DNA from: Rhodanobacter sp. DHG33
Lineage (GTDB): Bacteria; Pseudomonadota; Gammaproteobacteria; Xanthomonadales; Rhodanobacteraceae
Direction of reading: 5' to 3'
Length of the DNA stretch: 64,000 bases
Assembly: GCF_014843005.1 (NCBI RefSeq)
Contig: NZ_JACYXM010000004.1
Coordinates: 250,530-314,529, forward strand
Every line of letters begins with the position of its first letter. Position 1 is the first letter of the stretch. The notes beneath the pieces were generated by a model. It saw only the letters and a list, made by a program, of their open reading frames with translations, was not told the origin of the DNA and searched no databases. This document shows, one piece after another, positions 1-64,000 of the stretch. A program made the position numbers and the translations under genes.

Positions 1-66
1 CTGTGCGCGCCGATGGGCGGCACCGGGCACTTCAGTTGCGACCGTTTCTTCATCCGCGAGCTTTGA
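1..66 (+). CDS. C-terminal end of an unidentified gene (partial)
   Basis: Frame 1 is open from the window edge to a TGA at 64-66 and would encode the last 21 residues, ending in CDRFFIREL. It stops eight bases before the next gene, so the two may be co-transcribed. Too little is visible to name a family; it could also be a chance open frame. Confidence 0.4.
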   Translation: MCAPMGGTGHFSCDRFFIREL

Positions 67-74
67 GGTGCGCC

Positions 75-677
75 ATGACGAGCCACGATCCGCGCATCGA
101 CGCCTACATCGCCAAGTCCGCCGAGTTCGCCCGCCCCATCCTCGAATACCTGCGCGCCACGGTGCATTCGGCCTGTCCGGACGTCGAGGAGACGATCAAG
201 TGGAGCATGCCGTTCTTTGTCTATCGCGGCGCCTCGCTGTGCATGATGGCCTCGTTCAAGCAGCACTGCGGCTTCGGCTTCTGGCTGAGCAGGCAGGTTA
301 CCGGCGGCGATGCGGAAGACGGCATGGGCCAGTTCGGCAAGATCACCTCGACCAAGGATCTGCCTGCGAAGAAAACGCTGATCGCCCTGATCGGGAAAGC
401 GATGGCGTTGAACGAGGCGGGCGTGAAATCGACGCGCGCCAAAACCGGCACCAAACCGCCGCCCACGCCGCCCGAGGATTTCATCGCCCTGCTCGCCCAG
501 CGCAAGCACGCCGCCGCACGCAAGAGCTGGGAGGGTTTTCCGGATGGCTGCCGGCGCGAATACATTGCCTGGATCGCCGAGGCGAAAACCGACGCCACCC
601 GCCAGAAGCGACTCGCCACTACGCTGGAGTGGCTGGCCGAAGGCAAGCGCCGCAACTGGAAATACGAAAAGAAATGA
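75..677 (+). CDS. YdeI/OmpD-associated family protein (DUF1801)
   Basis: This 200-residue protein has the two-part layout of the YdeI/OmdA family. An N-terminal DUF1801 region (about residues 1-110) contains EETIKWSMPFFVY, and a C-terminal OmdA-like region (about 130-195) contains REYIAWIAEAK and ends in NWKYEKK. Family members are soluble proteins of unclear function, some linked to bacteriocin tolerance. The ATG at 75 gives the normal family start; the longer open frame from position 3 lacks family similarity. The GNAT gene follows after 13 bases, so the two probably share a transcript. Confidence 0.8.
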   Translation: MTSHDPRIDAYIAKSAEFARPILEYLRATVHSACPDVEETIKWSMPFFVYRGASLCMMASFKQHCGFGFWLSRQVTGGDAEDGMGQFGKITSTKDLPAKKTLIALIGKAMALNEAGVKSTRAKTGTKPPPTPPEDFIALLAQRKHAAARKSWEGFPDGCRREYIAWIAEAKTDATRQKRLATTLEWLAEGKRRNWKYEKK

Positions 678-690
678 GGAACGCCATCCG

Positions 691-1260
691 ATGATCCGCG
701 TTGCACACGAGGCAGACGCCAGCGCCATCCACGCGATCTACGCGCCGCACGTCACCGCAGGCATGGCCACGTTCGAAACCGCGCTGCCCGGCGCGGACGC
801 AATGCGCGAACGCATACGTGCACGGCTGCCGAACTATCCCTGGCTGGTATGGGAGGAAGGCGGCGAAGTGCTGGCCTACGCCTATGCCTACCGCTTTCGC
901 GAGCGCGCGGCCTACGACTGGATCGCCGAAACCTCGATCTACGTCGATGCCGCCGCACAAGGCCGCGGCATTGCGCGGCGACTCTACGGATGCCTGTTCG
1001 ATGTAATGCGCCTGCAGGGCCTCACGCAGGCCGTGGGCGTCATCACCCTGCCCGGCACCGCCAGCGTAGCCCTGCACGAGGCGATGGGTTTCGCACCCGC
1101 CGGCGTGTGGCGACAGAGCGGCTGGAAGCTGGGGCAATGGTGGGACGTGGGCGTGTGGCAGAAAGAGCTTCAGCCGGCGCCCGTGCCGCCGCCACCCGTC
1201 ACGCCGTTCGCCGCCCTGGCGTCGACGACCGCTCTCGGGCAGATCTTAGGCCACGCCTGA
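691..1260 (+). CDS. GNAT N-acetyltransferase, phosphinothricin-acetyltransferase-like
   Basis: A 189-residue GNAT-fold protein of the Pat/Bar/MddA type. The start MIRVAHEADASAIHAIY, the ETSIYVDAAAQGRGIARRLY stretch (acetyl-CoA pyrophosphate loop, Q/R-G-x-G/A) and the H(E)AMGFAPAGV region with GWKLGQWWDV are typical. These enzymes acetylate phosphinothricin, methionine sulfoximine or similar amino-acid analogues; the natural substrate is unknown. The proline-rich C-terminus from about residue 166 is an extension beyond the usual domain end. It lies 13 bases after the YdeI-like gene. Confidence 0.85.
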   Translation: MIRVAHEADASAIHAIYAPHVTAGMATFETALPGADAMRERIRARLPNYPWLVWEEGGEVLAYAYAYRFRERAAYDWIAETSIYVDAAAQGRGIARRLYGCLFDVMRLQGLTQAVGVITLPGTASVALHEAMGFAPAGVWRQSGWKLGQWWDVGVWQKELQPAPVPPPPVTPFAALASTTALGQILGHA

Positions 1261-1308
1261 GCGATTCCCTGCCGAAGCCAACAGGCCTCGGCAGGGAATC
1301 CGTACACA

Positions 1309-1647
1309 TCAATTGCCGGATGCGGCGGCCGCGATGATGCTGGCGATCACGCCCGTGGTGACCGCCACCAGCAGGAAATCGCCATTGTCGCTGCGAACCC
1401 AGTGGTAGCCGCGCGGCGGCGGACGCAGATGGTCCCTGTGCCAGTCGGACACCACGTACTGCTGCCCGCGATAGGACTGCGGCAGACGGCCGCCCTTCTT
1501 GTACCAGCCTTCGTGGCGCCCTTGGTCATGCATGCCGTGATACTGCGGGTGACCATGATCCGGGCCCGGCCCGTACTGTTGCGCGAACGCTGCGCCGGTC
1601 GAAGCCAGCAGAGAACCACTCAACACGATTGCAATCAACTTTTTCAT
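1309..1647 (-). CDS. RcnB family periplasmic protein
   Basis: A 112-residue exported protein. Residues 1-22 form a signal peptide (MKKLIAIVLSGSLLASTGAAFA, cleavage before QQYG). A His-rich segment follows (about 25-45), then the RcnB core: LPQSYRGQQYVVSDWHRDHL, PPPRGYHWVRSDNGDFLLVA, and a final hydrophobic stretch. RcnB of E. coli is a periplasmic protein in nickel/cobalt homeostasis; most homologues are uncharacterised. A GGAGG Shine-Dalgarno lies just upstream of the ATG at 1647 and decides the start. The gene is monocistronic and convergent with the GNAT gene. Confidence 0.85.
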   Translation of the reverse strand: MKKLIAIVLSGSLLASTGAAFAQQYGPGPDHGHPQYHGMHDQGRHEGWYKKGGRLPQSYRGQQYVVSDWHRDHLRPPPRGYHWVRSDNGDFLLVAVTTGVIASIIAAAASGN

Positions 1648-1819
1648 CGAAACCTCCTCGGTTGGATTTGCCAGCACACCGTGCCCTGACGTGCCCGTCC
1701 CCCCCTGTCCCGATACAAGCCTTATCGCGACGGTGCAACCATCCACCGGACACCCTCAACCCAACGTGAATTCCCCGCAGCGCGCCATCCGCCCCGCCTG
1801 CGCCGGAGAATGACGCTGC

Positions 1820-1825
1820 TAAAAT
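1820..1825 (+). promoter_or_regulatory. Putative -10 element (TAAAAT) of the SDR gene
   Basis: TAAAAT at 1820-1825 resembles a sigma70 -10 box. It overlaps the first possible ATG (1824), so transcription would begin near 1832, downstream of that codon. This supports the ATG at 1857 as the true start. No clear -35 is visible. The same TAAAAT word precedes epmB (49334) and rpsP (54758, minus strand). Confidence 0.4.
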
Positions 1826-1856
1826 GCCCATTTCGACATCCACGGAATTTCCCGAC

Positions 1857-2624
1857 ATGCAGCTCGATCAGGTCAAGGCGATCATCACCGGCGGCGCCTC
1901 CGGTCTCGGCCACGCGGTGGCACAGCATCTCGTCGCCCATGGCGCCAAGGTGGCGCTGTTCGACGTCAATGAGGAAAAGGGCCAGGCCGCCGCCAAGTCG
2001 CTGGGCGACGTCGCGCGCTTCTACAAGACCGACGTGACCAGCGAGGACGGCGTCACCGCCAACGTCGCCGCCGCGCGCGAAGCGATGGGCGGGCTCAACG
2101 TGGTGATGAACTGCGCCGGCATCCTCGGCGCCGGCCGCGTGCTGGGCAAGGAAGGCCCGATGCCGCTGTCCACCTTCGCCAGCACCGTGATGGTGAACCT
2201 GGTCGGCAGCTTCAACGTGGCCAAGGCCGCCGCGGCGCTGATGCAGAACAATGAAGCAGGCGAAGACGGCGAACGCGGCGTGATCGTCAACACCGCCTCC
2301 GTGGCCGCCTACGAAGGGCAGATCGGCCAAGCGGCCTATTCCGCCTCCAAGGGCGGCGTGGTCGGCATGACCCTGCCGATGGCGCGCGAGCTGTCGCGCT
2401 TCGGCATCCGCGTGGCCACCATCGCGCCGGGCATCTTCTGGACGCCGATGGTCGACGGCATGCCGCCGCAGGTGCAGGAATCGCTGTCCGCCTCCATCCC
2501 CTTCCCGTCGCGCCTCGGCAAGCCGGAAGAATTCGCGCAGACCGTGGCCTTCATCCTCGGCAACCGCTACATCAACGGCGAGACCATCCGCCTCGACGGC
2601 GCGGTGCGGCTGCAGCCGAAGTAA
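1857..2624 (+). CDS. SDR family oxidoreductase, 3-hydroxyacyl-CoA dehydrogenase type II-like
   Basis: A 255-residue short-chain dehydrogenase. The NAD-binding GGASGLG lies near residues 12-18, NCAGILGAG near 90, and the catalytic Ser/Tyr/Lys set appears as NTASVAAYEGQ and YSASKGG. The acidic FDVNEEK after beta-2 suggests NAD preference. IAPGIFWTPM and the C-terminal INGETIRLDGAVRL resemble the HSD17B10 group, which oxidises 3-hydroxyacyl-CoA or hydroxysteroids. The exact substrate cannot be told from sequence. ATG 1857 is preferred over ATG 1824 because the latter overlaps the putative -10 box. Confidence 0.88.
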   Translation: MQLDQVKAIITGGASGLGHAVAQHLVAHGAKVALFDVNEEKGQAAAKSLGDVARFYKTDVTSEDGVTANVAAAREAMGGLNVVMNCAGILGAGRVLGKEGPMPLSTFASTVMVNLVGSFNVAKAAAALMQNNEAGEDGERGVIVNTASVAAYEGQIGQAAYSASKGGVVGMTLPMARELSRFGIRVATIAPGIFWTPMVDGMPPQVQESLSASIPFPSRLGKPEEFAQTVAFILGNRYINGETIRLDGAVRLQPK

Positions 2625-2688
2625 CCGCCCAGCGCCAGCCAGCATGCGCGCCACCGGATTCCGGCCTCCACAGGAAAGAGGAGAAACC

Positions 2689-3585
2689 ATGAAGGGATTA
2701 CGCAGGTTTTCCGGACTGGCGGCCATGCTGCTGGCGACCGGCGCAACGGCGGCCACGCAGCCGATGGACCCCGCGCCAAATCATCATGTCTACCGCAAGG
2801 TGGACGGACAATCGCTGGGCGCCTATGTGTTCGAGCCGCCGGCCACGGCGGCTCGAACACCGCGCGCCGCGATCCTGCTGTTCCATGGCGGCGGCTGGCG
2901 CGGCGGCAGCGCCGACTGGAGCTTCGACGATGCGCGCCGTTTCGCGGCGCTGGGCCTGGTGGCGATCGCGATCGACTATCGACTGTCGGCGGACAAACTC
3001 ACCCCGATCGATGCCTTTGCGGATACCTGCGCCGCCTTTGCCTGGGCACGCCGGCATGCGACCGAGCTGAAGCTGGATCCCGAACGCGTTGCCGGGTACG
3101 GCGTCTCGGCAGGCGGCCACCTGGTTGCCAGCGCCGGCACACTGGCCTGCCCGGCCGACACCGGAACCCCGCAGCAGACCCGGCCGAACGCCATGCTGCT
3201 GGTTTCGCCTGCGGTGAACACCGCCCGCGACGGCTGGTTCCGCCACCTGCTGCAAGGCCGCGCGGAACCGTCCGCGTACTCGCCGCTGGAACACGCCGAT
3301 GCCACAACACCCCCCGCGCTGATCGTGCAGGGCGAAGCCGATACCTTGACTCGCCCCAGTGGCGCCAAGGCATTCTGCGAACGCATGCATGCGGCGCAGG
3401 CCACCTGCGAATTGGCGTTGTACCCGAACCTGGGACACTTGCTGACACGCAGGCTGGATAACCAGGAAGACGATTTCGATCCCGATCCGGACGCACTCGC
3501 CGATGCCCATCGGCGCGAACAGCGGTTCCTGGCGGACCAGGGATTCCTCCCAACCGAACCAAGCAGCAAGGCAACCACCCAATGA
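2689..3585 (+). CDS. Alpha/beta hydrolase, HSL-like esterase/lipase
   Basis: A 298-residue probable secreted or periplasmic esterase. A signal-peptide-like N-terminus ([22 protein letters not shown]) precedes an alpha/beta-hydrolase fold of the hormone-sensitive-lipase group. The oxyanion motif is HGGGW, the nucleophile elbow is GYGVSAGG (Ser), the acid is likely in GEADTLT and the histidine in NLGHLL. An AAAGAGGAG Shine-Dalgarno precedes the ATG. The stop overlaps the efpL start by four bases (ATGA), so the two genes are translationally coupled. Substrate unknown. Confidence 0.85.
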
Positions 3586-4145
3586 AAGCTTCCGACGTCA
3601 AGAAAGGCAACGTGGTCGAGCACGAAGGCACCGTGTACCAGGTGCGCGACATCGAGCGCAGCTCGCCCACCGCGCGCGGCGGCAACGTCACCTTCCGCTT
3701 CACCCTGTATTCCATCCCCGGCGGCCGCAAGTTCGACCTCAGCCTGCGCGCCGACGACGACCTGAAGGAAATGGACCTGGTGCGCCGCGCCGCCAACTAT
3801 TCCTACAAGGACGGCGAGGCCTTCGTGTTCATGGATGCGGAGGACTACACCCAGTACCTGCTCGACCCCGAGCTGGTAGGCGACAACGCCGGCTACATCG
3901 TCGAAGACGTGGAAGGCTTCCACGTGCAACTGATCGACGACGCGCCGGTGGGCCTGCAGGTACCCACCAGCGTGGTGCTCACCGTGGTGGACACCGCGCC
4001 GGAGCTGAAGGGCGCCAGCGCCACCAAGCGCACCAAGCCGGCCAAGCTCAATACCGGCGTGGAGATCCAGGTGCCCGAATACATCACCAACGACGAGAAG
4101 GTGTGGGTGAACACGCTGACCGGCGAGTTCGCCGGGCGCGCCTGA
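3582..4145 (+). CDS. efpL: EF-P paralogue EfpL (YeiP)
   Basis: A 187-residue elongation-factor-P-like protein with three beta-barrel domains. In the domain I loop, where EF-P has its modified lysine, this protein reads SSPTARGGN with Arg32 at the tip, the mark of the EfpL/YeiP subgroup, which acts without lysylation. EfpL relieves ribosome stalling at polyproline and related motifs. The C-terminal [26 protein letters not shown] is the conserved OB-fold end. It overlaps the hydrolase gene by four bases. A canonical efp with its modifying enzyme gene lies at 48.7-50.4 kb, so both paralogues occur in this genome. Confidence 0.93.
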
Positions 4146-4178
4146 CACGCAAGGACGGCGCCGGGCCAACCGGCGCCG

Positions 4179-4721
4179 TCAATCCGCCTCGGGCAGCATC
4201 GCGGACAAGTCCGTCACGCCCACATCGATGCCCGACTGGCTGAGCAGGGTGGTGACCTGCCCGCGGTGGTGCGTCTGATGGTTGAAGAAATGCTGCATCA
4301 GATGCCCGAACTTCCTGACAAACACCTGGCCTGAGCGGTTGCTGTAGGTCAAGGCCTGGTCGTACGCATCGTCCCTCGCTTCCGCACAGAGCCGCACGAT
4401 CGTTTCGTCCATGTCGCGACGCGCTTCGCGCAGCGAATCGAACTCGGGGTACAGAACCTCCGCAAGCGAGTACGGATGCGGCAAGTCGCGCACGCGAGCC
4501 AGCGAGCGGAACGCCGCCGGATGATCGGCGAAGCGCTTCAGCCAGATGGTGTCGGCCACCAGCAGGTGGTTGAGCGTGCCGAACAGCGAACCGAAGAACG
4601 CGCCCCGATCCTCATGCATCGCCGCCGCGTCCAACCGCGATGCGGCATCGTAAAGCTTGTCATTCATCCACCGGTTGTATCCGGCCATCAGTTCGAACGG
4701 GTTCTTGAGCGACATGGTCAT
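4179..4721 (-). CDS. DinB family protein
   Basis: A 180-residue four-helix-bundle protein of the DinB/YfiT type. It opens with MTMSLKNPFELMAGYNRWMNDKLYDA and has the metal-ligand histidines spread as LNHLLVADTIWL (His in helix 2) and FFNHQTHHRGQV (HxxxH pattern in the last helix). Related proteins are metal-dependent thiol S-transferases or damage-induced proteins; the substrate is unknown. The start could also be the ATG two codons later. The gene is divergent from the FUSC gene (106 bp apart). Confidence 0.85.
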   Translation of the reverse strand: MTMSLKNPFELMAGYNRWMNDKLYDAASRLDAAAMHEDRGAFFGSLFGTLNHLLVADTIWLKRFADHPAAFRSLARVRDLPHPYSLAEVLYPEFDSLREARRDMDETIVRLCAEARDDAYDQALTYSNRSGQVFVRKFGHLMQHFFNHQTHHRGQVTTLLSQSGIDVGVTDLSAMLPEAD

Positions 4722-4827
4722 GACATGGCCGTAGCGTGTCGTCGATGGTAGCGAATCGACGCACCGGCACGACAGTTTCAGGCGGCTTAGGGCAGAATCC
4801 CGATACCCCCTGCAACATCCGGACCCC

Positions 4828-6882
4828 ATGCCCAACAGCGGCTATTCCCTGCGCGCACAGTTCGTCGAAACCTTGACGCTGACCAAGCGGCCGGAGGTGC
4901 CGTTGTGGGTGGTGCTGCGCAATACGCTGGCGGTGGTCCTGCCGCTGGGCGTGGGGCTGGCCACCGGGCACACGGAAATCGGCCTGGGCGTCAGCGCCGG
5001 TGCGCTGGACACGATGTTCTCCGACCAGCCCGGCCCGTATCGCCAGCGCATGCTCTGGCTGCTGCTGGCGACGCTGGTGGCGGGACTGGCCGCGCTGGTG
5101 GGCTTCACCGTCGGCGGCGAGCTGCTGCCGATGCTGCTGGCCACTGCCGTGTTCGGTTTCTGCGGCGGCATGCTGGTGGTGTTCGGCATCGACGCCGCGC
5201 GCGTGGGCATGACCAGCATGATCCTGCTGGTGATCGCCGCCGCCACGCCGCTGCCCGCCAAGGATGCGTTGCCCGTTTCCGGCCTGATTGCCTGCGGCGG
5301 CCTGCTGCTCACCCTGTTCGCGGTGGCCGAGTGGCCGCTGCAGCGCTATCGCCCGGAACGTCTTGCGCTGGCCGGCGTGTATGCCGGCCTCGCCGGGCTG
5401 GCGCGCCAGCCCGGCGACGACGAGAACGCCACTCCCGCGCTCACCGATGCGATGACTTCGCTGCAGCACACCCTGCTCGGCCGCTACCGTTCGCACGGCC
5501 GCGCGATGGAAGCTTTCACCGTGCTGCTGGAACTGGCCGAGCGCATCCGGTTGGAGCTGACCGCGATCTCCGCCCTGCATGCGGACCCCGCCGCGCATGC
5601 CCGCTACCGCGAAGATGCCGCGCGCGTACTGGACGCCCTTGCGCACGCGCTGGAGGTCGGCGAACCACCGCGGCAGGCGGAACGCGCGCTCGACGCCATG
5701 CGCAGCGACATCCAGGACATGCCCTACAAGCTGGCCGCGCACCTGCGCGCGCTGGACGGCCAGCTGGCCGCCGCGGTGCGCAATGCGAACTGGGCCGGCA
5801 GCCGCGGCGAGCTGCGCGCGGCCGCGGCGGAAACGCAATTGCCGCGCACGCTGCAGAGCAGTTCGACGTGGGCCGTGCTGCGCGCCAACCTCACCCTGCA
5901 TTCGGTGGCCTTCCGCCATGCGCTGCGCACCGCGGCCTGCCTCAGTGCGGCGCTGCTCGTATCGCGCCTGCTCAACCTGCCGCATGGCTACTGGCTGCCG
6001 ATGACCACGGCCATCGTGCTGCGCGCCGACTTCGCCGCCACCTTCAACTTCGGCCTGCTGCGCGTGGTCGGCACGGTGCTGGGCCTGGTGCTGACCACCG
6101 CCCTGCTGCACCTCACCCCGGCCTCGCCCTGGGCGCATCTCGCGCTGATGGCGCTGCTGTGCATGGCGTTCCGCTGGCTGGCCAACGCGCACTACGGCAT
6201 CGCGGTGGCCGCGCTCACCGGCACGGTGGTGATCCTGCTGTCGTACGAGGGCGTCAATTCCGGCGTGGCGGTGACCGATCGCGTCATCAACACCGTGATG
6301 GGCTGCGGCATGGCGATGGCCGCGTACCTCGCGTGGCCCACCTGGGAACGTGGCCGCGCGCGGGCGGCGCTCGCCGAGATGCTGGACGCCTATGCCGGCT
6401 ACCTGCGCGCGCTGGCCATGCCGGGGCAGCGCGAAGCGCAGCGCGAAACCCGCAGCCTGGCGCGCACCGCGCGCAGCAACGCGGCGGCCTCGCTCGAACG
6501 CATGCGCGTGGAACCGGCCACGCCGCTGGCGCTGCTGGAACTGGCGCGCGCGCTGTTCGCCAACGGCAACCGCCTGGCGCGCACCGCGATGACCCTGGAG
6601 GCGCTGGACGACGATGCGCCCTCCCGCCCGGCCGCCATGAACGAGTTCGTCGCCACCTGCGCGGATGCCATGCACGCCATCGCCGTCGCACTGCGCGAGC
6701 GCCATGCGCCGGACGAGCTGCCCGACCTGCGCGCCCTGCAGCAGACGTTGGCCGCCACGCTGGAGCAGGCGGGCGAACCGCAGGAGACCGACCCGCTGCT
6801 GCGGCTCAGCGACCGCCTCACCGACAACATCAACACGCTGGCCCACGTGCTGCGCCGCGCGCAGGCGGTCCCCCGGGGCTAG
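4828..6882 (+). CDS. FUSC family inner-membrane protein (YccS-like)
   Basis: A 684-residue membrane protein with two hydrophobic blocks of about five or six helices each (residues 25-180 and 365-510), each followed by an Ala/Arg-rich cytoplasmic helical domain (about 180-350 and 510-680). This duplicated pattern is that of fusaric-acid-resistance/YccS/aromatic-acid exporter proteins. The second block contains LPHGYWLPMTTAIVLRADFAATF, a conserved FUSC signature. They are thought to export aromatic or organic acids, but no membrane-fusion partner is encoded nearby, so the substrate is open. Confidence 0.87.
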   Translation: MPNSGYSLRAQFVETLTLTKRPEVPLWVVLRNTLAVVLPLGVGLATGHTEIGLGVSAGALDTMFSDQPGPYRQRMLWLLLATLVAGLAALVGFTVGGELLPMLLATAVFGFCGGMLVVFGIDAARVGMTSMILLVIAAATPLPAKDALPVSGLIACGGLLLTLFAVAEWPLQRYRPERLALAGVYAGLAGLARQPGDDENATPALTDAMTSLQHTLLGRYRSHGRAMEAFTVLLELAERIRLELTAISALHADPAAHARYREDAARVLDALAHALEVGEPPRQAERALDAMRSDIQDMPYKLAAHLRALDGQLAAAVRNANWAGSRGELRAAAAETQLPRTLQSSSTWAVLRANLTLHSVAFRHALRTAACLSAALLVSRLLNLPHGYWLPMTTAIVLRADFAATFNFGLLRVVGTVLGLVLTTALLHLTPASPWAHLALMALLCMAFRWLANAHYGIAVAALTGTVVILLSYEGVNSGVAVTDRVINTVMGCGMAMAAYLAWPTWERGRARAALAEMLDAYAGYLRALAMPGQREAQRETRSLARTARSNAAASLERMRVEPATPLALLELARALFANGNRLARTAMTLEALDDDAPSRPAAMNEFVATCADAMHAIAVALRERHAPDELPDLRALQQTLAATLEQAGEPQETDPLLRLSDRLTDNINTLAHVLRRAQAVPRG

Positions 6883-6960
6883 GCCCGGGGCCGGGCCGCG
6901 CTTCCGCTTTTGCAGGGTATGCCCCGATCCACGGTTTGGCCGTTGGCTTACACTGCGCGG

Positions 6961-7983
6961 ATGCTGAAGATCGATACCCACGCGCACATCCTGCCCCGCG
7001 ACTGGCCTAACCTCGCCGCCCGGTTCGGCGACGAGCGTTTTCCGGTGATGACCCACAGCGACGACCGCCACCGCATCTACAAGGACGGCCGGTTCTTCCG
7101 CGAAGTGTGGGATTCGGCCTTCGACCCGCAGATGCGCATCGCCGATTACGCGCGCTTCGGCGTGGACGTGCAGGTGATCTCCACCGTGCCGGTGCTGTTC
7201 TCGTACTGGGCGCCGGGTTACCAGGCGCTGGAGCTGCACCGGCACCTCAACGACCACATGGCCGGCATCTGCCGCGACTACCCGCGCCACTACGCGGGTA
7301 TCGGCACCGTGCCGCTGCAGGCGCCCGACCTCGCCGTGCGCGAACTGGAGCGCTGCATCGACGAGCTCGGCCTGCAGGGCGTGCAGGTCGGTTCGCACTG
7401 CAACGACTGGAACCTCGACGCGCCGGAACTGTTCCCGTTCTTCGAAGCCGCCGCCGACCTCGGCGCCGCGGTGCTGGTGCATCCCTGGGACATGATGGGC
7501 ATGGCCAGCATGCCCAAGTACTGGCTGCCGTGGCTGGTGGGCATGCCCGCCGAGCAGGCGCGCGCCGCCTGCTGCCTCGCCTTCGGCGGCGTGCTGGAGC
7601 GGCTGCCGAAGCTGCGCGTGATGCTGGCCCACGGCGGCGGCAGCTTCCCGTGGACCGTAGGCCGCATCGAACACGGCTTCAAGATGCGCCCCGACCTGGT
7701 CGCCACCGACAACCCGCGCAATCCGCGCGAGTACCTCCATCGCTTCTACTTCGACTCCTGCGTGCACGACGACCAGGCGCTGCGCTGGCTGCTGGAACTG
7801 ACCGGCACACAGCAGGTGATGCTGGGCACCGACTATCCTTTCCCGCTGGGCGAACAGGAGCCCGGCAGCGGCATCGAGGCCCTGGGCCTGAGCGATGCCG
7901 ACCGCGCCCGCCTGTTCCACGGCACGGCGCTGGAATGGCTGGGCCTGCCCAAGCAGCGTTTCGCTCCCGACACCATCGCCTGA
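6961..7983 (+). CDS. 2-amino-3-carboxymuconate-6-semialdehyde decarboxylase (ACMSD)
   Basis: A 340-residue amidohydrolase-family decarboxylase of the kynurenine pathway. The metal site starts with KIDTHAHILP (HxH), followed by VLVHPWDMMGM (His) and LAHGGGSFPW; MLGTDYPFPLGEQEPG supplies the conserved Asp. The enzyme removes CO2 from 2-amino-3-carboxymuconate semialdehyde and diverts it from quinolinate/NAD synthesis towards full degradation. The ATG at 6961 is chosen because the HxH must lie within the first ten residues. Kynureninase follows two genes later, supporting the pathway. Length matches the family (about 335-340). Confidence 0.93.
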   Translation: MLKIDTHAHILPRDWPNLAARFGDERFPVMTHSDDRHRIYKDGRFFREVWDSAFDPQMRIADYARFGVDVQVISTVPVLFSYWAPGYQALELHRHLNDHMAGICRDYPRHYAGIGTVPLQAPDLAVRELERCIDELGLQGVQVGSHCNDWNLDAPELFPFFEAAADLGAAVLVHPWDMMGMASMPKYWLPWLVGMPAEQARAACCLAFGGVLERLPKLRVMLAHGGGSFPWTVGRIEHGFKMRPDLVATDNPRNPREYLHRFYFDSCVHDDQALRWLLELTGTQQVMLGTDYPFPLGEQEPGSGIEALGLSDADRARLFHGTALEWLGLPKQRFAPDTIA

Positions 7984-7992
7984 GGATTTCGC

Positions 7993-8511
7993 ATGCATTT
8001 TCCGCGCACCGCCGTCGCCGCCTTCGCGCTCGCGCTCGGCATGCTTGCCGCCGCACCCGCAGCGGCCACCGACGTCAGCATGGCCAACGGCAGCGTCACC
8101 TTCAGCACGCCGGACAACTGGATGGACATCATGGACACCGACGGCAACCCGGAGGTGCGTGCCTTCGAGGTGCCCGACCCCTCGCCCACCGGCCAGACGG
8201 TGCTGGCGCGCGTCACCGTCACGGTGACCCAGGTGTCCGGTCTCGACCAGTTCCGCGCCTACCAGAGCCAGGCCGCCGGCAAGGCCACGACCCTGCAGGC
8301 CTACAAGGCGCTCGGCACCTCCAGCCCCGACAACCTCAGCTACACCGCGCAGGAAGCGGGCGTGCCCTCCCATTACCGCGAGCGTTACTGGTTCAAGGGC
8401 GGCTATGCGATCCAACTGCGTTGCGTGCGTCCCCAGCAGAGCCAGTCCGGCGCGTCGTGGATCGCCGCCTTCGACCGCGGCTGCGACGCCATCGCCGCGC
8501 GGCTGCAGTAA
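7993..8511 (+). CDS. Secreted protein of unknown function
   Basis: A 172-residue exported protein. Residues 1-25 look like a signal peptide with cleavage after AAPAAA. The mature part (SVTFSTPDNWMDIMDTDGNPEVRAF...) resembles small beta-rich periplasmic proteins of unknown function. Two cysteines, in LRCVRPQ and DRGCDAI, could form a disulfide. I do not recognise a named family. It begins nine bases after the ACMSD stop, so it is probably in the same transcript and may be linked to tryptophan catabolism only by position. Confidence 0.7.
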   Translation: MHFPRTAVAAFALALGMLAAAPAAATDVSMANGSVTFSTPDNWMDIMDTDGNPEVRAFEVPDPSPTGQTVLARVTVTVTQVSGLDQFRAYQSQAAGKATTLQAYKALGTSSPDNLSYTAQEAGVPSHYRERYWFKGGYAIQLRCVRPQQSQSGASWIAAFDRGCDAIAARLQ

Positions 8512-8525
8512 CGGAAACCCCATAG

Positions 8526-8598
8526 AGGGCGCACCCCGTGCGCGATTGCCTTTCGCTGGGTACGAAACGCAAGGCAATCGCGCATAAGGGTGCGCCCT
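8526..8598. repeat. REP-like palindrome between the ACMSD operon and kynU
   Basis: Two arms of about 27 bases (8526-8552 and 8571-8598) are near-perfect reverse complements, beginning AGGGCGCACCC and containing TGCGCGATTGCCTT, around an 18-base centre. The element could fold into a long stem when transcribed and may act as a terminator or mRNA-stabilising structure. It looks like a dispersed palindromic repeat of the REP class rather than a site belonging to either gene. Confidence 0.75.
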
Positions 8599-8630
8599 GC
8601 GCAAGACACATGCCCATGCAGAACCCTCCG

Positions 8631-9908
8631 ATGACCGACTACCAAGCCACCGCCGCCTGGGCGCAAGCCGCCGATGCCGCCGATCCGCTGCGCGCGTTCC
8701 GCGACGAATTCCTGATACCGCCGCACGCAGGTCACGACAGTGCGTACTTCTGCGGCAACTCGCTGGGCCTGCAGCCGCGCGCCGTGCGCGCCGCGCTCGC
8801 CGCCGAGCTGGACGACTGGGCGCAGCTCGGCGTGGAAGGCCACTTCAAAGGCCGCCTGCCGTGGATGGACTACCACGAGTTCGTGCGCGACCACCTCGCC
8901 GAAGTGGTCGGTGCGCTGCCGTCCGAGGTGGTGGCGATGAACACGCTGGGTGTGAACCTGCACCTGATGATGGTGAGCTTCTATCGCCCCACCGCCGAAC
9001 GTCCGGCGATCCTGATGGAAGCCGGCGCCTTCCCCACCGACCGCTACGCGCTGGAGTCGCAGATCCGCTTCCACGGTTTCGACCCGGCCACCACGCTGAT
9101 CGAGCTTGAAGCTGACGAACCCAACGGCACGTTGTCGATGGCGGCCATCGAGCGCGCGCTGGCCGAGCATGGCTCGCGCATCGCACTGGTGATGCTGCCC
9201 GGCGTGCAGTACCGCAGCGGCCAGGCCTTCGACCTCGAGGCCATCGCCGCACTCGGGCACCGGCACGGCTGCGTGGTGGGCTTCGACCTCGCCCACGCCG
9301 TGGGCAACCTGCCGATACGCCTGCACGACAGCGGCGCCGACTTCGCGATCTGGTGCAGCTACAAGTACCTCAACAGCGGCCCCGGCGCGGTCGGCGGCGC
9401 CTTCGTGCACGAGCGCCACGCGCGCGCCGTGCTGCCGCGCTTCGCCGGCTGGTGGGGCCACGACAAGACCTCGCGTTTCCGCATGGGCCCTGAGTTCGTG
9501 CCCACGCCCGGCGCGGACGGCTGGCAGCTCAGCAACCCGCCCATCCTTGCGTTGGCGCCGCTGCGCGTATCGCTGGAAGTCTTTCATCGCGCCGGCATGG
9601 CGCGGCTGCGCGAGAAATCGCTCAAGCTCACCGGCTACCTGGAATGGCTGGTGCAGACGCAGCTCGCCGACGTGCTGGACGTGCTCACGCCCGCCGATCC
9701 CGCGCGTCGCGGCGCGCAGCTTTCCATCCGCGTGCACGGCGGACGCGAACGCGGGCGCGCGCTGTTCGACCATCTGATGGAACACGGTGTGGTCGGCGAC
9801 TGGCGCGAGCCCGACGTCATCCGCATCTCGCCCGCACCGCTGTACAACCGCTACGCGGATTGCCTGCGGTTCGCGGACGTGGTGCGCGACTGGCGGCAGG
9901 CCGGCTGA
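8631..9908 (+). CDS. kynU: Kynureninase
   Basis: A 425-residue PLP-dependent enzyme that cleaves L-kynurenine (or 3-hydroxykynurenine) to anthranilate (or 3-hydroxyanthranilate) and alanine. Visible family features are YFCGNSLGLQP near residue 40, VGFDLAHAVGN (PLP-binding Asp), and the lysine motif WCSYKYLNSGPG. GGRERGRALFDHL and the C-terminal ISPAPLYNRYADC are also typical. ATG 8631 (MTDYQ) fits the family N-terminus; in-frame ATGs at 8610 and 8616 are possible. With ACMSD upstream this marks a bacterial kynurenine route; kmo and haao are not in this window. Confidence 0.94.
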   Translation: MTDYQATAAWAQAADAADPLRAFRDEFLIPPHAGHDSAYFCGNSLGLQPRAVRAALAAELDDWAQLGVEGHFKGRLPWMDYHEFVRDHLAEVVGALPSEVVAMNTLGVNLHLMMVSFYRPTAERPAILMEAGAFPTDRYALESQIRFHGFDPATTLIELEADEPNGTLSMAAIERALAEHGSRIALVMLPGVQYRSGQAFDLEAIAALGHRHGCVVGFDLAHAVGNLPIRLHDSGADFAIWCSYKYLNSGPGAVGGAFVHERHARAVLPRFAGWWGHDKTSRFRMGPEFVPTPGADGWQLSNPPILALAPLRVSLEVFHRAGMARLREKSLKLTGYLEWLVQTQLADVLDVLTPADPARRGAQLSIRVHGGRERGRALFDHLMEHGVVGDWREPDVIRISPAPLYNRYADCLRFADVVRDWRQAG

Positions 9909-9969
9909 TGTTCCATCGCGGCAGTACCGCACAGGCGTAACGAAGCAGGCAAACCATCAAGGGGCGGTC

Positions 9970-10770
9970 ATGGACGTAAAGATCACCGGCGGAAACATCC
10001 GCTTCCTGATCGCTTCATTCGTGCTGTTATTGGTAACCCACGCCATCGCCTACCTGACCCACGAGTACTCCCATTCGGTGATGGCGTGGAGCCTGGGCTG
10101 GATGGGCACCCCGTTCGGGATCGACTACGGGCACCCGACGCTCGACAACTTCCTCTTCCTCGGCGACGTGGACGACAACGTCAACTACCCGCCGATATTC
10201 GCCAGCGGGCACGGACTCGATGCCGCGCTGATCGCCCTCGCCGGCCCCTTCATCGGCAACGGTCTGCTGTACTTCATCGTCTACGGCCTGATCCGGTGGA
10301 CGGCCGTCGGAACAAGCCGCTTCGGCACCGCGTTCGCCTACTGGCTCTGCCTGATGTGCGCCGGCAACCTGTGGGGCTACGTGCCGCTCAGGGCGATCAC
10401 CACGCACGCCGACATCGCGCTCGGTGCCGAAGGCCTGCACCTGTCCGTGTGGGCGCTGTTTCCGTTCGTCGCGGTGCCTTCGCTCTACATCGTCCAGCAC
10501 TTCTTCCGCAGGACGTTCCCGCTCTGCCAGCAGAAGATCGCCGGCGGCGACGGCAACAACTTCATCCTCCTGGCGGCGCTGACGGCTTTCTGGTTCTTCT
10601 CGTTCTTCGGCGGCGACGGCATCGGCGGGAACTACGGGCTGATTTCCCAGCTGCTCTGCATCACGTCGAAGTACCTGCTGGTCCCTCTCTGCATGCTGTA
10701 TCTGATGTCGCGCTACTACGGCCCTTACCGGCCTGGGCGGACGCAGCCTGCGGCGGCATCCGTTTCCTGA
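9970..10770 (+). CDS. Membrane protein with HExxH motif (M50-like)
   Basis: A 266-residue polytopic membrane protein with five to six hydrophobic segments. The first ends in ITHAIAYLTHEYSHSVMAW-like sequence containing HEYSH, the zinc-protease HExxH pattern placed inside the membrane as in site-2 proteases. An ALAGPFIGNGLL segment (about residues 94-105) resembles the NPxxG/AGP loop seen in some M50 proteins, but a second clear metal ligand (LDG) is not obvious. It may be a site-2-protease relative or a non-proteolytic homologue. Monocistronic; convergent with the LysR gene. Confidence 0.6.
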   Translation: MDVKITGGNIRFLIASFVLLLVTHAIAYLTHEYSHSVMAWSLGWMGTPFGIDYGHPTLDNFLFLGDVDDNVNYPPIFASGHGLDAALIALAGPFIGNGLLYFIVYGLIRWTAVGTSRFGTAFAYWLCLMCAGNLWGYVPLRAITTHADIALGAEGLHLSVWALFPFVAVPSLYIVQHFFRRTFPLCQQKIAGGDGNNFILLAALTAFWFFSFFGGDGIGGNYGLISQLLCITSKYLLVPLCMLYLMSRYYGPYRPGRTQPAAASVS

Positions 10771-10789
10771 TGCCGCACAACCGCAGCCC

Positions 10790-11683
10790 TCAGGCCAGCA
10801 AGCTCTGCGCGAACTCGCGCACGTAGTCGAGGAAACGCGTCTGCACGCCGTTCAACGGACTGTCCGGCCGGTAGACGGCGCGCAGGGTGACGTCGAGCTG
10901 CAGTTTCAGCGGACGCGTCTGCAACGGCTCCTTGCTGCAGCGCGCGGTGAAGGGGTCCACCAGCGCCAGTCCGCCGCCACGCGCGACCAGCGAGCAGGCG
11001 AGCTGGTAGGTCTGCACCCAGACGTGCGCACGCGGCGCGGGTTCGACCTCGGCGAGATGCCCGTGCAGCATGTTGCCCATCGCGTCCTGCACCGTGATGC
11101 CGATCATCGGCTGGCCGGCCAGCGCGCTGATCGGCAGCGGCTTCGCGAGGTCGCGCTCCGGCCACCAGCCCGGCGGGGCGATCACCATGATGCTGCCGTC
11201 GCACAGCGATTGCTGCAGCAGCCCGTGGCGGCTCATGTCCTGCAAGGTGAGGCCGATGTCGCTTTCGCGCAGCATCAGCGATTCGCACATCGCCGCCGAA
11301 TGCTGGGTATAGAGCTCGATGCTGGTGTCGGGGTAGACCTTGCCCAGCCGCGCGATCGCGTCGGGCACCAGGGTCTGCGCCAGGGTGGGCGTGCAGGTCA
11401 CCCGCAGCGGATGGCTCTCAGGGCGGGCGATGTTGGTCGAGAGACGCTGCAGGTCGTACATCTCCTGCATGATGCGGTCGATGTGGTGGCGCATCAGCAG
11501 CGCCTGCTGGGTGGGCTGCAGGCGCCCGCGCACGCGACTGAACAGGGGAAAGCCCAGATGGTTTTCGGCCTGCTGCAACGCCTTGCTCGCGGCAGGCTGC
11601 GAGATGTTCAGAAGGTTCGCCGCGCCGGTCAGGCTGCCGGTGCTCAATACGGCATGGAACAACTCGATGTAGCGCAATCGCAT
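10790..11683 (-). CDS. LysR-type regulator, probable regulator of dgcN-gltS (DgcR-like)
   Basis: A 297-residue LysR regulator. The winged HTH spans residues 1-60 (GSLTGAANLLNISQPAASKALQ), followed by a linker helix and a substrate-binding domain (about 90-295, starting LRVTCTPTLAQTLVPDAI). It is divergent from dgcN; the 217-bp gap holds a 15-bp LysR box. Published work on D-glutamate catabolism in marine bacteria describes a LysR activator (DgcR) next to dgcN. By position and box this protein probably has that role and may also control the receptor and ggt promoters, which share the site. The ligand is inferred, not shown. Confidence 0.9.
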   Translation of the reverse strand: MRLRYIELFHAVLSTGSLTGAANLLNISQPAASKALQQAENHLGFPLFSRVRGRLQPTQQALLMRHHIDRIMQEMYDLQRLSTNIARPESHPLRVTCTPTLAQTLVPDAIARLGKVYPDTSIELYTQHSAAMCESLMLRESDIGLTLQDMSRHGLLQQSLCDGSIMVIAPPGWWPERDLAKPLPISALAGQPMIGITVQDAMGNMLHGHLAEVEPAPRAHVWVQTYQLACSLVARGGGLALVDPFTARCSKEPLQTRPLKLQLDVTLRAVYRPDSPLNGVQTRFLDYVREFAQSLLA

Positions 11684-11784
11684 CGCACTCCCCACCCTGC
11701 CCTCGGCACGTGTCATTCGAGTGCAACACATAACGTTTTTGCAGGCAAACCCGGCAGACTGCGCACACCGGCCGCGCGGCACCC

Positions 11785-11850
11785 ACAACCGACGGTTATG
11801 CCATCTGACCGTCTTTTCATTGGCGGCCCGCGCCGGCCGCTGACTATGCT
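11785..11850 (+). promoter_or_regulatory. Shared LysR-type promoter, copy 1 (dgcN)
   Basis: Three elements are visible: a palindrome ACAACCGACGGTTAT (11785-11799, T-N11-A type), CTTTTCATTGG (11813-11823) and CTATGCT (11844-11850) as a -10. Gaps are 13 and 20 bases. The same words with identical gaps occur at 17153-17218 and 22352-22417. TTGGCG inside the second element could serve as a -35 with a 19-base spacer. The predicted start of transcription is near 11857, 44 bases before dgcN. Confidence 0.8.
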
Positions 11851-11900
11851 CGCCGCACCGCACGAAGCGGAATCCACCCAACCCTGGAGCCAGTGTCCAC

Positions 11901-12941
11901 ATGTCGAACCAAGGCGCAGAAACCGCAGTCCGCTGGGGCCCGCCGTACCTGCTGTACCTGGGCAGTGCCGTCGACGACCTGTCGATCAAGACCGCGCGCG
12001 GCCTGGCGTTCTGGCGGACCGAGCATTGCCTCGGCCAGCACCGCCGCCTTGATTGCTCGGTGACGCTGAACCTGCCCGACCTCGGCTTCGTCCAGGCCAA
12101 GGCCATGGGCGCCGACACCATGGTGATCGGCGCGGCGAACGCGGGCGGCGTGATGGGCCCGGAGATCGTCGCCGATGCCGTCGCCGCGCTGGACGCCGGG
12201 CTCAACGTGGTCTCCGGCCTGCACCACAAGCTGCGCGACAACGCCGACATCGTGGCCGCCGCGCGCCGCAACGGGCGTGCCCTGTTCGATGCGCGCGCAC
12301 CCGGTCCCAACATTGCGGTAGGCAACGGCAAGCCGCGTGCCGGCCGGCGCCTGCTCACCGTGGGCACGGACTGCTCGGTCGGCAAGATGTACACCACGCT
12401 GGCGCTGGAGCGCGCGCTGCGCGCACGCGGCCAGGCTGCGGATTTCCGCGCTACCGGGCAAACCGGCATCCTGATCGCAGGCGCAGGCATCCCGGTGGAT
12501 GCGGTGGTGGCGGATTTCATCTCCGGCGCCGCCGAAGCGATCTCGCCCGCGCGCGACGACAACGGCTGGGACCTGATCGAAGGCCAGGGCTCGCTGTTCC
12601 ATCCGTCCTTCTCCGGCGTATCGCTGGGCCTGCTGCACGGTTCGCAACCCGATGCCCTGGTGCTCTGCCACGAGCCGACACGGCAGCACATGCGCGGGCT
12701 GCCGCATTACCCGCTCCCGGATCTGGTGGCCTGCATGGAAGCCAACCTGGTCGCCGCGCGGTTGACCAACCCTGCGGTGCGTCCCGTCGGCATCGCGCTG
12801 AACACGTCGAAGATGCCGTCGCACGAGGCGCAGGCGGCGTGCGAACGGGTCAGCACGCTGTTCGGGCTGCCGTGCCAGGATCCGGTCACCATGGGCGTCG
12901 AAGCGATCGTGGACAACCTCGTCGCATGCTTCCCGGGTTGA
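11901..12941 (+). CDS. dgcN: D-glutamate N-acetyltransferase DgcN-like (DUF1611)
   Basis: A 346-residue DUF1611 protein. Its C-terminal half is a P-loop domain: LTVGTDCSVGKMYTT (Walker A-like, about 154-168), FRATGQTGILIAG, and DLIEGQGSLFHPSFSGVSLGLLHGSQPD. The N-terminal part is a small Rossmann-like domain. DUF1611 members were shown in marine bacteria to N-acetylate D-glutamate, the first step of a D-Glu catabolic route completed by DgcA. No dgcA is present here; the next gene is a glutamate symporter. It follows the LysR-box promoter. The alternative is a role in another N-acyl amino-acid route. Confidence 0.8.
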   Translation: MSNQGAETAVRWGPPYLLYLGSAVDDLSIKTARGLAFWRTEHCLGQHRRLDCSVTLNLPDLGFVQAKAMGADTMVIGAANAGGVMGPEIVADAVAALDAGLNVVSGLHHKLRDNADIVAAARRNGRALFDARAPGPNIAVGNGKPRAGRRLLTVGTDCSVGKMYTTLALERALRARGQAADFRATGQTGILIAGAGIPVDAVVADFISGAAEAISPARDDNGWDLIEGQGSLFHPSFSGVSLGLLHGSQPDALVLCHEPTRQHMRGLPHYPLPDLVACMEANLVAARLTNPAVRPVGIALNTSKMPSHEAQAACERVSTLFGLPCQDPVTMGVEAIVDNLVACFPG

Positions 12942-12998
12942 ACATCCGGCATAGTGGCCGCTTGCCGGCATGAGCGCCGCCGCCCGGAGCGACTGCAC

Positions 12999-14204
12999 GT
13001 GTTGATGCTCGACTCGGTCCAGACCCTGGCCTGCGGCGGCCTGTTCCTGCTGGTCGGCTACATGGTCCGGCGGCGCGTGCCGCTGCTGATGCGTTTCAGC
13101 ATCCCCGCCCCGGTGATCGGCGGCCTGCTGGTGGCGCTGTTCATGCTGGCCTGCCGCCACTGGGGCGTCACGCCGCTGCGCTTCGACACGTCGTGGCAGC
13201 AGCCGCTGATGATCGCGTTCTTCACCGGCATCGGCTTCAACGCCAGCGCGACCCTGCTCAAGATCGGCGGCCGCCAGATCCTGCTGTTCCTCGCCCTGGC
13301 CAGCGTGCTGGCGATCGCGCAGAACTTCCTGGGCATCGCCATGGCCAAGGCCTTCGGCCTGCCGCCGCTGTTCGGCGTGATCACCGGCTCGGTCACGCTC
13401 GCGGGCGGCCCCGCCACCGGCATGGCTTTCGCGCCGCTGTTCGAGAAAGTGGGCGTGCACGGCGCGCAGAGCGTGGCGCTGGCCAACGCGATGGCCGGTA
13501 TCGTGCTCGGCTCCATTTTCGGCTCGCCGATCGCGGCGATGCTGATCGAGCGCTTTCACCTGCGCACCGCCGGCGCAACCGGAGAGGTCAGCACGGAGGC
13601 GCCTGCGGCGGCCGTGTCGACGGAACCGGAGCGCACCGCAGATCCCGCCTACGCGGGACTCAAGACCTTGGTGTTCATGCTGCTGGCGATGGGCATCGGC
13701 GCATGGATCAGCGGCGGCCTGAGCCGGCTCGGCGTGACCTTGCCGAGCTACATCGGCGCGATGCTGGTGGGCGCGGTGATCCGCAACATCGACGACGCCT
13801 GGGGCTGGTTCGGATTGTCGACGCGCGGCATGGAGCTGATCGGCAACACCGCGCTGTCGCTGTTCCTCGTCGTGGCGCTGATGAACCTGCACCTGTGGGA
13901 CCTGGCCGGACTGGCGCTGCCGCTGCTGGCGAACCTGGCGGTGCAGTCGGTCCTGGTGCTGGCGTTCTGCTGCTGGCCGCTGCTGCAGCTGATGGGGCGC
14001 GACTACGACGCCGCGGTGATGGCCAGCGGGTTCACCGGTTTCATGCTGGGGACTACGGCGAATGCGGTGGCTTGCATGAGTGCGCTCACGGAGCGCTATG
14101 GAGCGGCGCCGCGGGCGTTTCTGGTGGCGCCGGTGGTGGGGGCGTTCCTGATCGATTTCACCAATGCGATCATCATTACGGGGTTCGTCAACGGGTGGCA
14201 TTGA
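12999..14204 (+). CDS. gltS: Sodium/glutamate symporter GltS
   Basis: A 401-residue ESS-family transporter with about ten to twelve membrane segments. Marks of GltS are RFSIPAPVIGGLLVAL near residue 30, FFTGIGFNAS, TGSVTLAGGPATGMAFAP (first reentrant loop) and ASGFTGFMLGTTANAVACM (second loop). GltS imports L- and D-glutamate with sodium. GTG at 12999 is preferred because a GGAG lies nine bases upstream; ATG 13005 is also possible. It starts 57 bases after dgcN and is probably co-transcribed, which suits D-glutamate uptake followed by N-acetylation. Confidence 0.93.
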   Translation: MLMLDSVQTLACGGLFLLVGYMVRRRVPLLMRFSIPAPVIGGLLVALFMLACRHWGVTPLRFDTSWQQPLMIAFFTGIGFNASATLLKIGGRQILLFLALASVLAIAQNFLGIAMAKAFGLPPLFGVITGSVTLAGGPATGMAFAPLFEKVGVHGAQSVALANAMAGIVLGSIFGSPIAAMLIERFHLRTAGATGEVSTEAPAAAVSTEPERTADPAYAGLKTLVFMLLAMGIGAWISGGLSRLGVTLPSYIGAMLVGAVIRNIDDAWGWFGLSTRGMELIGNTALSLFLVVALMNLHLWDLAGLALPLLANLAVQSVLVLAFCCWPLLQLMGRDYDAAVMASGFTGFMLGTTANAVACMSALTERYGAAPRAFLVAPVVGAFLIDFTNAIIITGFVNGWH

Positions 14205-14321
14205 GGGGCGGATTTTGGGTTTTGCGCCTTGGCGCTTGAGGCTTCGAGCTTCGAGCTCCATGTCCCGAGCTCTGAATTCCACGCTTCGAGCTTCGATAGC
14301 GGAATCCGCTGCCCCTAATTC

Positions 14322-14395
14322 GCAAGCGACAGAGCGGTTTCGGTCGCCTGCCGGCGCCCGAGTTACTTCTCTTTGCTGGCCCAAAGAGAAGTAAC
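14322..14395. repeat. Left member of an inverted dispersed repeat pair
   Basis: Positions 14322-14374 are close to the reverse complement of 15057-15110 (shared words: GACAGAGCGGTTTCG, AAAGAGAAGTA, CTCGGGC). The inner end forms its own hairpin (14362-14395: GTTACTTCTCTTT / AAAGAGAAGTAAC). With the right copy at 15035-15110 it brackets about 640 bp of repeat-rich DNA. The whole 14205-15179 interval has no credible gene on either strand. Confidence 0.75.
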
Positions 14396-14558
14396 CCAGA
14401 GAAATGGCCTTATGTAATCCGCCGGAACTACAAGCGGGTGGTGTCGAGGAAGTTGGAACTACGCGCGGCGACACGTCCTGCACAGCGGCCACGCCTCGCC
14501 GTATCTGGGAACTGAGGGAAACATCTGGGAACTGAGGGCAAGACCCTAGGGCGCTTCG

Positions 14559-14600
14559 CTCTGCATGTCTTGCTCTGCATGTCTTGCTCTGCATGTCTTG
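14559..14600. repeat. Tandem repeat, 14-base unit x 3
   Basis: CTCTGCATGTCTTG is repeated three times without a mismatch. Just before it, ATCTGGGAACTGAGGG occurs twice in tandem (about 14503-14540). No gene covers these units. Confidence 0.9.
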
Positions 14601-14602
14601 CT

Positions 14603-14690
14603 CGTCATTCCGGCGCAGGCCGGAATCTAGTGGCCGTGATGCTCGAACAATCGTGGTCGCTACTGGATCCCGGCCTGCGCCGGGATGACG
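14603..14690. repeat. Inverted repeat of the CCGGCGCAGGCCGG class
   Basis: Arms 14603-14627 and 14666-14690 are reverse complements apart from two bases, centred on CCGGCGCAGGCCGG. Such paired words are common dispersed intergenic repeats in GC-rich proteobacteria; nothing here suggests a gene-specific role. Confidence 0.75.
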
Positions 14691-14733
14691 AGCAGAGACG
14701 TTAGTACCTCGCCCCGCTTTAGCTTGGCTCTGC

Positions 14734-14810
14734 TCTCTGCTCTCTGCTCTCTGCTCTCTGCTCTCTGCTCTCTGCTTTAGCTTGGCTCTGGTTTGGTTTG
14801 GTTTGGTTTG
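14734..14810. repeat. Simple-sequence tract: (TCTCTGC)x6, then (GTTTG)x4
   Basis: A heptamer TCTCTGC is repeated six times perfectly at 14734-14775. A near-copy of the preceding GCTTTAGCTTGGCTCTG follows, then GTTTG four times at 14791-14810. Perfect short tandem arrays are prone to slippage; no coding frame or promoter is recognisable across them. Confidence 0.9.
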
Positions 14811-15034
14811 ATTCTGCTCTGGCCGTGGCTTCTGCGCGCTGGGAGCGCGCTGCTCTTCCGGGGCCCCTATGCGGCGGTGAGGCGGGGACGATCAGGCCGC
14901 GCAGCGGGCGAGTCCAGGGATGGACTCGCCTTTTCGACCGGGCAGGAAGCCCGGCCGAAAAGCCCGGCCCCGCCTCACGGACTCGCAGGGCAGGATGCCC
15001 GGAGAGCGCCGCATCGGGGTGCCCTTTTCTCTTG

Positions 15035-15110
15035 GCTACTTCTCTTTTGGGCACGCAAAAGAGAAGTAGCTCGGGCCGCGGCAGCGGCACGAAACCGCTC
15101 TGTCACTTGC
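15035..15110. repeat. Right member of the inverted dispersed repeat pair
   Basis: Contains the hairpin GCTACTTCTCTTTT / AAAAGAGAAGTAGC (15035-15070), then the reverse complement of the left copy (CTCGGGC...CGAAACCGCTCTGTC). It lies downstream of the M61 peptidase stop (15180, minus strand) and might help end its transcript. Confidence 0.75.
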
Positions 15111-15179
15111 GAAAACCGCAACACTCAAAGAGCCCCCTCTCCCACAAGCAAGAGGAAGAGGGAAATAAAAACGGCTACC

Positions 15180-17069
15180 TCAGTGCTTCGCCGCCAATAT
15201 CTCGCTCAAATAATCTGGCGTCCCCGCAACCCGCACCAAATGCGGATACTTCAACCCACCAAAGTAATCCACCGCATACGTCCGACTGACCCCATCGATC
15301 TGCGCCCGGATCTGGATCGGCTGCTTCTCCTTCTGCGCCCGCACGATGGCGTCGCGCAGCACGCGCGGGCTGTACGCATGTCCGTCGACCGCCTGCAGCG
15401 TCATCTCCGGCGCCAGCCCGGCTTTGAACGCCGGCCCCTGCCACAGCACGTCCATGATGCGGCCGTCGTGCCTGATGAACAGGCCCACCGAGAACGTCTC
15501 GTCGACGCCCGACGGTCCCAGTTCCTCGGGGCCGACGTTCTCGACGGCGTCCTGGTAGCGCGAAGGCGTATCGGTGTAGACCAGCTTCCAGCCGCTCTGC
15601 TCGATGCCCGACAGCAACGGTACCTGGTCGCCCACGCCATCCAGCCAGCCGTGCAGGAACTTCGCCCAGTCCCAGGGCTGCACCGCGTTCAGTCCCGCAA
15701 CGACGTCGTCGAAGCTGTAGGTCCGGGTGACGTAGCTGCCATCGTCCTTGCCGAAGAAGCGCTGGGCGAAATCGTCCAACGTGTACTTGTCGTGGCTGAG
15801 CGCGCGGATTTTCGTGTCCACGGTCAGCCACAGCAGCTGGCCTTCACGGTAGAAATCGGTGGTGCGGCGCCAGTTCACCCATGCGGGATCCCCGCCGTAC
15901 ACGAGTTGCGCGGCCCGGGTAGTGTCCGACAGCGGCCTCCATTCGCGGCCGGGACGGTGCGCGAACGCGGCCGCGCGGTAAGCCACCGCGTCGCGCCAGT
16001 CCTGCGCCGACCACAGGCCGCTGCGCGCGGTCAGCATGTCGCCAAGGTAGACCGTGAGACCCTCGTACACCCACAACCCGTCACCGATCTGGGGCTGCTC
16101 GAAATCGGGCTGCCACAGGCCTTCCGGGCGCATGAATTTCCCGTTCCACGAATGCGTGTACTCGTGCGGCAGCAGCGAACCGTCGAGCAGAAAGTGTCCG
16201 GGATCGGCGAACATGTGCGAACCGCCGCGCGCGCGGTCGTCGCTGGACTGGTGGTGCTCCAGTCCGCCGACCGAGGTGTAATCGCTCAGCGTCAGCAGGA
16301 AGTGGTAGTTCGTGTAGTGGTGCGAATGGAACAGGTCCTGCGCCTGCACGACGAGGTTACGGTAGCCCTCCAGCTGTTCGGGCTTGATCTGCAGCGCGGC
16401 TTCGCTGTCGCCCACCAGGTCGAGCCAGCGGTGCACGCTGGAGTTCGCCGGAGTGACGTCGATCTGCCGGAAATGCTTGCCGGCGATCACCGGCGCGTCG
16501 ACCAGCGTGTTGAACGGCACGGGCTTGAAGCGGATGCGACCGCCGTCGCGCGCCTCGGTTTCCAACGCCGTTCCGTAGCCCCAGTCCGCCGGCATCTCCA
16601 GCGTGGGCCGGAACAGCTGGTCCTTGGTCGGCTCGCCGGCGCGATACAGCGCCACGTGGTCCCAGGTGAGGTCCATCAGGTTTGGCGTGATCCGGTCGGT
16701 GTCCGGAAACTGGAAGCTGATATCGATGCTGTCCACCCCGGCCGGCACCTCCAGGTGGAAGGTGAACATGTCCACGGGATCGCGCTGCCACGCGATGCGC
16801 TTGCCGCCCGCGCTGATCTCCAGCCCCATCATTTCGCCGATCGGTCCGTCGGGCGCATGGTCGCCGGGGATGTACTTCGGGTAGTACAGCGTGAGCTTGC
16901 CCGGCGCAACGGGCATCGTCTCGTGCACGTAAAGCACTTTCTGCGCCGGGTTGGGCAGGCTCACCGTCAACGCGACGGCGTCGGATGGTGCATTGGTGTC
17001 GGCGTGCGCTACGCAGGCTGCGGATGCGGCGAACGCGACTGCGCCCACCAGTGATGGCCATCGTTTCAT
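15180..17069 (-). CDS. M61 family metallopeptidase (glycyl aminopeptidase-like) with PDZ domain
   Basis: A 629-residue exported zinc peptidase. Residues 1-23 are a signal peptide (ending CVAHA). The catalytic domain holds HEYTHSWNGK (His302, Glu303, His306) and YEGLTVYLG with Glu336 as the third zinc ligand. A PDZ-like domain lies at about 510-610 (GLFIRHDGRIMDVLWQGPAFKAGL). M61 enzymes remove N-terminal glycine or alanine from peptides. It is divergent from the TonB-dependent receptor, and the LysR box of copy 2 lies 84 bp upstream of its ATG. A role in periplasmic peptide trimming in that pathway is inferred from position. Confidence 0.9.
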   Translation of the reverse strand: MKRWPSLVGAVAFAASAACVAHADTNAPSDAVALTVSLPNPAQKVLYVHETMPVAPGKLTLYYPKYIPGDHAPDGPIGEMMGLEISAGGKRIAWQRDPVDMFTFHLEVPAGVDSIDISFQFPDTDRITPNLMDLTWDHVALYRAGEPTKDQLFRPTLEMPADWGYGTALETEARDGGRIRFKPVPFNTLVDAPVIAGKHFRQIDVTPANSSVHRWLDLVGDSEAALQIKPEQLEGYRNLVVQAQDLFHSHHYTNYHFLLTLSDYTSVGGLEHHQSSDDRARGGSHMFADPGHFLLDGSLLPHEYTHSWNGKFMRPEGLWQPDFEQPQIGDGLWVYEGLTVYLGDMLTARSGLWSAQDWRDAVAYRAAAFAHRPGREWRPLSDTTRAAQLVYGGDPAWVNWRRTTDFYREGQLLWLTVDTKIRALSHDKYTLDDFAQRFFGKDDGSYVTRTYSFDDVVAGLNAVQPWDWAKFLHGWLDGVGDQVPLLSGIEQSGWKLVYTDTPSRYQDAVENVGPEELGPSGVDETFSVGLFIRHDGRIMDVLWQGPAFKAGLAPEMTLQAVDGHAYSPRVLRDAIVRAQKEKQPIQIRAQIDGVSRTYAVDYFGGLKYPHLVRVAGTPDYLSEILAAKH

Positions 17070-17152
17070 GCGTTTCCCCGTGCCTTCGATTGGATCGAGA
17101 GACCACGAATGAAGCGCACGATGGGAAATTTTTCAAGCGCCAAACGACACGC

Positions 17153-17218
17153 ATAACCCGCAGTTATGGCGGTCCCAAGACTTTTCATTGGCGGCTGTCG
17201 CGCGGCGCGGACTACGCT
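17153..17218 (+). promoter_or_regulatory. Shared LysR-type promoter, copy 2 (TonB-dependent receptor)
   Basis: ATAACCCGCAGTTAT (17153-17167) is a perfect ATAAC-N5-GTTAT inverted repeat; CTTTTCATTGG is at 17181-17191 and CTACGCT at 17212-17218. Gaps of 13 and 20 bases match copies 1 and 3 exactly. Predicted transcription starts near 17225, leaving a leader of about 247 bases before the receptor ATG. That leader includes a strong palindrome GACGGCGCGC-AC-GCGCGCCGTC (17358-17379). The box could also serve the divergent M61 gene. Confidence 0.8.
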
Positions 17219-17471
17219 CGATCAGCACTGTGGGCATGGAGGATGTCCGCTCGATGCGCATCGCTGCCAGACGCATGGCGAACCCAGGGGGAACGCCAGC
17301 GTCGTGACATGCCGCGATGCCGCCACGTTCCGGCATCTCCACGCCCGCATTCGACCCGACGGCGCGCACGCGCGCCGTCCATCCTGTTGGCTTGCGGACC
17401 GTCCGGACGATGGCCACCCGCTTGCGAACCCAATCGCGGTACCCGGCGTTTCACCACAGTGGAGTGAATAC

Positions 17472-20400
17472 ATGAAGGGCAAATCCCAGCGCGCGATGCA
17501 CCGTAGCAACGTCCTCAAGCGCAAGGCATTGCCCCTTGCCATTGGCCTGCTGGCCTGCGGCGCCGCAGGCACGGCCTGGGCGCAGGCGACCAACGGCACC
17601 ATCTACGGCACGGTGCCCGTAGCGCCCGGCGAAACGGTGCAGATCACCAGCGGCAGCGGTTTCAACCGCAGCATCCCGGTGAGCGAGTCCGGCAAGTATT
17701 CGATCACCCTGCCGGTAGGCAGCTATACGGTGTCGCTGCTGCAAAACGGCCAGGTCGTGCAGACCCGCACCGACGTCACGCCGGTGGCGGCGGGCGCGGT
17801 GGCGGTCGATTTCGCCTCGGGCGCCGGCGGCCCCGCCAACGCGATCAACCTCAACTCGATCCACGTCACGGCCAACACCTCGCCGCCGATCGATGTGACC
17901 ACCACCAACCAGGTCACCACGATCACCTCCAAGCAGCTGCAGCAGCTGCCGCTGGCGCGCACCGCCGAAGACATCGCCATGCTGGCGCCGGGCGTCAACA
18001 TGGGTTCGCCCGAGCTCGGCAGCGGCCCGCTCGGCACGCCGATGAACGTGTTCGGCGGCGCCTCCACCGCGGAGAACGCGTACTACGTCGACGGCATGAA
18101 CACCACCGAGGCACTCAACAACTCGGGCGGCATCGCCCTGCCCTACGGTGCCATCGACCAGCAGCAGACCTACATCAGCGGTTACGACGCCCGCTATGGC
18201 CGTTCCATCGGCGGCGTGATCAACCAGATCGGCAAGAGCGGCACCAACGACTGGCATTTCGGCGTGCGCGCCCTGTGGCAGCCGGCCAGCATGCGCGCCG
18301 CGCCGGACAACCTCTACTACGCCAACCCCTTGATGGCCGGCGATCCGGTGTATTCGCCCGGCGACCTGGCCGTATACCGCAAGGGCAACACCGCGGACGA
18401 GAAGATCTACGACGCCTACATCAGCGGCCCGCTGATCAAGGACAAGCTGTTCTTCTTCCTGAGCGCCGAAAAGGACGACAGCCAGTACCACGACACGCAG
18501 GAATTCGGCAACGGCCCGGCCTACTCGCTCAGCCAGCACGACCCGAAGTTCTACGGCAAGTTGAACTGGAACATCAACGACAGCAATGTGCTGACGCTGA
18601 GCTACCTGCAGAACGCGCACCAGACGCAGCCCACCTATTACGACTTCAACTACGACACGCTGCAGAACGGCGCCTTCAGCAGCCTCGGCCAGTACAACAA
18701 GACCGTGTTCAAGATGGCGGTGTTGAACTACACCTCCTACATCACCGACGACCTCACGCTGAACGCCACCCTGGGCAAGATGCACGGCCAGTACTATTCG
18801 GTGCAGCCGGCCTATCCGGGCTACAACCCCGAACTGCCGCATATCGCCAGCGCGTCGCTGCAGGATCCGCAGTTCTCGCCGCCTGGCGGCATCATCAACG
18901 CCCAGTCCAATTCGACACTCAGCGACCCGAACCACCACGAGTCGATCACCAACTACCGCTTCAGCCTCGACTGGAAGTTGGGCAGCCATGATTTCCAGGT
19001 GGGCATCGACAATATCAATTCCTACGATATCGACGATGGCTCGCTGGACACCGGCCCAGGCTACCAGTGGATGTACGGCGCGACCGGCCCCGGTGTCCCG
19101 GTGTTCGGCAACGACCCGAACATCCCGCCCTATGTCGCCCCCTCGACCCAGTGCTACCAGGGCACCTGCTACTACGTGCAGAAGCACACCGACATCAGCG
19201 CCGCCACCGTGCGCGTGGTACAGCGTGCGCAGTACGTCATGGACAACTGGCAGGTCACCCCGAACCTGCTGCTTAATCTCGGTATACGCAACGACCAGTT
19301 CGTGAACTACGACGCCTCCGGCATACCCTACATCCGCGAGACCAAGCCGCAGTGGTCGCCGCGCCTGGGCTTCAGCTGGGACGTGCATGGGGATGCTTCG
19401 CTGAAGGTGTTCGGCAACGCCGGTCGCTACTACCTCTCGCTGCCCACCAATGTGGCCTTGTCCATCGCCGCCCCGGTGACGAATGCCGGCATCTACGGCA
19501 CCTATACCGGCATCGACCCGGTGACCGGCATACCGACCGGCTTCACGCCGCTGCCGCAAAGTCCCTCGACAGGCGTATCGATCGACAACGAATACGGGCA
19601 GGCGAAAGATCCGCGCCTTTCCGCCGCCAGCAACGCCAGGGCCGAATTCTCCGACAACTACGTGCTGGGCCTGCAGCAGCAATTCAACATGCTGGGCACG
19701 AACTGGGTGTTCAGTGCCACCGGCACCTACCAGCGCATGAGCCGCATCATCGACGACTTCGACGACGAGCAGATCGAATGCGCCGCCGGCCTCGCGCAGG
19801 GCTATTCGTGGATGACGCCGCAGAATTGCTCCAACTACGCGCAGAGCCTGGTGCTGGTGAACCCCGGCGTGACCAACCATATCTGGATGCTGTCGCCCAG
19901 CGGAGCCATCGTGCCGGTGACGCTTACCGGTGCCGATCAGAATTTCCCGAAGGGACCGGAGCGCCGCTATTACTCGCTGGATCTTTCGCTGGAACACGCT
20001 TGGGACGGCAAGTGGTTCGCCAAGTTCGACTACGTGTTCTCGCGCAGCTGGGGCAACACCGAAGGCCCGGTGAGCACCTATTCGCAGCAGGGCGGCTCCT
20101 ACGAATCCATCACTACCGCCTGGGACTTCCCGGAGCGCATGCAGTATTCGGGCGGCATACTTCCCAACGACCGCAAGCACCAGTTCAAGCTGTTCGGCTC
20201 CTATGCGCTCACGCCCGAATGGACGGTCGGCGCCAACCTATACGTCACCTCGGGCACGCCGATCATGTGCCGCGGCGGTTACGGTCCGGACCAGCTGGCC
20301 CTGCACGGCTCGCACACCTACTACTGGTGCGGCGGCGTACCCGTGCCCCCCGGCTCCCTCGGCTTCACTCCGTGGGTGCATGACGTCGACCTCAGCCTGG

Positions 20401-20591
20401 ACTACAAGCCGAAGTGGGCGCAGCAGAAGCTCGACTTCAACCTCACCGTGTTCAACATACTCAACGACCAGACCACGATCTTCTACAACGATTTCTACGG
20501 CACCACGAGTTCGCCCAACCCGGATTACGGACGCATCCAGGACACGTACGCGCCGCGCAGCGTCCGCTTCTCCGTTGCCTACGACTTTTGA
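17472..20591 (+). CDS. TonB-dependent receptor, Oar-like, with N-terminal carboxypeptidase-regulatory-like domain
   Basis: A 1039-residue outer-membrane receptor. A signal peptide (to about residue 38, ending GTAWA) is followed by a beta-sandwich (about 40-120, TNGTIYGTVPVAPGETVQI), then a plug domain (about 130-260: QLPLARTAEDIAMLAPGVN, YYVDGMNTT, ARYGRSIGGVINQIGKSGTN). A long 22-strand barrel ends in SVRFSVAYDF with the terminal Phe of outer-membrane proteins. GGAGTG upstream fixes the ATG at 17472. Such receptors import peptides or other polymers; the shared promoter with dgcN-gltS and ggt points to a glutamate-containing substrate. A TPR-sulfotransferase follows, separated by a terminator. 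Confidence 0.93.
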   Translation: MKGKSQRAMHRSNVLKRKALPLAIGLLACGAAGTAWAQATNGTIYGTVPVAPGETVQITSGSGFNRSIPVSESGKYSITLPVGSYTVSLLQNGQVVQTRTDVTPVAAGAVAVDFASGAGGPANAINLNSIHVTANTSPPIDVTTTNQVTTITSKQLQQLPLARTAEDIAMLAPGVNMGSPELGSGPLGTPMNVFGGASTAENAYYVDGMNTTEALNNSGGIALPYGAIDQQQTYISGYDARYGRSIGGVINQIGKSGTNDWHFGVRALWQPASMRAAPDNLYYANPLMAGDPVYSPGDLAVYRKGNTADEKIYDAYISGPLIKDKLFFFLSAEKDDSQYHDTQEFGNGPAYSLSQHDPKFYGKLNWNINDSNVLTLSYLQNAHQTQPTYYDFNYDTLQNGAFSSLGQYNKTVFKMAVLNYTSYITDDLTLNATLGKMHGQYYSVQPAYPGYNPELPHIASASLQDPQFSPPGGIINAQSNSTLSDPNHHESITNYRFSLDWKLGSHDFQVGIDNINSYDIDDGSLDTGPGYQWMYGATGPGVPVFGNDPNIPPYVAPSTQCYQGTCYYVQKHTDISAATVRVVQRAQYVMDNWQVTPNLLLNLGIRNDQFVNYDASGIPYIRETKPQWSPRLGFSWDVHGDASLKVFGNAGRYYLSLPTNVALSIAAPVTNAGIYGTYTGIDPVTGIPTGFTPLPQSPSTGVSIDNEYGQAKDPRLSAASNARAEFSDNYVLGLQQQFNMLGTNWVFSATGTYQRMSRIIDDFDDEQIECAAGLAQGYSWMTPQNCSNYAQSLVLVNPGVTNHIWMLSPSGAIVPVTLTGADQNFPKGPERRYYSLDLSLEHAWDGKWFAKFDYVFSRSWGNTEGPVSTYSQQGGSYESITTAWDFPERMQYSGGILPNDRKHQFKLFGSYALTPEWTVGANLYVTSGTPIMCRGGYGPDQLALHGSHTYYWCGGVPVPPGSLGFTPWVHDVDLSLDYKPKWAQQKLDFNLTVFNILNDQTTIFYNDFYGTTSSPNPDYGRIQDTYAPRSVRFSVAYDF

Positions 20592-20611
20592 GCCACGCAT
20601 GGCTTCCCCAT

Positions 20612-20639
20612 ACGCCGGGCGCATGCCCGGCGTTTTTTT
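20612..20639 (+). terminator. Intrinsic terminator after the TonB-dependent receptor
   Basis: Stem ACGCCGGGC / GCCCGGCGT (20612-20633) with a GCAT loop runs into seven T's (to 20639), 20 bases past the receptor stop. Confidence 0.93.
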
Positions 20640-20702
20640 AATGCCGGAAATCGACGTCGGAGTTTTTTTGCAGCCCGCGGACGACTTGTGTAGCGTGACG
20701 GC

Positions 20703-22298
20703 ATGAGCAGCGAAACCACACATTCCTCGTCATTGTCGCCCGCGGCCGCCCAGTTGCTGGAAAGGGCGCGCAGCGAATGGCGGCAACGGCAATTCGAGGC
20801 CGCCGAGCGATCGGTCCAGCAAGTGCTGTCGCTCGCGCCCGGCAACCCCGATGCGCTGCGCATGCTCGGCGTCATGGCCCAGCACCGCGGCGACCAGGCC
20901 CGGGCCGTCGACTGCTTCCGGCGCGTGCTGCCCGTGTGGCCCCATGACTCCGACCTGCACGTGGGACTGGGTATCGCGCTGCACGAACGTGGCGAGATCG
21001 AAGAAGCCATGACCCACCTGCGACGCGGCTGCGAATTGGATCCCGCCTCCGCATCGGCCTGGTTCAACCTGGGCGAAGCGCTGTGGCGGCGGGCGCGCAC
21101 CGATGAGGCCATCGCGGCACTGCAACGCACGCTGGAACTCGCCCCCGCGCACCTCCCCTCCCGCCTATCGCTGGCCAAGGCGCAGGCCAGCCAGGGCCAG
21201 ATCGATGCCGCGGTGACCGGTTTCCGCGAAGTGCTCCGGCGCGATCCGGGCAATGCCGAAGCATGGTTCGGATTGTCCAACCTCAATACCGTGCGCTTCG
21301 ACGCCACCGACACGACCCACCTGCGGCAGGCGTTGGCGCGCGGCGGCCAAACGCCCCGCCACCGCGAACTGCTGGGCTTCTCGCTGGCCAAGGCGCTAGA
21401 AGACCAGGGCGATTACACGCAGGCCTTCGACCTGTTCCGGCAAGCCAACGCCTCGCGCCGCCAGCGCGTGCAGTGGAACGCAACAGGCGAGCGGCAGCGC
21501 GTGGAAGCGATCCAGCGCATCTATGCGCACGACACACCGGCGCCGCTGGATCCCGCACTGGGTCGCGAAGTCATCTTCATCGTCAGCGTGCCGCGCTCCG
21601 GCTCCACCCTGGTCGAGCAGATCCTGGCCTCGCATCCCGAGGTCGAGGGCGCGAACGAGATCAAGGACCTGTCGCAGGTGATCGACGCGGAAACGCATCG
21701 CCGCCATTCCGCGTTCCCGCTGTGGACGCCGCACGCGAGTGCGGCGGACTGGCAACGCCTGGGCAAGGAATACCTCGCGCGCACCGCGCCATGGCGCAAG
21801 GCCAAGCCACGCTTCACCGACAAGAGCCTGGTGAACTGGTACCTGGTGGGCGCCGCGCTGGCGATGCTGCCGTCGGCGCGCGTGGTAGTGGTGCGGCGCG
21901 ACCCGCTGGAAACCTGCCTCGCCTGCTTCCGCCAGCTCTTCACCGAGCAGAGCAGCTTCACCTGCGATCTCGACGAGATGGCCGACTACTGCATCGACTT
22001 CATCCGGCTGACCCGCTTCTGGCTGGAGCGCTATCCGGACCGGGTGTTCGACCTCGAATACGAAACCCTGACCGCCGAGCCCGAGCCCACCACCCGACGC
22101 CTGCTGGATTTCTGCGGCCTGCCGTTCGATCCGGCCTGCCTGGAGTTCCACAAGACCTCGCGCGCCGTGCTGAGCTCGCCCAGCGCGGCGCAGGTACGAC
22201 AGCCCATGCGCCGCGACACCGCACGCAGCGCACGCTACGGCGACCGACTGGATGGCCTGCGCCAACGCCTGCGCGATGCCGGCGTGCTGAAGGACTGA
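20703..22298 (+). CDS. TPR-containing sulfotransferase family protein
   Basis: A 531-residue protein in two parts. Residues 15-240 are a run of tetratricopeptide repeats (AWFNLGEALWRRARTDEAIAAL, for example). Residues 285-520 are a sulfotransferase domain with the 5'-PSB loop VSVPRSGSTLVEQIL and the 3'-PB region ARVVVVRRDPLETCLACF. Such proteins use PAPS in related enzymes; acceptors are unknown. In many Xanthomonadales and Caulobacter-like genomes they sit beside TonB-dependent receptors, as here. The gene lies after the receptor's terminator and probably has its own promoter. Confidence 0.9.
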   Translation: MSSETTHSSSLSPAAAQLLERARSEWRQRQFEAAERSVQQVLSLAPGNPDALRMLGVMAQHRGDQARAVDCFRRVLPVWPHDSDLHVGLGIALHERGEIEEAMTHLRRGCELDPASASAWFNLGEALWRRARTDEAIAALQRTLELAPAHLPSRLSLAKAQASQGQIDAAVTGFREVLRRDPGNAEAWFGLSNLNTVRFDATDTTHLRQALARGGQTPRHRELLGFSLAKALEDQGDYTQAFDLFRQANASRRQRVQWNATGERQRVEAIQRIYAHDTPAPLDPALGREVIFIVSVPRSGSTLVEQILASHPEVEGANEIKDLSQVIDAETHRRHSAFPLWTPHASAADWQRLGKEYLARTAPWRKAKPRFTDKSLVNWYLVGAALAMLPSARVVVVRRDPLETCLACFRQLFTEQSSFTCDLDEMADYCIDFIRLTRFWLERYPDRVFDLEYETLTAEPEPTTRRLLDFCGLPFDPACLEFHKTSRAVLSSPSAAQVRQPMRRDTARSARYGDRLDGLRQRLRDAGVLKD

Positions 22299-22351
22299 AC
22301 GCGGCAAGCCGCATCGCGTGACATGAAATCCATCGTCGAAGCGGCAGGCCC

Positions 22352-22417
22352 ACAACCGCCGGTTATGCCCCTCGCGCGTCTTTTCATTGGAGCGGCCCTC
22401 GCGCGCATGGCTATGCT
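22352..22417 (+). promoter_or_regulatory. Shared LysR-type promoter, copy 3 (ggt)
   Basis: ACAACCGCCGGTTAT (22352-22366), CTTTTCATTGG (22380-22390) and CTATGCT (22411-22417), again with gaps of 13 and 20 bases. Transcription should start near 22424, 22 bases before the ggt ATG, with GAGGAG (22431-22436) as its Shine-Dalgarno. Confidence 0.8.
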
Positions 22418-22445
22418 TTGGCGATACGTCGAGGAGACCGAACGG

Positions 22446-24263
22446 ATGTCCGACAGCAATACACCGCAACCGCAGTGTGGGTGGACGCATGCGAAGCGCG
22501 CGCCATCGGGATGGGGACGTTACGCCCTGGCAACGGTGATTGCCGCAAGTTGCCTGTCCTTGCACGCTCGCGAGGCCAGCCCGCCGCGAACCGCTGCGAT
22601 AGCCAACGCGCCCGCCGCCACCCAGGCCGCGCTGAACCAGGCGAAGCCGGTCATCGCGAAACACGGCATGGTGGTCAGCGCGCAGCACCTCGCCTCCATG
22701 GTCGGGCTGGACATCCTCAAGCGCGGCGGCAACGCCATCGACGCCGCGGTGGCGGTCGGCTACGCCGAGGCGGTGGTGCATCCCTGCTGCGGCAACATCG
22801 GCGGTGGCGGCTTCATGACCATCCATTTCAAGGACGGCCGCGACGTCTTCCTCGACTTCCGCGAAAAGGCCCCGCTGAAAGCCACGCCGACCATGTTCCA
22901 GGACGCCAAGGGCAACGTGGTCCCGGGGCTCAGCACCGACAGCTACCTCGGCGTGGGCGTGCCCGGCACGGTGATGGGGTTGGACGAGGCGCTGAAGAAA
23001 TACGGCACGATGTCGCTCAAGCAGGTCATCGCGCCGGCGATCAAGCTGGCCAGCGAAGGCTACGTGCTCGAGCAGGGCGACGTGGATTTCATGGACGGCA
23101 GCGCGGAGGACTTCGCCAAGTACCCGAACGTGGCGGCCATCTTCCTCGACCACGGCAAACCTTTCGTGGCCGGCCAGCGCCTGGTGCAGAAACAGTTGGC
23201 ACAGACGCTGGAGCAGATCGCCCAGGGCGGCACCGACGCGTTCTACAAGGGGCCGATCGCCCACAAGCTGGTCGCGGCAAGCGAGGCCAACCACGGCATC
23301 CTTTCGATGAAGGATTTCGCCGACTACACCGTGCAGTGGGACAAGCCGGTGCAATGCGACTACCGCGGCTACACGATCGTCTCCGCACCGCCGCCCAGCT
23401 CCGGCGGCGTCACCGTCTGCATGATCCTCAAGCTGGTCGAACCCTATGCGCTAGGCCAGTGGGGCTACGGATCGGCGAAGAGCCTGCACTACCTGGTGGA
23501 AGCCGAGCGCCGCGCCTTCGCCGACCGCAACACCTACCTGGGCGATCCGGCCTTCGTGCACAACCCGATCGACCGGCTGCTTTCCCCCGATCACCTGGCC
23601 CAGGTCAGGGCCAGCATCCAGCCCGACAAGGCCACGCCCTCGTCCGACATCAAGGGCAGCCTGGGCCAGCCGGAAGGCATGCACACCACGCATTACTCGG
23701 TGATCGACAAGGACGGCAATGCCGTCGCGGTGACCTACACCATCAACTACCTGTTCGGCATCCGGCAGATCGCTGGCGACACCGGCTTCTTCCTCAACGA
23801 CGAGATGGACGACCTCACCGGCAAGCCCGGCGTGGCCAACGGCGCCGGCCTGGTGCAAGGCGTGGTCAACCAGGTCGAGCCTGGCAAGCGCCCACTGAGT
23901 TCGATGACGCCCACCATCGTGCTGCGCGACGGCAAGCCGTTCCTGCTGACCGGCAGCCCCGGCAGCGCCACCATCATCTCGACCACGATGGAGAGCATCG
24001 TCAACGTGATCGACTTCGGCATGAACGTGCAGCAGGCGATCGATGCACCGCGCATGCACCACCAGTGGTATCCCGATGTCGTTTACATCGAGCCCGGGCT
24101 GGTCACGCCGCAGACGCAGAAAACCTTGGAGGCTATGGGCTACACGTTCGAGACACGCCAGGCGATCGGCGACGACGAGGCGATCCTGATCGATCCCCGC
24201 ACCGGCCTGCGCGAAGGCGCCAGCGATCCCAGGACACCGGCGGGTCTGGCTGCAGGCTACTGA
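22446..24263 (+). CDS. ggt: Gamma-glutamyltransferase (gamma-glutamyltranspeptidase)
   Basis: A 605-residue periplasmic Ntn-hydrolase precursor. An N-terminal hydrophobic segment (about 25-42) serves for export. The large subunit carries GGNAIDAAVAVGYAEAVVHP and GGGGFMTIHF; self-cleavage should occur before Thr414 in GMHTTHYSVIDKDGNAVAVT. PLSSMTPTIVLRDGKPFLLTGSPGS is the conserved small-subunit substrate region. GGT hydrolyses gamma-glutamyl bonds in glutathione, gamma-glutamyl peptides and poly-gamma-glutamate, releasing L- or D-glutamate. ATG 22446 has a GAGGAG site; the longer open frame from 22323 would start upstream of the promoter. The shared promoter ties it to dgcN-gltS. Confidence 0.95.
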   Translation: MSDSNTPQPQCGWTHAKRAPSGWGRYALATVIAASCLSLHAREASPPRTAAIANAPAATQAALNQAKPVIAKHGMVVSAQHLASMVGLDILKRGGNAIDAAVAVGYAEAVVHPCCGNIGGGGFMTIHFKDGRDVFLDFREKAPLKATPTMFQDAKGNVVPGLSTDSYLGVGVPGTVMGLDEALKKYGTMSLKQVIAPAIKLASEGYVLEQGDVDFMDGSAEDFAKYPNVAAIFLDHGKPFVAGQRLVQKQLAQTLEQIAQGGTDAFYKGPIAHKLVAASEANHGILSMKDFADYTVQWDKPVQCDYRGYTIVSAPPPSSGGVTVCMILKLVEPYALGQWGYGSAKSLHYLVEAERRAFADRNTYLGDPAFVHNPIDRLLSPDHLAQVRASIQPDKATPSSDIKGSLGQPEGMHTTHYSVIDKDGNAVAVTYTINYLFGIRQIAGDTGFFLNDEMDDLTGKPGVANGAGLVQGVVNQVEPGKRPLSSMTPTIVLRDGKPFLLTGSPGSATIISTTMESIVNVIDFGMNVQQAIDAPRMHHQWYPDVVYIEPGLVTPQTQKTLEAMGYTFETRQAIGDDEAILIDPRTGLREGASDPRTPAGLAAGY

Positions 24264-24310
24264 CCAGCCCTCATGCATGCGGGAGCGTTGCCGCTTCCGC
24301 ATGCATCGCG

Positions 24311-25576
24311 TTACCGCACGCGGCTCTGCGCGTGCCTGACCTGCCCTTCGCCACGCACCACGAAGCGTTCGATTGTGAGCGCCTCCGCGCCCATCGGGCC
24401 GTAGGCGTGAAGGCGCGTGGTGGAGATGCCGATCTCCGCGCCCAGCCCCAGCTCGCCGCCGTCGCTGAAGCGCGAGGAGGCGTTGACCATCACCACCGCC
24501 GAACGGATTGCCTGTACGAAGCATTGCGCGGCGGCCTCGTCGCGGGTGGCGATCACTTCGGTGTGGTCGGAGCCGTAGCGGCGGATGTGGGCGATGGCCT
24601 CGTCCAGGCTGTCCACCGTGTGCACGGCCAGGATCAGGTCGAGGAACTCGGCGGCGTAGTCGTCCTCGGTGGCCGGCTTCGCGTCGGCCACCACTTCGCA
24701 TGTACGCGCATCGCCGCGTAATTCCACGCCGCGCTCGCGCAACGCCTGCGCGGCACGCGGCAGAAAATCCGCCGCCACGTCGCGATGCACCAATAGGGTC
24801 TCCAGCGCATTGCACACGCCGGGACGCGAGGTCTTGCCGTCGACCAGCAGGTTCAGCGCCAGGTCGAGGTCGGCCGCGCGATCTACGTAGAGATGGCACA
24901 CGCCCTTGTAGTGTTTGATGACCGGCACGCGCGCATGTTCGGCGACGAAGCGGATCAGTCCTTCGCCGCCACGCGGGATGGCGAGGTCGACGAGGTCGCT
25001 CAGCTGCAGCAGCTCGACCATGGCCTCGCGGCTCAGATCTTCCAGCAGTGTCACCGCCGTCGTCGGCAGCCCGCGCGCGCGCAAGGCGTCGTGCAGGGCC
25101 GCGGCGATGGCGGTGTTGGAATGGATGGCCTCGGAGCCGCCACGCAGGATCACCGAGTTGCCCGCCTTCAGGCACAGCGCGGCCGCGTCGGCAGTGACGT
25201 TGGGGCGCGCCTCGTAGATCATCGCCACCACGCCCAGCGGGATGCGCACGCGCTCCACCGCAAGGCCGTTGGGGCGCGTCTCGCGGCGCGTCACCTGGCC
25301 GACCGGGTCGGGCAGTTCGGCCACTTCGCGCAGGGCGTTGGCGATGGCCGCCACGCGCGTTTCGTCCAGCCGCAGGCGGTCCAGCATCGCGCCCTGCACG
25401 CCCTTGGCGGCGGCCTGCGCCATGTCCTGCGCGTTTGCGGCGAGCACGTCGGCGGAACGTGCCTCCAGCGCAGTTGCCATGTCGCGCAGCAACGCCGCCT
25501 TGGTATCGGTGTCCAGCGCGGCCATCGCCGGCACCGCATCGCGGCTGGCCTGTGCCAGGGAACGGATCTCGCTCAT
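24311..25576 (-). CDS. proA: Gamma-glutamyl phosphate reductase
   Basis: A 421-residue aldehyde-dehydrogenase-fold enzyme that reduces gamma-glutamyl phosphate to glutamate semialdehyde with NADPH, the second step of proline synthesis. The catalytic Cys lies in [31 protein letters not shown] and the ProA signature [13 protein letters not shown] region are present. It overlaps proB by four bases and is the last gene of the arginine/proline cluster. Length is the usual 415-420. Confidence 0.97.
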
Positions 25577-26724
25577 GCCGTCATGCCTCCTGCGGTTTCA
25601 AGCGCGACGAGATCGTCGCGGTGCACCACCTCGTTGCCGTAGCTGTAGCCCAGCACCGCCTCGATGTCGCGGCTGTGCCGGCCGGCGAGCCGGCGCACTT
25701 CGCCCGCAGCGTACTGGCAGAGACCGCGCGCCACGGCCTTGCCGCCGGCATCCACGATCTCCACCAGATCGCCGCGCTGGAACTCACCCTGCGCACCGGC
25801 GACGCCACCCGGCAGCAGCGACGCGCGGCCGCCTGCCAGCGCATGCGCCGCGCCGGCATCCACACTGATGCAGCCCGCCGCGGCCGGCGCATGGCGCAGC
25901 CAGTATTTGCGCGCCTGCATGCGCGTCGCGGCGGCATCGACCAGGGTGCCGTGCAGGCGATCGTGACCAAGCGCTTCCACCGTCGCCGCATCGCGGCCAC
26001 TGAACAGCACCGTGGGGATACCCGCGGCAGCGGCCTTGCTCGCCGCTTCCAATTTGGTGCGCATGCCGCCGGTACCGACCACGCTGCCGCTGCCGCCGGC
26101 CATCGCCAGCACCTCGGGCGTCAGCACCCCCACGTGGGCGATCGGCGCTGCCTGCGGGTCGCGGCGCGGGTCGGCGTTGTACAGCGCATCGATGTCCGAG
26201 GCGATCAGCAGCAGGTCGGCATCGACCAGCGCGGCGACGATGGCGGCGAGGTTGTCGTTGTCGCCGAGCTTCAGCTCGTCCACCGCCACGGTGTCGTTTT
26301 CGTTCACCACCGGCAGCACATCCAGTGTCAGCAACCCACGCAGCGTGGTGCGCGCGTTGAGGTAGCGGCGGCGGTTGCGCAGGTCGTCGTGGGTGAGCAG
26401 TACCTGCGCCACCGGACGCGCCGACAGGGACTGCCACAAGGCGATCATCGGCGCCTGCCCCAGCGCAGCCAGCGCCTGCCGTGCCGCGAGGTCGCCTGCG
26501 GCCGGCGCGTGTTCGCGCAGCAGGGCACGCCCCGCAGCCACCGCACCGGAGGACACCAGCACCACCTTTCGGCCTGCGGCATGGCTGGCGCCGATGAAAG
26601 CGGCCAGCGCCACGGCATAGCGATCGGTCAGGCCGCCGCCATCCGCCGCCAGCAGGTTGCTGCCGACCTTGAGCACCGCGCACCGCCAGTTCGGCAGCGC
26701 CTGTTCCGGCAGGTGCCCGCTCAC
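25573..26724 (-). CDS. proB: Glutamate 5-kinase
   Basis: A 383-residue kinase with an amino-acid-kinase domain (1-265: [57 protein letters not shown]) and a C-terminal PUA domain (about 285-375). It phosphorylates glutamate for proline synthesis and is usually feedback-inhibited by proline. The start overlaps the cupin stop and the stop overlaps the proA start, four bases each, so the three are translationally coupled. Confidence 0.97.
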
Positions 26725-27080
26725 GTGTCCGCCTCCGGCGGCGCGGCGACGCGGTCGCCATGGCTTTTCGGCGACGACACCACCAGGAAGCGTGTGTCGG
26801 CGTCGCTCTCGTTGCGCATCTGGTGTGCCGCTGCGGGCGGCACGTGCAGGCCTTCGCCTCGGCGCAACCGGTGCGGGATGCCTTCCAGCTCCAGCACGGC
26901 CTCGCCTTCCAGCACGTAGAAGAACTGCCGCGCGTGCACGTGGCGGTGGCGCTGCTCGGCCGTACCGGGCGGCATGCGTTCCTCGATCACGCTGAGATCA
27001 TCGCCTGCCAGCAGGTGCCAGCCGTCGCAGCCTTGACCCCATTGGTAATGCTCGGCATTGCGCGTACCGACCGCCAACAT
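26721..27080 (-). CDS. Cupin domain protein
   Basis: A 119-residue single-domain cupin. Motif 1 appears as HRHVHARQFFYVLEGEAVLE and motif 2 as GEGLHVPPAAAHQM, giving the His/Glu metal set. Small cupins are sugar or amino-acid isomerases, dioxygenases or binding proteins; function here is unknown. It sits between argH and proB (12 bases after argH, four-base overlap with proB), so it belongs to the arginine/proline transcript. Confidence 0.85.
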   Translation of the reverse strand: MLAVGTRNAEHYQWGQGCDGWHLLAGDDLSVIEERMPPGTAEQRHRHVHARQFFYVLEGEAVLELEGIPHRLRRGEGLHVPPAAAHQMRNESDADTRFLVVSSPKSHGDRVAAPPEADT

Positions 27081-27092
27081 GATCCTCTCCGT

Positions 27093-28388
27093 TTAGACGT
27101 CCAGACGTCCAAGCCTAGCATGCAATTCGTGCAGGCGAAGGTCGTTGCCCGAGCCCGGCGAAACGCGCTGGGCGAGACTGGACTCGGGCGTGCGCCCCTG
27201 CCCCGCCGAGGCGGCCGCCTCGGCAGCAGTACGGTAGGCGTCGCGGAACGGCACGCCCGCGGCGGCCTGTTCGATGGCCACGTCGGTGGCGTACATCGCC
27301 GGCTCGATCGCCGCGCGCATCGCGGGCTCGTTCCACTGCAGCCGCGCCAGCAGGTCGGGCACCAGCTCCAGCGCCATCAGGCCATGGCGCACACCGTGGA
27401 AGATCGAACCTTTGGAGAACTGCAGGTCGCGCTGGTAGCCGGTGGGCAGCGACAGCAGCTGCTCGATCTCGGTGCGTGCCGCCGCCACGCTGGCGTAGCT
27501 GGCGCGCAGCAGCTCCACCACGTCCGGGTTGCGCTTGTTGGGCATGATCGAGCTGCCGGTGGTGTATTCGGCCGGCAGCTTCACGAAGTCGAATTCGGCG
27601 GTGGTGAACAGCGACAGGTCCCAGGCCATGCGGCGCACGTCCAGCATCGCGGCGCCGATCGCCTCCAGCACGGCGATCTCGTACTTGCCGCGCGAGAGCT
27701 GGGCGTAGATCGGCGACACCTGCATGCGCCCGAAGCCCAGCGCGGCGGTGGTGTGCGCACGGTCCAGCGGCAGGTTCACGCCGTAGCCGGCGGCGGTGCC
27801 CAGCGGATTCGCGTCGACCAGCTCGCGCGTGCCGCGGGCGCGGAAGGCGTTGTCGATGAAGCCCTCGGCGAAGCCGGCGAACCACATGCCGGTGGACGAC
27901 ACCACGGCGCGCTGCAGGTGGGTATAACCCGGCAGCGGGATGGCCGGCTGTGCGGCGCGCTGCAGGCACACTTCGGCGATGGCACGGCAATGCGCTTCCA
28001 GCGCCTCGAGCTTTTCCTTCAGCCACAGCCGCGTGGCGACCAGGATCTGGTCGTTGCGGCTGCGCCCGGTGTGCACGCGGCGCCCGGCGTCGCCCAGGCG
28101 CTCGGTGAGGCGCGCCTCGATGGCGGAGTGGCCGTCCTCGTAGCGCTCGTCCAGCACGAAGGCACCGGCACGGAAATCCTCCGCCAGCACGTCCAGCTCG
28201 CGCTTCAGCGCGGCCGCTTCGTCGGCGCTCACCACGCCGATGTGCGCCAGGCCTTCGACGTGCGCCTTGCTGGCGGCGATGTCGTGCAGGAAGAACTCGC
28301 GGTCGAGTACCACGTCGTCGCCGGCCAGGAAACGCATGATGCGTTCGTTGGTCGCGACGCCCGCCTTCTGCCACAAAAGATCGCTCAT
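27093..28388 (-). CDS. argH: Argininosuccinate lyase
   Basis: A 431-residue enzyme of the fumarase/aspartase superfamily that splits argininosuccinate to arginine and fumarate, the last step of arginine synthesis. Visible are [31 protein letters not shown] and the catalytic flexible loop [18 protein letters not shown] (superfamily signature). ATG 28388 overlaps the proS stop by four bases. Length is slightly below the 455-460 of E. coli but in the family range. Confidence 0.97.
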
Positions 28389-29746
28389 GGTGATTGCCTG
28401 CCTGTGTGATCCGTATCGAAAGGATGTTGCGCGGCCAGCGCCTGCAGCGCGGCCTCCGCCGTGAGTTCGCGGCGTTCGCCGCTGGCGCGGTGTTTCAGTT
28501 CGACCGTGCCGGTTTCGAGCCCGCGCGGCCCCACGATCAGCTGCCAGGGCACGCCGATCAGGTCCATCCGGGCGAACTTGGCGCCGGGGCGCTCGTCGGT
28601 ATCGTCGTACAGCACTTCGGTGCCCGCCTGGGCCAACCGGTCCTGCAGCATCGCGCAGGTGGCGTCGGTGCGCGCGTCGCCGACCTTGAGGTTGACCAGA
28701 CCCACGCGGTAAGGCGCCACCGCTTCGGGCCAGACGATGCCGTGCTCGTCGTGGCTGGCTTCGATGATCGCGCCCAACAGGCGCGACACGCCCACGCCGT
28801 AGCAGCCGCCGTGGATCGGCCGCTCGGCGCCATCCGGACCGGTCACGTGCGCCTTCATCGGCAGCGAGTACCTGGTGCCGTAGTAGAAGATCTGGCCGAC
28901 TTCGATGCCGCGCGCCAGCACGCGCTGCGCGTCCGGCACCTCGCGCTCGAAGCGCGCGGCGTCGTGCACGTCCTCGGTAGCCGCGTAGGGTGCGGTCCAC
29001 TGCGCGATCAGCGGCGACAGGTCGCTCGCGTAGTCCACGTCTTCGCCCGGCACCGGCAGTTGCAGCAGCGCCTGGTCGCAGTACACCGCCGATTCGCCGG
29101 TCTGCGCCAGCACGATGAATTCGTGCGAGAGGTCGCCGCCGATCGGCCCGGTCTCGGCGCGCATCGGGATCGCGCACAGGCCCATGCGCGCGAACATGCG
29201 CAGGTAGGCGACGAACATGCGCTGGTACGAGCGCCGTGCGGCCGCCTCGTCGAGATCGAACGAATAGGCGTCCTTCATCAGGAACTCGCGGCCGCGCATC
29301 ACGCCGAAGCGCGGGCGCTGTTCGTCGCGGAACTTCCACTGCACCTGGTACAGGGTCATCGGCAGGTTGCGCCAGGAATGCACGCAGGCGCGGAAGATCT
29401 CCGTGACCATCTCCTCGTTGGTCGGCCCGTACAGCAGCTCGCGCTCGTGGCGGTCGCGGATGCGCAGCATCTCCGGGCCGTAGGCGTCGTAGCGGCCGCT
29501 CTCGCGCCACAGCTCGGCCAGCTGCAGCGTGGGCATCAGCAGCTCGACCGCGCCGGCGCGATCCATCTCCTCGCGCACGATGCGTTCGACGTTGCGCAGC
29601 ACGCGCAACCCCAGCGGCAGCCAGGCGTAGATGCCGGCGGCTTCCTGCCGGATCAGGCCGGCGCGCAGCATCAGCCGGTGCGAGGCGATCTGCGCCTCGG
29701 CAGGATTCTCCTTGAGAGTGGGCAACAAATAGTGCGAAAGACGCAT
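28385..29746 (-). CDS. proS: Prolyl-tRNA synthetase, short form without editing insert
   Basis: A 453-residue class II synthetase. It begins [19 protein letters not shown], with motif 2 as [21 protein letters not shown] and motif 3 as [13 protein letters not shown]; the anticodon-binding domain follows (about 350-440). The INS editing domain that interrupts motifs 2 and 3 in the usual 570-residue proteobacterial enzyme is absent: MKDAYSFD leads directly into the following catalytic segment. This is the layout of alphaproteobacterial and mitochondrial ProRS. It lies between argC and argH and overlaps argH by four bases, an unusual place for a tRNA synthetase. Confidence 0.93.
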
Positions 29747-29801
29747 GGCAGGAACTCCGAAAGGACGGGACGAACGACGGTGAAAACGGCGGAATGCCGC
29801 T

Positions 29802-30782
29802 TCACGGTCGTGCGGCGACGTCCAGCGGAATGCCTGCCAGCTCCGGGCTGCCGATGGCGCGGTTGACGTTCTGCATGGCCTGGGTAGCCGCGCCCTTCAA
29901 CAGGTTGTCCAGCGTGGCCACTACCACCACGCGCTTGCCGTCGGCCGACAGCGCGAAGCCGCCGATCTCGACATGGTGCCGATGCGCGATGCGGCTCACC
30001 CACGGCGCCTCGTCCAGCACCTGCACCAGCGGCTCGGCCTCGTAGGCGTGGCGGAAGCGCGCAAGCACTTCTTCGCGCTTCAGCGGCTTGGCCAGGTAGA
30101 GGTTGGTGGTGACGGTGAGGCCGCGGAAATGCGGCGCCACGTGCGGCATGAACTCCACCGGCAGGCCGAGCTGGAAGCTGACCTCCTTCTCGTGCGTGTG
30201 GCCGGTGAGCGAATACGGCATCAGGTTGTCGCGCAGCTTCTCCGGATCGTTCTTGTCCGACGGCGTGGTGCCCGCACCGGAATAGCCGGATACGCCGAAG
30301 CACACCGGCGGCGCGGCCAGCAGGTCTTTCAGCGGCGCGATGGAAAGCTGCATCGCCGTGGCGTAGCAGCCGGGGTTGCTGATGCGCCGGCTTTGATAGG
30401 TACCGTCGCCGCGCCATTTGTTACGGGTGAGCTCGGGCAGGCCGTAGTACCACGACTTGTCGAAACGGTAGTCGGCGGAAAGGTCGACCACCACCGTGTC
30501 CGGAGCGTCCTTGTCGATGGCCTCCACGTAGGGCGCGGCCTTGCCGTTGGGCAGCGCAAGGATCACCACGTCGGCACGCTTGGCGGCCGCCGCGGCAGGA
30601 TCGAGGCTTTCGTAACGCAGCTCGCCCGCGTAGGCGTCGCTGTGGTCGCTGACGCGCTGGCCGTCCAGCTCGCGCGACGAGACGAAGCACAGCTCCAGCG
30701 ACGGATGCGCCGCGACCAGGCGGATCAGTTCCGCGCCGGTGTGGCCGCGTGCGCCGACGATGCCGATGGTTTTCCTGTTCAT
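29802..30782 (-). CDS. argC: N-acetyl-gamma-glutamyl-phosphate reductase
   Basis: A 326-residue NADPH-dependent enzyme converting N-acetylglutamyl phosphate to N-acetylglutamate semialdehyde. The Rossmann start [24 protein letters not shown], and the catalytic [13 protein letters not shown] (Cys) are clear; [15 protein letters not shown] and [12 protein letters not shown] are typical. It lies one base after the GNAT gene and 55 bases before proS. Confidence 0.97.
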
Positions 30783-30783
30783 G

Positions 30784-31404
30784 TCATGCGTTTCCGTGCT
30801 GCTGCAGTTTCGCCTGCAGGTTGCGTTTCACTTCGGGCCATTCGCCGTCGATGATCGAATACATCACCGTGTCGCGCGGACTGCCGTCGGCATGGCGTTT
30901 GTGGTGGCGAAGGATGCCGTCCTGCTTTGCGCCCAGCCGCTCGATGGCGGCGCGCGAGCGCGCGTTGAGCGTGCTGGTCTCCAGGTTCACGCAGATGCTG
31001 CCCAGCGTTTCGAAAGCATGGCCGAGCAGCAAAAGCTTGGCCTCGGTATTGGCCCCCGTGCGCTGCACGCGCGGTGCGTACCAGGTGTAGCCGATGCTGA
31101 TCCGCGGCACCGACGGCTCCAGGCCGTAGAACCGCGTGGTGCCCACCAGCTCGCCACGCGCGTCGAGCACGGCGAACGGCAACACTTTGCCTTCGTCCCG
31201 TGCCTGCAGGGCGGCGTCCAGATAGGCCGGCATGTCGTCCACCGACGGCGTGTTGGTGAACCACAGGCCTTCGAGCCCCGCGTGGTCGCGCGCCTTGCGC
31301 AACCCGTCGAGGTGGACCGCCTCCAGCGGCACGAGCGAAACGTGGCGCCCCGCCAGCACGGGAGTGTTGCGCCAGGCCAGCGGCAGATCGGTATCGGTCG
31401 TCAT
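30784..31404 (-). CDS. GNAT family N-acetyltransferase (RimJ/RimL-like)
   Basis: A 206-residue GNAT protein. [34 protein letters not shown]-type sequence (about 95-125) and [37 protein letters not shown] identify the RimJ/RimL-like group. Despite its place between argB and argC it does not resemble ArgA or ArgJ; the fused argB already supplies the acetylglutamate synthase. It overlaps the argB stop by four bases. Substrate unknown, protein or small-molecule amine. Confidence 0.85.
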
Positions 31405-32723
31405 CGGTCCACCAGGGTGGGCTGCCGCTGCGCGCAATGCATCACGCAGCGGGCGATGGTGTCGAAATTGCCGTCGAGGCCGTACCAGAACACTTTCCAC
31501 TTCGGCTGCTTGAGGCAGCCGTCGGATTCGGCGTAGTAGAAGATGTTGACCTGGTTGCCGTGGCGCGAACGCCAGAACAGCTGCGGGTTCTCCTCGCGCA
31601 TCACTTGCCACACGGCGCGGCCAAGGCCCTCGCCCTGCGCGTCGTCGAGCACGGCGAACTTGTCGAGATAAGGAAGACCATCTTCCATGGTGAGTATCAT
31701 CGCCGCGCGATAGTTCTCGCTCACGTAGATGCGGTAGGGCGTGGTGCGCTCGAAGTAATCCGGCACCAGATCGCGGCCGAAGCTGGATTCGATCAAATCG
31801 CGCATGCGCGTCCGGTCGATGCCGTCCCACGACTCGAAGCGCAACACCTTCTCGCCCCGCCGCACCAGGGTGCCCGAACCCTTGTGGGTGAACAGCTCCT
31901 TGGCCAGCTCGGCAGGCCGCGTGATCGACACGGACGAGGTGAGCGGCAGGCTGTTCAGCAGGTCGGCAATCTGCTCGATCTTCAGGCGCATGCCGCCGTT
32001 GATCCACGGCTGCGCCATCAGGTGTTCGTATTCGGTGCTGAGGTTGATCGAATCGATCAGCTTGCCTTCGCCGTCGAGCAGGCCGCCGGTGCCGGTGAGG
32101 AACACGATCTTGTACGGCTGCAGCATGCGCACCAGTTCGTTGGCGGCGACGTCGGCATTGATGTTGAGGATCTGCCCCTCGTCGGTTTCGCCCAGGCTGG
32201 CGATCACCGGGATCGAGTTCGCGCGCAGACTGGCTTCGATGGGCGCGAGGTTGATGCTCTCCACCTTGCCCACCATGCCGAGCGCATCGCGATCGAGGTA
32301 GCTGGCCATGAACACACCCGAGGGCACGGCGGTGGCGCGCGTGTCCATCGCCTGCAGCGCCTCGACCAGCTTGAGGTTCTGCTGCATGAACACCTTGCGC
32401 ACGATGCCCAGCGCCTTGGGCGAGGTGACGCGCAGGCCGTTCACCGTCTGCTTGACGATGCCGGCGGCGGACAGCTCTTCGTCCAGCTGCGGGCCGGCGC
32501 CGTGCAGCACGATGGGCGTGAGGCCCACCTGCTGCAGGAAGGTGAGCGAGGATGCGAGGTCCTGCAGTTCGTCGCGCAGCACCGCGCCGCCCACCTTCAC
32601 CACGGCGAAGCGCTTGGAATCCAACTCGGAGAAACGCTTGAGGTATTGCTGGATTTCCTTCGCGCTGCCCATGCTCGACAGCAGGCGGACGATGGTTTTC
32701 CGTGTATGCGTATGGGCTTCCAC
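31401..32723 (-). CDS. argB: Bifunctional N-acetylglutamate synthase/kinase
   Basis: A 440-residue fusion. The amino-acid-kinase domain (about 30-285: [58 protein letters not shown]) is followed by a vertebrate-type GNAT domain (about 290-435, ending in [19 protein letters not shown]). The fused NAGS-K performs the first two steps of arginine synthesis and is characteristic of Xanthomonadales and some alphaproteobacteria. In these enzymes arginine inhibits the synthase. It starts seven bases after argE and overlaps the next GNAT gene. Confidence 0.96.
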
Positions 32724-32729
32724 GATGAC

Positions 32730-33923
32730 TCAGCTCTTATCGATGATGTAATGGATGGTTTCGGCGTAATGCTGCAATTGGTCCAGCGCAACCCACTCGT
32801 CGGCGGTATGCGCCTGCGCGATGTCGCCGGGGCCGTAGACGAAGGCGATGTAGCCGGCGGCGGAAAACAGCGAGGCCTCGGTCCAGAAATCCACCGCGTT
32901 GCCCACGGGGATGTCCAGCTCGTCGGCCAGGTCGCGCGCCGCCAGGCGCCGCGCCTCGGCGGTGGCGGTGTCGCCGGCCGGCAGCGAGGGACCGCGGAAG
33001 GTTTCCTCGAAGTGCGCGGGCGCCGGCTCGGCGAGCGTGCGGAAGCGTTCGAGCAGTCCATCGGGATGCATCGTCGGCAGAGGCCGCATGCCGAAGCGCA
33101 CTTCGGCGCTGGGCGCGATCATGTTGGCCTTGATGCCGCCTTCGATGCGGCCGATGTTGAAGCGCAGTCCGGTGAGGCCACCGAAGCGCTCGTGCGATTG
33201 CGCGGCGACGAAATCCAGCGCGGCATCGCCCCAGCGCACCGCCTGGTGCAGCGCGCTGTCGCTCGGCTTCTGCTCGCCCGAGGCGTGCCCGGCATGGCCG
33301 GCGAAGCGCATCAATACGGACTGGATGCCACGGTGCGCCAGCACGGCTTCGCCCTTGGTGGGCTCGGCCACGATCACTGCTTCATAGCCCCTCTCCCCCT
33401 GGGAGAGGGGTTGGGGTGAGGGTTCGGCTACTCCGCCACGCTCCGCTTCGCCCGTACCCTCACTCCGGCCCTCTCCCGGAGGGAGAGGGGGAAAGGCGCG
33501 GAGGAAGCCGGCGATGCAGCGCGGGTCGTTGGCCTCTTCGTCCGTGGTGAACAGCAGCGCCATGTCGCCGCCGCTGGCGTTCGCCACCGCCAGCAGGGCC
33601 GCCGCCGCACCCTTGATGTCGCAGGCACCGAGGCCGATGGCGCGGTCCGCCGTCAGGCGCAGTTCGTGCGGGCTGGCCGTCCACGCCGGCGAGTCGGGCA
33701 CCGTGTCCAGGTGCACGTTGAACAGCAGCCTCGGCCGGCCGCGCACCGCGTGCAGGCCCACCGCGCCGGCACCGTGGTCGGTCACCGTGATGTCGAAGCC
33801 GGGCAGCTGCGCGCGGAGGTAGTCGAAGATGCCGCCCGTGGTGATCGCGCGCGGCGGATTGCGGGTATCGAACGACACCAGCGCCTTGAGGTGTTCCAGT
33901 GTGGATTGCAGTAAGTCGCTCAT
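32730..33923 (-). CDS. argE: Acetylornithine deacetylase with an in-frame repeat insertion
   Basis: A 397-residue M20 metallohydrolase. The metal site is FNVHLDTVP (His71, Asp73), LGACDIKGA and FTTDEEAND (Glu129/130). In organisms with argF' the substrate is N-acetylcitrulline. Residues 145-179 (PPLPPGEG...LSQGERG) are not family sequence: they are the translation of a palindromic dispersed repeat at 33388-33490, placed between GFLRAF and YEAVIVAEPT without breaking the frame. The loop between the catalytic strands may tolerate it; activity is not certain. The gene lies 13 bases after the NTF2-like gene. Confidence 0.93.
   Translation of the reverse strand: MSDLLQSTLEHLKALVSFDTRNPPRAITTGGIFDYLRAQLPGFDITVTDHGAGAVGLHAVRGRPRLLFNVHLDTVPDSPAWTASPHELRLTADRAIGLGACDIKGAAAALLAVANASGGDMALLFTTDEEANDPRCIAGFLRAFPPLPPGEGRSEGTGEAERGGVAEPSPQPLSQGERGYEAVIVAEPTKGEAVLAHRGIQSVLMRFAGHAGHASGEQKPSDSALHQAVRWGDAALDFVAAQSHERFGGLTGLRFNIGRIEGGIKANMIAPSAEVRFGMRPLPTMHPDGLLERFRTLAEPAPAHFEETFRGPSLPAGDTATAEARRLAARDLADELDIPVGNAVDFWTEASLFSAAGYIAFVYGPGDIAQAHTADEWVALDQLQHYAETIHYIIDKS
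33388..33490. repeat. Palindromic dispersed repeat inserted in argE
   Basis: Outer arms are reverse complements: CCCCTCTCCC...GGGAGAGGGG at 33388-33409 and CCCTCTCCCGGAGGGAGAGG at 33470-33489, with GGTGAGGGT/TACCCTCAC pairing inside. This CTCTCCC-GGGAGAG type is a common intergenic repeat of Xanthomonadales and relatives. Here it adds 35 codons to argE with no stop. Confidence 0.88.
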
Positions 33924-33936
33924 TTCGTCGTTGCGC

Positions 33937-34308
33937 TCATTGCGGACTCGCGGAATAGAACCACGCCGATCGGATCAGCCCGTCGCATACCTCGAACACC
34001 GCCATGCTTTCCAACGGCTGCTCGCCGAGGCCATGGATCAGTTCGTGGTCGAACACCTTGTTGCCTACCATGGTGCGCGAGACCAGCTCCGCTCTCAGCT
34101 GTGGATTGTTGAACCGGTGCTCGGCGTAGAAGGCCGCCAGGGCCGGCTTGCCCTTTATCGACGGCGCCTCCGCCGGCATGCGCCACGAACGGAAGTCGTC
34201 CGCAAAACAGGCGAGGAAGGCCTCGAGATCGCGACGGTTGTACGCCTCAAACTGCCGGACCACGGGAGCAGCGATATCAGACATGCAGGAGTCCGTGCCG
34301 GGAGTCAT
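33937..34308 (-). CDS. NTF2-like/SnoaL-fold protein
   Basis: A 123-residue protein of the NTF2-like superfamily: VVRQFEAYNRRDLEAFLACFADDFRSW (helix start), GKPALAAFYAEHRFNNPQLRAE, HELIHGLGEQPLESMAVFEVCDGLIRSAWFY (final strands). Members are small isomerases or binding proteins. ATG 34308 overlaps the GNAT stop by four bases, in keeping with the rest of the cluster; ATG 34284 is an alternative. Function unknown. Confidence 0.8.
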   Translation of the reverse strand: MTPGTDSCMSDIAAPVVRQFEAYNRRDLEAFLACFADDFRSWRMPAEAPSIKGKPALAAFYAEHRFNNPQLRAELVSRTMVGNKVFDHELIHGLGEQPLESMAVFEVCDGLIRSAWFYSASPQ

Positions 34309-34757
34309 GGGATGGCCACCGTGCTTCCGGCGGCCTGCGTGTAGAGATCGCGGTGAAGGATTTCCATCAGTCGCTCGGGCCGGGCCGACGTTGCGAAGCC
34401 GAATTTCTCGTACAGGCTGTGCGCATCGGCTGTGGCGAGCATGAAGCGACGCAGCCCCTGCAACTGCGGATGCGCCATGACCGCCGTCACCAGCGTCTTG
34501 GAATGGCCCTGCCCGCGGTGTTCCGGCAGCACGAACACGTCCGCCAGGTAGGCGAACGTGGCGCCGTCGGTAACCACCCGCGCGAATGCCACCTGGCGTC
34601 CGTCGATATAGCCGCCGAAACACAGCGAACCGGCGATCGCCCGCTCCACCGTCGCGCGCGGGATGCCGCGGCTCCAGTAGGCCTCGGTACTGAGGAAATG
34701 GTGGATCAGCCCGATGTCAAGGCTGTCCTTGTCGGTGTTGACCTGCAGGGTTCCCAT
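34305..34757 (-). CDS. GNAT family N-acetyltransferase
   Basis: A 150-residue GNAT protein: FSTEAYWSRGIPRATVERAI-like start, ARVVTDGATFAYLADVFVLPEHRGQGHSK (acetyl-CoA loop RGQGHS), and FMLATADAHSLYEKFGF. It resembles the group found near arginine genes in other bacteria, but no substrate can be assigned. ATG 34757 shares its A with the preceding DinB stop (TGATG), strong evidence for coupling and for this start. Confidence 0.87.
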   Translation of the reverse strand: MGTLQVNTDKDSLDIGLIHHFLSTEAYWSRGIPRATVERAIAGSLCFGGYIDGRQVAFARVVTDGATFAYLADVFVLPEHRGQGHSKTLVTAVMAHPQLQGLRRFMLATADAHSLYEKFGFATSARPERLMEILHRDLYTQAAGSTVAIP

Positions 34758-35260
34758 CAGGCCGCACTCCCGTGTTCGCGGCGCCACGGTTCCGCCGCAT
34801 GCAGATAGACATTGATCGTGTCGGCGGGACGCGGCAGCGACAACGCATCGAGGATCTGCCCCACCGCACCGCGGTGATACGCACCGTGCACGACCAGGTG
34901 CTGCAGCATCTCGGCGCGCGACATCTCGCCCGCCTTGCCGTCGGTGAAACGGAAGCGGATGCGCTCGCCCCAGCGCTCCGGCGACAGTTCGCGCGCGTAG
35001 CCGGCCAGCCAGGCATCGCTGTCGCGGATGCTCGCCGTCAACGCCGGAAGCTCCGGCGTGTCCTCGGTGTTGGTGGCGGCGTACGGGTTCGCTTCGCCTG
35101 ACAGATGCGCCGCGAAGATCCGATCCACCACGAACGTGTGGTTCATCACGCGAACGGCCTTGCGCCGCTGCTCGGGGAAACGCTCGCCGTCGATGGCGAG
35201 CATGGCCTCAAGCATGGCGGCGTTTGCCCACGCCTTGTACGCGAACAGGGGCGCGAACAT
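34757..35260 (-). CDS. DinB family protein
   Basis: A 167-residue DinB-fold protein, separate from the one at 4.2 kb. It starts MFAPLFAYKAWANAAML; the metal-site histidines are in RVMNHTFVVDRIF and LQHLVVHGAYHRGAVGQIL (HxxxH). It lies one base after argG and is coupled to the following GNAT. Probably a metal-dependent thiol transferase or related enzyme; substrate unknown. Confidence 0.86.
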   Translation of the reverse strand: MFAPLFAYKAWANAAMLEAMLAIDGERFPEQRRKAVRVMNHTFVVDRIFAAHLSGEANPYAATNTEDTPELPALTASIRDSDAWLAGYARELSPERWGERIRFRFTDGKAGEMSRAEMLQHLVVHGAYHRGAVGQILDALSLPRPADTINVYLHAAEPWRREHGSAA

Positions 35261-35261
35261 G

Positions 35262-36452
35262 TCAGCGATTGACCTCCGCCCACAGCGTACTGCTCATGCC
35301 GAACAGCTTGATGAAGCCCTCGGCCTCGGCCACGCCCCAGTCGGCGGACTGCGCATAGGTGGCGCCCTTGGCGTTGAGGATGTGCTTCGATTCGATGGCT
35401 ACGGCGTTGACCACGCCGCCGTTCGTCTCCAGCGTGACTTCGCCGTTGACGGTGGACTGGCTGGAGGCGAGGAAGGCCTCCAGGTCGGCCTTCAGCGGAT
35501 CGTGGAAGAAGCCTTCGTACACCACCTCTACCCATTTGCGCGCCACGTCCGGCTTGAAGCGGTTCTGCTGCTTGCTCAGCACGGCTTCTTCCAGCGCGCG
35601 GTGCGCCGTCAGCAGCGAGATCAGGCCCGGCGCCTCGAAGATGATGCGGCCCTTGAGGCCGATGGTGGTGTCGCCGGTGTAGAGGCCGCGGCCCACGCCG
35701 TACGGCGCGAACAGCGCGTTGAGCTTGGCCAGCAGCTGGTGGCCGGCGATCTTCTTGCCGTCCAGCGTCACCGCCTCGCCCTTCTCGAAGCCGATCTTCA
35801 CGCGCAGCGGCGCGGACGGCCATTCGGCGCGCGGCTTGCACCAGCCGCGCGCGCCCTCGCCCGGGGCTTCCCACTTGTCGATCTCGCCGCCGGACATGGT
35901 GACGCCGAGCAGGTTCTCGTTGATGGTGTAGGCCTGCTGCTTGGCGCGCACGCCGAAGCCGCGCTCCTCCAGGAACTTCTGCTCATAGGCGCGCGTCTGC
36001 GTGTGCTCTTTCTGGATCTCGCGGATCGGCGCCACGATCTCGTAGTCGCCCAGCGACTTCACCGCGAGGTCGAAGCGCACCTGATCGTTGCCCATGCCGG
36101 TGCAGCCGTGCGCGATGGCGCGCGTGCCCAGCTCGGCGGCGCGCTTCAGTGCGGCCTCCACGATCAGGTAGCGGTCGGACACCAGCAGCGGGTACTGGCC
36201 CTGGTAGCCCTCGCCCGCCCACACGAAGGGCTTCACGAAGCCTGCCCAGATCGCCGGGCCGCCGTCCACGGTGACGTGGCTGGCCACGCCCAGCTCCTTC
36301 GCGCGGTTCTCGATGAAGGCGCGCTCCTCGGCATCCACGCCGCCGGTGTCGGCGAACACGGTGTGCACGGCCCAGCCGCGCTCCTTGAGGTAGGGCACGC
36401 AGAAACTGGTGTCGAGGCCGCCGGAGAAGGCGAGGACGATGTCTTTGCTCAT
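35262..36452 (-). CDS. argG: Argininosuccinate synthase
   Basis: A 396-residue enzyme joining citrulline and aspartate with ATP. Visible are the P-loop-like [31 protein letters not shown] and [15 protein letters not shown]. Length agrees with the family (about 400). It is separated from osmC by 28 bases and from dinB by one base. Confidence 0.97.
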
Positions 36453-36480
36453 GGCTTGCGAATCCTGATCGGGGAAGATG

Positions 36481-36954
36481 TCAGTCGGAGGAAACGACGA
36501 TGCGCGGTTCGCAGCGCACCGGGAAATTCACGGAGTTGGCGATGAAGCAGGCGTGGTGCGCGGCCTCGTGCGCGGCCAATGCCTTGTCGAGGTCGCTGTC
36601 GGCGCGGATGGCGACCAGCGGGCGCAGCACGACCTCGGTGAAACGGCCGCCGTCGCCTTCGGTGACCATCGTGCCTTCGGCGCTGTCGTCGTAGGCGACG
36701 ACCACCACGCCCGCCACGGTGGCCATGTGCAGGTAGGACAGCATGTGGCAGGTGGAAAGCGCGGCCACCAGCATGTCTTCCGGGTTGTGCCTGGTGGCAT
36801 CACCACGGAAGGTGGGATCGGACGAACCGGCGAGGTCCGGCTTGCCGGGGACGCGGATCAGGTGGTTGCGGCTGTAGTTGCGGTAGCCGTCGGTGCCGCT
36901 GCCGCGGTTGCCGGTCCAGACCACATCCACGCGGTAACGGTGCGGGTGGTTCAT
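36481..36954 (-). CDS. OsmC family protein
   Basis: A 157-residue OsmC/Ohr-fold protein. [24 protein letters not shown] contains the first conserved cysteine, and [20 protein letters not shown] the second, the pair used for peroxide reduction. Members reduce organic hydroperoxides. ATG 36954 overlaps the paiB stop by four bases. Confidence 0.92.
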
Positions 36955-37574
36955 GATTTCGCCTCTTCCAGTCTGGCCATCCAGCTGGCCAGCGTCGCAT
37001 CGCCGTCGGCGTTGCGCCGGCGCAGGCCGGCGATCACGCCGAGACGGTTGCGCTCGGGGTGGTTCTGGCTGAGCTTGAACTTGCCTTCGATGTGTTCGAC
37101 GGCGATCTCGATGCCGACGATGGCGCGCAGCAGTTTCTCGACATGATCGTCCGGCGCATCGCCGACGCGCCACGGCTGCGGTTCGGCGGCCTCGTGGTGG
37201 TCGGTCAGGCGCTCCAGCAGCGCACGCAGCCAGGCGGCGTCCTCGACGACCTTCAGGCGACCGCGCACATGCACCACCGCGTAGTTCCACGTGGGCACTT
37301 CGCGGTGCGTCTCCGCCTTGGTCGGATACCAATTCGGGCTGATGTAGCCCTGCGGGCCCTGGAAGATCGCCAGCACTTCGGCACCATTCATCCCGGCCAA
37401 TTCATTGCCACGCGCCACGTGGCCATGCAGCTCGCCATCCACCCACTCCAGCGGAAAGTGGTTGGCGACGACGCCGTCCGCCGCGTTCGCCACCACGGTG
37501 GCGAACGGGTAGTCGCGGATCAGCCCCTGCAGGGCCTCCGGGCGCGTTTCGACGAACGACTTCGGCATGTACAT
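36951..37574 (-). CDS. FMN-binding negative transcriptional regulator, PaiB family
   Basis: A 207-residue protein of the PaiB/FMN_bind_2 family: MYMPKSFVETRPEALQGLI, NHFPLEWVDGELHGHVARGN, YISPNWYPTKAETHREVPTWNYAVVHVRG and EGKFKLSQNHPERNR. The split-barrel fold binds FMN or heme in relatives; PaiB of Bacillus is linked to protease and sporulation control, but a DNA-binding role is doubtful in general. It starts seven bases after argF'. Confidence 0.9.
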   Translation of the reverse strand: MYMPKSFVETRPEALQGLIRDYPFATVVANAADGVVANHFPLEWVDGELHGHVARGNELAGMNGAEVLAIFQGPQGYISPNWYPTKAETHREVPTWNYAVVHVRGRLKVVEDAAWLRALLERLTDHHEAAEPQPWRVGDAPDDHVEKLLRAIVGIEIAVEHIEGKFKLSQNHPERNRLGVIAGLRRRNADGDATLASWMARLEEAKS

Positions 37575-37581
37575 GGCAGGC

Positions 37582-38589
37582 TCAGCGCTGGCCGACCAGC
37601 GACGCCATCACCGCCTTCTGCACGTGCAGGCGGTTCTCGGCTTCGTCGATGGCCATGCAGTACGGCGCATCCATCACCGCGTCGGTGGCCTTGACGTTGC
37701 GGCGCAACGGCAGGCAATGACTGAAGAGGCCGTTGTTGGTGAGCGCCATCTTGGCCTCGTCCACGATGAAGTGCTTGTGCGCATCGCGGATGGGCTTCTC
37801 CTGCTCCCACTTGCCGAAATACGGCAGCGCACCCCAGCTCTTGGCGTACACCACGTCGGCGCCGCTGTAGGCTTCCTCGATGTCGTGGCTGACCTTGAGC
37901 GAGCCGCCGTTCTGCGCGGCATTCAGCCGTCCGAACTCCATGTAGCGTTCGTCCAGCACGTAGTCGGGCGTGGGGCACAACAGGGTCACGTCCATGCCCA
38001 TCTTGGTGGCGATCAGCAGCGCGGAGTTGGCCACCGCGGTGTTGAGCGGCTTGGGGTGGTAGGTCCAGGTGAGCACGTACTTCTTCTTGGTGAGGTCGCC
38101 CAGGTGTTCGCGCATGGCCAGCGCATGCGCCAGCTCCTGGCAGGGATGGGTGATCGTCTCCATGTTGATAACCGGCACCGTGGCGTATTTCGCGATCGCC
38201 TTGATGACCTTGTCCTCGCGGTCCACCGACCAGTCCTGGAACTTCGGGAAGGCGCGCACGCAGATCAGATCGGCGTAGCGGCTGAGCACGCGCGCCACCT
38301 CGGCAACGTGCTCCTCGGTGTCGCCGTCCATCACCGTGCCCGGTTCGAACTCGATCGGCCACGCGTCCTTGCCAGGCGCCAGCACCACCGCATGGCCGCC
38401 CAGCTGGAACGCGCCCAGTTCGAAACTGGTGCGCGTGCGCATCGAGGGATTGAAGAACAGCAACGCCACCGACTTGCCGGCCAGCTGCGTGCCCGCGGGC
38501 GAACGCTTGAATGCGGCGGCCTGTTCCAGCAGCGCGTCGATCTCGGCGCGGCTCCAGTCCTGGGTGGTGAGGAAGTGGCGGATGGTCAT
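37582..38589 (-). CDS. argF': N-acetylornithine carbamoyltransferase (AOTCase)
   Basis: A 335-residue carbamoyltransferase. The carbamoyl-phosphate motif is SMRTRTSFELG, followed by VINMETITHPCQELAHA, WTYHPKPLNTAVANSALL and HCLPLRRNVKATDAVMD, where the Lys after NV is the carboxylated Lys302 of the Xanthomonas enzyme. These match AOTCase, which uses N-acetylornithine, rather than ordinary OTCase. ATG 38589 (MTIRHFLTTQDWS) matches the Xanthomonas start; the upstream ATG 38637 (MAGLLTK) is possible. It is the first gene of the arginine/proline cluster and follows a putative attenuator. Confidence 0.96.
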   Translation of the reverse strand: MTIRHFLTTQDWSRAEIDALLEQAAAFKRSPAGTQLAGKSVALLFFNPSMRTRTSFELGAFQLGGHAVVLAPGKDAWPIEFEPGTVMDGDTEEHVAEVARVLSRYADLICVRAFPKFQDWSVDREDKVIKAIAKYATVPVINMETITHPCQELAHALAMREHLGDLTKKKYVLTWTYHPKPLNTAVANSALLIATKMGMDVTLLCPTPDYVLDERYMEFGRLNAAQNGGSLKVSHDIEEAYSGADVVYAKSWGALPYFGKWEQEKPIRDAHKHFIVDEAKMALTNNGLFSHCLPLRRNVKATDAVMDAPYCMAIDEAENRLHVQKAVMASLVGQR

Positions 38590-38690
38590 GGATGGGGTCG
38601 CCTTGATGAAATCGCTCTTGGTGAGTAGTCCGGCCATGGATGACCGGTTTTGCTTTCGCGGACGGAACGGCGGTGAGATAAAACCAAACA

Positions 38691-38719
38691 AAAAAACCCG
38701 GCACGGTGGCCGGGTTTTT
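38691..38719 (-). terminator. Intrinsic terminator in the argF' leader (attenuator)
   Basis: On the minus strand AAAAACCCGGC (38719-38709) pairs with GCCGGGTTTTT (38702-38692) around a six-base loop, ending in a T run, about 100 bases before argF'. The left arm ACCCGGCC (38715-38708) can instead pair perfectly with GGCCGGGT at 38760-38753, which overlaps the end of the leader ORF. This is the mutually exclusive arrangement of a ribosome-controlled attenuator. Confidence 0.75.
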
Positions 38720-38750
38720 CGTCGATACGTATACAACAGCGCGCGACAGC

Positions 38751-38855
38751 CTACCCGGCCGGATGTTCGTCCAGCGGTCGGCGCGCACGCGACGTCATGC
38801 CAGCAGCCATGCGGGCGCTGGTCAGGACATTGGCGGTATAGACGGCTGTGGACAT
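38751..38855 (-). CDS. Putative arginine-codon leader peptide of the argF' cluster
   Basis: A 34-codon ORF between the putative promoter and the terminator. Arg codons are at 16, 23, 25 and 26 (SRARR at 22-26). A ribosome held at codons 23-26 would cover RNA to about 38765 and leave 38760-38753 free to form the antiterminator; one at the stop codon (38753-38751) would mask it and allow termination. The Shine-Dalgarno is weak (TGGAA) and the ORF could begin further upstream in frame. The assignment rests on geometry. Confidence 0.5.
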   Translation of the reverse strand: MSTAVYTANVLTSARMAAGMTSRARRPLDEHPAG

Positions 38856-38880
38856 GGGGGTTCCAGTCGGGCGAGCCGAC

Positions 38881-38909
38881 ATCATGACGGGATTTTCGCT
38901 GCCATGCAA
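38881..38909 (-). promoter_or_regulatory. Putative promoter of the argF' leader
   Basis: On the minus strand TTGCAT (38909-38904) and CATGAT (38886-38881) are separated by 17 bases. Each matches four or more of six sigma70 consensus positions. Transcription would start near 38874, about 19 bases before the leader ATG. Confidence 0.35.
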
Positions 38910-39010
38910 CATGCTTTTTGCGATGGTCATCCGAGGCTGCCGACCGCCGGGCAGCGCTGGTGCGCAGCGCCAAAAAACGCTTGCAGCAAGTTTTCCGAAA
39001 CCCCTAACGA

Positions 39011-39034
39011 AGACGCCGCCCGAAGGCGGCGTCT
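39011..39034 (-). terminator. Terminator-like hairpin after the glycine-zipper gene
   Basis: A perfect ten-base stem AGACGCCGCC / GGCGGCGTCT with loop CGAA, eight bases after the stop of the glycine-zipper gene. The T run that follows on the minus strand is poor (TCGTT), so it may be an inefficient terminator. Confidence 0.6.
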
Positions 39035-39041
39035 GCAAACG

Positions 39042-39602
39042 TCAATCGGCGGGAGTCACGCTCACCCGCACGCGCAGGCGCTCGCCCGGGTCGTAGTTCA
39101 GGCGCGACTCGTAGATCTCGCCGCGGTAGCGGTATTCCACGTCGTAGCCCGCGATCTGCTGCTGGCTGGCGCCGGTGTTGACCATGCTGCAGTTGGTCAC
39201 CGTCTGCGCGGTCTGGCTGCCGCTGTTGGCCGCCACCTGGCCGCCTACCGCGCTGCCTGCCACGGCGCCGACCGCGGTGGTGAGCACGCGCCCGCCGCCA
39301 CGGCCAACCGTGTTGCCCAGCACGCCACCGACGACGGCGCCCAGGATCGAGCCTGCCGTGGTGTTGCCGGGGTGCTGCACGACCACGGTCTGGTCCTGGC
39401 AGACCTGACGCGGCGCGGCCACCTGCACGTAGACCGGATCGACCCGCAGCACGTCCGCCCATCCGAAATGGGCGCTATCGTCCTGCGGCGCCCCGGGCTG
39501 CGCGCCGGACGGCGGGGGCGGTGGTGGGTAATTCGCATCCTGCGCCTGAACGCCGGTGGCGACCAGCGCCAGCATCAGCGGAACAAAGAGAAACTTAGGC
39601 AT
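39042..39602 (-). CDS. Glycine zipper 2TM domain envelope protein
   Basis: A 186-residue exported protein. A signal peptide (to VQAQ, about residue 21) and a Pro-rich spacer precede a glycine-zipper region (about 85-130: AGSILGAVVGGVLGNTVGRGGGRVLTTAVGAVAGSAVGGQVA). A C-terminal beta domain ends YRYRGEIYESRLNYDPGERLRVRVSV. The absence of a lipobox Cys separates it from SlyB/PcP lipoproteins. Probably an envelope protein of unknown role; monocistronic. Confidence 0.85.
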   Translation of the reverse strand: MPKFLFVPLMLALVATGVQAQDANYPPPPPPSGAQPGAPQDDSAHFGWADVLRVDPVYVQVAAPRQVCQDQTVVVQHPGNTTAGSILGAVVGGVLGNTVGRGGGRVLTTAVGAVAGSAVGGQVAANSGSQTAQTVTNCSMVNTGASQQQIAGYDVEYRYRGEIYESRLNYDPGERLRVRVSVTPAD

Positions 39603-39941
39603 TGCGGACTCCGGGACATTCTTGCTTTTGGGCGCAACTTCGGCGCATGGCAGATTGCAGCAAAGGGATACTGAATCGCGGCTTAGAATCGGTTCCGCGT
39701 CTCGCAGAGCGGGGCCTTTTCGCCCTACCCCACGGTCACGGACCGGCGCCCGCACCCCACGGCTCCCTGCACACCTTCGTTCCTCCCTGACCGGCGCGAG
39801 GTGGTTCCTGGCACGAGCCATGCGAAGACATTGGCGCGTGCCTGGAATTCCCCAACCGCAACCGCCTGTCACCGCATCGCTTATGCCTTGTTAAGATGCA
39901 CGGCTGGCCCATGCCTGCGGCCACTGCTGGAATCCATCCCG

Positions 39942-41315
39942 ATGCCGATCTCGCTCTACAACAGCCTCACCCGCCGCGCCGAAACCTTCGCGCCACTCGA
40001 TCCGCAGCGCGTGACGATGTATGTGTGCGGTCCCACGGTATACAGCTACGTGCACATCGGCAACGCGCGCGGCCCTGTGGTGTTCGACGTGCTGGCCCGG
40101 CTGCTGCGCCGGCATTACCCGAACGTCGTGTACGCCCGCAACATCACCGACGTGGACGACAAGATCAATGCCGCCGCGCTGGAACAGGGCGTGGGCATCG
40201 AAACGATCACCGGCAAGTTCACCGCTGCCTACCGCGAGGACATGGCCGCACTCGGCATCACCCCACCGGACGTGGAGCCTTGCGCCACCACGCACATCGC
40301 CCCGATCGTCGCAATGATCGAGCGGCTGATCGTCGACGGCCACGCCTATGTGGCGGAGGGCCATGCGCTGTTCGACGTGGCCAGCTATCCCGACTACGGC
40401 TCGCTTTCCGGCCGCGACACCGATGAGCTGATCGCTGGCGCGCGCGTGGAAGTGGCCCCGTACAAGAAGAATCCCGTCGACTTCGTGCTGTGGAAGCCCT
40501 CCACGCCCGAGTTGCCCGGCTGGGACAGCCCCTGGGGCCGCGGCCGGCCCGGCTGGCACATCGAGTGCTCGGCGATGGCCGAGAAGCACCTGGGCGAAAC
40601 CATCGACATCCACGCCGGCGGCAACGATCTGCTATTCCCCCACCACGAGAACGAGATCGCCCAGTCCACCTGCGCCCACGGCGGCAAGACCTTCGCGCGC
40701 TGGTGGCTGCACAACGGCATGCTCACCTTCGACGGCAGGAAGATGTCCAAGTCGCTGGGCAACGTGCTGCAGCTGCACGAAATGCTCAAGCACCACCCGG
40801 CTGAAGCGCTGCGCCTGCGCCTGATGAGCGGCCACTACCGTCAGCCGCTGGACTGGTCCGACGCCGCCATCGCGCAGTCGGTGAGCACGCTGGACGGCTG
40901 GTACCGCGTGCTGCGCGACTTGGCGCATGTCGTGGCGGATACCGCGCAGCTGCCGGTGCCTGCCGCCATCGAAGCCGCGCTGTGCGACGACCTCAACACT
41001 CCGCAAGCGCTGGCCGAACTCTCCGTGCTGGCCGACGCCGCCCGCGCACAGGGCACGCCCGAAGCCAAGGCCGCTTTGCTCGGCGGCGGCGCACTGCTCG
41101 GCCTGCTGCAGCAGGACCCCGAGGCATGGCTCAAGCGGGCCGGCGGCAGCGAGGTCGATGCCGCCAGGGTGGAGGCCTTGCTCGAGGAGCGCCGCGCCGC
41201 GCGCGCCGCGCGCGACTTCGCCCGCGCCGACGCGATCCGCGGCGAGCTTTCCGCCATGGGCGTGACCATCGAGGACGGCGCGCAGGGCACGCGCTGGAGC
41301 GTGGTCAAGGCGTGA
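39942..41315 (+). CDS. cysS: Cysteinyl-tRNA synthetase
   Basis: A 457-residue class I synthetase. Features are [20 protein letters not shown] (zinc Cys and HIGH-like HIGN), [37 protein letters not shown] (zinc site) and the KMSKS loop as RKMSKSLGN. The C-terminal helical domain ends [27 protein letters not shown] at 39892-39897 may be the -10. sufE follows after 55 bases. ATG 39942 matches the family N-terminus. Confidence 0.97.
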
Positions 41316-41358
41316 CCGCCACGGCAGGAGACACTTAGCGCATCGTCGTCATGCGCGC

Positions 41359-41364
41359 GATAAT
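41359..41364 (+). promoter_or_regulatory. Putative -10 (GATAAT) giving a leaderless sufE mRNA
   Basis: GATAAT at 41359-41364 differs from the consensus by one base. Six bases separate it from the sufE ATG at 41371, the normal distance to a transcription start. No Shine-Dalgarno lies before the ATG, so the mRNA may be leaderless. Confidence 0.4.
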
Positions 41365-41370
41365 GTGCGC

Positions 41371-41817
41371 ATGAACGACATCGCCACGAGCACCACCCGC
41401 AGCGCCGCCGAGGCGCAGCGCGAAATCGCCGAGGAGTTCGCCTACTTCAACGAGTGGAGCGAGCGCTACCAGTACCTGATCGACCTCGGCAAACAGTTGC
41501 CGCCCTTCCCCGACGAGTACCGCACCGATGCATGGCGCGTGCACGGCTGCCAGTCGATGGTGTGGCTCGTACCCAGCGGCGACGCATCGAAGATGCATTT
41601 CGCGGCAGCCAGCGATTCGGCCATCGTGTCCGGCCTGATCGCGCTGGTGCTGCGCGTGTATTCCGATCGCCCGGCGGCGGAAATCGTGGCCACCGAGCCC
41701 GACTTCATCCAGGCCATCGGCCTCGCCAAGCACCTTTCGCCCACGCGCTCGAACGGCTTGGCGGCGATGCTGGCGAAACTGAAGGCTTACGCCGCTGCGG
41801 CAGCAAGCAAGGCGTGA
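41371..41817 (+). CDS. sufE: SufE family Fe-S cluster assembly protein
   Basis: A 148-residue sulfur-acceptor protein. The conserved DAWRVHGCQSMVWLV carries the active Cys that accepts persulfide from SufS; AEEFAYFNEWSERYQYLIDLGKQL-type sequence forms helix 1 and HLSPTRSNGLAAMLAKLKAYA the end. SufE stimulates cysteine desulfurase. It is downstream of cysS but appears to have its own promoter; a strong terminator follows. Confidence 0.94.
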   Translation: MNDIATSTTRSAAEAQREIAEEFAYFNEWSERYQYLIDLGKQLPPFPDEYRTDAWRVHGCQSMVWLVPSGDASKMHFAAASDSAIVSGLIALVLRVYSDRPAAEIVATEPDFIQAIGLAKHLSPTRSNGLAAMLAKLKAYAAAAASKA

Positions 41818-41866
41818 ACAGGGAAAGCGGCGCCGCACTTCACCTTTCGCTTTGCTCGACACATGA

Positions 41867-41893
41867 AGCCCCGCTCGAAGCGGGGCTTTTTTT
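41867..41893 (+). terminator. Intrinsic terminator after sufE
   Basis: AGCCCCGC / GCGGGGCT stem (41867-41887) followed by a run of seven T's, 50 bases past sufE and between it and the convergent dksA-like gene. Confidence 0.92.
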
Positions 41894-41949
41894 GGAAGTC
41901 CTGCACGGATGCCGGGCTTGATCCTTGCGCTCCCGGAGGAGCGCAGAAA

Positions 41950-43047
41950 TCAATCTCCCATCTGCTTCTGCAGATGCTCGCGGCGCTCCTGCGCATCCAG
42001 CGAGAGCGTGGCGATCGGACGCGCGTCGAGGCGCTCGACGCCGATCTCCTCGTCGGTTTCCTCGCAGTAGCCGTAGCTGCCGTCCTCGATGCGACGCAAC
42101 GCCTTGTCGATCTTGGAGATCAGCTTGCGGTAGCGGTCGCGCGTGCGAAGCTCCAGCGAATTCTCGGTCTCGCGCGTGGCGCGCTCGGCCTCGTCGCCCA
42201 CGTCACGCACTTCGTCGCGCAGGTTGTCCATGGTCTGGCGCGACTCCTCGACAAGCTGGTCGCGCCAGTCGCGCAGCTTGTTGCGGAAGTAGGCCAGATG
42301 CATCGGGTTCATGTACTCCTCCTTGGAGGAGGGACGGTAACCCTTGGGCAAGGCGATCGTGGTGGTAGCGGGCAAGGCATAGCGCCCGTCTTCGCGGGTG
42401 ACGCCGTTGTCCAGATTTTTTGCTGCCGATTTGTTCATTGCGGATGAGGCGTTTTTTGATGGCTTGTGGGATGCGCTGGCCGTGCTGTTCGCGGTACGTG
42501 GCAACACCATGGCCGTGGCGCTTGCCACCTTGCCCTTGAACGGCGAGGCGGCGGGCGGGGAGGGTTTCTTCTCGACGACAGGCACCGCCTTGACCGGCGC
42601 GGCGGCCGGCTGGGGAGAGGCGGGCTTGCCCTTGACCGGCTTGACGACAGCCACCGGCTTGGCGACGGCCTTCTTTGCCGGGGCTGGTTTGGCAACTGGC
42701 TTGGCGACCTTCTTTGCGGCAGGCTTGGGAGCCGGCTTGGCAACCTTGGCAACTTTCTTGGCGACCTTCGCGACCGGCCGCGCGACAGACTTCTTCGCGA
42801 CAGGCTTGGCCGCCTTCTTCATCGCGGGCTTCGCGGCCTTCTTGGCAACCGGCTTCTTGGCCGGAGCCTTCTTCGCGACGGGCTTCTTCGCCGCAGCCTT
42901 TTTCGCGATCGGTTTGGATACTTTCTTGGCGACAACCTTTTTCGCAGACACCTTCGCGCCAGCGGCTTTCGCCTTGGCGGATGTGCTGCTACCTGCTTTC
43001 CCTTTCGATGCCTTGGCGGCGGTCGAATTGCGCGTGGTTTTCGCCAT
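41950..43047 (-). CDS. dksA: DksA-like RNA polymerase-binding protein with histone H1-like tail
   Basis: A 365-residue protein. The C-terminal 135 residues are DksA: EEYMNPMHLAYFRNKLRDWRDQLVEES, a coiled coil with acidic tip (DVGDEAERA), and the zinc-finger region YGYCEETDEEIGVERLDARPIATLSLDAQ, in which only one of four cysteines remains. Residues 1-205 are Ala/Lys/Pro-rich with many AKKPVAKKA-like units, as in histone H1-like proteins. DksA binds the secondary channel of RNA polymerase in the stringent response. The tail probably binds nucleic acid. The start has an ATG in MAKTTRNSTAAK; shorter starts within the tail are possible. Confidence 0.92.
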   Translation of the reverse strand: MAKTTRNSTAAKASKGKAGSSTSAKAKAAGAKVSAKKVVAKKVSKPIAKKAAAKKPVAKKAPAKKPVAKKAAKPAMKKAAKPVAKKSVARPVAKVAKKVAKVAKPAPKPAAKKVAKPVAKPAPAKKAVAKPVAVVKPVKGKPASPQPAAAPVKAVPVVEKKPSPPAASPFKGKVASATAMVLPRTANSTASASHKPSKNASSAMNKSAAKNLDNGVTREDGRYALPATTTIALPKGYRPSSKEEYMNPMHLAYFRNKLRDWRDQLVEESRQTMDNLRDEVRDVGDEAERATRETENSLELRTRDRYRKLISKIDKALRRIEDGSYGYCEETDEEIGVERLDARPIATLSLDAQERREHLQKQMGD

Positions 43048-43164
43048 CTTCCTTCACCATTTTTGGTCTTGGCGGCCGGGTGTTATAGCCCATGTACCCT
43101 GCACCGGCAAGCCGGCTTCTGGGATACTCGCCCACACTACCCGGAGGCAGGTTGATCCTGCAAC

Positions 43165-43458
43165 GTGAACGTGACAACTCGATTCCTGCTGCTCCTGCTG
43201 CGCCTTTACAAACGCTGGCTCAGCCCCCTCATCGGGCAGCACTGCCGTTTCTACCCCAGTTGCTCGGATTATGCACGCGGCACGATCACGCGTTTCGGTC
43301 CATGGCGCGGCTGCCTGCTGACTGCATGGCGCTTGTTGCGCTGCCAGCCGCTGTGCGCGGGCGGCGAGGACCCGGTGCCCGACCGCTTCCACTTCGTGCG
43401 TTGCGGGCATCACGACAGGCCGGGCGGGGCGCAGCCCCACCCGCCCGCAGGCGAGTAG
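43165..43458 (+). CDS. yidD: Membrane protein insertion efficiency factor YidD
   Basis: A 97-residue YidD. LLLRLYKRWLSPLIGQHCRFYPSCSDYARGTITRFGPWRG carries the family's cysteines and YPSCS signature; LLRCQPLCAGGEDPVP follows. YidD is a peripheral inner-membrane protein that aids YidC-dependent insertion. Starts near 43165 are GTG (43165, 43171); GGAGG at 43142 is a little far for either, so the start is uncertain. Not next to yidC here. Confidence 0.92.
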   Translation: MNVTTRFLLLLLRLYKRWLSPLIGQHCRFYPSCSDYARGTITRFGPWRGCLLTAWRLLRCQPLCAGGEDPVPDRFHFVRCGHHDRPGGAQPHPPAGE

Positions 43459-43468
43459 CGCCAGAGGA

Positions 43469-44449
43469 TCAGAGCGAGCCGAAGCCCCCCGGCACGCCCT
43501 TGCTGGCGTAGGCCACGGCATCGTGCGGATGCAGGCTTTCCTGGTGCTCCACGCGGACGTGGAAGTCGGCGAGGCGCTCGTCGGCGTCGAGCGCCTGCTG
43601 GATGCGCCGCGCGGCATCCTCGCAGAACATCAGGTTGCCGCCATTGGCCAGCGCGAAAGCCTGTTCGTCCTCGCGCTTCACCGCCGTCTGCACCGGGGTG
43701 CCCAGCGCGTGCTCCACGCGATCCAGCGTATCGATGAGGTCGAACGGCACGCCTTCGTTCAAGCGCACCAGCAGGCGTGCCACGCTGCGCTGCGCATGCG
43801 GGGTGGCGACGATGCCGCGCTCGCTGCCCAGCCACGCCAGCACGGCGGCGTGGTCGACCGGGCCGGCCGCGTCGAAATCTTTCGCGAACTGTTCCTGGAT
43901 CAGCTGGCGCGACAGCGCGGCGGAAGCGGGACAGGTCGAGGAATAAACCACCTCGGTGCCTAGCTCCAGCCGGAAACCCTGCGGGCCGAGGCAGGCTTCG
44001 ACCGACACCGGGTAGCTGCGCCAGCCGCTGTGGCCGCTGCGCAGGGCGTTGCGGCGTACCAGCACGTCGAAGCGGATGCTGAGGCGGGCGTGGTCGGACA
44101 ACTCGCCATGCGATTCCAGGAAGGCGCGCAGCAGGTTTTCCAGCATCGCCGCGCCCAGCGGCTGCGCACCCAGGTGATGATCGAGCAGGAGGTACAGCCG
44201 CGACATGTGGATGCCGCGCTTGTCGGGATGCACCAGGTTGACGAAGGCGCCGACCTGCGCGTTGGCGCGCTGCACCTCGCCGTCGCCGGCATCGAAGCGC
44301 ACCGGGACCTCGATGCCATCCATGCCCACCCAGTCCAGTGCGCCGCGCAGGTGCGGCTGTGCCTGGACGGCGACATCGGGCAGCAGGCGGGTGGTGTTCT
44401 CGTGGCTGTGCATGGGGTATCCGTGAAACGCCGGCAACTCTGAAGCCAT
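43469..44449 (-). CDS. folE2: GTP cyclohydrolase FolE2 (type IB)
   Basis: A 326-residue enzyme converting GTP to dihydroneopterin triphosphate for folate or tetrahydrobiopterin synthesis. VQAQPHLRGALDWVGMDGIEVPV, VNLVHPDKRGIHMSRLYLLLD, VVYSSTCPASAALSRQL (active Cys in STCP) and ALANGGNLMFCEDAARRIQQ match FolE2, which uses metals other than zinc and often replaces FolE under zinc limitation. No Zur-like site is obvious upstream. A start at 44413 (MHSHENTT) is also possible. Confidence 0.94.
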   Translation of the reverse strand: MASELPAFHGYPMHSHENTTRLLPDVAVQAQPHLRGALDWVGMDGIEVPVRFDAGDGEVQRANAQVGAFVNLVHPDKRGIHMSRLYLLLDHHLGAQPLGAAMLENLLRAFLESHGELSDHARLSIRFDVLVRRNALRSGHSGWRSYPVSVEACLGPQGFRLELGTEVVYSSTCPASAALSRQLIQEQFAKDFDAAGPVDHAAVLAWLGSERGIVATPHAQRSVARLLVRLNEGVPFDLIDTLDRVEHALGTPVQTAVKREDEQAFALANGGNLMFCEDAARRIQQALDADERLADFHVRVEHQESLHPHDAVAYASKGVPGGFGSL

Positions 44450-44504
44450 GTATTTTGGGCCACCCTGCCGCAATGCAACAGGCAACGCAGGGGAAACGCT
44501 GCGT

Positions 44505-45359
44505 TCAGGCCGCCGCGATCGACTGCCAGCGCTGCGCTGCCCGCCAGGCAGCGAAGGTACTGCCGAAGCCGCTGCGGCCGCCCTGCTGCAGCACGGCCAG
44601 CGGATCGCCTGCACCGCGCGCGCGGCGCAGCAGGCGTTCGGCCTCGCGTGATTCCAGGGCGCGGAACACGCTCAGCGGCCCCGGCAGGCGCGCGGCTTCG
44701 CGCCAGCCCAATTGCAGGTCGGCCAGTTGCGCCTTGATCGCTTCGTCACGCCCTGCACCACGTTGTCGCAAGGCATTGCGGGCCAGGCCGTAGCGGGCCA
44801 GCCGCGCCATCGGCAGCGGCAGGCGGTCGCGCTCGGCATCGTCCTCGAGCCGGCGCAATGCGTACAGCAGGTGGCCGAGCGCAGCCACGCGCGACGCGCG
44901 GTCGGGCGAAGCTTCGTTGCCGTACCACCATGCGGTTTCCAGTGCCGCCAGCGCCCCGTGCAACGGGGCGGCCGCGGCGAGCTGGGCGGGGAAATCCGCC
45001 GCGGTGCCCTCTTCCAGCTGCGCCATCGCGGCCAGCACCGGCGCCAGCCAGCGCTCGGTACCCATGGCATGGGCACGCTCGTCGTCGAACAGCACCTGGG
45101 TCAGCGGATGGCGGCCGCCGCTGGCGGCGGCACCGGTCAGCTCCTCGGCCCACCAGTTGAGTTTGCCCAACGCCACGTGCGGTTCGCGGATGCCGTAGGC
45201 GGCGGAGAGCCATTCCTGCTCCAGGGCAGCCAGCGCGATGTGACCCGGGTACTTCGCCGGATCGACGAAGACCAGCGCCATGCGCTGCACCGGCTGCACC
45301 GCCAGCCACTTGTCGACGTAACTCTGCAGCGCGCCGTGCGGGATCGCCAGCTCGCTCAC
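44505..45359 (-). CDS. Squalene/phytoene synthase family protein, catalytically degenerate
   Basis: A 284-residue all-alpha isoprenoid-synthase-like protein. The N-terminal ALAALEQEWLSAAYGIREPHVALGKLNWWAEEL aligns with the family, but the first Asp-rich motif is missing. The second is partly kept (LEDDAERDRLPLPMARLARYG). This pattern resembles the NDUFAF6-type branch (complex I assembly) more than active squalene synthases. It overlaps gph by four bases, and gph overlaps ubiG, so it is in a respiratory/quinone-linked operon. Confidence 0.75.
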   Translation of the reverse strand: MSELAIPHGALQSYVDKWLAVQPVQRMALVFVDPAKYPGHIALAALEQEWLSAAYGIREPHVALGKLNWWAEELTGAAASGGRHPLTQVLFDDERAHAMGTERWLAPVLAAMAQLEEGTAADFPAQLAAAAPLHGALAALETAWWYGNEASPDRASRVAALGHLLYALRRLEDDAERDRLPLPMARLARYGLARNALRQRGAGRDEAIKAQLADLQLGWREAARLPGPLSVFRALESREAERLLRRARGAGDPLAVLQQGGRSGFGSTFAAWRAAQRWQSIAAA

Positions 45360-46030
45360 GCGGCCACCTGCAATCCCAGCAAGTCGGCCAGCTGCTGCGG
45401 ATGGTCGATCACCGCGTCGGCGCCCCAGCTGTCCGGGTCGCCGCCGTCAAGATAACCCCAGCGCACCGCCACCGTGTACAAACCGGCGGCGCGGCCGGCT
45501 TCGACATCGCGTGCGTCGTCGCCCACGAACACGGAATGCGCAGGCGCCACGCCGGCGCGCTCGCAGGCCAGCTGCACCGGCGCGGGATCGGGCTTCTTCA
45601 CCGGCAGGGTGTCGCCGCAGACCACCGCGCTGGCGCGCAGATCCCAGTCCATGCGGGCGATCAGTTCCTCGGTGAGGAAGCCGGGCTTGTTGGTGACGAT
45701 GCCCCAGCGCTGTCCGCGCGACTCGATGCCCTCCAGCAACGGCGCAATGCCGTCGAAGGGCCGCGTGTGCGTGGCCAGCATGCCCTGGTAAAGCTCGAGG
45801 TAGCGCGGCATGCGCGCCAGCAGCGCTGCGTCGTTCTCGTCGAAGGCGCAACGCAGGATCGCGCGGCTGCCGCGCGAGACCACGTTGCGCACCGGCGCGT
45901 AATCCGGCGCGGGCGCACCGACTTCCGCACAGTAGGCCACCAGCGCGGCATGCAGGTCGGGAGCGCTGTCGAGCAGGGTGCCGTCGAGATCGAACAGCAC
46001 GCCTTCGACGTTCGTGGGCAGGGGCTTCAT
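45356..46030 (-). CDS. gph: Phosphoglycolate phosphatase, HAD family
   Basis: A 224-residue HAD hydrolase. Motif I VLFDLDGTLLDSAPDL, motif II GIVTNKPG, motif III VKKPDPAP and motif IV FVGDDARDVEAG are intact. In gammaproteobacteria the gph next to ubiG removes phosphoglycolate formed during DNA repair; some are described as MupP (N-acetylmuramate-6-phosphate phosphatase) in this same neighbourhood, a real alternative. It overlaps ubiG and the next gene by four bases each. Confidence 0.93.
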   Translation of the reverse strand: MKPLPTNVEGVLFDLDGTLLDSAPDLHAALVAYCAEVGAPAPDYAPVRNVVSRGSRAILRCAFDENDAALLARMPRYLELYQGMLATHTRPFDGIAPLLEGIESRGQRWGIVTNKPGFLTEELIARMDWDLRASAVVCGDTLPVKKPDPAPVQLACERAGVAPAHSVFVGDDARDVEAGRAAGLYTVAVRWGYLDGGDPDSWGADAVIDHPQQLADLLGLQVAA

Positions 46031-46731
46031 GCCGGCTTCCTTGCGCAGAGGATGTAGTTCACTGCGGTGACGCGGCTGAGCCACGCCTTGCGGTTGAGCG
46101 GGTTGTAGCCGAGGCCGCTGACGTCCTCCAGCTCCAGCCCTTCGATGCGCAGCAGGCGCGCCAGTTCGGAAGGCTTGAGGAATTGCGCGTAGTGGTGCGT
46201 GCCGCGCGGCAGCAGGCGCATCAGGTACTCCGCGCCGAGGATGGCCGCGCCGAACGCAGCCGGCGTGCGATTGAGCGTGGACAGGAACACGCGACCGCCG
46301 GGCTTGAGCATGGCGGCGAGATCGTGCACCAGGGCGGCGGGATCGGGCACGTGCTCGATCAGCTCCATGCAGCACACGGCGTCGAACGACTCCGGTTCGC
46401 TCGCGGCCAGTTCGGCCGAGGATTGCTTGCGGTAGTCCACCTTGAGATTGGATTCGTGCAGGTGCAGCCGGGCGATGCCGATCACCTTCTCGCCCAGGTC
46501 GATGCCGGTGACCTGCGCACCCGCGCGTGCTAGCGCCTCGCTGAGCAGGCCGCCGCCGCAGCCCACGTCGGCGACCTTCGCGCCGCGCAGGTCCACGCGT
46601 GCGGCGACATAGTCGGCGCGCACGGGGTTGAGGTCATGCAGCGGACGCGACTCGCCATCCGGATCCCACCAGCGTGCGGCCAGTTGGTCGAAGCGGGCGA
46701 TCTCGGCGGGACTGACGTTGGCAGCGGTCAT
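46027..46731 (-). CDS. ubiG: Ubiquinone biosynthesis O-methyltransferase UbiG
   Basis: A 234-residue SAM methyltransferase for both O-methylation steps of ubiquinone. ARFDQLAARWWDPDGESRPLHDLNPVRADYV is diagnostic of UbiG; the SAM motif is VADVGCGGGLLSEALARAG, then CMELIEHVPDPA and FLSTLNRTPAAF. First gene of the ubiG-gph-synthase-like operon. Confidence 0.97.
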   Translation of the reverse strand: MTAANVSPAEIARFDQLAARWWDPDGESRPLHDLNPVRADYVAARVDLRGAKVADVGCGGGLLSEALARAGAQVTGIDLGEKVIGIARLHLHESNLKVDYRKQSSAELAASEPESFDAVCCMELIEHVPDPAALVHDLAAMLKPGGRVFLSTLNRTPAAFGAAILGAEYLMRLLPRGTHHYAQFLKPSELARLLRIEGLELEDVSGLGYNPLNRKAWLSRVTAVNYILCARKPA

Positions 46732-46767
46732 GTTCGAATCCAGGGTGAGCGCATGAGTCTATTGAAA

Positions 46768-46885
46768 AGTGCGGCCTGGGATGGCCGCTTCCCGATCTTG
46801 GCATTCATGGATAGGCGCAAGCCTTGTCGAAGAGTGCGGCCACGGATGACCTCTGTTTGACCTTCGCACTCATGGATGAGCGCAA
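46768..46885. repeat. Two copies of a ~55-base dispersed repeat
   Basis: Copies at 46768-46820 and 46833-46885 share the order AGTGCGGCC...GGATG...CTTCG/TTGGCA...CATGGATGAGCGCAA. They lie between ubiG and the YciI-like gene. Two more copies flank that gene's other side at 47160-47279. Confidence 0.75.
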
Positions 46886-46887
46886 AA

Positions 46888-47145
46888 CTAAACCGCGATC
46901 CATTCATGCACCGTGACGTCCCAGCCGCCGCTGGTGTGGGCGGGGTCGCGATGGGCTGTCGCCAGCGCGTCGTCGAGCGACTCGGCACGCAGCAGGTAGG
47001 CGCCGCCACTCTTGTCTCCGAACGGTCCGGACAATTCGTTGCGCCCCTGCGCACGCAGGCTTTCGAGAAACTCGCGGTGCAGCGGAACGACCGCCGGGTC
47101 GCACTGCGGGCGACGCATGAGGAGGACGAGGTAACGGTTCATCAT
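46888..47145 (-). CDS. YciI family protein
   Basis: An 85-residue ferredoxin-like-fold protein: RYLVLLMRRPQCDPAVVPLHREFLESLRAQG, LSGPFGDKSGGAYLLRAESLDDALATAHRDP. The His/Asp pair (HREF, HRDP) matches the putative active site of the YciI family. Substrate unknown. It is flanked on both sides by copies of the same dispersed repeat. Confidence 0.85.
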   Translation of the reverse strand: MMNRYLVLLMRRPQCDPAVVPLHREFLESLRAQGRNELSGPFGDKSGGAYLLRAESLDDALATAHRDPAHTSGGWDVTVHEWIAV

Positions 47146-47159
47146 GGAAGTCCATCGGA

Positions 47160-47279
47160 AAGCGCGGCCGCGAAAGGCCTTCGGTCGATCTTCGCGCTCA
47201 GAAATGGGCGCCTGGTTCTACTGGAGAGTGCGGCCAGGGATGGTCGCTTTTGATCTTCGCGCTCGAGGACGAGCGCAAG
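47160..47279. repeat. Two further copies of the ~55-base dispersed repeat
   Basis: Copies at 47160-47214 and 47224-47279 (AGTGCGGCCAGGGATGGTCGC, CTTCGCGCTC...GAGCGCAA). GCGCTCGAGGACGAGCGC forms a short palindrome. They separate the YciI-like gene from mtaD. Confidence 0.75.
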
Positions 47280-47281
47280 AA

Positions 47282-48613
47282 TCAATGGCTCGCGATACGT
47301 TCCCGCCATGCGCGCGTGCGGGCAAGAATGGCGTCCACGTCCATGCCCACCAGCTCGCGCGCAGCCAGCTTGCGGCGCCCGGCGATCCACACGTCGCTGA
47401 CCTGGTGGCGCCCTGCGGCATAGGCCAGCTGCGAGGCCACGTGGTACAGCGGCTGGGTCTCCAGGTCGGACAATCGCACCGCGGCGAGGTCGGCCTGCTT
47501 GCCCGCTTCGATGGAGCCGATCTTCGCGTCCAGCCCCATCGCTTTCGCACCGCCCAGCGTGGCCGCGCGCAACGCGCTGGCGGCATCCAGGGCTGCCGCG
47601 TCCTGCGCCACCGCCTTGGCCAGCAGCGCGGCGGTGCGCAGTTCGCCGAACATGTCGAGGTCGTTGTTCGATGCGCAGCCGTCGGTGCCGATGGCGAGGT
47701 TCACGCCGGCCTTGCGCAGCTTCTCCGCCGGACAGAAGCCGGAGGCCAGCTTGAGGTTGGACTCGGGGCAATGCACCACCGACACGCCGGCCTCGGCACA
47801 GGCGGCGATCTCGCCGTCGGTGAGCTGGGTCATGTGCACGGCGATCAGGCGGTCGTTGACCAGACCCAGCTTCTGCAGGCGCTGGAACGGACGCAGGCCG
47901 CTCTTCTGCTTCTCTTCCTCGACCTCGTGCGCGGTCTCGTGCAGATGCAGGTGCACCGGGATGTCGAGCTGGTCGGCCAGCACGCGGATGCGCGAAAAGC
48001 TCTCGTCGGACACCGTGTACGGCGCGTGCGGCGCGAACGCGGTGGACACCAGCGCATCGCCGCGGAAGCTGTCGTGCACTTCGCTGGCGCGCTCGAAGTA
48101 TTCGTCCTGCGACTTCGCCCAGGCGGTGGGAAACTCGATCACCGGCAGGCCAACCACCGCGCGGAAACCCAGCTTGCGGTAGGTGGCGCCGATGGCGTCG
48201 GGGAAGAAGTAGTTCTCGTTGGCGCAGGTGGTGCCGCCGCGCAGCATCTCGGCCACCGCCAGTTCGACGCCGTCGCGCACGAACTCCGGGCCGATCACCT
48301 TGGCCTCGGCCGGCCAGATGTGCTGCTGCAGCCAGACCATCAGCGGCAGGTCGTCGGCCAATCCGCGCAGCAGGGTCATCGGGTTGTGCGTGTGGGCATT
48401 CACCAGGCCGGGGATCAGCGCGTGCTCTTGCAGCCGCACGGTCTCGCGCGGCGCATAAGCCGCGTGCGCCTCGGCGATGGGCAGCAGGGCCACGATGCGG
48501 TCGCCGCTGACCGCCACCGCATGGTCTTCCAGCACCACGCCGTGCGGCTCCACCGGGACGACCCAGCGGGCTTCGATCAGGAGGTCGACAGGTTGGGGCT
48601 GGGTTTCGCTCAT
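47282..48613 (-). CDS. mtaD: TRZ/ATZ amidohydrolase, 5'-methylthioadenosine/S-adenosylhomocysteine deaminase
   Basis: A 443-residue metal-dependent deaminase. The HxH is in LVNAHTHNPMTLLRGLADDLPLMVWL, the other ligands in HLHLHETAHEVEE and NLAIGTDGCASNNDLDMFGELR; TTCANENYFFPDAIG is typical. Members deaminate methylthioadenosine, S-adenosylhomocysteine or related adenosines in purine and methionine salvage. In Xanthomonadales this gene is often upstream of ubiG, as here, separated by the YciI gene and repeats. Substrate preference is inferred. Confidence 0.92.
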   Translation of the reverse strand: MSETQPQPVDLLIEARWVVPVEPHGVVLEDHAVAVSGDRIVALLPIAEAHAAYAPRETVRLQEHALIPGLVNAHTHNPMTLLRGLADDLPLMVWLQQHIWPAEAKVIGPEFVRDGVELAVAEMLRGGTTCANENYFFPDAIGATYRKLGFRAVVGLPVIEFPTAWAKSQDEYFERASEVHDSFRGDALVSTAFAPHAPYTVSDESFSRIRVLADQLDIPVHLHLHETAHEVEEEKQKSGLRPFQRLQKLGLVNDRLIAVHMTQLTDGEIAACAEAGVSVVHCPESNLKLASGFCPAEKLRKAGVNLAIGTDGCASNNDLDMFGELRTAALLAKAVAQDAAALDAASALRAATLGGAKAMGLDAKIGSIEAGKQADLAAVRLSDLETQPLYHVASQLAYAAGRHQVSDVWIAGRRKLAARELVGMDVDAILARTRAWRERIASH

Positions 48614-48702
48614 GGCAAACGGTTCCCGTTGTTCAGATACGCAAAGGGCGGCTGGCCTCGCGGCGCCGCCCCTCGCTCGTCATGCCGGCTTGCGCCGGTC
48701 CG

Positions 48703-49272
48703 TCACTTGCCGACGCGGCTGACGTATTCGCCGGTGCGGGTGTCGACCTTGACGACTTCATCCTGCCCTACGAACAGCGGCACGCGCACCACGGCACCGG
48801 TTTCCAGCGTGGCCGGCTTGCCGCCGCCGCCGGAGGTATCGCCGCGCACGCCGGGGTCGGTCTCGGTGATCTTCAGCTCGACGAAGTTCGGCGCCTGTAC
48901 CGCGATGATCTCGCCGTTGAACAGCGTGACCACGCACTCTTCCTCGCCCTTCAGCCACTTCGAGGTGTCGCCGATGCCGGCCTTGCTGGCCTGGTGCTGC
49001 TCGAAGCTTTCCTGGTGCATGAAGTGCCAGAACTCGCCGTCGGAGTACAGGTACTGCATGTCGGTGTCGGTGACGTCGGCGACTTCGAAGCTGTCGCTGG
49101 ACTTCATCGTCTGCTCGGTGGTGCGGCCGGTCTTCAGGTTGCGGATGAAGATGCGGGTGAACGCCTGGCCCTTGCCGGGCTTGATGAACTCGGCTTCGGT
49201 GATGATCCACGGATCGTTGTTGTGAAGGATCTTCATGCCCTTCTTGACGTCGTTGAGACCGGCGGTGGCCAT
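48703..49272 (-). CDS. efp: Elongation factor P
   Basis: A 189-residue EF-P. Domain I has [12 protein letters not shown] with Lys34 at the loop tip, the residue beta-lysylated in enzymes with EpmA/EpmB. The C-terminal [25 protein letters not shown] is conserved. It helps ribosomes pass polyproline stretches. The gene is divergent from epmB (108 bp between starts), matching the modification route. epmA is not in the window. Confidence 0.97.
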
Positions 49273-49333
49273 GCAGTGAACTCCAAAGGTGAATGATTCG
49301 GGGCCCGAGCGCCCCTCGTGCCGCAACGGCGGC

Positions 49334-49339
49334 TAAAAT
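49334..49339 (+). promoter_or_regulatory. Putative -10 (TAAAAT) for epmB
   Basis: TAAAAT lies 41 bases upstream of the epmB ATG. The preceding DNA has no obvious -35. It is the same word seen before the SDR gene and rpsP. Confidence 0.4.
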
Positions 49340-49380
49340 GGACGGTTCGAGGGTCCGGGACGGCCCGGACAAGGCCCCAC

Positions 49381-50403
49381 ATGATAACCGCAAGCCCTGG
49401 CGCACGCATTACACCCGCCGCCGTCACGCCGACCGGCGACTGGCGGCAGGCGTGGCGCGAAGCCGTCACCGACGCTGCCCAACTGCTGGCCATGCTCGGC
49501 CTGGCGCACCTGGCCGAGCGCCTCCCGCCTGCGGATGCCGGCTTCGCCCTGCGCGTGCCGCGCGGTTTCGTGGCCCGCATGCGCCATGGCGATGCACGCG
49601 ACCCGCTGCTGCTTCAGGTCTTGCCGCAACTGGCCGAGCTGGACCAGGTGCCCGGCTTCGTCGCCGATGCAGTGGGCGACCTCGCCGCACGCGAGGCGCA
49701 GGGCGTCCTGCACAAGTACCAGGGCCGCGCCCTGCTGATCGCCAGCGGCAGTTGCGCGATCAACTGCCGCTATTGCTTCCGCCGGCATTTCCCCTACGGC
49801 GAGGAAATGGCCGCCGCCGGCCAATGGCGGCAGGCGCTGGAACACGTACGGCACGATGCCAGCATCAGCGAACTGATCCTCTCCGGCGGCGACCCGCTGG
49901 CTTTGTCCACCGCCAAGCTGGAAGAGCTGTCGCGCGGGCTGGCCGATATCCCGCACATCACCCGCCTGCGTATCCACACCCGCCTGCCGGTGGTGCTGCC
50001 CGAACGCATCGACGACGCCTTCACGAGCTGGCTCGCTACGCTGCCGCTGCAGAAGGTCTTGGTGCTGCACGCGAACCACGCCAACGAATTCGATGCCAGT
50101 GTCGACGCCGCCTGCGCCCGCCTGCGCGGCGCCGGCGCCACCCTGCTCAACCAGTCGGTACTGCTGCGTGGCGTGAACGACGCGGCGGAGACCCTGGCCG
50201 AGCTGTCCGAGCGGCTGTTCGCCGCCGGTGTGCTGCCGTATTACCTGCACCAGCTCGACCGCGTGCAGGGCGCTGCCCATTTCGAGGTGGACGATGCCGG
50301 CGCGCTGGCGCTGATGGATGCGCTGCGTGCACGATTGCCCGGCTATCTTGTGCCGAAGCTGGTGCGCGAAGTGGGCGGCGATCCTTCCAAGCGGCCGCTG
50401 TAA
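49381..50403 (+). CDS. epmB: EF-P beta-lysylation protein EpmB (lysine 2,3-aminomutase homologue)
   Basis: A 340-residue radical-SAM enzyme. The iron-sulfur motif CRYCFRRHFPYG (CxxxCxxC pattern with preceding SGSCAIN) is near residues 125-140. ELILSGGDPLALS, RIHTRLPVVLPERI and HANHANEFD (PLP lysine lies downstream, VPKLVREVGG) are typical. EpmB converts alpha-lysine to R-beta-lysine, which EpmA attaches to EF-P. It is divergent from efp. Confidence 0.96.
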   Translation: MITASPGARITPAAVTPTGDWRQAWREAVTDAAQLLAMLGLAHLAERLPPADAGFALRVPRGFVARMRHGDARDPLLLQVLPQLAELDQVPGFVADAVGDLAAREAQGVLHKYQGRALLIASGSCAINCRYCFRRHFPYGEEMAAAGQWRQALEHVRHDASISELILSGGDPLALSTAKLEELSRGLADIPHITRLRIHTRLPVVLPERIDDAFTSWLATLPLQKVLVLHANHANEFDASVDAACARLRGAGATLLNQSVLLRGVNDAAETLAELSERLFAAGVLPYYLHQLDRVQGAAHFEVDDAGALALMDALRARLPGYLVPKLVREVGGDPSKRPL

Positions 50404-50532
50404 ACCCGCGACGGATCACGTCCGTTCGGTTATCTGCTGGCAGTTCCCCCGCCAATCCGTTACAACCGCTACGATGCCCACTCCGCCGGGAAGGCGAGCG
50501 GCCTCCATCCGCTCTCCGCAACACGACTGCCC

Positions 50533-52575
50533 ATGAAAAAAGACTTCGTCGTCAGGATTCTCTTCATCGAACCCTCGGTAGAGCGGGCAGAGCAGACCAT
50601 CAGCCTGCTGCGCAACTCCGGCATCGCGGTGCGCCCCGCGCGCGCCACCACCGTGGACCAGATGCAGGCCGTACTGGCCGAACTGGAACCGGACCTGGTG
50701 ATGTTCGACCCGGACACCGGCACCATCACGCCGGCCGAAGTGCTGCACATGCTGGACGCCCACAGCAGCGACTACTCGCTGATCGGCTTGGTGGATTCGC
50801 TGGACACCCGCAAAGTGGCGGAGCTGTTCGAACAGGGCGTGCATGGCGTGGCCACTCGCAGCATGCCGGGCCAGTTGCTGGCCGTGCTGCGCCGCGAATT
50901 CGAGTCCCTGCAGAACCGCCGCCACCTGCGCCAGCTGGAAGCCACCCAGCGCGAGCTGGAGCGTCGCTGCGACGCCCTGCTCGACTCTTCCCGCGACGCC
51001 ATCGCCTACGTGCACGAAGGCGTGCACGTGCGCGCCAACCAGGCCTACCTGGAAACCTTCGGCTACGAGAATTTCGACGATCTGCTCGGCATGCCGATCC
51101 TCGACATGATCGACTCCCCCAGCGTGGACGCCTTCAAGAACATGCTGCGCGACCACGCACGCCAGGAAAAGCTGCCCAGCCAGGTCAGCCTGCGCGCGCG
51201 CCGCTCCGACGGCAGCCTGTTCGACGCCACCGTGGAATTCGCGCCTGCCACGTTCGAGGGCGAACCCTGCCTGCAGATCGTGTTCCGCCGCCAGGCGGTC
51301 GACCCGGCCATGCTCGAACAGCTGCAGCGCGACCCCGTCACCGGCCTGTACAACCGCGCACGCACGCTGGAAGGCATCGATCACGCGGTAGGCGATGCCG
51401 CCAAGGGCAAGAAAGGCCAGGCGCTGCTGCTGATCGAACCGGACAACTGGACCTCGCTGGTGAACGGCATCGGCCTGGCCAAGGCCGACGAACTGCTGGC
51501 CGGCTTCGCGGAGCGCCTGCGCATGCTGCTGGGCGCCGACGACACCGCCGGCATGCTGGCCGAGCACACCTTTGGCGTGCTGCTCGACTCGCGCTCCGAC
51601 GAGGCGATCCACGAATGGGTCACCAAGCTGCAGCACAGCGTCGGCCACGCCATCTTCGATGCCGGCTCGCGTTCGATCACCGTCACCGCCAGCGTCGGCG
51701 GCAGCCTGCTCGGCGAGAAGAACGCCAGCACCGAGCTGCTGCTCAACCAGGCCAGCGAAGCCCTGCGCACGGCACAGAGCCAGGGCAGCAACCAGGTGGG
51801 CCTGCACGACCCCGCCGCGCGCGAAAAAGCCGACGAGGAGCGCGAACGCTACTGGCTGGACCAAGTGCGCAAGGGTCTGCAGGGCGACGGCCTGGTGCTC
51901 TACCACCAGCACACCATCAGCCTGCAGGACGCCGAAGGCGACTATTCGGAAATCCTGCTGCGCATGAACGGCCCGCAGGGCGAAGTGCTGCCGGGCCTGT
52001 TCATGCCGATCGCCGAGAAGCACGGCCTCATCGGCGCCGTCGACCGCTGGGTGCTCGACAGCACGATCAAGGCCCTGCAGCGTCGCGAAGGCAGAGGCCA
52101 GCAGACCACGTTCTTCGTCAAGCTCACCGCGGCCTCGCTGCAGGACGACACGCTGCTGCCGTGGCTGGGCGATCGCCTGGCCCAGGCCGCGCTCAAGCAT
52201 GGCCAGCTGGTGCTGGAGATGACCGAAAGCAAGGTGATGACCCTGCTGCGTCCCGCACAGGAATTCGTCAACGGCTGGAAGAAACTGGGAGGCCGTTTCG
52301 CGCTGGAACAGTTCGGCTCCGGCCTGAACTCATTCCAGCTGCTCAACCACGTCGACGCGGACTTCCTGAAGATCGATCGCAGCTACATGGCCGACCTGCC
52401 GAAATCCCCCGAAAACCAGAAGAAGGTCACCGAGCTGTGCCATCAAGCGCACCAGCTCAGCAAGCAGACCATCGCCGAATGGGTCGAGGACGCCACCAGC
52501 ACTTCGCTGCTGTTCGCCGCCGGCGTGGACTTCGTGCAGGGTAACTTCCTGCAGGTGCCGCAGCGGCTGGATTGA
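50533..52575 (+). CDS. FimX-like REC-PAS-degenerate GGDEF-EAL protein
   Basis: A 680-residue signalling protein. Order: receiver-like domain (1-130), PAS (about 145-265, RDAIAYVHEGVHVRANQAYLETFGY), GGDEF (about 275-430) and EAL (about 440-680). The GGDEF site reads AEHTFGVLL and the EAL motif EILLRM; QGNFLQVP replaces the usual QGxxxxxP end. Neither catalytic site looks active, as in FimX, which binds c-di-GMP through its EAL domain and controls type IV pili. The receiver lacks a clear phospho-Asp set. Pilus genes are not nearby. Confidence 0.8.
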   Translation: MKKDFVVRILFIEPSVERAEQTISLLRNSGIAVRPARATTVDQMQAVLAELEPDLVMFDPDTGTITPAEVLHMLDAHSSDYSLIGLVDSLDTRKVAELFEQGVHGVATRSMPGQLLAVLRREFESLQNRRHLRQLEATQRELERRCDALLDSSRDAIAYVHEGVHVRANQAYLETFGYENFDDLLGMPILDMIDSPSVDAFKNMLRDHARQEKLPSQVSLRARRSDGSLFDATVEFAPATFEGEPCLQIVFRRQAVDPAMLEQLQRDPVTGLYNRARTLEGIDHAVGDAAKGKKGQALLLIEPDNWTSLVNGIGLAKADELLAGFAERLRMLLGADDTAGMLAEHTFGVLLDSRSDEAIHEWVTKLQHSVGHAIFDAGSRSITVTASVGGSLLGEKNASTELLLNQASEALRTAQSQGSNQVGLHDPAAREKADEERERYWLDQVRKGLQGDGLVLYHQHTISLQDAEGDYSEILLRMNGPQGEVLPGLFMPIAEKHGLIGAVDRWVLDSTIKALQRREGRGQQTTFFVKLTAASLQDDTLLPWLGDRLAQAALKHGQLVLEMTESKVMTLLRPAQEFVNGWKKLGGRFALEQFGSGLNSFQLLNHVDADFLKIDRSYMADLPKSPENQKKVTELCHQAHQLSKQTIAEWVEDATSTSLLFAAGVDFVQGNFLQVPQRLD

Positions 52576-52620
52576 GCGCCGCGGCACTGCCGCAAACCGT
52601 TCGCACGAGGCATGCACGAC

Positions 52621-52652
52621 AAAAAGCCCGCGGATCGCTCCGCGGGCTTTTT
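52621..52652. terminator. Bidirectional intrinsic terminator between the FimX-like gene and rplS
   Basis: AAAAAGCCCGCGGA / TCCGCGGGCTTTTT with a TCGC loop has T runs on both strands, between two convergent genes (45 bases after one stop, 25 after the other). Confidence 0.95.
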
Positions 52653-52677
52653 GTTTGATGCGGGAGAACCGCTCGCC

Positions 52678-53076
52678 TTACTCGGCGCTGGCGGCAGCAG
52701 CCTTGTTCGCGGCCTTGATGGCGGCGGCGGCGGCGACGTCTTCCTTGATGCGGGCAGCCTTGCCTTCCAGGTTGCGCAGGTAGTACAGCTTGGCGCCACG
52801 CACCTTGCCCTTGCGCTTCACTTCGACCGAATCGATCGCCGGGCTGTGCGCCTGGAACACGCGCTCGACGCCCGTGCCGTGCGAAATCTTGCGCACGGTG
52901 AAGGCCGAATGCAGGCCGCGGTTGCGCTTGGCGATGACGATGCCCTCGAAAGCCTGCACGCGCTCGCGATTGCCTTCCTTCACCTTGACGTTGACCACCA
53001 CGGTGTCGCCGGCGCCGAACTCCGGCAAGGGACGGGTGATCTGCTCGGCTTCGAACTGCTGGATGATCTTGTTCAT
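52678..53076 (-). CDS. rplS: 50S ribosomal protein L19
   Basis: A 132-residue L19: [37 protein letters not shown] and [26 protein letters not shown]. The C-terminus is extended by an Ala-rich tail (about 20 residues). Last gene of the rpsP-rimM-trmD-rplS operon. Confidence 0.98.
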
Positions 53077-53146
53077 GGCGACCTCAGTGGTTTGCGGCGA
53101 TCCCTGCCGCGGTAGTTCTGTTAGCGGCGCTTCCTGGCCGCATCGT

Positions 53147-53899
53147 TTATTGTCCACCCGCCGCGCGGTATTCGCGACGGAATTCTTCCAGCAACGCGCG
53201 GGATTCCGCATCCAGCGCGCGTTGCGTCAACAGCTCCGGGCGCCTGAGCCAAGTCCGGCCCAGCGCCTGCTTCAAGCGCCAGCGGCGGATCGCCGCGTGG
53301 TCGCCGGAGAGCAATACCGCCGGCACCTCGCCGTAGGCATCCCGCACCGGCTTCGCGTAGTGGGGACAGTCCAGCAGGCCGTTCGAAAACGAGTCCTGCT
53401 CGGCGGACTGCGCGTCGTTCAACGCACCGTCCTGCAACCTGCCCACCGCGTCGATCACCACCGCGGCACCCAGCTCGCCGCCGGACAGCACATAGTCGCC
53501 GATGGAAAGCTCCTCGTCGACCTCGTGCGCCAGCAGGCGCTCATCCACACCCTCGTAACGACCGCAAAGCAAGGCGATGCGCGGCATCTTGGCCAGCGCC
53601 TCCACCTTGCCCTGCGTCAGCCGCGCTCCTTGCGGACTGAGGTAAATCACATGCACCGGTTCCGGTGCCGCCTCGCGCATGGCCTTGAGGGCCGCCCGCA
53701 AGGGCTCGATCAGCATCACCATCCCGGGTCCACCACCGCAGGTGCGGCCGTCCACGGTGCGGTAATTGTCGGTGGCGTAGTCGCGCGGGCTCCAGGTTTC
53801 CACCTGCAGCAACTCGCGTTGCTGCGCGCGTCCCACCACACCGACCGCGGCGCACTGGCGCATGAAGTCGGGAAACAGCGTGACGACATCGATGCGCAT
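53147..53899 (-). CDS. trmD: tRNA (guanine-N1)-methyltransferase TrmD
   Basis: A 250-residue SPOUT methyltransferase that makes m1G37 in tRNAs. [12 protein letters not shown], the knot region [14 protein letters not shown] and [24 protein letters not shown] are conserved. ATG 53899 fits the family; a TTG three codons earlier is less likely. It is 70 bases upstream of rplS. Confidence 0.98.
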
Positions 53900-53918
53900 G
53901 GATCTCAAACTCCAGCTC

Positions 53919-54434
53919 TCAGAATTCGGGATCCCAGTCCACCACCATGCACCCGCCGGACAAGTCCACCGAACGCACGTAACTGCCCTGGATGAAGGGG
54001 ATCAGCCGCTCGCGCTCGCCGTCCCGCACCACCACCACGTCGTTGGCGCCGGTGGCGAACAGGTGACTGACCCGCCCGAGCGCCGCGCCTTCGGTGGTGA
54101 CGACCTCAAGCCCTTCGAGGTCGACCCAGTAATACTCGTCCTTGCCGGGAGGCGGCAGCTGCTCGCGGGCGACGTGGATGTCGCTGCCGACGAGGGCGGC
54201 TGCCGTGTCGCGGTCATCCACGCCGGGCAGGCAGGCCACCAGGCCCTTGCCCTGCGGGCGCCCTTTCGCTCCCGCGATCTCCTTGACCACATCCGGCGCT
54301 GTTGTCAGCAGCCAGGGGTGGTAGTCGAAGATCTTCGTGCGCGGCTCGGTCCAGGATTCGATCTTGACCCAGCCCTGCACGCCATACAGCCCGACGATGC
54401 GCCCGACCGGGACGCGCCGACCGGCTGCCGTCAC
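53919..54434 (-). CDS. rimM: Ribosome maturation factor RimM
   Basis: A 171-residue 16S rRNA processing factor: [70 protein letters not shown] at 54434 starts two bases after the rpsP stop, the usual tight spacing, and gives the standard N-terminus; no nearby ATG is in frame at that place. Confidence 0.96.
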
Positions 54435-54436
54435 GC

Positions 54437-54691
54437 TCAGGCCGCCTGCTGCTTGCCGGCTTCCTTGACGAGCGCGGCGACCTTGTCGCTCAGCTGGGCG
54501 CCCTTGCCCACCCACTCCTGCACGCGCGCGACGTTCAGCTCGAGGCGCTTGTCCTTGCCCGAGGCGACCGGGTTGTAGAAACCCACGCTCTCGATGTTGC
54601 GGCCATCGCGCTTGTTGCGCTGATCGGTGACCACGACGTGGTAGAACGGACGGCCCTTGGCGCCACCGCGCGAAAGACGAATCTTGACCAT
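54437..54691 (-). CDS. rpsP: 30S ribosomal protein S16
   Basis: An 84-residue S16: [31 protein letters not shown]. First gene of the operon. A TAAAAT at 54763-54758 on the minus strand may be its -10, with a GGAG site before the ATG. Confidence 0.98.
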
Positions 54692-54879
54692 GATGAAAGC
54701 TCCAGAGATGCCGGTGTGCCGGCCTCGCGCACGCGTATCGTGCGCGGTGAATCCGGCATTTTAGGGGCATAGGGGGGAAAAAGGAAGAGCCGGGAACGCT
54801 TTGGCTTTGCTGCGCGTTCCAAGAGTCGGGGCAGTTACCTGATTGCCTTGAAAGGGCTTTCCTGCCCTTCCAAGGCTCG

Positions 54880-54903
54880 CCAAGGCCGGCAAGCCGGCCT
54901 TGG
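54880..54903. repeat. Perfect 11-base palindrome downstream of ffh
   Basis: CCAAGGCCGGC / GCCGGCCTTGG with an AA loop, 60 bases past the ffh stop. No T run follows on the minus strand, so termination there would need help. The rest of 54692-54963 shows no gene. Confidence 0.8.
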
Positions 54904-54963
54904 CTCCGTCATCCGTCGCTACGCGGCAGGTGACGAGCGAACCATCCCCGCCCGCGCCACTCC

Positions 54964-56349
54964 TTAACGGAGCGGAGGCATACCGCCCATTCCGCCCATG
55001 CCCTTCAGCGCGCCGCTCATCTGGCGCAGCAGGCCCTTGCCGCCGCCCTTGGATAGCTTGGACATCATCTTTTCCATCTGCATGTACTGCTTGAGCAGGC
55101 GGTTGACGTCGGCGGGCTGGGTGCCCGAGCCCTTGGCCACGCGGGCGCGGCGCGAGCCGTTCAGCAGATCGGGGTGGCGGCGTTCGCGGGGCGTCATCGA
55201 GCCGATGATCGCCACCATGCGCTTGATCTCGCCGTCGTTGACCTTGGACTTCACGCTGTCGGGCAGGCCGGAGACGCCGGGCAGCTTGTCCATCAGGCCG
55301 GCCAGGCCACCCATGTTGTTCATCTGTTCCAGCTGGTCGCGCATGTCCTCGAGGTCGAAGCGCTTGCCCTTCATCACCTTCTGGGCCAGCTTCTGCGCCT
55401 TCTCCTGATCGACCTTGCGCTCGACCTCCTCGACCAGCGACAGCACGTCGCCCATGCCGAGGATGCGCTGCGCCACGCGGTCCGGATGGAACGGTTCCAG
55501 CGCGTCGGTCTTCTCGCCGGCACCGAGGAACTTGATCGGCCGCCCGGTGATGTAGCGCACCGACAGCGCCGCGCCGCCGCGGGCGTCGCCATCGGTCTTG
55601 GTCAGCACCACGCCGGTTAGCGGCAACGCATCGCTGAAAGCCTTGGCAGTAGTGGCCGCGTCCTGGCCGGTCATCGAGTCCACCACGAACAGGGTCTCAA
55701 CCGGCGTGATCGCGGCGTGCAGCGCCTTGATCTCCGCCATCATCGCCTCGTCCACGTGCAGGCGGCCGGCGGTATCGACCAGCAGCACGTCGACCACTTC
55801 GCGACGCGCAGCGGCAACCGCATCTTTCGCGATCTGCACCGGATCCTGCCCTGCCGCGGACGGGAAGAACTTCACGCCCACCTGCTCGGCCAGCGTGCGC
55901 AACTGCTCGATGGCGGCCGGCCGGTAGACGTCGCAGCTCACCACCATCACCTTTTTCTTCTTGCGCTCGGTGAGCAGGCGCGCCAGCTTGGCCACCGTGG
56001 TGGTCTTGCCCGCGCCCTGCAGGCCGGCCATCAGCACCACCGCCGGCGGTGTGACGGCGAGGTTCAGTTCGCTGTTGGCCGTGCCCATCACCGCGGTCAG
56101 CTCGTCGCTGACCACCTTTACCAGCGCCTGGCCGGGCGTGAGGCTCTTCATCACGTCCTGGCCCACTGCGCGCACCTTCACGCGCTGGACCAGGGCCTGC
56201 ACCACCGGCAGCGCCACGTCGGCCTCCAGCAGCGCTATGCGCACTTCGCGCAGGGCTTCGCGGATGTTTTCCTCGGTCAGCCGGCCGCGGCCGCGCAGGC
56301 GGTTGACGGTGGCGGAAAGGCGTTGGCTGAGCGAAGCCGCGAAAGTCAT
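54964..56349 (-). CDS. ffh: Signal recognition particle protein Ffh
   Basis: A 461-residue SRP GTPase. The N domain begins MTFAASLSQRLSATVNRL; G1 is LQGAGKTTTVAKLA, then DTAGRLHVDE (G3) and TKTDGDARGGAALS (G4). The methionine-rich M domain (about 300-455) carries KSKVNDGEIKRMVAIIGSMTPRERRHPDLLNGSRRARVAKGSG and binds 4.5S RNA and signal peptides. Monocistronic. Confidence 0.98.
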   Translation of the reverse strand: MTFAASLSQRLSATVNRLRGRGRLTEENIREALREVRIALLEADVALPVVQALVQRVKVRAVGQDVMKSLTPGQALVKVVSDELTAVMGTANSELNLAVTPPAVVLMAGLQGAGKTTTVAKLARLLTERKKKKVMVVSCDVYRPAAIEQLRTLAEQVGVKFFPSAAGQDPVQIAKDAVAAARREVVDVLLVDTAGRLHVDEAMMAEIKALHAAITPVETLFVVDSMTGQDAATTAKAFSDALPLTGVVLTKTDGDARGGAALSVRYITGRPIKFLGAGEKTDALEPFHPDRVAQRILGMGDVLSLVEEVERKVDQEKAQKLAQKVMKGKRFDLEDMRDQLEQMNNMGGLAGLMDKLPGVSGLPDSVKSKVNDGEIKRMVAIIGSMTPRERRHPDLLNGSRRARVAKGSGTQPADVNRLLKQYMQMEKMMSKLSKGGGKGLLRQMSGALKGMGGMGGMPPLR

Positions 56350-56452
56350 ACAGATCAGGCACTTAGGCTAGGTTAAAGTATCCAAAGGGTATCACGGCCG
56401 GCGAGGCTACGTCCACGCTCCCACGGGCCGCAGGCGGCGACATGACGCCTAC

Positions 56453-56473
56453 GGGGCGGGTGGCACCCGCCCC
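56453..56473. repeat. GC hairpin upstream of ffh
   Basis: GGGGCGGGTG...CACCCGCCCC forms an inverted repeat about 110 bases upstream of the ffh start. Role unknown. Confidence 0.6.
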
Positions 56474-56562
56474 AACTCCGGTTTTGATCTGACTCGTGTC
56501 CGCAGGACGGTGATGCCCTGGCTCTGCCCCTTCTTTTCACCGCAAAACGATGGGGTCTCCCC

Positions 56563-56910
56563 GCGAGGAAGCGCGGGGACCGACCGCACCGGGGGCGGCG
56601 GGGCAAAGGGCCGTAGCGGTCCCGAATCCGGGACAGATTTCCCCCTGCCGGCGGCCAGGCGCCGGCGCACCGTTTTCCGAGAGCCTCCGCATTCAGGGGG
56701 AGGTGGTCCCGGCCACCTCCCCCTCCGCGCTGCGCGCGCCCCCCCTCGCCGGCGGCGGCGTGCGGACGCACGTCCGCCGCTTTGGCTCCCTTTCGGTCGC
56801 TTGAGCCTCCGGCCCATTACCTGCCGGAGCCTACGGCCCGAAGGGGTCGAAAAACGGCGGCGCGGAAGCGCGGGGGCCGGCCGCACCGGGGGCGGCGGGG
56901 CAGAGGGGCC
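56563..56910. repeat. Imperfect ~50-base direct repeat in the 1.4-kb non-coding gap
   Basis: Copies at 56563-56612 and 56860-56910 share GGAAGCGCGGGG, CCGCACCGGGGGCGGCGGGGCA and GGGCC, 297 bases apart. The whole gap from 56350 to 57743 is very GC-rich; open frames there are low-complexity Arg/Pro translations and are not credible genes, apart from the weak candidate at 57435-57578. Confidence 0.65.
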
Positions 56911-57370
56911 CCAAGGCCAGACCCGGGGGTCTTTCCTGGCTGAGATCGGCGAATCCACCGCTGGGCATTCTGTGGACCGCACCGCGCCGGGATCGCTTCC
57001 GACGCAGTTAGGGGGCTTCACCGCAAGACGCGCGGCGGGCCTCTTGTGCCCCCCGGTCGGATGCGAACCCGACCGTCTCTCTAAGAGTGCCCCAAGCCAC
57101 CGTCATAGGGCGCGCCCGTCCTCAAAGGACCAGACATGACAGACCGAGACCAGCGGGTTTTCGACGTCCGCTGTGGACGTATGGCCATGCCGCGCAGGCC
57201 ACCGGAGTGCAACCACAGATCGGGGAAGGCGAGAAAGGCGGACCGGATCGTTTGACGGCCGAGGCGGGCTCTGTATCCTGGAAACCAGGGCATCCGCTGG
57301 GTATCGCAACGGTTCGGGTTGCTTACTCGCCCCCTCGGTCTGCTAAACCAGGAGGCCATTCATCCAACGT

Positions 57371-57416
57371 AAGAAGGGCCGGGGGTCTGTCAACCTCCGA
57401 CCCTTCTTATTTTTGG
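57371..57416 (+). terminator. Terminator-like hairpin with no upstream gene
   Basis: AAGAAGGG (57371-57378) pairs with CCCTTCTT (57401-57408), extended by CGG/CCG, and is followed by ATTTTT. No plus-strand gene is recognised upstream, so it may end a small RNA (57100-57410) or the RNA of a short ORF at 57136-57255. Confidence 0.6.
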
Positions 57417-57434
57417 GCCCCTGTCGGCGCTTCT

Positions 57435-57578
57435 TCAAAGCGCGTGCGGTGTCATGCTCGGCGCGGCGCCCTTCTTCTTGGCTCGGGCCTTGAGGCTCAA
57501 CCCCGCCAAGTCGTACCCGGCAGCGGCGAGGAGTTTGTCGGCCGCCAGCATCGCGGCCCGTCGGGTGGCGTTGTCCAT
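57435..57578 (-). CDS. Possible small protein (47 residues)
   Basis: An ATG-started ORF encoding MDNATRRAAMLAADKLLAA, then GYDLAGLSLKARAKKKG and MTPHAL at the end. Composition (Ala/Leu/Lys helix) looks more protein-like than its surroundings. No Shine-Dalgarno is clear and no family is recognised. It may be a small gene of the mobile segment or chance. Confidence 0.35.
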   Translation of the reverse strand: MDNATRRAAMLAADKLLAAAGYDLAGLSLKARAKKKGAAPSMTPHAL

Positions 57579-57743
57579 GCCGCGCGTTGTACCGAAAAGC
57601 GCGCCGACCGCAATCGCACCACGGGCCCACGCTCTGACCTAGAATCAACCCATCAAGGGGGAGGGGAAAGGAATGCCAGGGGCAGCGACCGATGCGGCCG
57701 CCAAGGTGGCGGTTCGGGCTAACTTGACGGTTGGGGGTGCTCC

Positions 57744-59195
57744 ATGAGCGGCAGAGATCCGCTGGGGTACTACGAGGTTTTAGGAATCCACCCCAGCGCC
57801 ACAGCGGCAGAGATCAAAGCCGCATTTCGCCGGAAGGCGATGGAGTACCACCCAGATCGCTGCACCCTCCCAAACGCCACGGCGCTGTTTCAGAAAATCA
57901 ACACGGCGTTCAGTGTGCTTGGCAATCCCGAATCCCGGGCCGAGTACGACACGGAACCCGTTAAAGCGGGGCCGGCCCAAGGAGCTAAACAAGGGTCGGC
58001 GCGGCGGCCGCCACACGATCCTGTTCGGTGCTCTGTATGCGACAAGGTGTCTGCGCAGCCGATTTACGTGATTTTTTATCGGGTGACCAGTTTGGTGCTG
58101 GCAACGCGGCGCGACGGCGTCCAAGGCATCTACTGTAAAAAGTGCGCGGAAAAAGCATGCTTCAAGGCAACCGCACACACTTGGTTGCTGGGATGGTGGG
58201 GGTTTCCGTGGGGACCGATTTACACCCTCTCGGCGCTTTTCACCAACCTGGTAGGCGGTAAACGACCTGCCACCGTGAACGCGCGGGTTCTGGCGCACCA
58301 AGCACAGTATTTTGCCGACATCAGAGAGTTCGATCTGGCTCGCGCCATTGCCAACGAGGCATTGAAACTGGCGCTCAAACTGCCCCCAAACAAAGACAAC
58401 GAAGCAGCAGAACTACGCGCCTTCCTAGACGCATTCATTGCCGCACTTCCAAGCACCCGCACGCTTCTTCTCCCCAGTCGTTGGGATCAGATTAAGCGCA
58501 TGACTCTGGCCCAACTTGGCGCGATGGTTCTGCTGTTCGGTGGGCTCGCCTACTCCATCAACTGGAATGCGCAACAGGAACATGAGGAGGCTGTTGCGTC
58601 GTACAACCCCACTCCTGCCCCGGACCCTCAACCTGTAGCAAGTGAGCAAAACAATAGTCCGCAGACGGCACAAAATCCGCCGCCATCCTCCACGACATGC
58701 GATCTACCCGCCGGCGCGCCACCACCACCATCGGGCTACGTCGTGGACTGTCCCAACAACACGCGCCCCTCTCTGTCTTATGAGCGCCCGGCGCAGGCGC
58801 CCAATGGAAACCCTTGGCCAGCGGTGGCTGGGTATGTGTCTGGGTACCCCAAGAAATACACCAATGGCTATTCCACGATCTCAATCGACAACGGCCAGAA
58901 CGGTTCGGATGTTTTTGTAAAGATCGTCGCCGAGCCGGCTCAAGGAAAAGCATTCCCCATAAGGCAACTTTTCATCCCCGCCCACGGTTCGTTTGTAGCG
59001 AAAAATGTGCGGGCGGGGACCTACGACGTTCGCTATGAAAATCTAGACACGGGCGACAAAGAGGGGACCCCCTCGTTCACGTTGACGGAAACACCGGTGT
59101 CCGATGGCGTCGAATACAGCAGGTACGAGTTGACCCTCTACACGGTACCTGACGGCAACATGCAGATGCATCCGCTGTCGGACGATGAGTTTTAG
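57744..59195 (+). CDS. J-domain protein with zinc-ribbon-like region, one membrane segment and C-terminal beta domain
   Basis: A 483-residue protein. Residues 7-70 are a J domain with the HPD motif (YEVLGIHPSATAAEIKAAFRRKAMEYHPDRC). A CxxC...CxxC set (RCSVCDK, YCKKCAEK; about 92-135) resembles a zinc ribbon. A Trp-rich stretch follows, then a hydrophobic segment (about 255-272, GAMVLLFGGLAYSI), a Pro/Asn-rich linker, and a C-terminal beta-rich domain (about 370-480). J proteins recruit Hsp70. Base composition is lower in GC than the host genes. It lies at the left end of the mobile segment and could be cargo; function unknown. Confidence 0.75.
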   Translation: MSGRDPLGYYEVLGIHPSATAAEIKAAFRRKAMEYHPDRCTLPNATALFQKINTAFSVLGNPESRAEYDTEPVKAGPAQGAKQGSARRPPHDPVRCSVCDKVSAQPIYVIFYRVTSLVLATRRDGVQGIYCKKCAEKACFKATAHTWLLGWWGFPWGPIYTLSALFTNLVGGKRPATVNARVLAHQAQYFADIREFDLARAIANEALKLALKLPPNKDNEAAELRAFLDAFIAALPSTRTLLLPSRWDQIKRMTLAQLGAMVLLFGGLAYSINWNAQQEHEEAVASYNPTPAPDPQPVASEQNNSPQTAQNPPPSSTTCDLPAGAPPPPSGYVVDCPNNTRPSLSYERPAQAPNGNPWPAVAGYVSGYPKKYTNGYSTISIDNGQNGSDVFVKIVAEPAQGKAFPIRQLFIPAHGSFVAKNVRAGTYDVRYENLDTGDKEGTPSFTLTETPVSDGVEYSRYELTLYTVPDGNMQMHPLSDDEF

Positions 59196-59402
59196 GACGG
59201 GGAGAGTCACTCCTCGTCCGACTCTCCTCTCCCAAAAGCGCAATCGAAAAGCGCACGGGTCTAAAGGCATGCTCATTAGGTGAGCACAAGAAACAACACC
59301 CCGATCTGGTAACACTGCCACGTTATACCTCAACGCGGGTCGGCGCCGTGCTCGGCATCCAGAATCCCCAGCGCAGGGCCATATGGATTCCGGGGATCGT
59401 CA

Positions 59403-59681
59403 CTAACGACGCCTACGCGTCGGTCCAGTGGTCTCCGCCATAGCAACCTGCTCAGCCTGCTTGGCGCGCTTTGCTCGAATGCTGGCCGCTGTCACTGGCG
59501 CCACCTGGGGCGCCATCGCTATGGACGCAAGATAGGTACCCCGCCTGCGGCGCTCTCTCGCAATCGCCGCCACGATGGCGGCTTGATTGCCACTGGTGAA
59601 ACACGCGGCCCACTGACCCACCATAATCGGCGTGATAGCGTCGAGGTCCGGTGTCATGGCAAGGACTTCGGAAATCGTCAT
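59403..59681 (-). CDS. Small hypothetical protein downstream of the relaxase
   Basis: A 92-residue protein, MTISEVLAMTPDLDAITPIM at the start, with a basic C-terminus (Arg-rich). It starts 13 bases after the relaxase stop on the same strand, so it is probably co-transcribed and may be a mobilisation accessory. No family recognised. The 59196-59402 gap between the J gene and this gene holds only a weak hairpin. Confidence 0.6.
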   Translation of the reverse strand: MTISEVLAMTPDLDAITPIMVGQWAACFTSGNQAAIVAAIARERRRRGTYLASIAMAPQVAPVTAASIRAKRAKQAEQVAMAETTGPTRRRR

Positions 59682-59694
59682 ATGGTGTCCTCAT

Positions 59695-61068
59695 TCATGG
59701 GCGCCGCATGCGGCGGTTGACGAGTAGGGGCTGGTCATGGGCTGCATCGGGCTGCCTCCCATGTCGTCCGAAATGCCGCAGTTCGTAGCCAGGTGTCATG
59801 GCGTCTCGCAAATCATCCTGGGCCTGCGCCAACCGCTCGATAGCGTCGGCCACTTGCTGCGTGGCTTGTGTCCATCGTCGCAGACAATGCTTGTGCGCAT
59901 TGTCTGCTTGAACGAGCGCGCTGCGTGACGCCAGCGCAATGTCGACAGCCTCCTGTTGATGCAGCGTTGCTGCAATGGCTCGGCGTTTGGCCTTGATGCG
60001 CTCCGCATCCGCTTGGCGCACGAGAGCCGGAATAGCATTCCGGATACCGTGCCGCCACCACCACACACGCCAACGGTGCGTTTGCTTCCACTGTTCGATC
60101 GTTCTCTGCTGTGCTTGTGCCATACCGCGCAAGGCGTCGGCGCGTTGCTGTGCGTCATGTGCAACCAATCGGTCCGCATTGGTGATCTGTTGCTTGTTGG
60201 TGCGTTCGTCGGAAGCGTGTTGTTCGGCCTTCTTGCACCGCACTTCTTCTATCTTCGCCGCATGAAGTGCTTCGTGAGCCTTTTCCACCGCCTCTGTTGC
60301 TTGCCGCACATGCTCAGGGACATCGTCATGACCAACCACGTTCTGCTCGCGTGCTCGGTAGATCACGGCCTGGGTGTGATTCATTGCACGCGGTGTTGGT
60401 GCAATCACACTCAAACGATCAGGGCCCTCCCCGCGCTGTTCCATCGCATGCGCAATGGGCCCCTGATGCTGCGTGGGTGCCCGCTCGACGCCTTGCGCTT
60501 CAAGGGTGCGGTGGTCCACGCGCTCAGCCATGCCCGCCGTAGCGAGATGCTGGTTCACTTTCTCGGCCCATGTTTCACGCCAGCGATCAAGCACGCGGCG
60601 ATCATTCCACGCTCGCACCTTGACGCCGAAACCACCCTGGGCGATTTCGCGCAGGGTCAACATGACATGCGCGTGTGGATTGTTGTTTTCAAGTTGATGA
60701 AGGGCAACGCAGGCGATCATTCCTGCATCGACGAACTGCTGGCACCAATCCAACACCAATGCGGTGTTTTGAGAGGGCGAAAGTTCGCACGGAAGGGCGA
60801 CATTGACCTCCCTGCACAACTGCGCGTCATGACGTCGCTCCGCCGCCTCCACCGCGTTCCACAACCGAGCCGGATCGCGAAGGCGATCCGGCATGCAGTC
60901 TGGGCCGATGATTTGCCAACCGCTGACCCCGCTCTTACGTGAATAGTCAAAGCATTGGCCGGTGCGTTCATCCTCAATAACCGTACCCAGACGGTATGCA
61001 GCCGCAGCGGTGGACGAACGGCCCGCAGCGCGTCCGATGATCTGAGCGGCAAGATGGAAAATGGCCAC
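59695..61068 (-). CDS. MobA/MobL family relaxase
   Basis: A 457-residue MOBQ-type relaxase. The N-terminus AIFHLAAQIIGRAAGRSSTAAAAYR holds the likely catalytic Tyr (YRLG); NNPHAHVMLTLR carries the metal-binding His pair (HAH) and REVNVALPCELSPSQN the conserved strand. The C-terminal 200 residues are a coiled-coil-rich region (about 240-420), shorter than plasmid relaxases with primase domains. Relaxases nick oriT and pilot DNA in conjugation. A matching oriT lies 48 bases upstream of its ATG. Confidence 0.9.
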   Translation of the reverse strand: MAIFHLAAQIIGRAAGRSSTAAAAYRLGTVIEDERTGQCFDYSRKSGVSGWQIIGPDCMPDRLRDPARLWNAVEAAERRHDAQLCREVNVALPCELSPSQNTALVLDWCQQFVDAGMIACVALHQLENNNPHAHVMLTLREIAQGGFGVKVRAWNDRRVLDRWRETWAEKVNQHLATAGMAERVDHRTLEAQGVERAPTQHQGPIAHAMEQRGEGPDRLSVIAPTPRAMNHTQAVIYRAREQNVVGHDDVPEHVRQATEAVEKAHEALHAAKIEEVRCKKAEQHASDERTNKQQITNADRLVAHDAQQRADALRGMAQAQQRTIEQWKQTHRWRVWWWRHGIRNAIPALVRQADAERIKAKRRAIAATLHQQEAVDIALASRSALVQADNAHKHCLRRWTQATQQVADAIERLAQAQDDLRDAMTPGYELRHFGRHGRQPDAAHDQPLLVNRRMRRP

Positions 61069-61116
61069 GTTCTATCGCTCCTGCCGGTGGGTGTCGGGGT
61101 GGTGCCCCGACCGCAC

Positions 61117-61150
61117 ACGTTGCCCAACGGGCAACGTATAAGTGCGCCCT
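61117..61150 (+). other. oriT: Origin of transfer (RSF1010/R1162-like oriT)
   Basis: A perfect inverted repeat ACGTTGCCC-AAC-GGGCAACGT (61117-61137) is followed by TAAGTGCGCCCT (61139-61150). The last word is identical to the nic region of IncQ plasmid oriTs, where cleavage falls after TAAGTGCG. An inverted repeat followed directly by this core is the known MOBQ oriT layout. It lies between the divergent relaxase and MobC/TraD-like genes. Confidence 0.88.
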
Positions 61151-61323
61151 TGCTTCGCTTTGCTCGGCAAGGGATGGCCTACGGCCTTCGGATTTCAGTC
61201 TATGGGTGGACTGCGCGTTGACGAGGTGGCCTTGCTGCAAGGCGTGAGGTGCTTAACGCTTTCGACGTTGTGTCTGCGCCGAAAACTGTTTGGATGGCTG
61301 AAACCCTGCACGAGGTCCACGCC

Positions 61324-61590
61324 ATGACAGACACCGCCATCACGAAACCAAAGTTGACACCTTACGAGCGCGCAGAGCGACTGCGCGCTCGGGCGGATGC
61401 GATGGAAAAGCGTGCTGCGAAATCGGAACGCGCAAAAAGAACCCGACGACTAATCATCGCTGGGTCGTATTTTGAATCAGCCGGTTGTCTCGATGCCTGG
61501 GAAGCGTTGACGGAAACACAACGCAAAGCCATCGCCGCATATTTGCCAGCCGTGATTGCCAAGGCTGCCGTAACACCACCGCATCCGTAA
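61324..61590 (+). CDS. MobC/TraD-like mobilisation accessory protein
   Basis: An 88-residue basic protein. ERAERLRARADAMEKRAAKSERAKRTRRLIIAGSYFESAGCL resembles small TraD/MobC proteins found divergent from MobA/MobL genes (basic helix, RTRRLI.AG). Such proteins help the relaxase open oriT. ATG 61324 is chosen since the upstream reading does not resemble the family. The assignment is by similarity of pattern and position. Confidence 0.65.
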   Translation: MTDTAITKPKLTPYERAERLRARADAMEKRAAKSERAKRTRRLIIAGSYFESAGCLDAWEALTETQRKAIAAYLPAVIAKAAVTPPHP

Positions 61591-61645
61591 AAATCGACCA
61601 GGTGTAGATGCCCCTCCGAAAGATGCCTCCCTACAGAGCCTATTT

Positions 61646-61951
61646 TTAGTTTGGGGACTTCTGGATTAGCGCACTCGCCAGCCTCGGCTCTGCCGCCAGC
61701 CTGCGTTCCAACTCAGCGACGAATGCCAGCCAGTCTGCCCCATACACCCGGACAAGATCACGAACCACCAGCAGTTCCAGCCCCCGGTCGCTGGTTTCAA
61801 TGTCCGAGATTCCTGTCTGAGTCAGGCCCAAGGCCTCGGCGGCCTGAGCCTGAGTGAGCCCGGCTGCCAGGCGCAACTCTCTGAGCAACTGGGCAAGAAC
61901 CATGTTCTCGGGCCGGTGAGTAGAAGACGGCTTGGGCTTGGCTTTCGGCAT
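61646..61951 (-). CDS. XRE family transcriptional regulator
   Basis: A 101-residue helix-turn-helix protein. The HTH is LLRELRLAAGLTQAQAAEALGLTQTGISDIE (about 20-50); a short C-terminal extension follows. A perfect palindrome ATCCCT-ATC-AGGGAT lies 48 bases upstream of the start. It probably represses itself and the divergent membrane-protein gene. No toxin partner is recognised next to it. Confidence 0.9.
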   Translation of the reverse strand: MPKAKPKPSSTHRPENMVLAQLLRELRLAAGLTQAQAAEALGLTQTGISDIETSDRGLELLVVRDLVRVYGADWLAFVAELERRLAAEPRLASALIQKSPN

Positions 61952-61998
61952 GAGCCCACCGTACCGATGAGCCCTAGATATCCTTCATTCATCTATAC

Positions 61999-62013
61999 AT
62001 CCCTATCAGGGAT
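61999..62013. promoter_or_regulatory. Palindromic operator candidate for the XRE regulator
   Basis: ATCCCTATCAGGGAT is a perfect 6-3-6 palindrome. A wider pair TAGATATCC (61975-61983) and GGATATTCTA (62010-62019) surrounds it. It lies between the divergent XRE gene and the membrane-protein gene. Confidence 0.6.
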
Positions 62014-62125
62014 ATTCTACCTTTGCGCTGGCACATGAGTTGACCAGCCGGATTCCTTCCGTGACGCCACGGGTCGAACAGGTGAGGCCTTGGTGTACCA
62101 ATCAAGTTCTTGAATAGGGGGCATT

Positions 62126-62719
62126 GTGAACTTCTCTCGGTCACTGGTTTACGCGGTGGGCCTCGCCATTGCTGGCTTCATCGTCGGCCTTATCGCTGCC
62201 ACCATTCTTCGCGCGATATGGCTAGGTACTCTCGGTTCTCTGGTCTTTGTGTTGTGCCCGATTGCAGGGTTCGTCTACGGCATCATTTTGGCTGGGAAAA
62301 AAGAGACGGCGATCTCCGGTCAACGAGCGAGCAATGTGCTTGCGATGGTCGGAGCCACCTCGGAAGGTAATGGCGTGTACTCGGCGCATGGCCCGAAATG
62401 GGGCATCGCCGTAAACGGCCAAACCCAGCAACTCGCTTTGATTTCTGACGGGAAAAGCAAGGTGTATGGCTTCAGCGACGTCCGCAAGTGGGAAACGTCG
62501 TTTGAGCGGCCGGGACATGTGAGCAATGCTGTCAACATCTCCTCCGCGTTGGCGGCAGATGCCGCCAACATACGAATGCATCGGGAGGCGAAGGCAAACT
62601 CTGGCCTGTTCATCACAGTGCGCGACGTCGACAACCCTGTCTGGCGTATTCCGCTCATCGACAAGCCGCAGCAACAGCGTTGGATGGAGATTTTGCGTCA
62701 AACCGTCAACAACGCTTGA
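62126..62719 (+). CDS. Membrane protein of unknown function
   Basis: A 197-residue protein with two hydrophobic segments (about 7-30 and 33-57), then a soluble domain: GQRASNVLAMVGATSEGNGVYSAHGPKWGIAVNGQTQQ and WRIPLIDKPQQQRWMEILRQ. I recognise no function. GTG at 62126 follows AGGGGG and gives the first membrane segment directly. Part of the mobile segment, downstream of the palindromic operator. Confidence 0.7.
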   Translation: MNFSRSLVYAVGLAIAGFIVGLIAATILRAIWLGTLGSLVFVLCPIAGFVYGIILAGKKETAISGQRASNVLAMVGATSEGNGVYSAHGPKWGIAVNGQTQQLALISDGKSKVYGFSDVRKWETSFERPGHVSNAVNISSALAADAANIRMHREAKANSGLFITVRDVDNPVWRIPLIDKPQQQRWMEILRQTVNNA

Positions 62720-62831
62720 ACAAGGGCGAACCCGATCAGATTGCGGGGTGTCAGCGTTTCCGTTTCTGGCTCGTGCCCGAAGGGCGGACAACGCTTTGGT
62801 TCTGCCCCTTCTTTTCCACGCCAAACCGCTG

Positions 62832-64000
62832 TTAGGTTTTCTTTTCGACCGGGCGTGGCAGTCCTGCGGCGCGCGCGTCCCGAATCGCTTTACGCTCGAC
62901 GGCGCGGCGCGCGTGTTCTGCGTCGGCGGCGGGGTCACTTTGTCGCCGCTCCTTGTACTGGCCTCGGCGGCGAACTTTCGGCGCGGTGGTGTCCTGCATG
63001 ATAGCGGCGAGGTTTTCGACGTTAACCACACCATGCGCACCCCACGAGATCGGCGGCAAGCAGATGACGCGTAGGTTGGAAATCTGCGCCAGCAGCGCGC
63101 CGCGTCTTTCGTCCTTGGCAACGTAGTTCATGACACGGGGTACGGCCAGGACGCTTTTACCGCTCACCGCGTGGCCCGTGTACCGCTCGCTCATCGCTTG
63201 GTCCACGCCCGCCACCTCGTGCGCGGTGATGACCGTATCGCGAAAGCGATGGGTGACGCCCTCCGTGCCTGGCGGCGAAAAAACCTCAACAGATTTCAGG
63301 TATTTCGAGAGGTCTTTTTGCACCCGCCCCGCAGCGCCCTTCTTCGTGTCACGCGGCAATCCGGGGAAGAGGTAATCGGATTTTTCGGCGCGCCGGGCCT
63401 CGACCCACGTACCGAACCCGATGGTAACCAGCTCATCATGGATGGGGATTTTTCGGGCGGTGGCGTCGGTCTTGCCGCCCCGGATTTCCACCCACCACCC
63501 GCCGGCTCCGGCGTCATTGTGGGCATCCTTTAGCAGGATGTTGGCGATGTCGTCGCTACGACCGCCGGTGTACAGCATTAACAGCGTCTGCCAGCGGTTC
63601 AGAGCGTCCAACCGCGCGAAGTCCGCCGGCTCGAAAATCCGGCGCAGTTCGTCGTCCTCGAACGCCTGCGCGCCGCGTGCGGCGGACGCCTCCCGCTCCG
63701 CCCGGCCGCGCTTCGTCCAGCCTTCCGTCGGGTTTTCTCCCGGCGGATACCACCGCATTTTCATCGCCCACGCGAAAAAATGGCCGATGTACGACATTTT
63801 GTCGTGGGCGGTGCCGGGCTTCCAATCATTCAACAACTGGGTGGCGTAGGCCCCCAAGTCCTGCGGTTCGATACTGTCCAGCCGCCGCGCGGGTGTCATT
63901 GCCGCGACGAAATCCCTTATCGCCTTGGCTTTGGTCTCAAATGAGGTGGGCCGCCTGTTAGCCGCTTTCATCCTTTTGTCCTCGGCGGCAAGCCACTGAT
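62832..64000 (-). CDS. Tyrosine recombinase/integrase (N-terminus beyond the window)
   Basis: The frame is open to the window edge. An N-terminal SAM-like core-binding region (about AKAIRDFVAAMTPARRLDSI) is followed by the catalytic domain: YTGGRSDDIANIL (Arg I), GGKTDATARKIPIH (Lys), HRFRDTVITAHEVAG (HxxR), ERYTGHAVSGKSV (His) and VPRVMNY (Tyr). The C-terminal 90 residues are basic. The ATG at 63971 may not be the true start because codons upstream (QWLAAEDKR) read as integrase sequence. It probably mobilises this element. Confidence 0.9.
   Translation of the reverse strand, partial: QWLAAEDKRMKAANRRPTSFETKAKAIRDFVAAMTPARRLDSIEPQDLGAYATQLLNDWKPGTAHDKMSYIGHFFAWAMKMRWYPPGENPTEGWTKRGRAEREASAARGAQAFEDDELRRIFEPADFARLDALNRWQTLLMLYTGGRSDDIANILLKDAHNDAGAGGWWVEIRGGKTDATARKIPIHDELVTIGFGTWVEARRAEKSDYLFPGLPRDTKKGAAGRVQKDLSKYLKSVEVFSPPGTEGVTHRFRDTVITAHEVAGVDQAMSERYTGHAVSGKSVLAVPRVMNYVAKDERRGALLAQISNLRVICLPPISWGAHGVVNVENLAAIMQDTTAPKVRRRGQYKERRQSDPAADAEHARRAVERKAIRDARAAGLPRPVEKKT

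Follow-up and report, generated by a model that had tools for sequence, protein, structure and literature searches.

A candidate LysR-type regulon for the uptake and breakdown of D-glutamate and gamma-glutamyl compounds in Rhodanobacter and its relatives

We analysed a stretch of 64,000 nucleotides from Rhodanobacter sp. DHG33 (hereafter the window), which carries a LysR-type regulator gene at positions 10790–11683 on the minus strand. A domain profile search finds both an N-terminal HTH_1 domain (PF00126, 64.1 bits, cut-off 26.6) and a C-terminal LysR substrate-binding domain (PF03466, 102.7 bits, cut-off 28) in its product, and 22 aligned orthologues are 67–96% identical to it. A search of solved structures with this protein returned three LysR-family chains at E 1e-10, and a profile-based search of solved structures returned no match at E 1e-20. 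Divergent from the regulator gene lies dgcN (11901–12941, plus strand), of the D-glutamate N-acetyltransferase family (NF041892, 509.3 bits, cut-off 480). It is followed by gltS (12954–14204, plus strand), which encodes a sodium/glutamate symporter (TIGR00210, 328 bits, cut-off 311) and is probably co-transcribed with dgcN, since the gap between the two is 12 bases.

Further downstream, an M61 peptidase gene (15180–17069, minus strand; PF05299 and PF17899 over cut-off) is divergent from a gene for a TonB-dependent outer-membrane receptor (17448–20591, plus strand; PF25183 (OMP_b-brl_4) and PF07715 (Plug) over cut-off), for which a search of solved structures gave no match at E 0.01. Directly 3' of the receptor gene is a TPR-repeat sulfotransferase-like gene (20703–22298, plus strand; PF13469 at 139 bits, and TPR models), which adjoins the receptor in the mapped relatives too and is its probable partner. 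Further along, ggt (22446–24263, plus strand) encodes a gamma-glutamyltransferase (TIGR00066, 583 bits, cut-off 358).

A common sequence pattern precedes these genes. AYAAC-N5-GTTAT-N13-CTTTTCATTGG occurs without mismatch at 11785–11823, 17153–17191 and 22352–22390, always on the plus strand, and the window contains no further match at up to three mismatches; 100 dinucleotide shuffles of the window gave a mean of 0.00 matches. Site 1 (11785–11850) consists of a palindrome at 11785–11799, CTTTTCATTGG at 11813–11823 and a -10-like hexamer, TATGCT, at 11845–11850. It falls in the divergent region between the regulator gene, whose ATG is at 11683, and dgcN, and points to dgcN-gltS. In site 2 (17153–17218) the palindrome spans 17153–17167, CTTTTCATTGG 17181–17191 and the hexamer TACGCT 17213–17218. 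This site points to the receptor gene and then the TPR-sulfotransferase-like gene; it lies in the intergenic region shared with the M61 peptidase gene, whose membership of a regulon is unproven. Site 3 (22352–22417), with its palindrome at 22352–22366, CTTTTCATTGG at 22380–22390 and TATGCT at 22412–22417, points to ggt. The left half of the palindrome is ACAAC in two of the sites and ATAAC in one, the intervening bases vary, and 20 bases past CTTTTCATTGG stands CTATGCT (sites 1 and 3) or CTACGCT (site 2). Transcripts are predicted to start at about 11857, 17225 and 22424, respectively. An earlier note on this DNA had described three equally spaced three-part sites with ACAAC in two copies, differing intervening bases and CTAYGCT after 20 bases, and this description proved exact; the profile scores likewise bear out its placing of the sites before dgcN-gltS, a TonB-dependent receptor and ggt, with one in the intergenic region of a LysR gene.

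Three near-identical cores within 10.6 kb might be recent copies of a duplicated block or a mobile repeat. The alignment refutes this, because outside the named elements the sites do not agree, either in the spacers or in the flanks; the earlier note, too, had argued against a duplicated block from the differing intervening bases. Moreover, each target type has its own spacer variant, which is kept across species, and the genes after the sites are non-homologous. We consider the probability of such copying to be negligible.

We searched the whole genome (3,764,703 bases in 43 contigs) and found CTTTTCATTGG five times, four of them with the palindrome. AYAAC-N5-GTTAT occurs at five places, one of which is read on both strands, and four of the five have the 11-mer at a gap of 13 bases. 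Full sites number four, all exact: the three in the window and one on contig C22 (C22:618709), with the -10-like hexamer TACTCT at the same distance as in the window. The palindrome of this fourth site begins 99 bases from the start of a gene for a 602-amino-acid amidohydrolase (Amidohydro_3, 309 bits), the N-terminus of which, read by eye, looks like a signal peptide. A sequence-only model built from 34 sites, the genome's own four among them, assigns 69.4 bits to site 1, 58.3 to site 2, 59.2 to site 3 and 49.1 to the fourth site, against 18.8 for the next genomic match. The remaining copy of CTTTTCATTGG (C40:33548) was rejected as a site; it lacks the palindrome and adjoins an inverted repeat, GGCCCGCC/GGCGGGCC, that to the eye resembles a terminator. 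The remaining palindrome (C39:4673) was rejected as a full site for want of the 11-mer. A chance origin of the sites is ruled out by the shuffles, the genomic count of four full sites and the gap in model scores. The genome-wide search, which the earlier note had proposed, thus turned up neither random occurrences nor unrelated genes, with four full sites in 3.76 Mb. That note had spoken of a regulon across 10 kb; the regulon reaches beyond this, with the fourth site on another contig.

The pattern is accompanied by the regulator gene in other genomes. Among 61 relatives, ten have an orthologue of the regulator (67–100% identity), and two order-level relatives have only homologues of 34–36% identity. 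Eleven of the 61 carry the motif at up to three mismatches. These comprise all ten genomes with an orthologue and, among the other 51, G045 alone. This genome is an order-level relative that lacks an orthologue; its match, with two mismatches, lies opposite an open frame of 1272 amino acids and was taken to be due to chance.

In 197 genomes of the family, an orthologue was called at E 1e-60 in 39, where at most 12 candidates per genome were scored, so that an orthologue could be missed in some genome. The motif is present in 55 of the 197 at up to three mismatches and in 45 at up to two, and a reversed control pattern is present in one. At up to two mismatches, it occurs in 39 of the 39 genomes with the LysR orthologue versus 6 of the 158 without (Fisher p 3e-35, a value that overstates the evidence because related genomes are not independent), and at up to three mismatches in 16 of those 158. 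One of the six exceptions (G166) has a fragment of the regulator, 69% identical, at a contig edge. A second (G157) has sites, with no orthologue found in a draft that is 95% complete. The other four (G073, G086, G100 and G124) belong to a single genus, g15, and carry look-alike sites. In the two of these that were examined for open frames (L120 and L121) the look-alikes are flanked on one side by another LysR gene and on the other by a sigma-factor-like gene, and the idea that they are coding matches was dropped once these two had placed them in an intergenic region. The motif-regulator pair is patchy within genera. Six genera are mixed, with genomes that have both or neither numbering 6 and 9, 2 and 4, 7 and 9, 8 and 10, and 6 and 10 in five genera without exception, and 9 and 5 in the sixth, which holds two exceptions (G157 and G166). 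In all 11 orthologous named loci a site lies between the LysR gene and dgcN; a twelfth returned locus, around a homologue of only 25% identity, has none.

From these associations we consider it very likely that the LysR-type protein encoded at 10790–11683 binds the sites. Adjacency and co-occurrence are correlations, and clusters are inherited together, so a different, co-inherited regulator might control the sites with the LysR gene as a mere neighbour. However, sites accompany their genes even to other contigs or distant places (contig C22 of G000, contig C12 of G023, G108 and G156), where the only constant is a LysR orthologue in the same genome, and the intergenic region that holds the look-alikes in the two genomes examined is again that of a LysR gene, though a different one. 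We therefore regard control by another co-inherited regulator as very improbable.

The genes that follow the sites form a coherent set. In stretches fetched from 27 genomes (693,522 bases with 83 distinct sites), 77 of the 83 sites precede genes for DgcN, Ggt, TonB receptors, amidohydrolases or serine hydrolases, despite changes in gene order; even where loci are rearranged (G023, G108 and G156), the sites stay with their own genes. The first same-strand gene encodes a TonB receptor like that of the window in 25 cases, DgcN in 21, a second type of receptor in 11, Ggt in 10, a distant Ggt (36–38% identical to that of the window) in 5, an amidohydrolase in 4, an S12 hydrolase in 1 and another protein in 6. 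Four of the 11 assignments to the second receptor type rest on matches of only 34–36% identity over 211–235 amino acids, and two of these four were scanned and are TonB receptors. The other six include an amidohydrolase identified by scanning (L129), two proteins of like length (L123 and L125), a sodium:solute symporter, an amino-acid permease and a transglutaminase-like protein. Together with the near-perfect co-occurrence with the LysR orthologue, this gene set supports the earlier note's reading of the sites as a LysR regulon.

The same 83 sites reveal the geometry of the promoters. All 80 distinct copies of TTTTCATTGG have the palindrome (at up to two mismatches) at exactly 13 bases, and of 86 matches to AYAAC-N5-GYTATG, 75 have the 11-mer after them, while the other 11 are these same palindromes read on the other strand. 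The stretches were chosen for holding sites, and these counts therefore test spacing rather than frequency. The best TATGCT-like hexamer starts 21 bases beyond the 11-mer at 70 of the 83 sites and 20 bases beyond it at 10; it was not required by any search, and the best match was taken without a score threshold. In 41 aligned sites its T, A and final T are found in 40, 40 and 41, respectively. The palindrome region holds 27.8 bits of information, the 11-mer region 26.6 and the surroundings of the -10 box 14.1. Because the sites were found by searching with the motif, conservation of its own letters is partly imposed. If transcription starts 7 bases past the hexamer, the palindrome would be centred at about -65.

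The role of the 11-mer is less clear. The earlier note had suggested that CTTTTCATTGG may be a second binding half-site overlapping a -35 element with a 19-base spacer. The half-site part of this suggestion is unproven: none of its 8-mers resembles a half-site of the palindrome, and a half-site scan along the promoter gave no match in the 11-mer and a single weak one, at the -10 box, that scored 0.86 where the two real halves score 11.9 and 13.7. The second element is indeed strict, TTGG with a 19-base spacer fits the positions, and the 11-mer may also carry the -35. A spacer of 19 bases is also a length compatible with a MerR-type promoter. Since the TTTTCATTGG element is stricter than the palindrome and contains no copy of the half-site, it may be contacted separately, by the regulator or by some other protein. 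The latter would be the case if LysR were to occupy the palindrome and CTTTTCATTGG were the site of a second activator, or a -35 for a particular sigma factor, with two proteins needed. Such an arrangement would account for an element that is about as informative as the palindrome and unlike its half-site, and it would accommodate the invariable 13-base distance in the 80 copies. A gap this rigid, however, suits a single protein assembly; the LysR orthologue by itself already co-occurs with the motif in 39 of 39 genomes, and a non-systematic look beside the sites showed no other conserved regulator gene. We judge the need for a second protein to be improbable.

In promoters of the BenM/CatM kind, LysR-type proteins bind a 15-base-pair T-N11-A palindrome upstream and an activation site near -35. 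The promoters described here are similar in that a 15-base-pair imperfect palindrome lies in the divergent promoter of the LysR gene and that there are several target operons; judged from the -10-like hexamer, the centre of the palindrome would be at about -65 and another conserved element near -35. They differ in two respects. The right A of T-N11-A is present in all 41 aligned sites, but the strict left T is kept in only 12 of them, being C in 28 and A in 1, because the left half is mostly ACAAC. In addition, the second element does not look like a half-site and is unusually strict. The best-scoring LysR-family model for the regulator is that of E. coli LysR, the activator of lysA (PRK11013), the effector of which is diaminopimelate. 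By this profile test the regulator is not an orthologue of E. coli LysR, as its 149.1 bits fall far below the cut-off of 288.

The regulator probably activates its target genes rather than represses them. Some LysR-type proteins act as repressors, chiefly of their own genes, and a half-site-like TATGC overlaps the -10 box, as might be expected if the protein mainly repressed the sites and let go when substrate is present. But the palindrome centre is upstream of -35, near -65, in every aligned site, which is the usual position for activation in this family, and the -35 shares only TTG with TTGACA. Repression as the main mode of action therefore seems unlikely.

From the sites, their rigid geometry, the gene set and the co-occurrence with the regulator gene, all of which were computed directly, we infer with a probability of roughly 85% a LysR-controlled regulon for scavenging D-glutamate together with gamma-glutamyl and D-peptides, served by four operator-promoters in this genome. 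D-glutamate, gamma-glutamyl compounds and D-amino-acid peptides are proposed as substrates because of the set of target genes. The regulator would sit on the 15-base-pair palindrome and place its second DNA-binding pair at or adjacent to TTTTCATTGG, close to the -35 position. Once bound by inducer, it would aid RNA polymerase at the TAnnnT -10 box 20–21 bases further on. In LysR systems a tetramer binds a recognition site with high affinity and an activation site more weakly, and shifts when the effector binds (PMC11739112); the palindrome here would suit the former, and the 11-mer is placed as expected of the latter. TonB-dependent receptors would bring in the substrate, and the gamma-glutamyltransferase and the amidohydrolase (in relatives, also S12 serine hydrolases) would cut gamma-glutamyl or D-amino-acid compounds. 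Glutamate would be taken up by GltS, and D-glutamate would enter metabolism through DgcN, joined by DgcA in about half of the relatives. PMC12363236 describes a pathway in which acidic D-amino acids are irreversibly racemised, and names dgcN as its key gene. The inducer could be D-glutamate or a product of gamma-glutamyl compounds or D-peptides, an assignment we offer tentatively, at somewhat less than even odds. More doubtful still is a narrower version, in which the system is dedicated to gamma-D-glutamyl peptides such as cell-wall fragments, the regulator senses the product, and TTTTCATTGG is a second sequence-specific contact unlike the palindrome.

Systems of this kind are already known, and what is added here is the fourth site, the family-wide regulon and the pathway hypothesis; the open-access literature searched, which misses most subscription papers, contained no earlier description of the regulon. 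For Rhodanobacter, Dyella, Rudaea and relatives, in which the use of D-glutamate and gamma-glutamyl compounds has so far been inferred from single genes only, the analysis proposes a specific regulator together with an operator sequence and a list of testable targets. It also links specific TonB receptors, the substrates of which are rarely known, to D-amino-acid metabolism. A set of LysR promoters with so strict a second element should be useful for studies of contacts between regulator, DNA and polymerase.

A DgcN-DgcA pathway for D-glutamate was reportedly described by Yu and colleagues in 2023 in marine Proteobacteria and halophilic archaea. The present system resembles it in that DgcN exceeds the equivalog cut-off and dgcA directly follows dgcN in relatives. 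It differs in that this genome has no recognisable DgcA (best match 166.9 bits versus a cut-off of 400), that tblastn found no dgcA in the window, and that TonB receptors, Ggt and peptide hydrolases here join under one type of operator. Among the 24 genomes for which the dgcN stretch was fetched, 13 have dgcA immediately 3' of dgcN and in the same orientation (G005, G022, G023, G061, G078, G108, G116, G148, G156, G183, L018, L021 and L022), and DgcA is over its cut-off in G005, G022 and G023. In some relatives an S12 hydrolase gene is downstream of dgcN, an assignment that is below the NCBIfam cut-off. A D-amino-acid transaminase-family gene near other sites in relatives scores 236–237 bits, below the cut-off of 277. 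Finally, in L019 a gene of the 3-hydroxy-D-aspartate aldolase family (742 bits, cut-off 690) is located downstream of dgcN.

The -10-like hexamers of the three window sites lie at 11845-11850, 17213-17218 and 22412-22417. The -10-like TATGC is similar to TTATGC, the palindrome's right half, and could be one more point at which the regulator contacts the DNA. At site 2, the transcript inferred for the TonB receptor gene has a leader of approximately 220 bases (17225-17448), and the inferred leaders of dgcN and ggt are shorter.

Within 15180-17153, a gene for an M61 peptidase is divergent from the receptor gene, and in several relatives the two share the intergenic region carrying site 2. The peptidase gene may be co-regulated. 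A TPR-sulfotransferase gene (20703-22298) lies 3' of the receptor gene, an arrangement also found in the mapped relatives. Between gltS and the M61 gene, short REQRAES-like units recur in the translated frame (approximately 14719-14850), suggesting a small tandem repeat.

A look-alike site, ATAAC-N5-GTTAT...TTTCATTGG, is present in four genomes of a single genus, all of which lack an orthologue of the regulator. The four are located at 10000-10038 of L120 and 9960-9998 of L121, both stretches fetched from relatives, and in genomes G100 and G124. In the two examined (L120 and L121), the look-alike has another LysR gene, of 318 aa and distinct from the regulator's, on one side and a sigma-factor-like gene on the other.

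Some genomes carry a second, more distant dgcN-like gene, as in fetched stretch L107 (genome G022), at 28582 of contig C10 in G027, and at 12646-13590 of L139 (G156). The two such genes found in the family search do not reach the DgcN cut-off.
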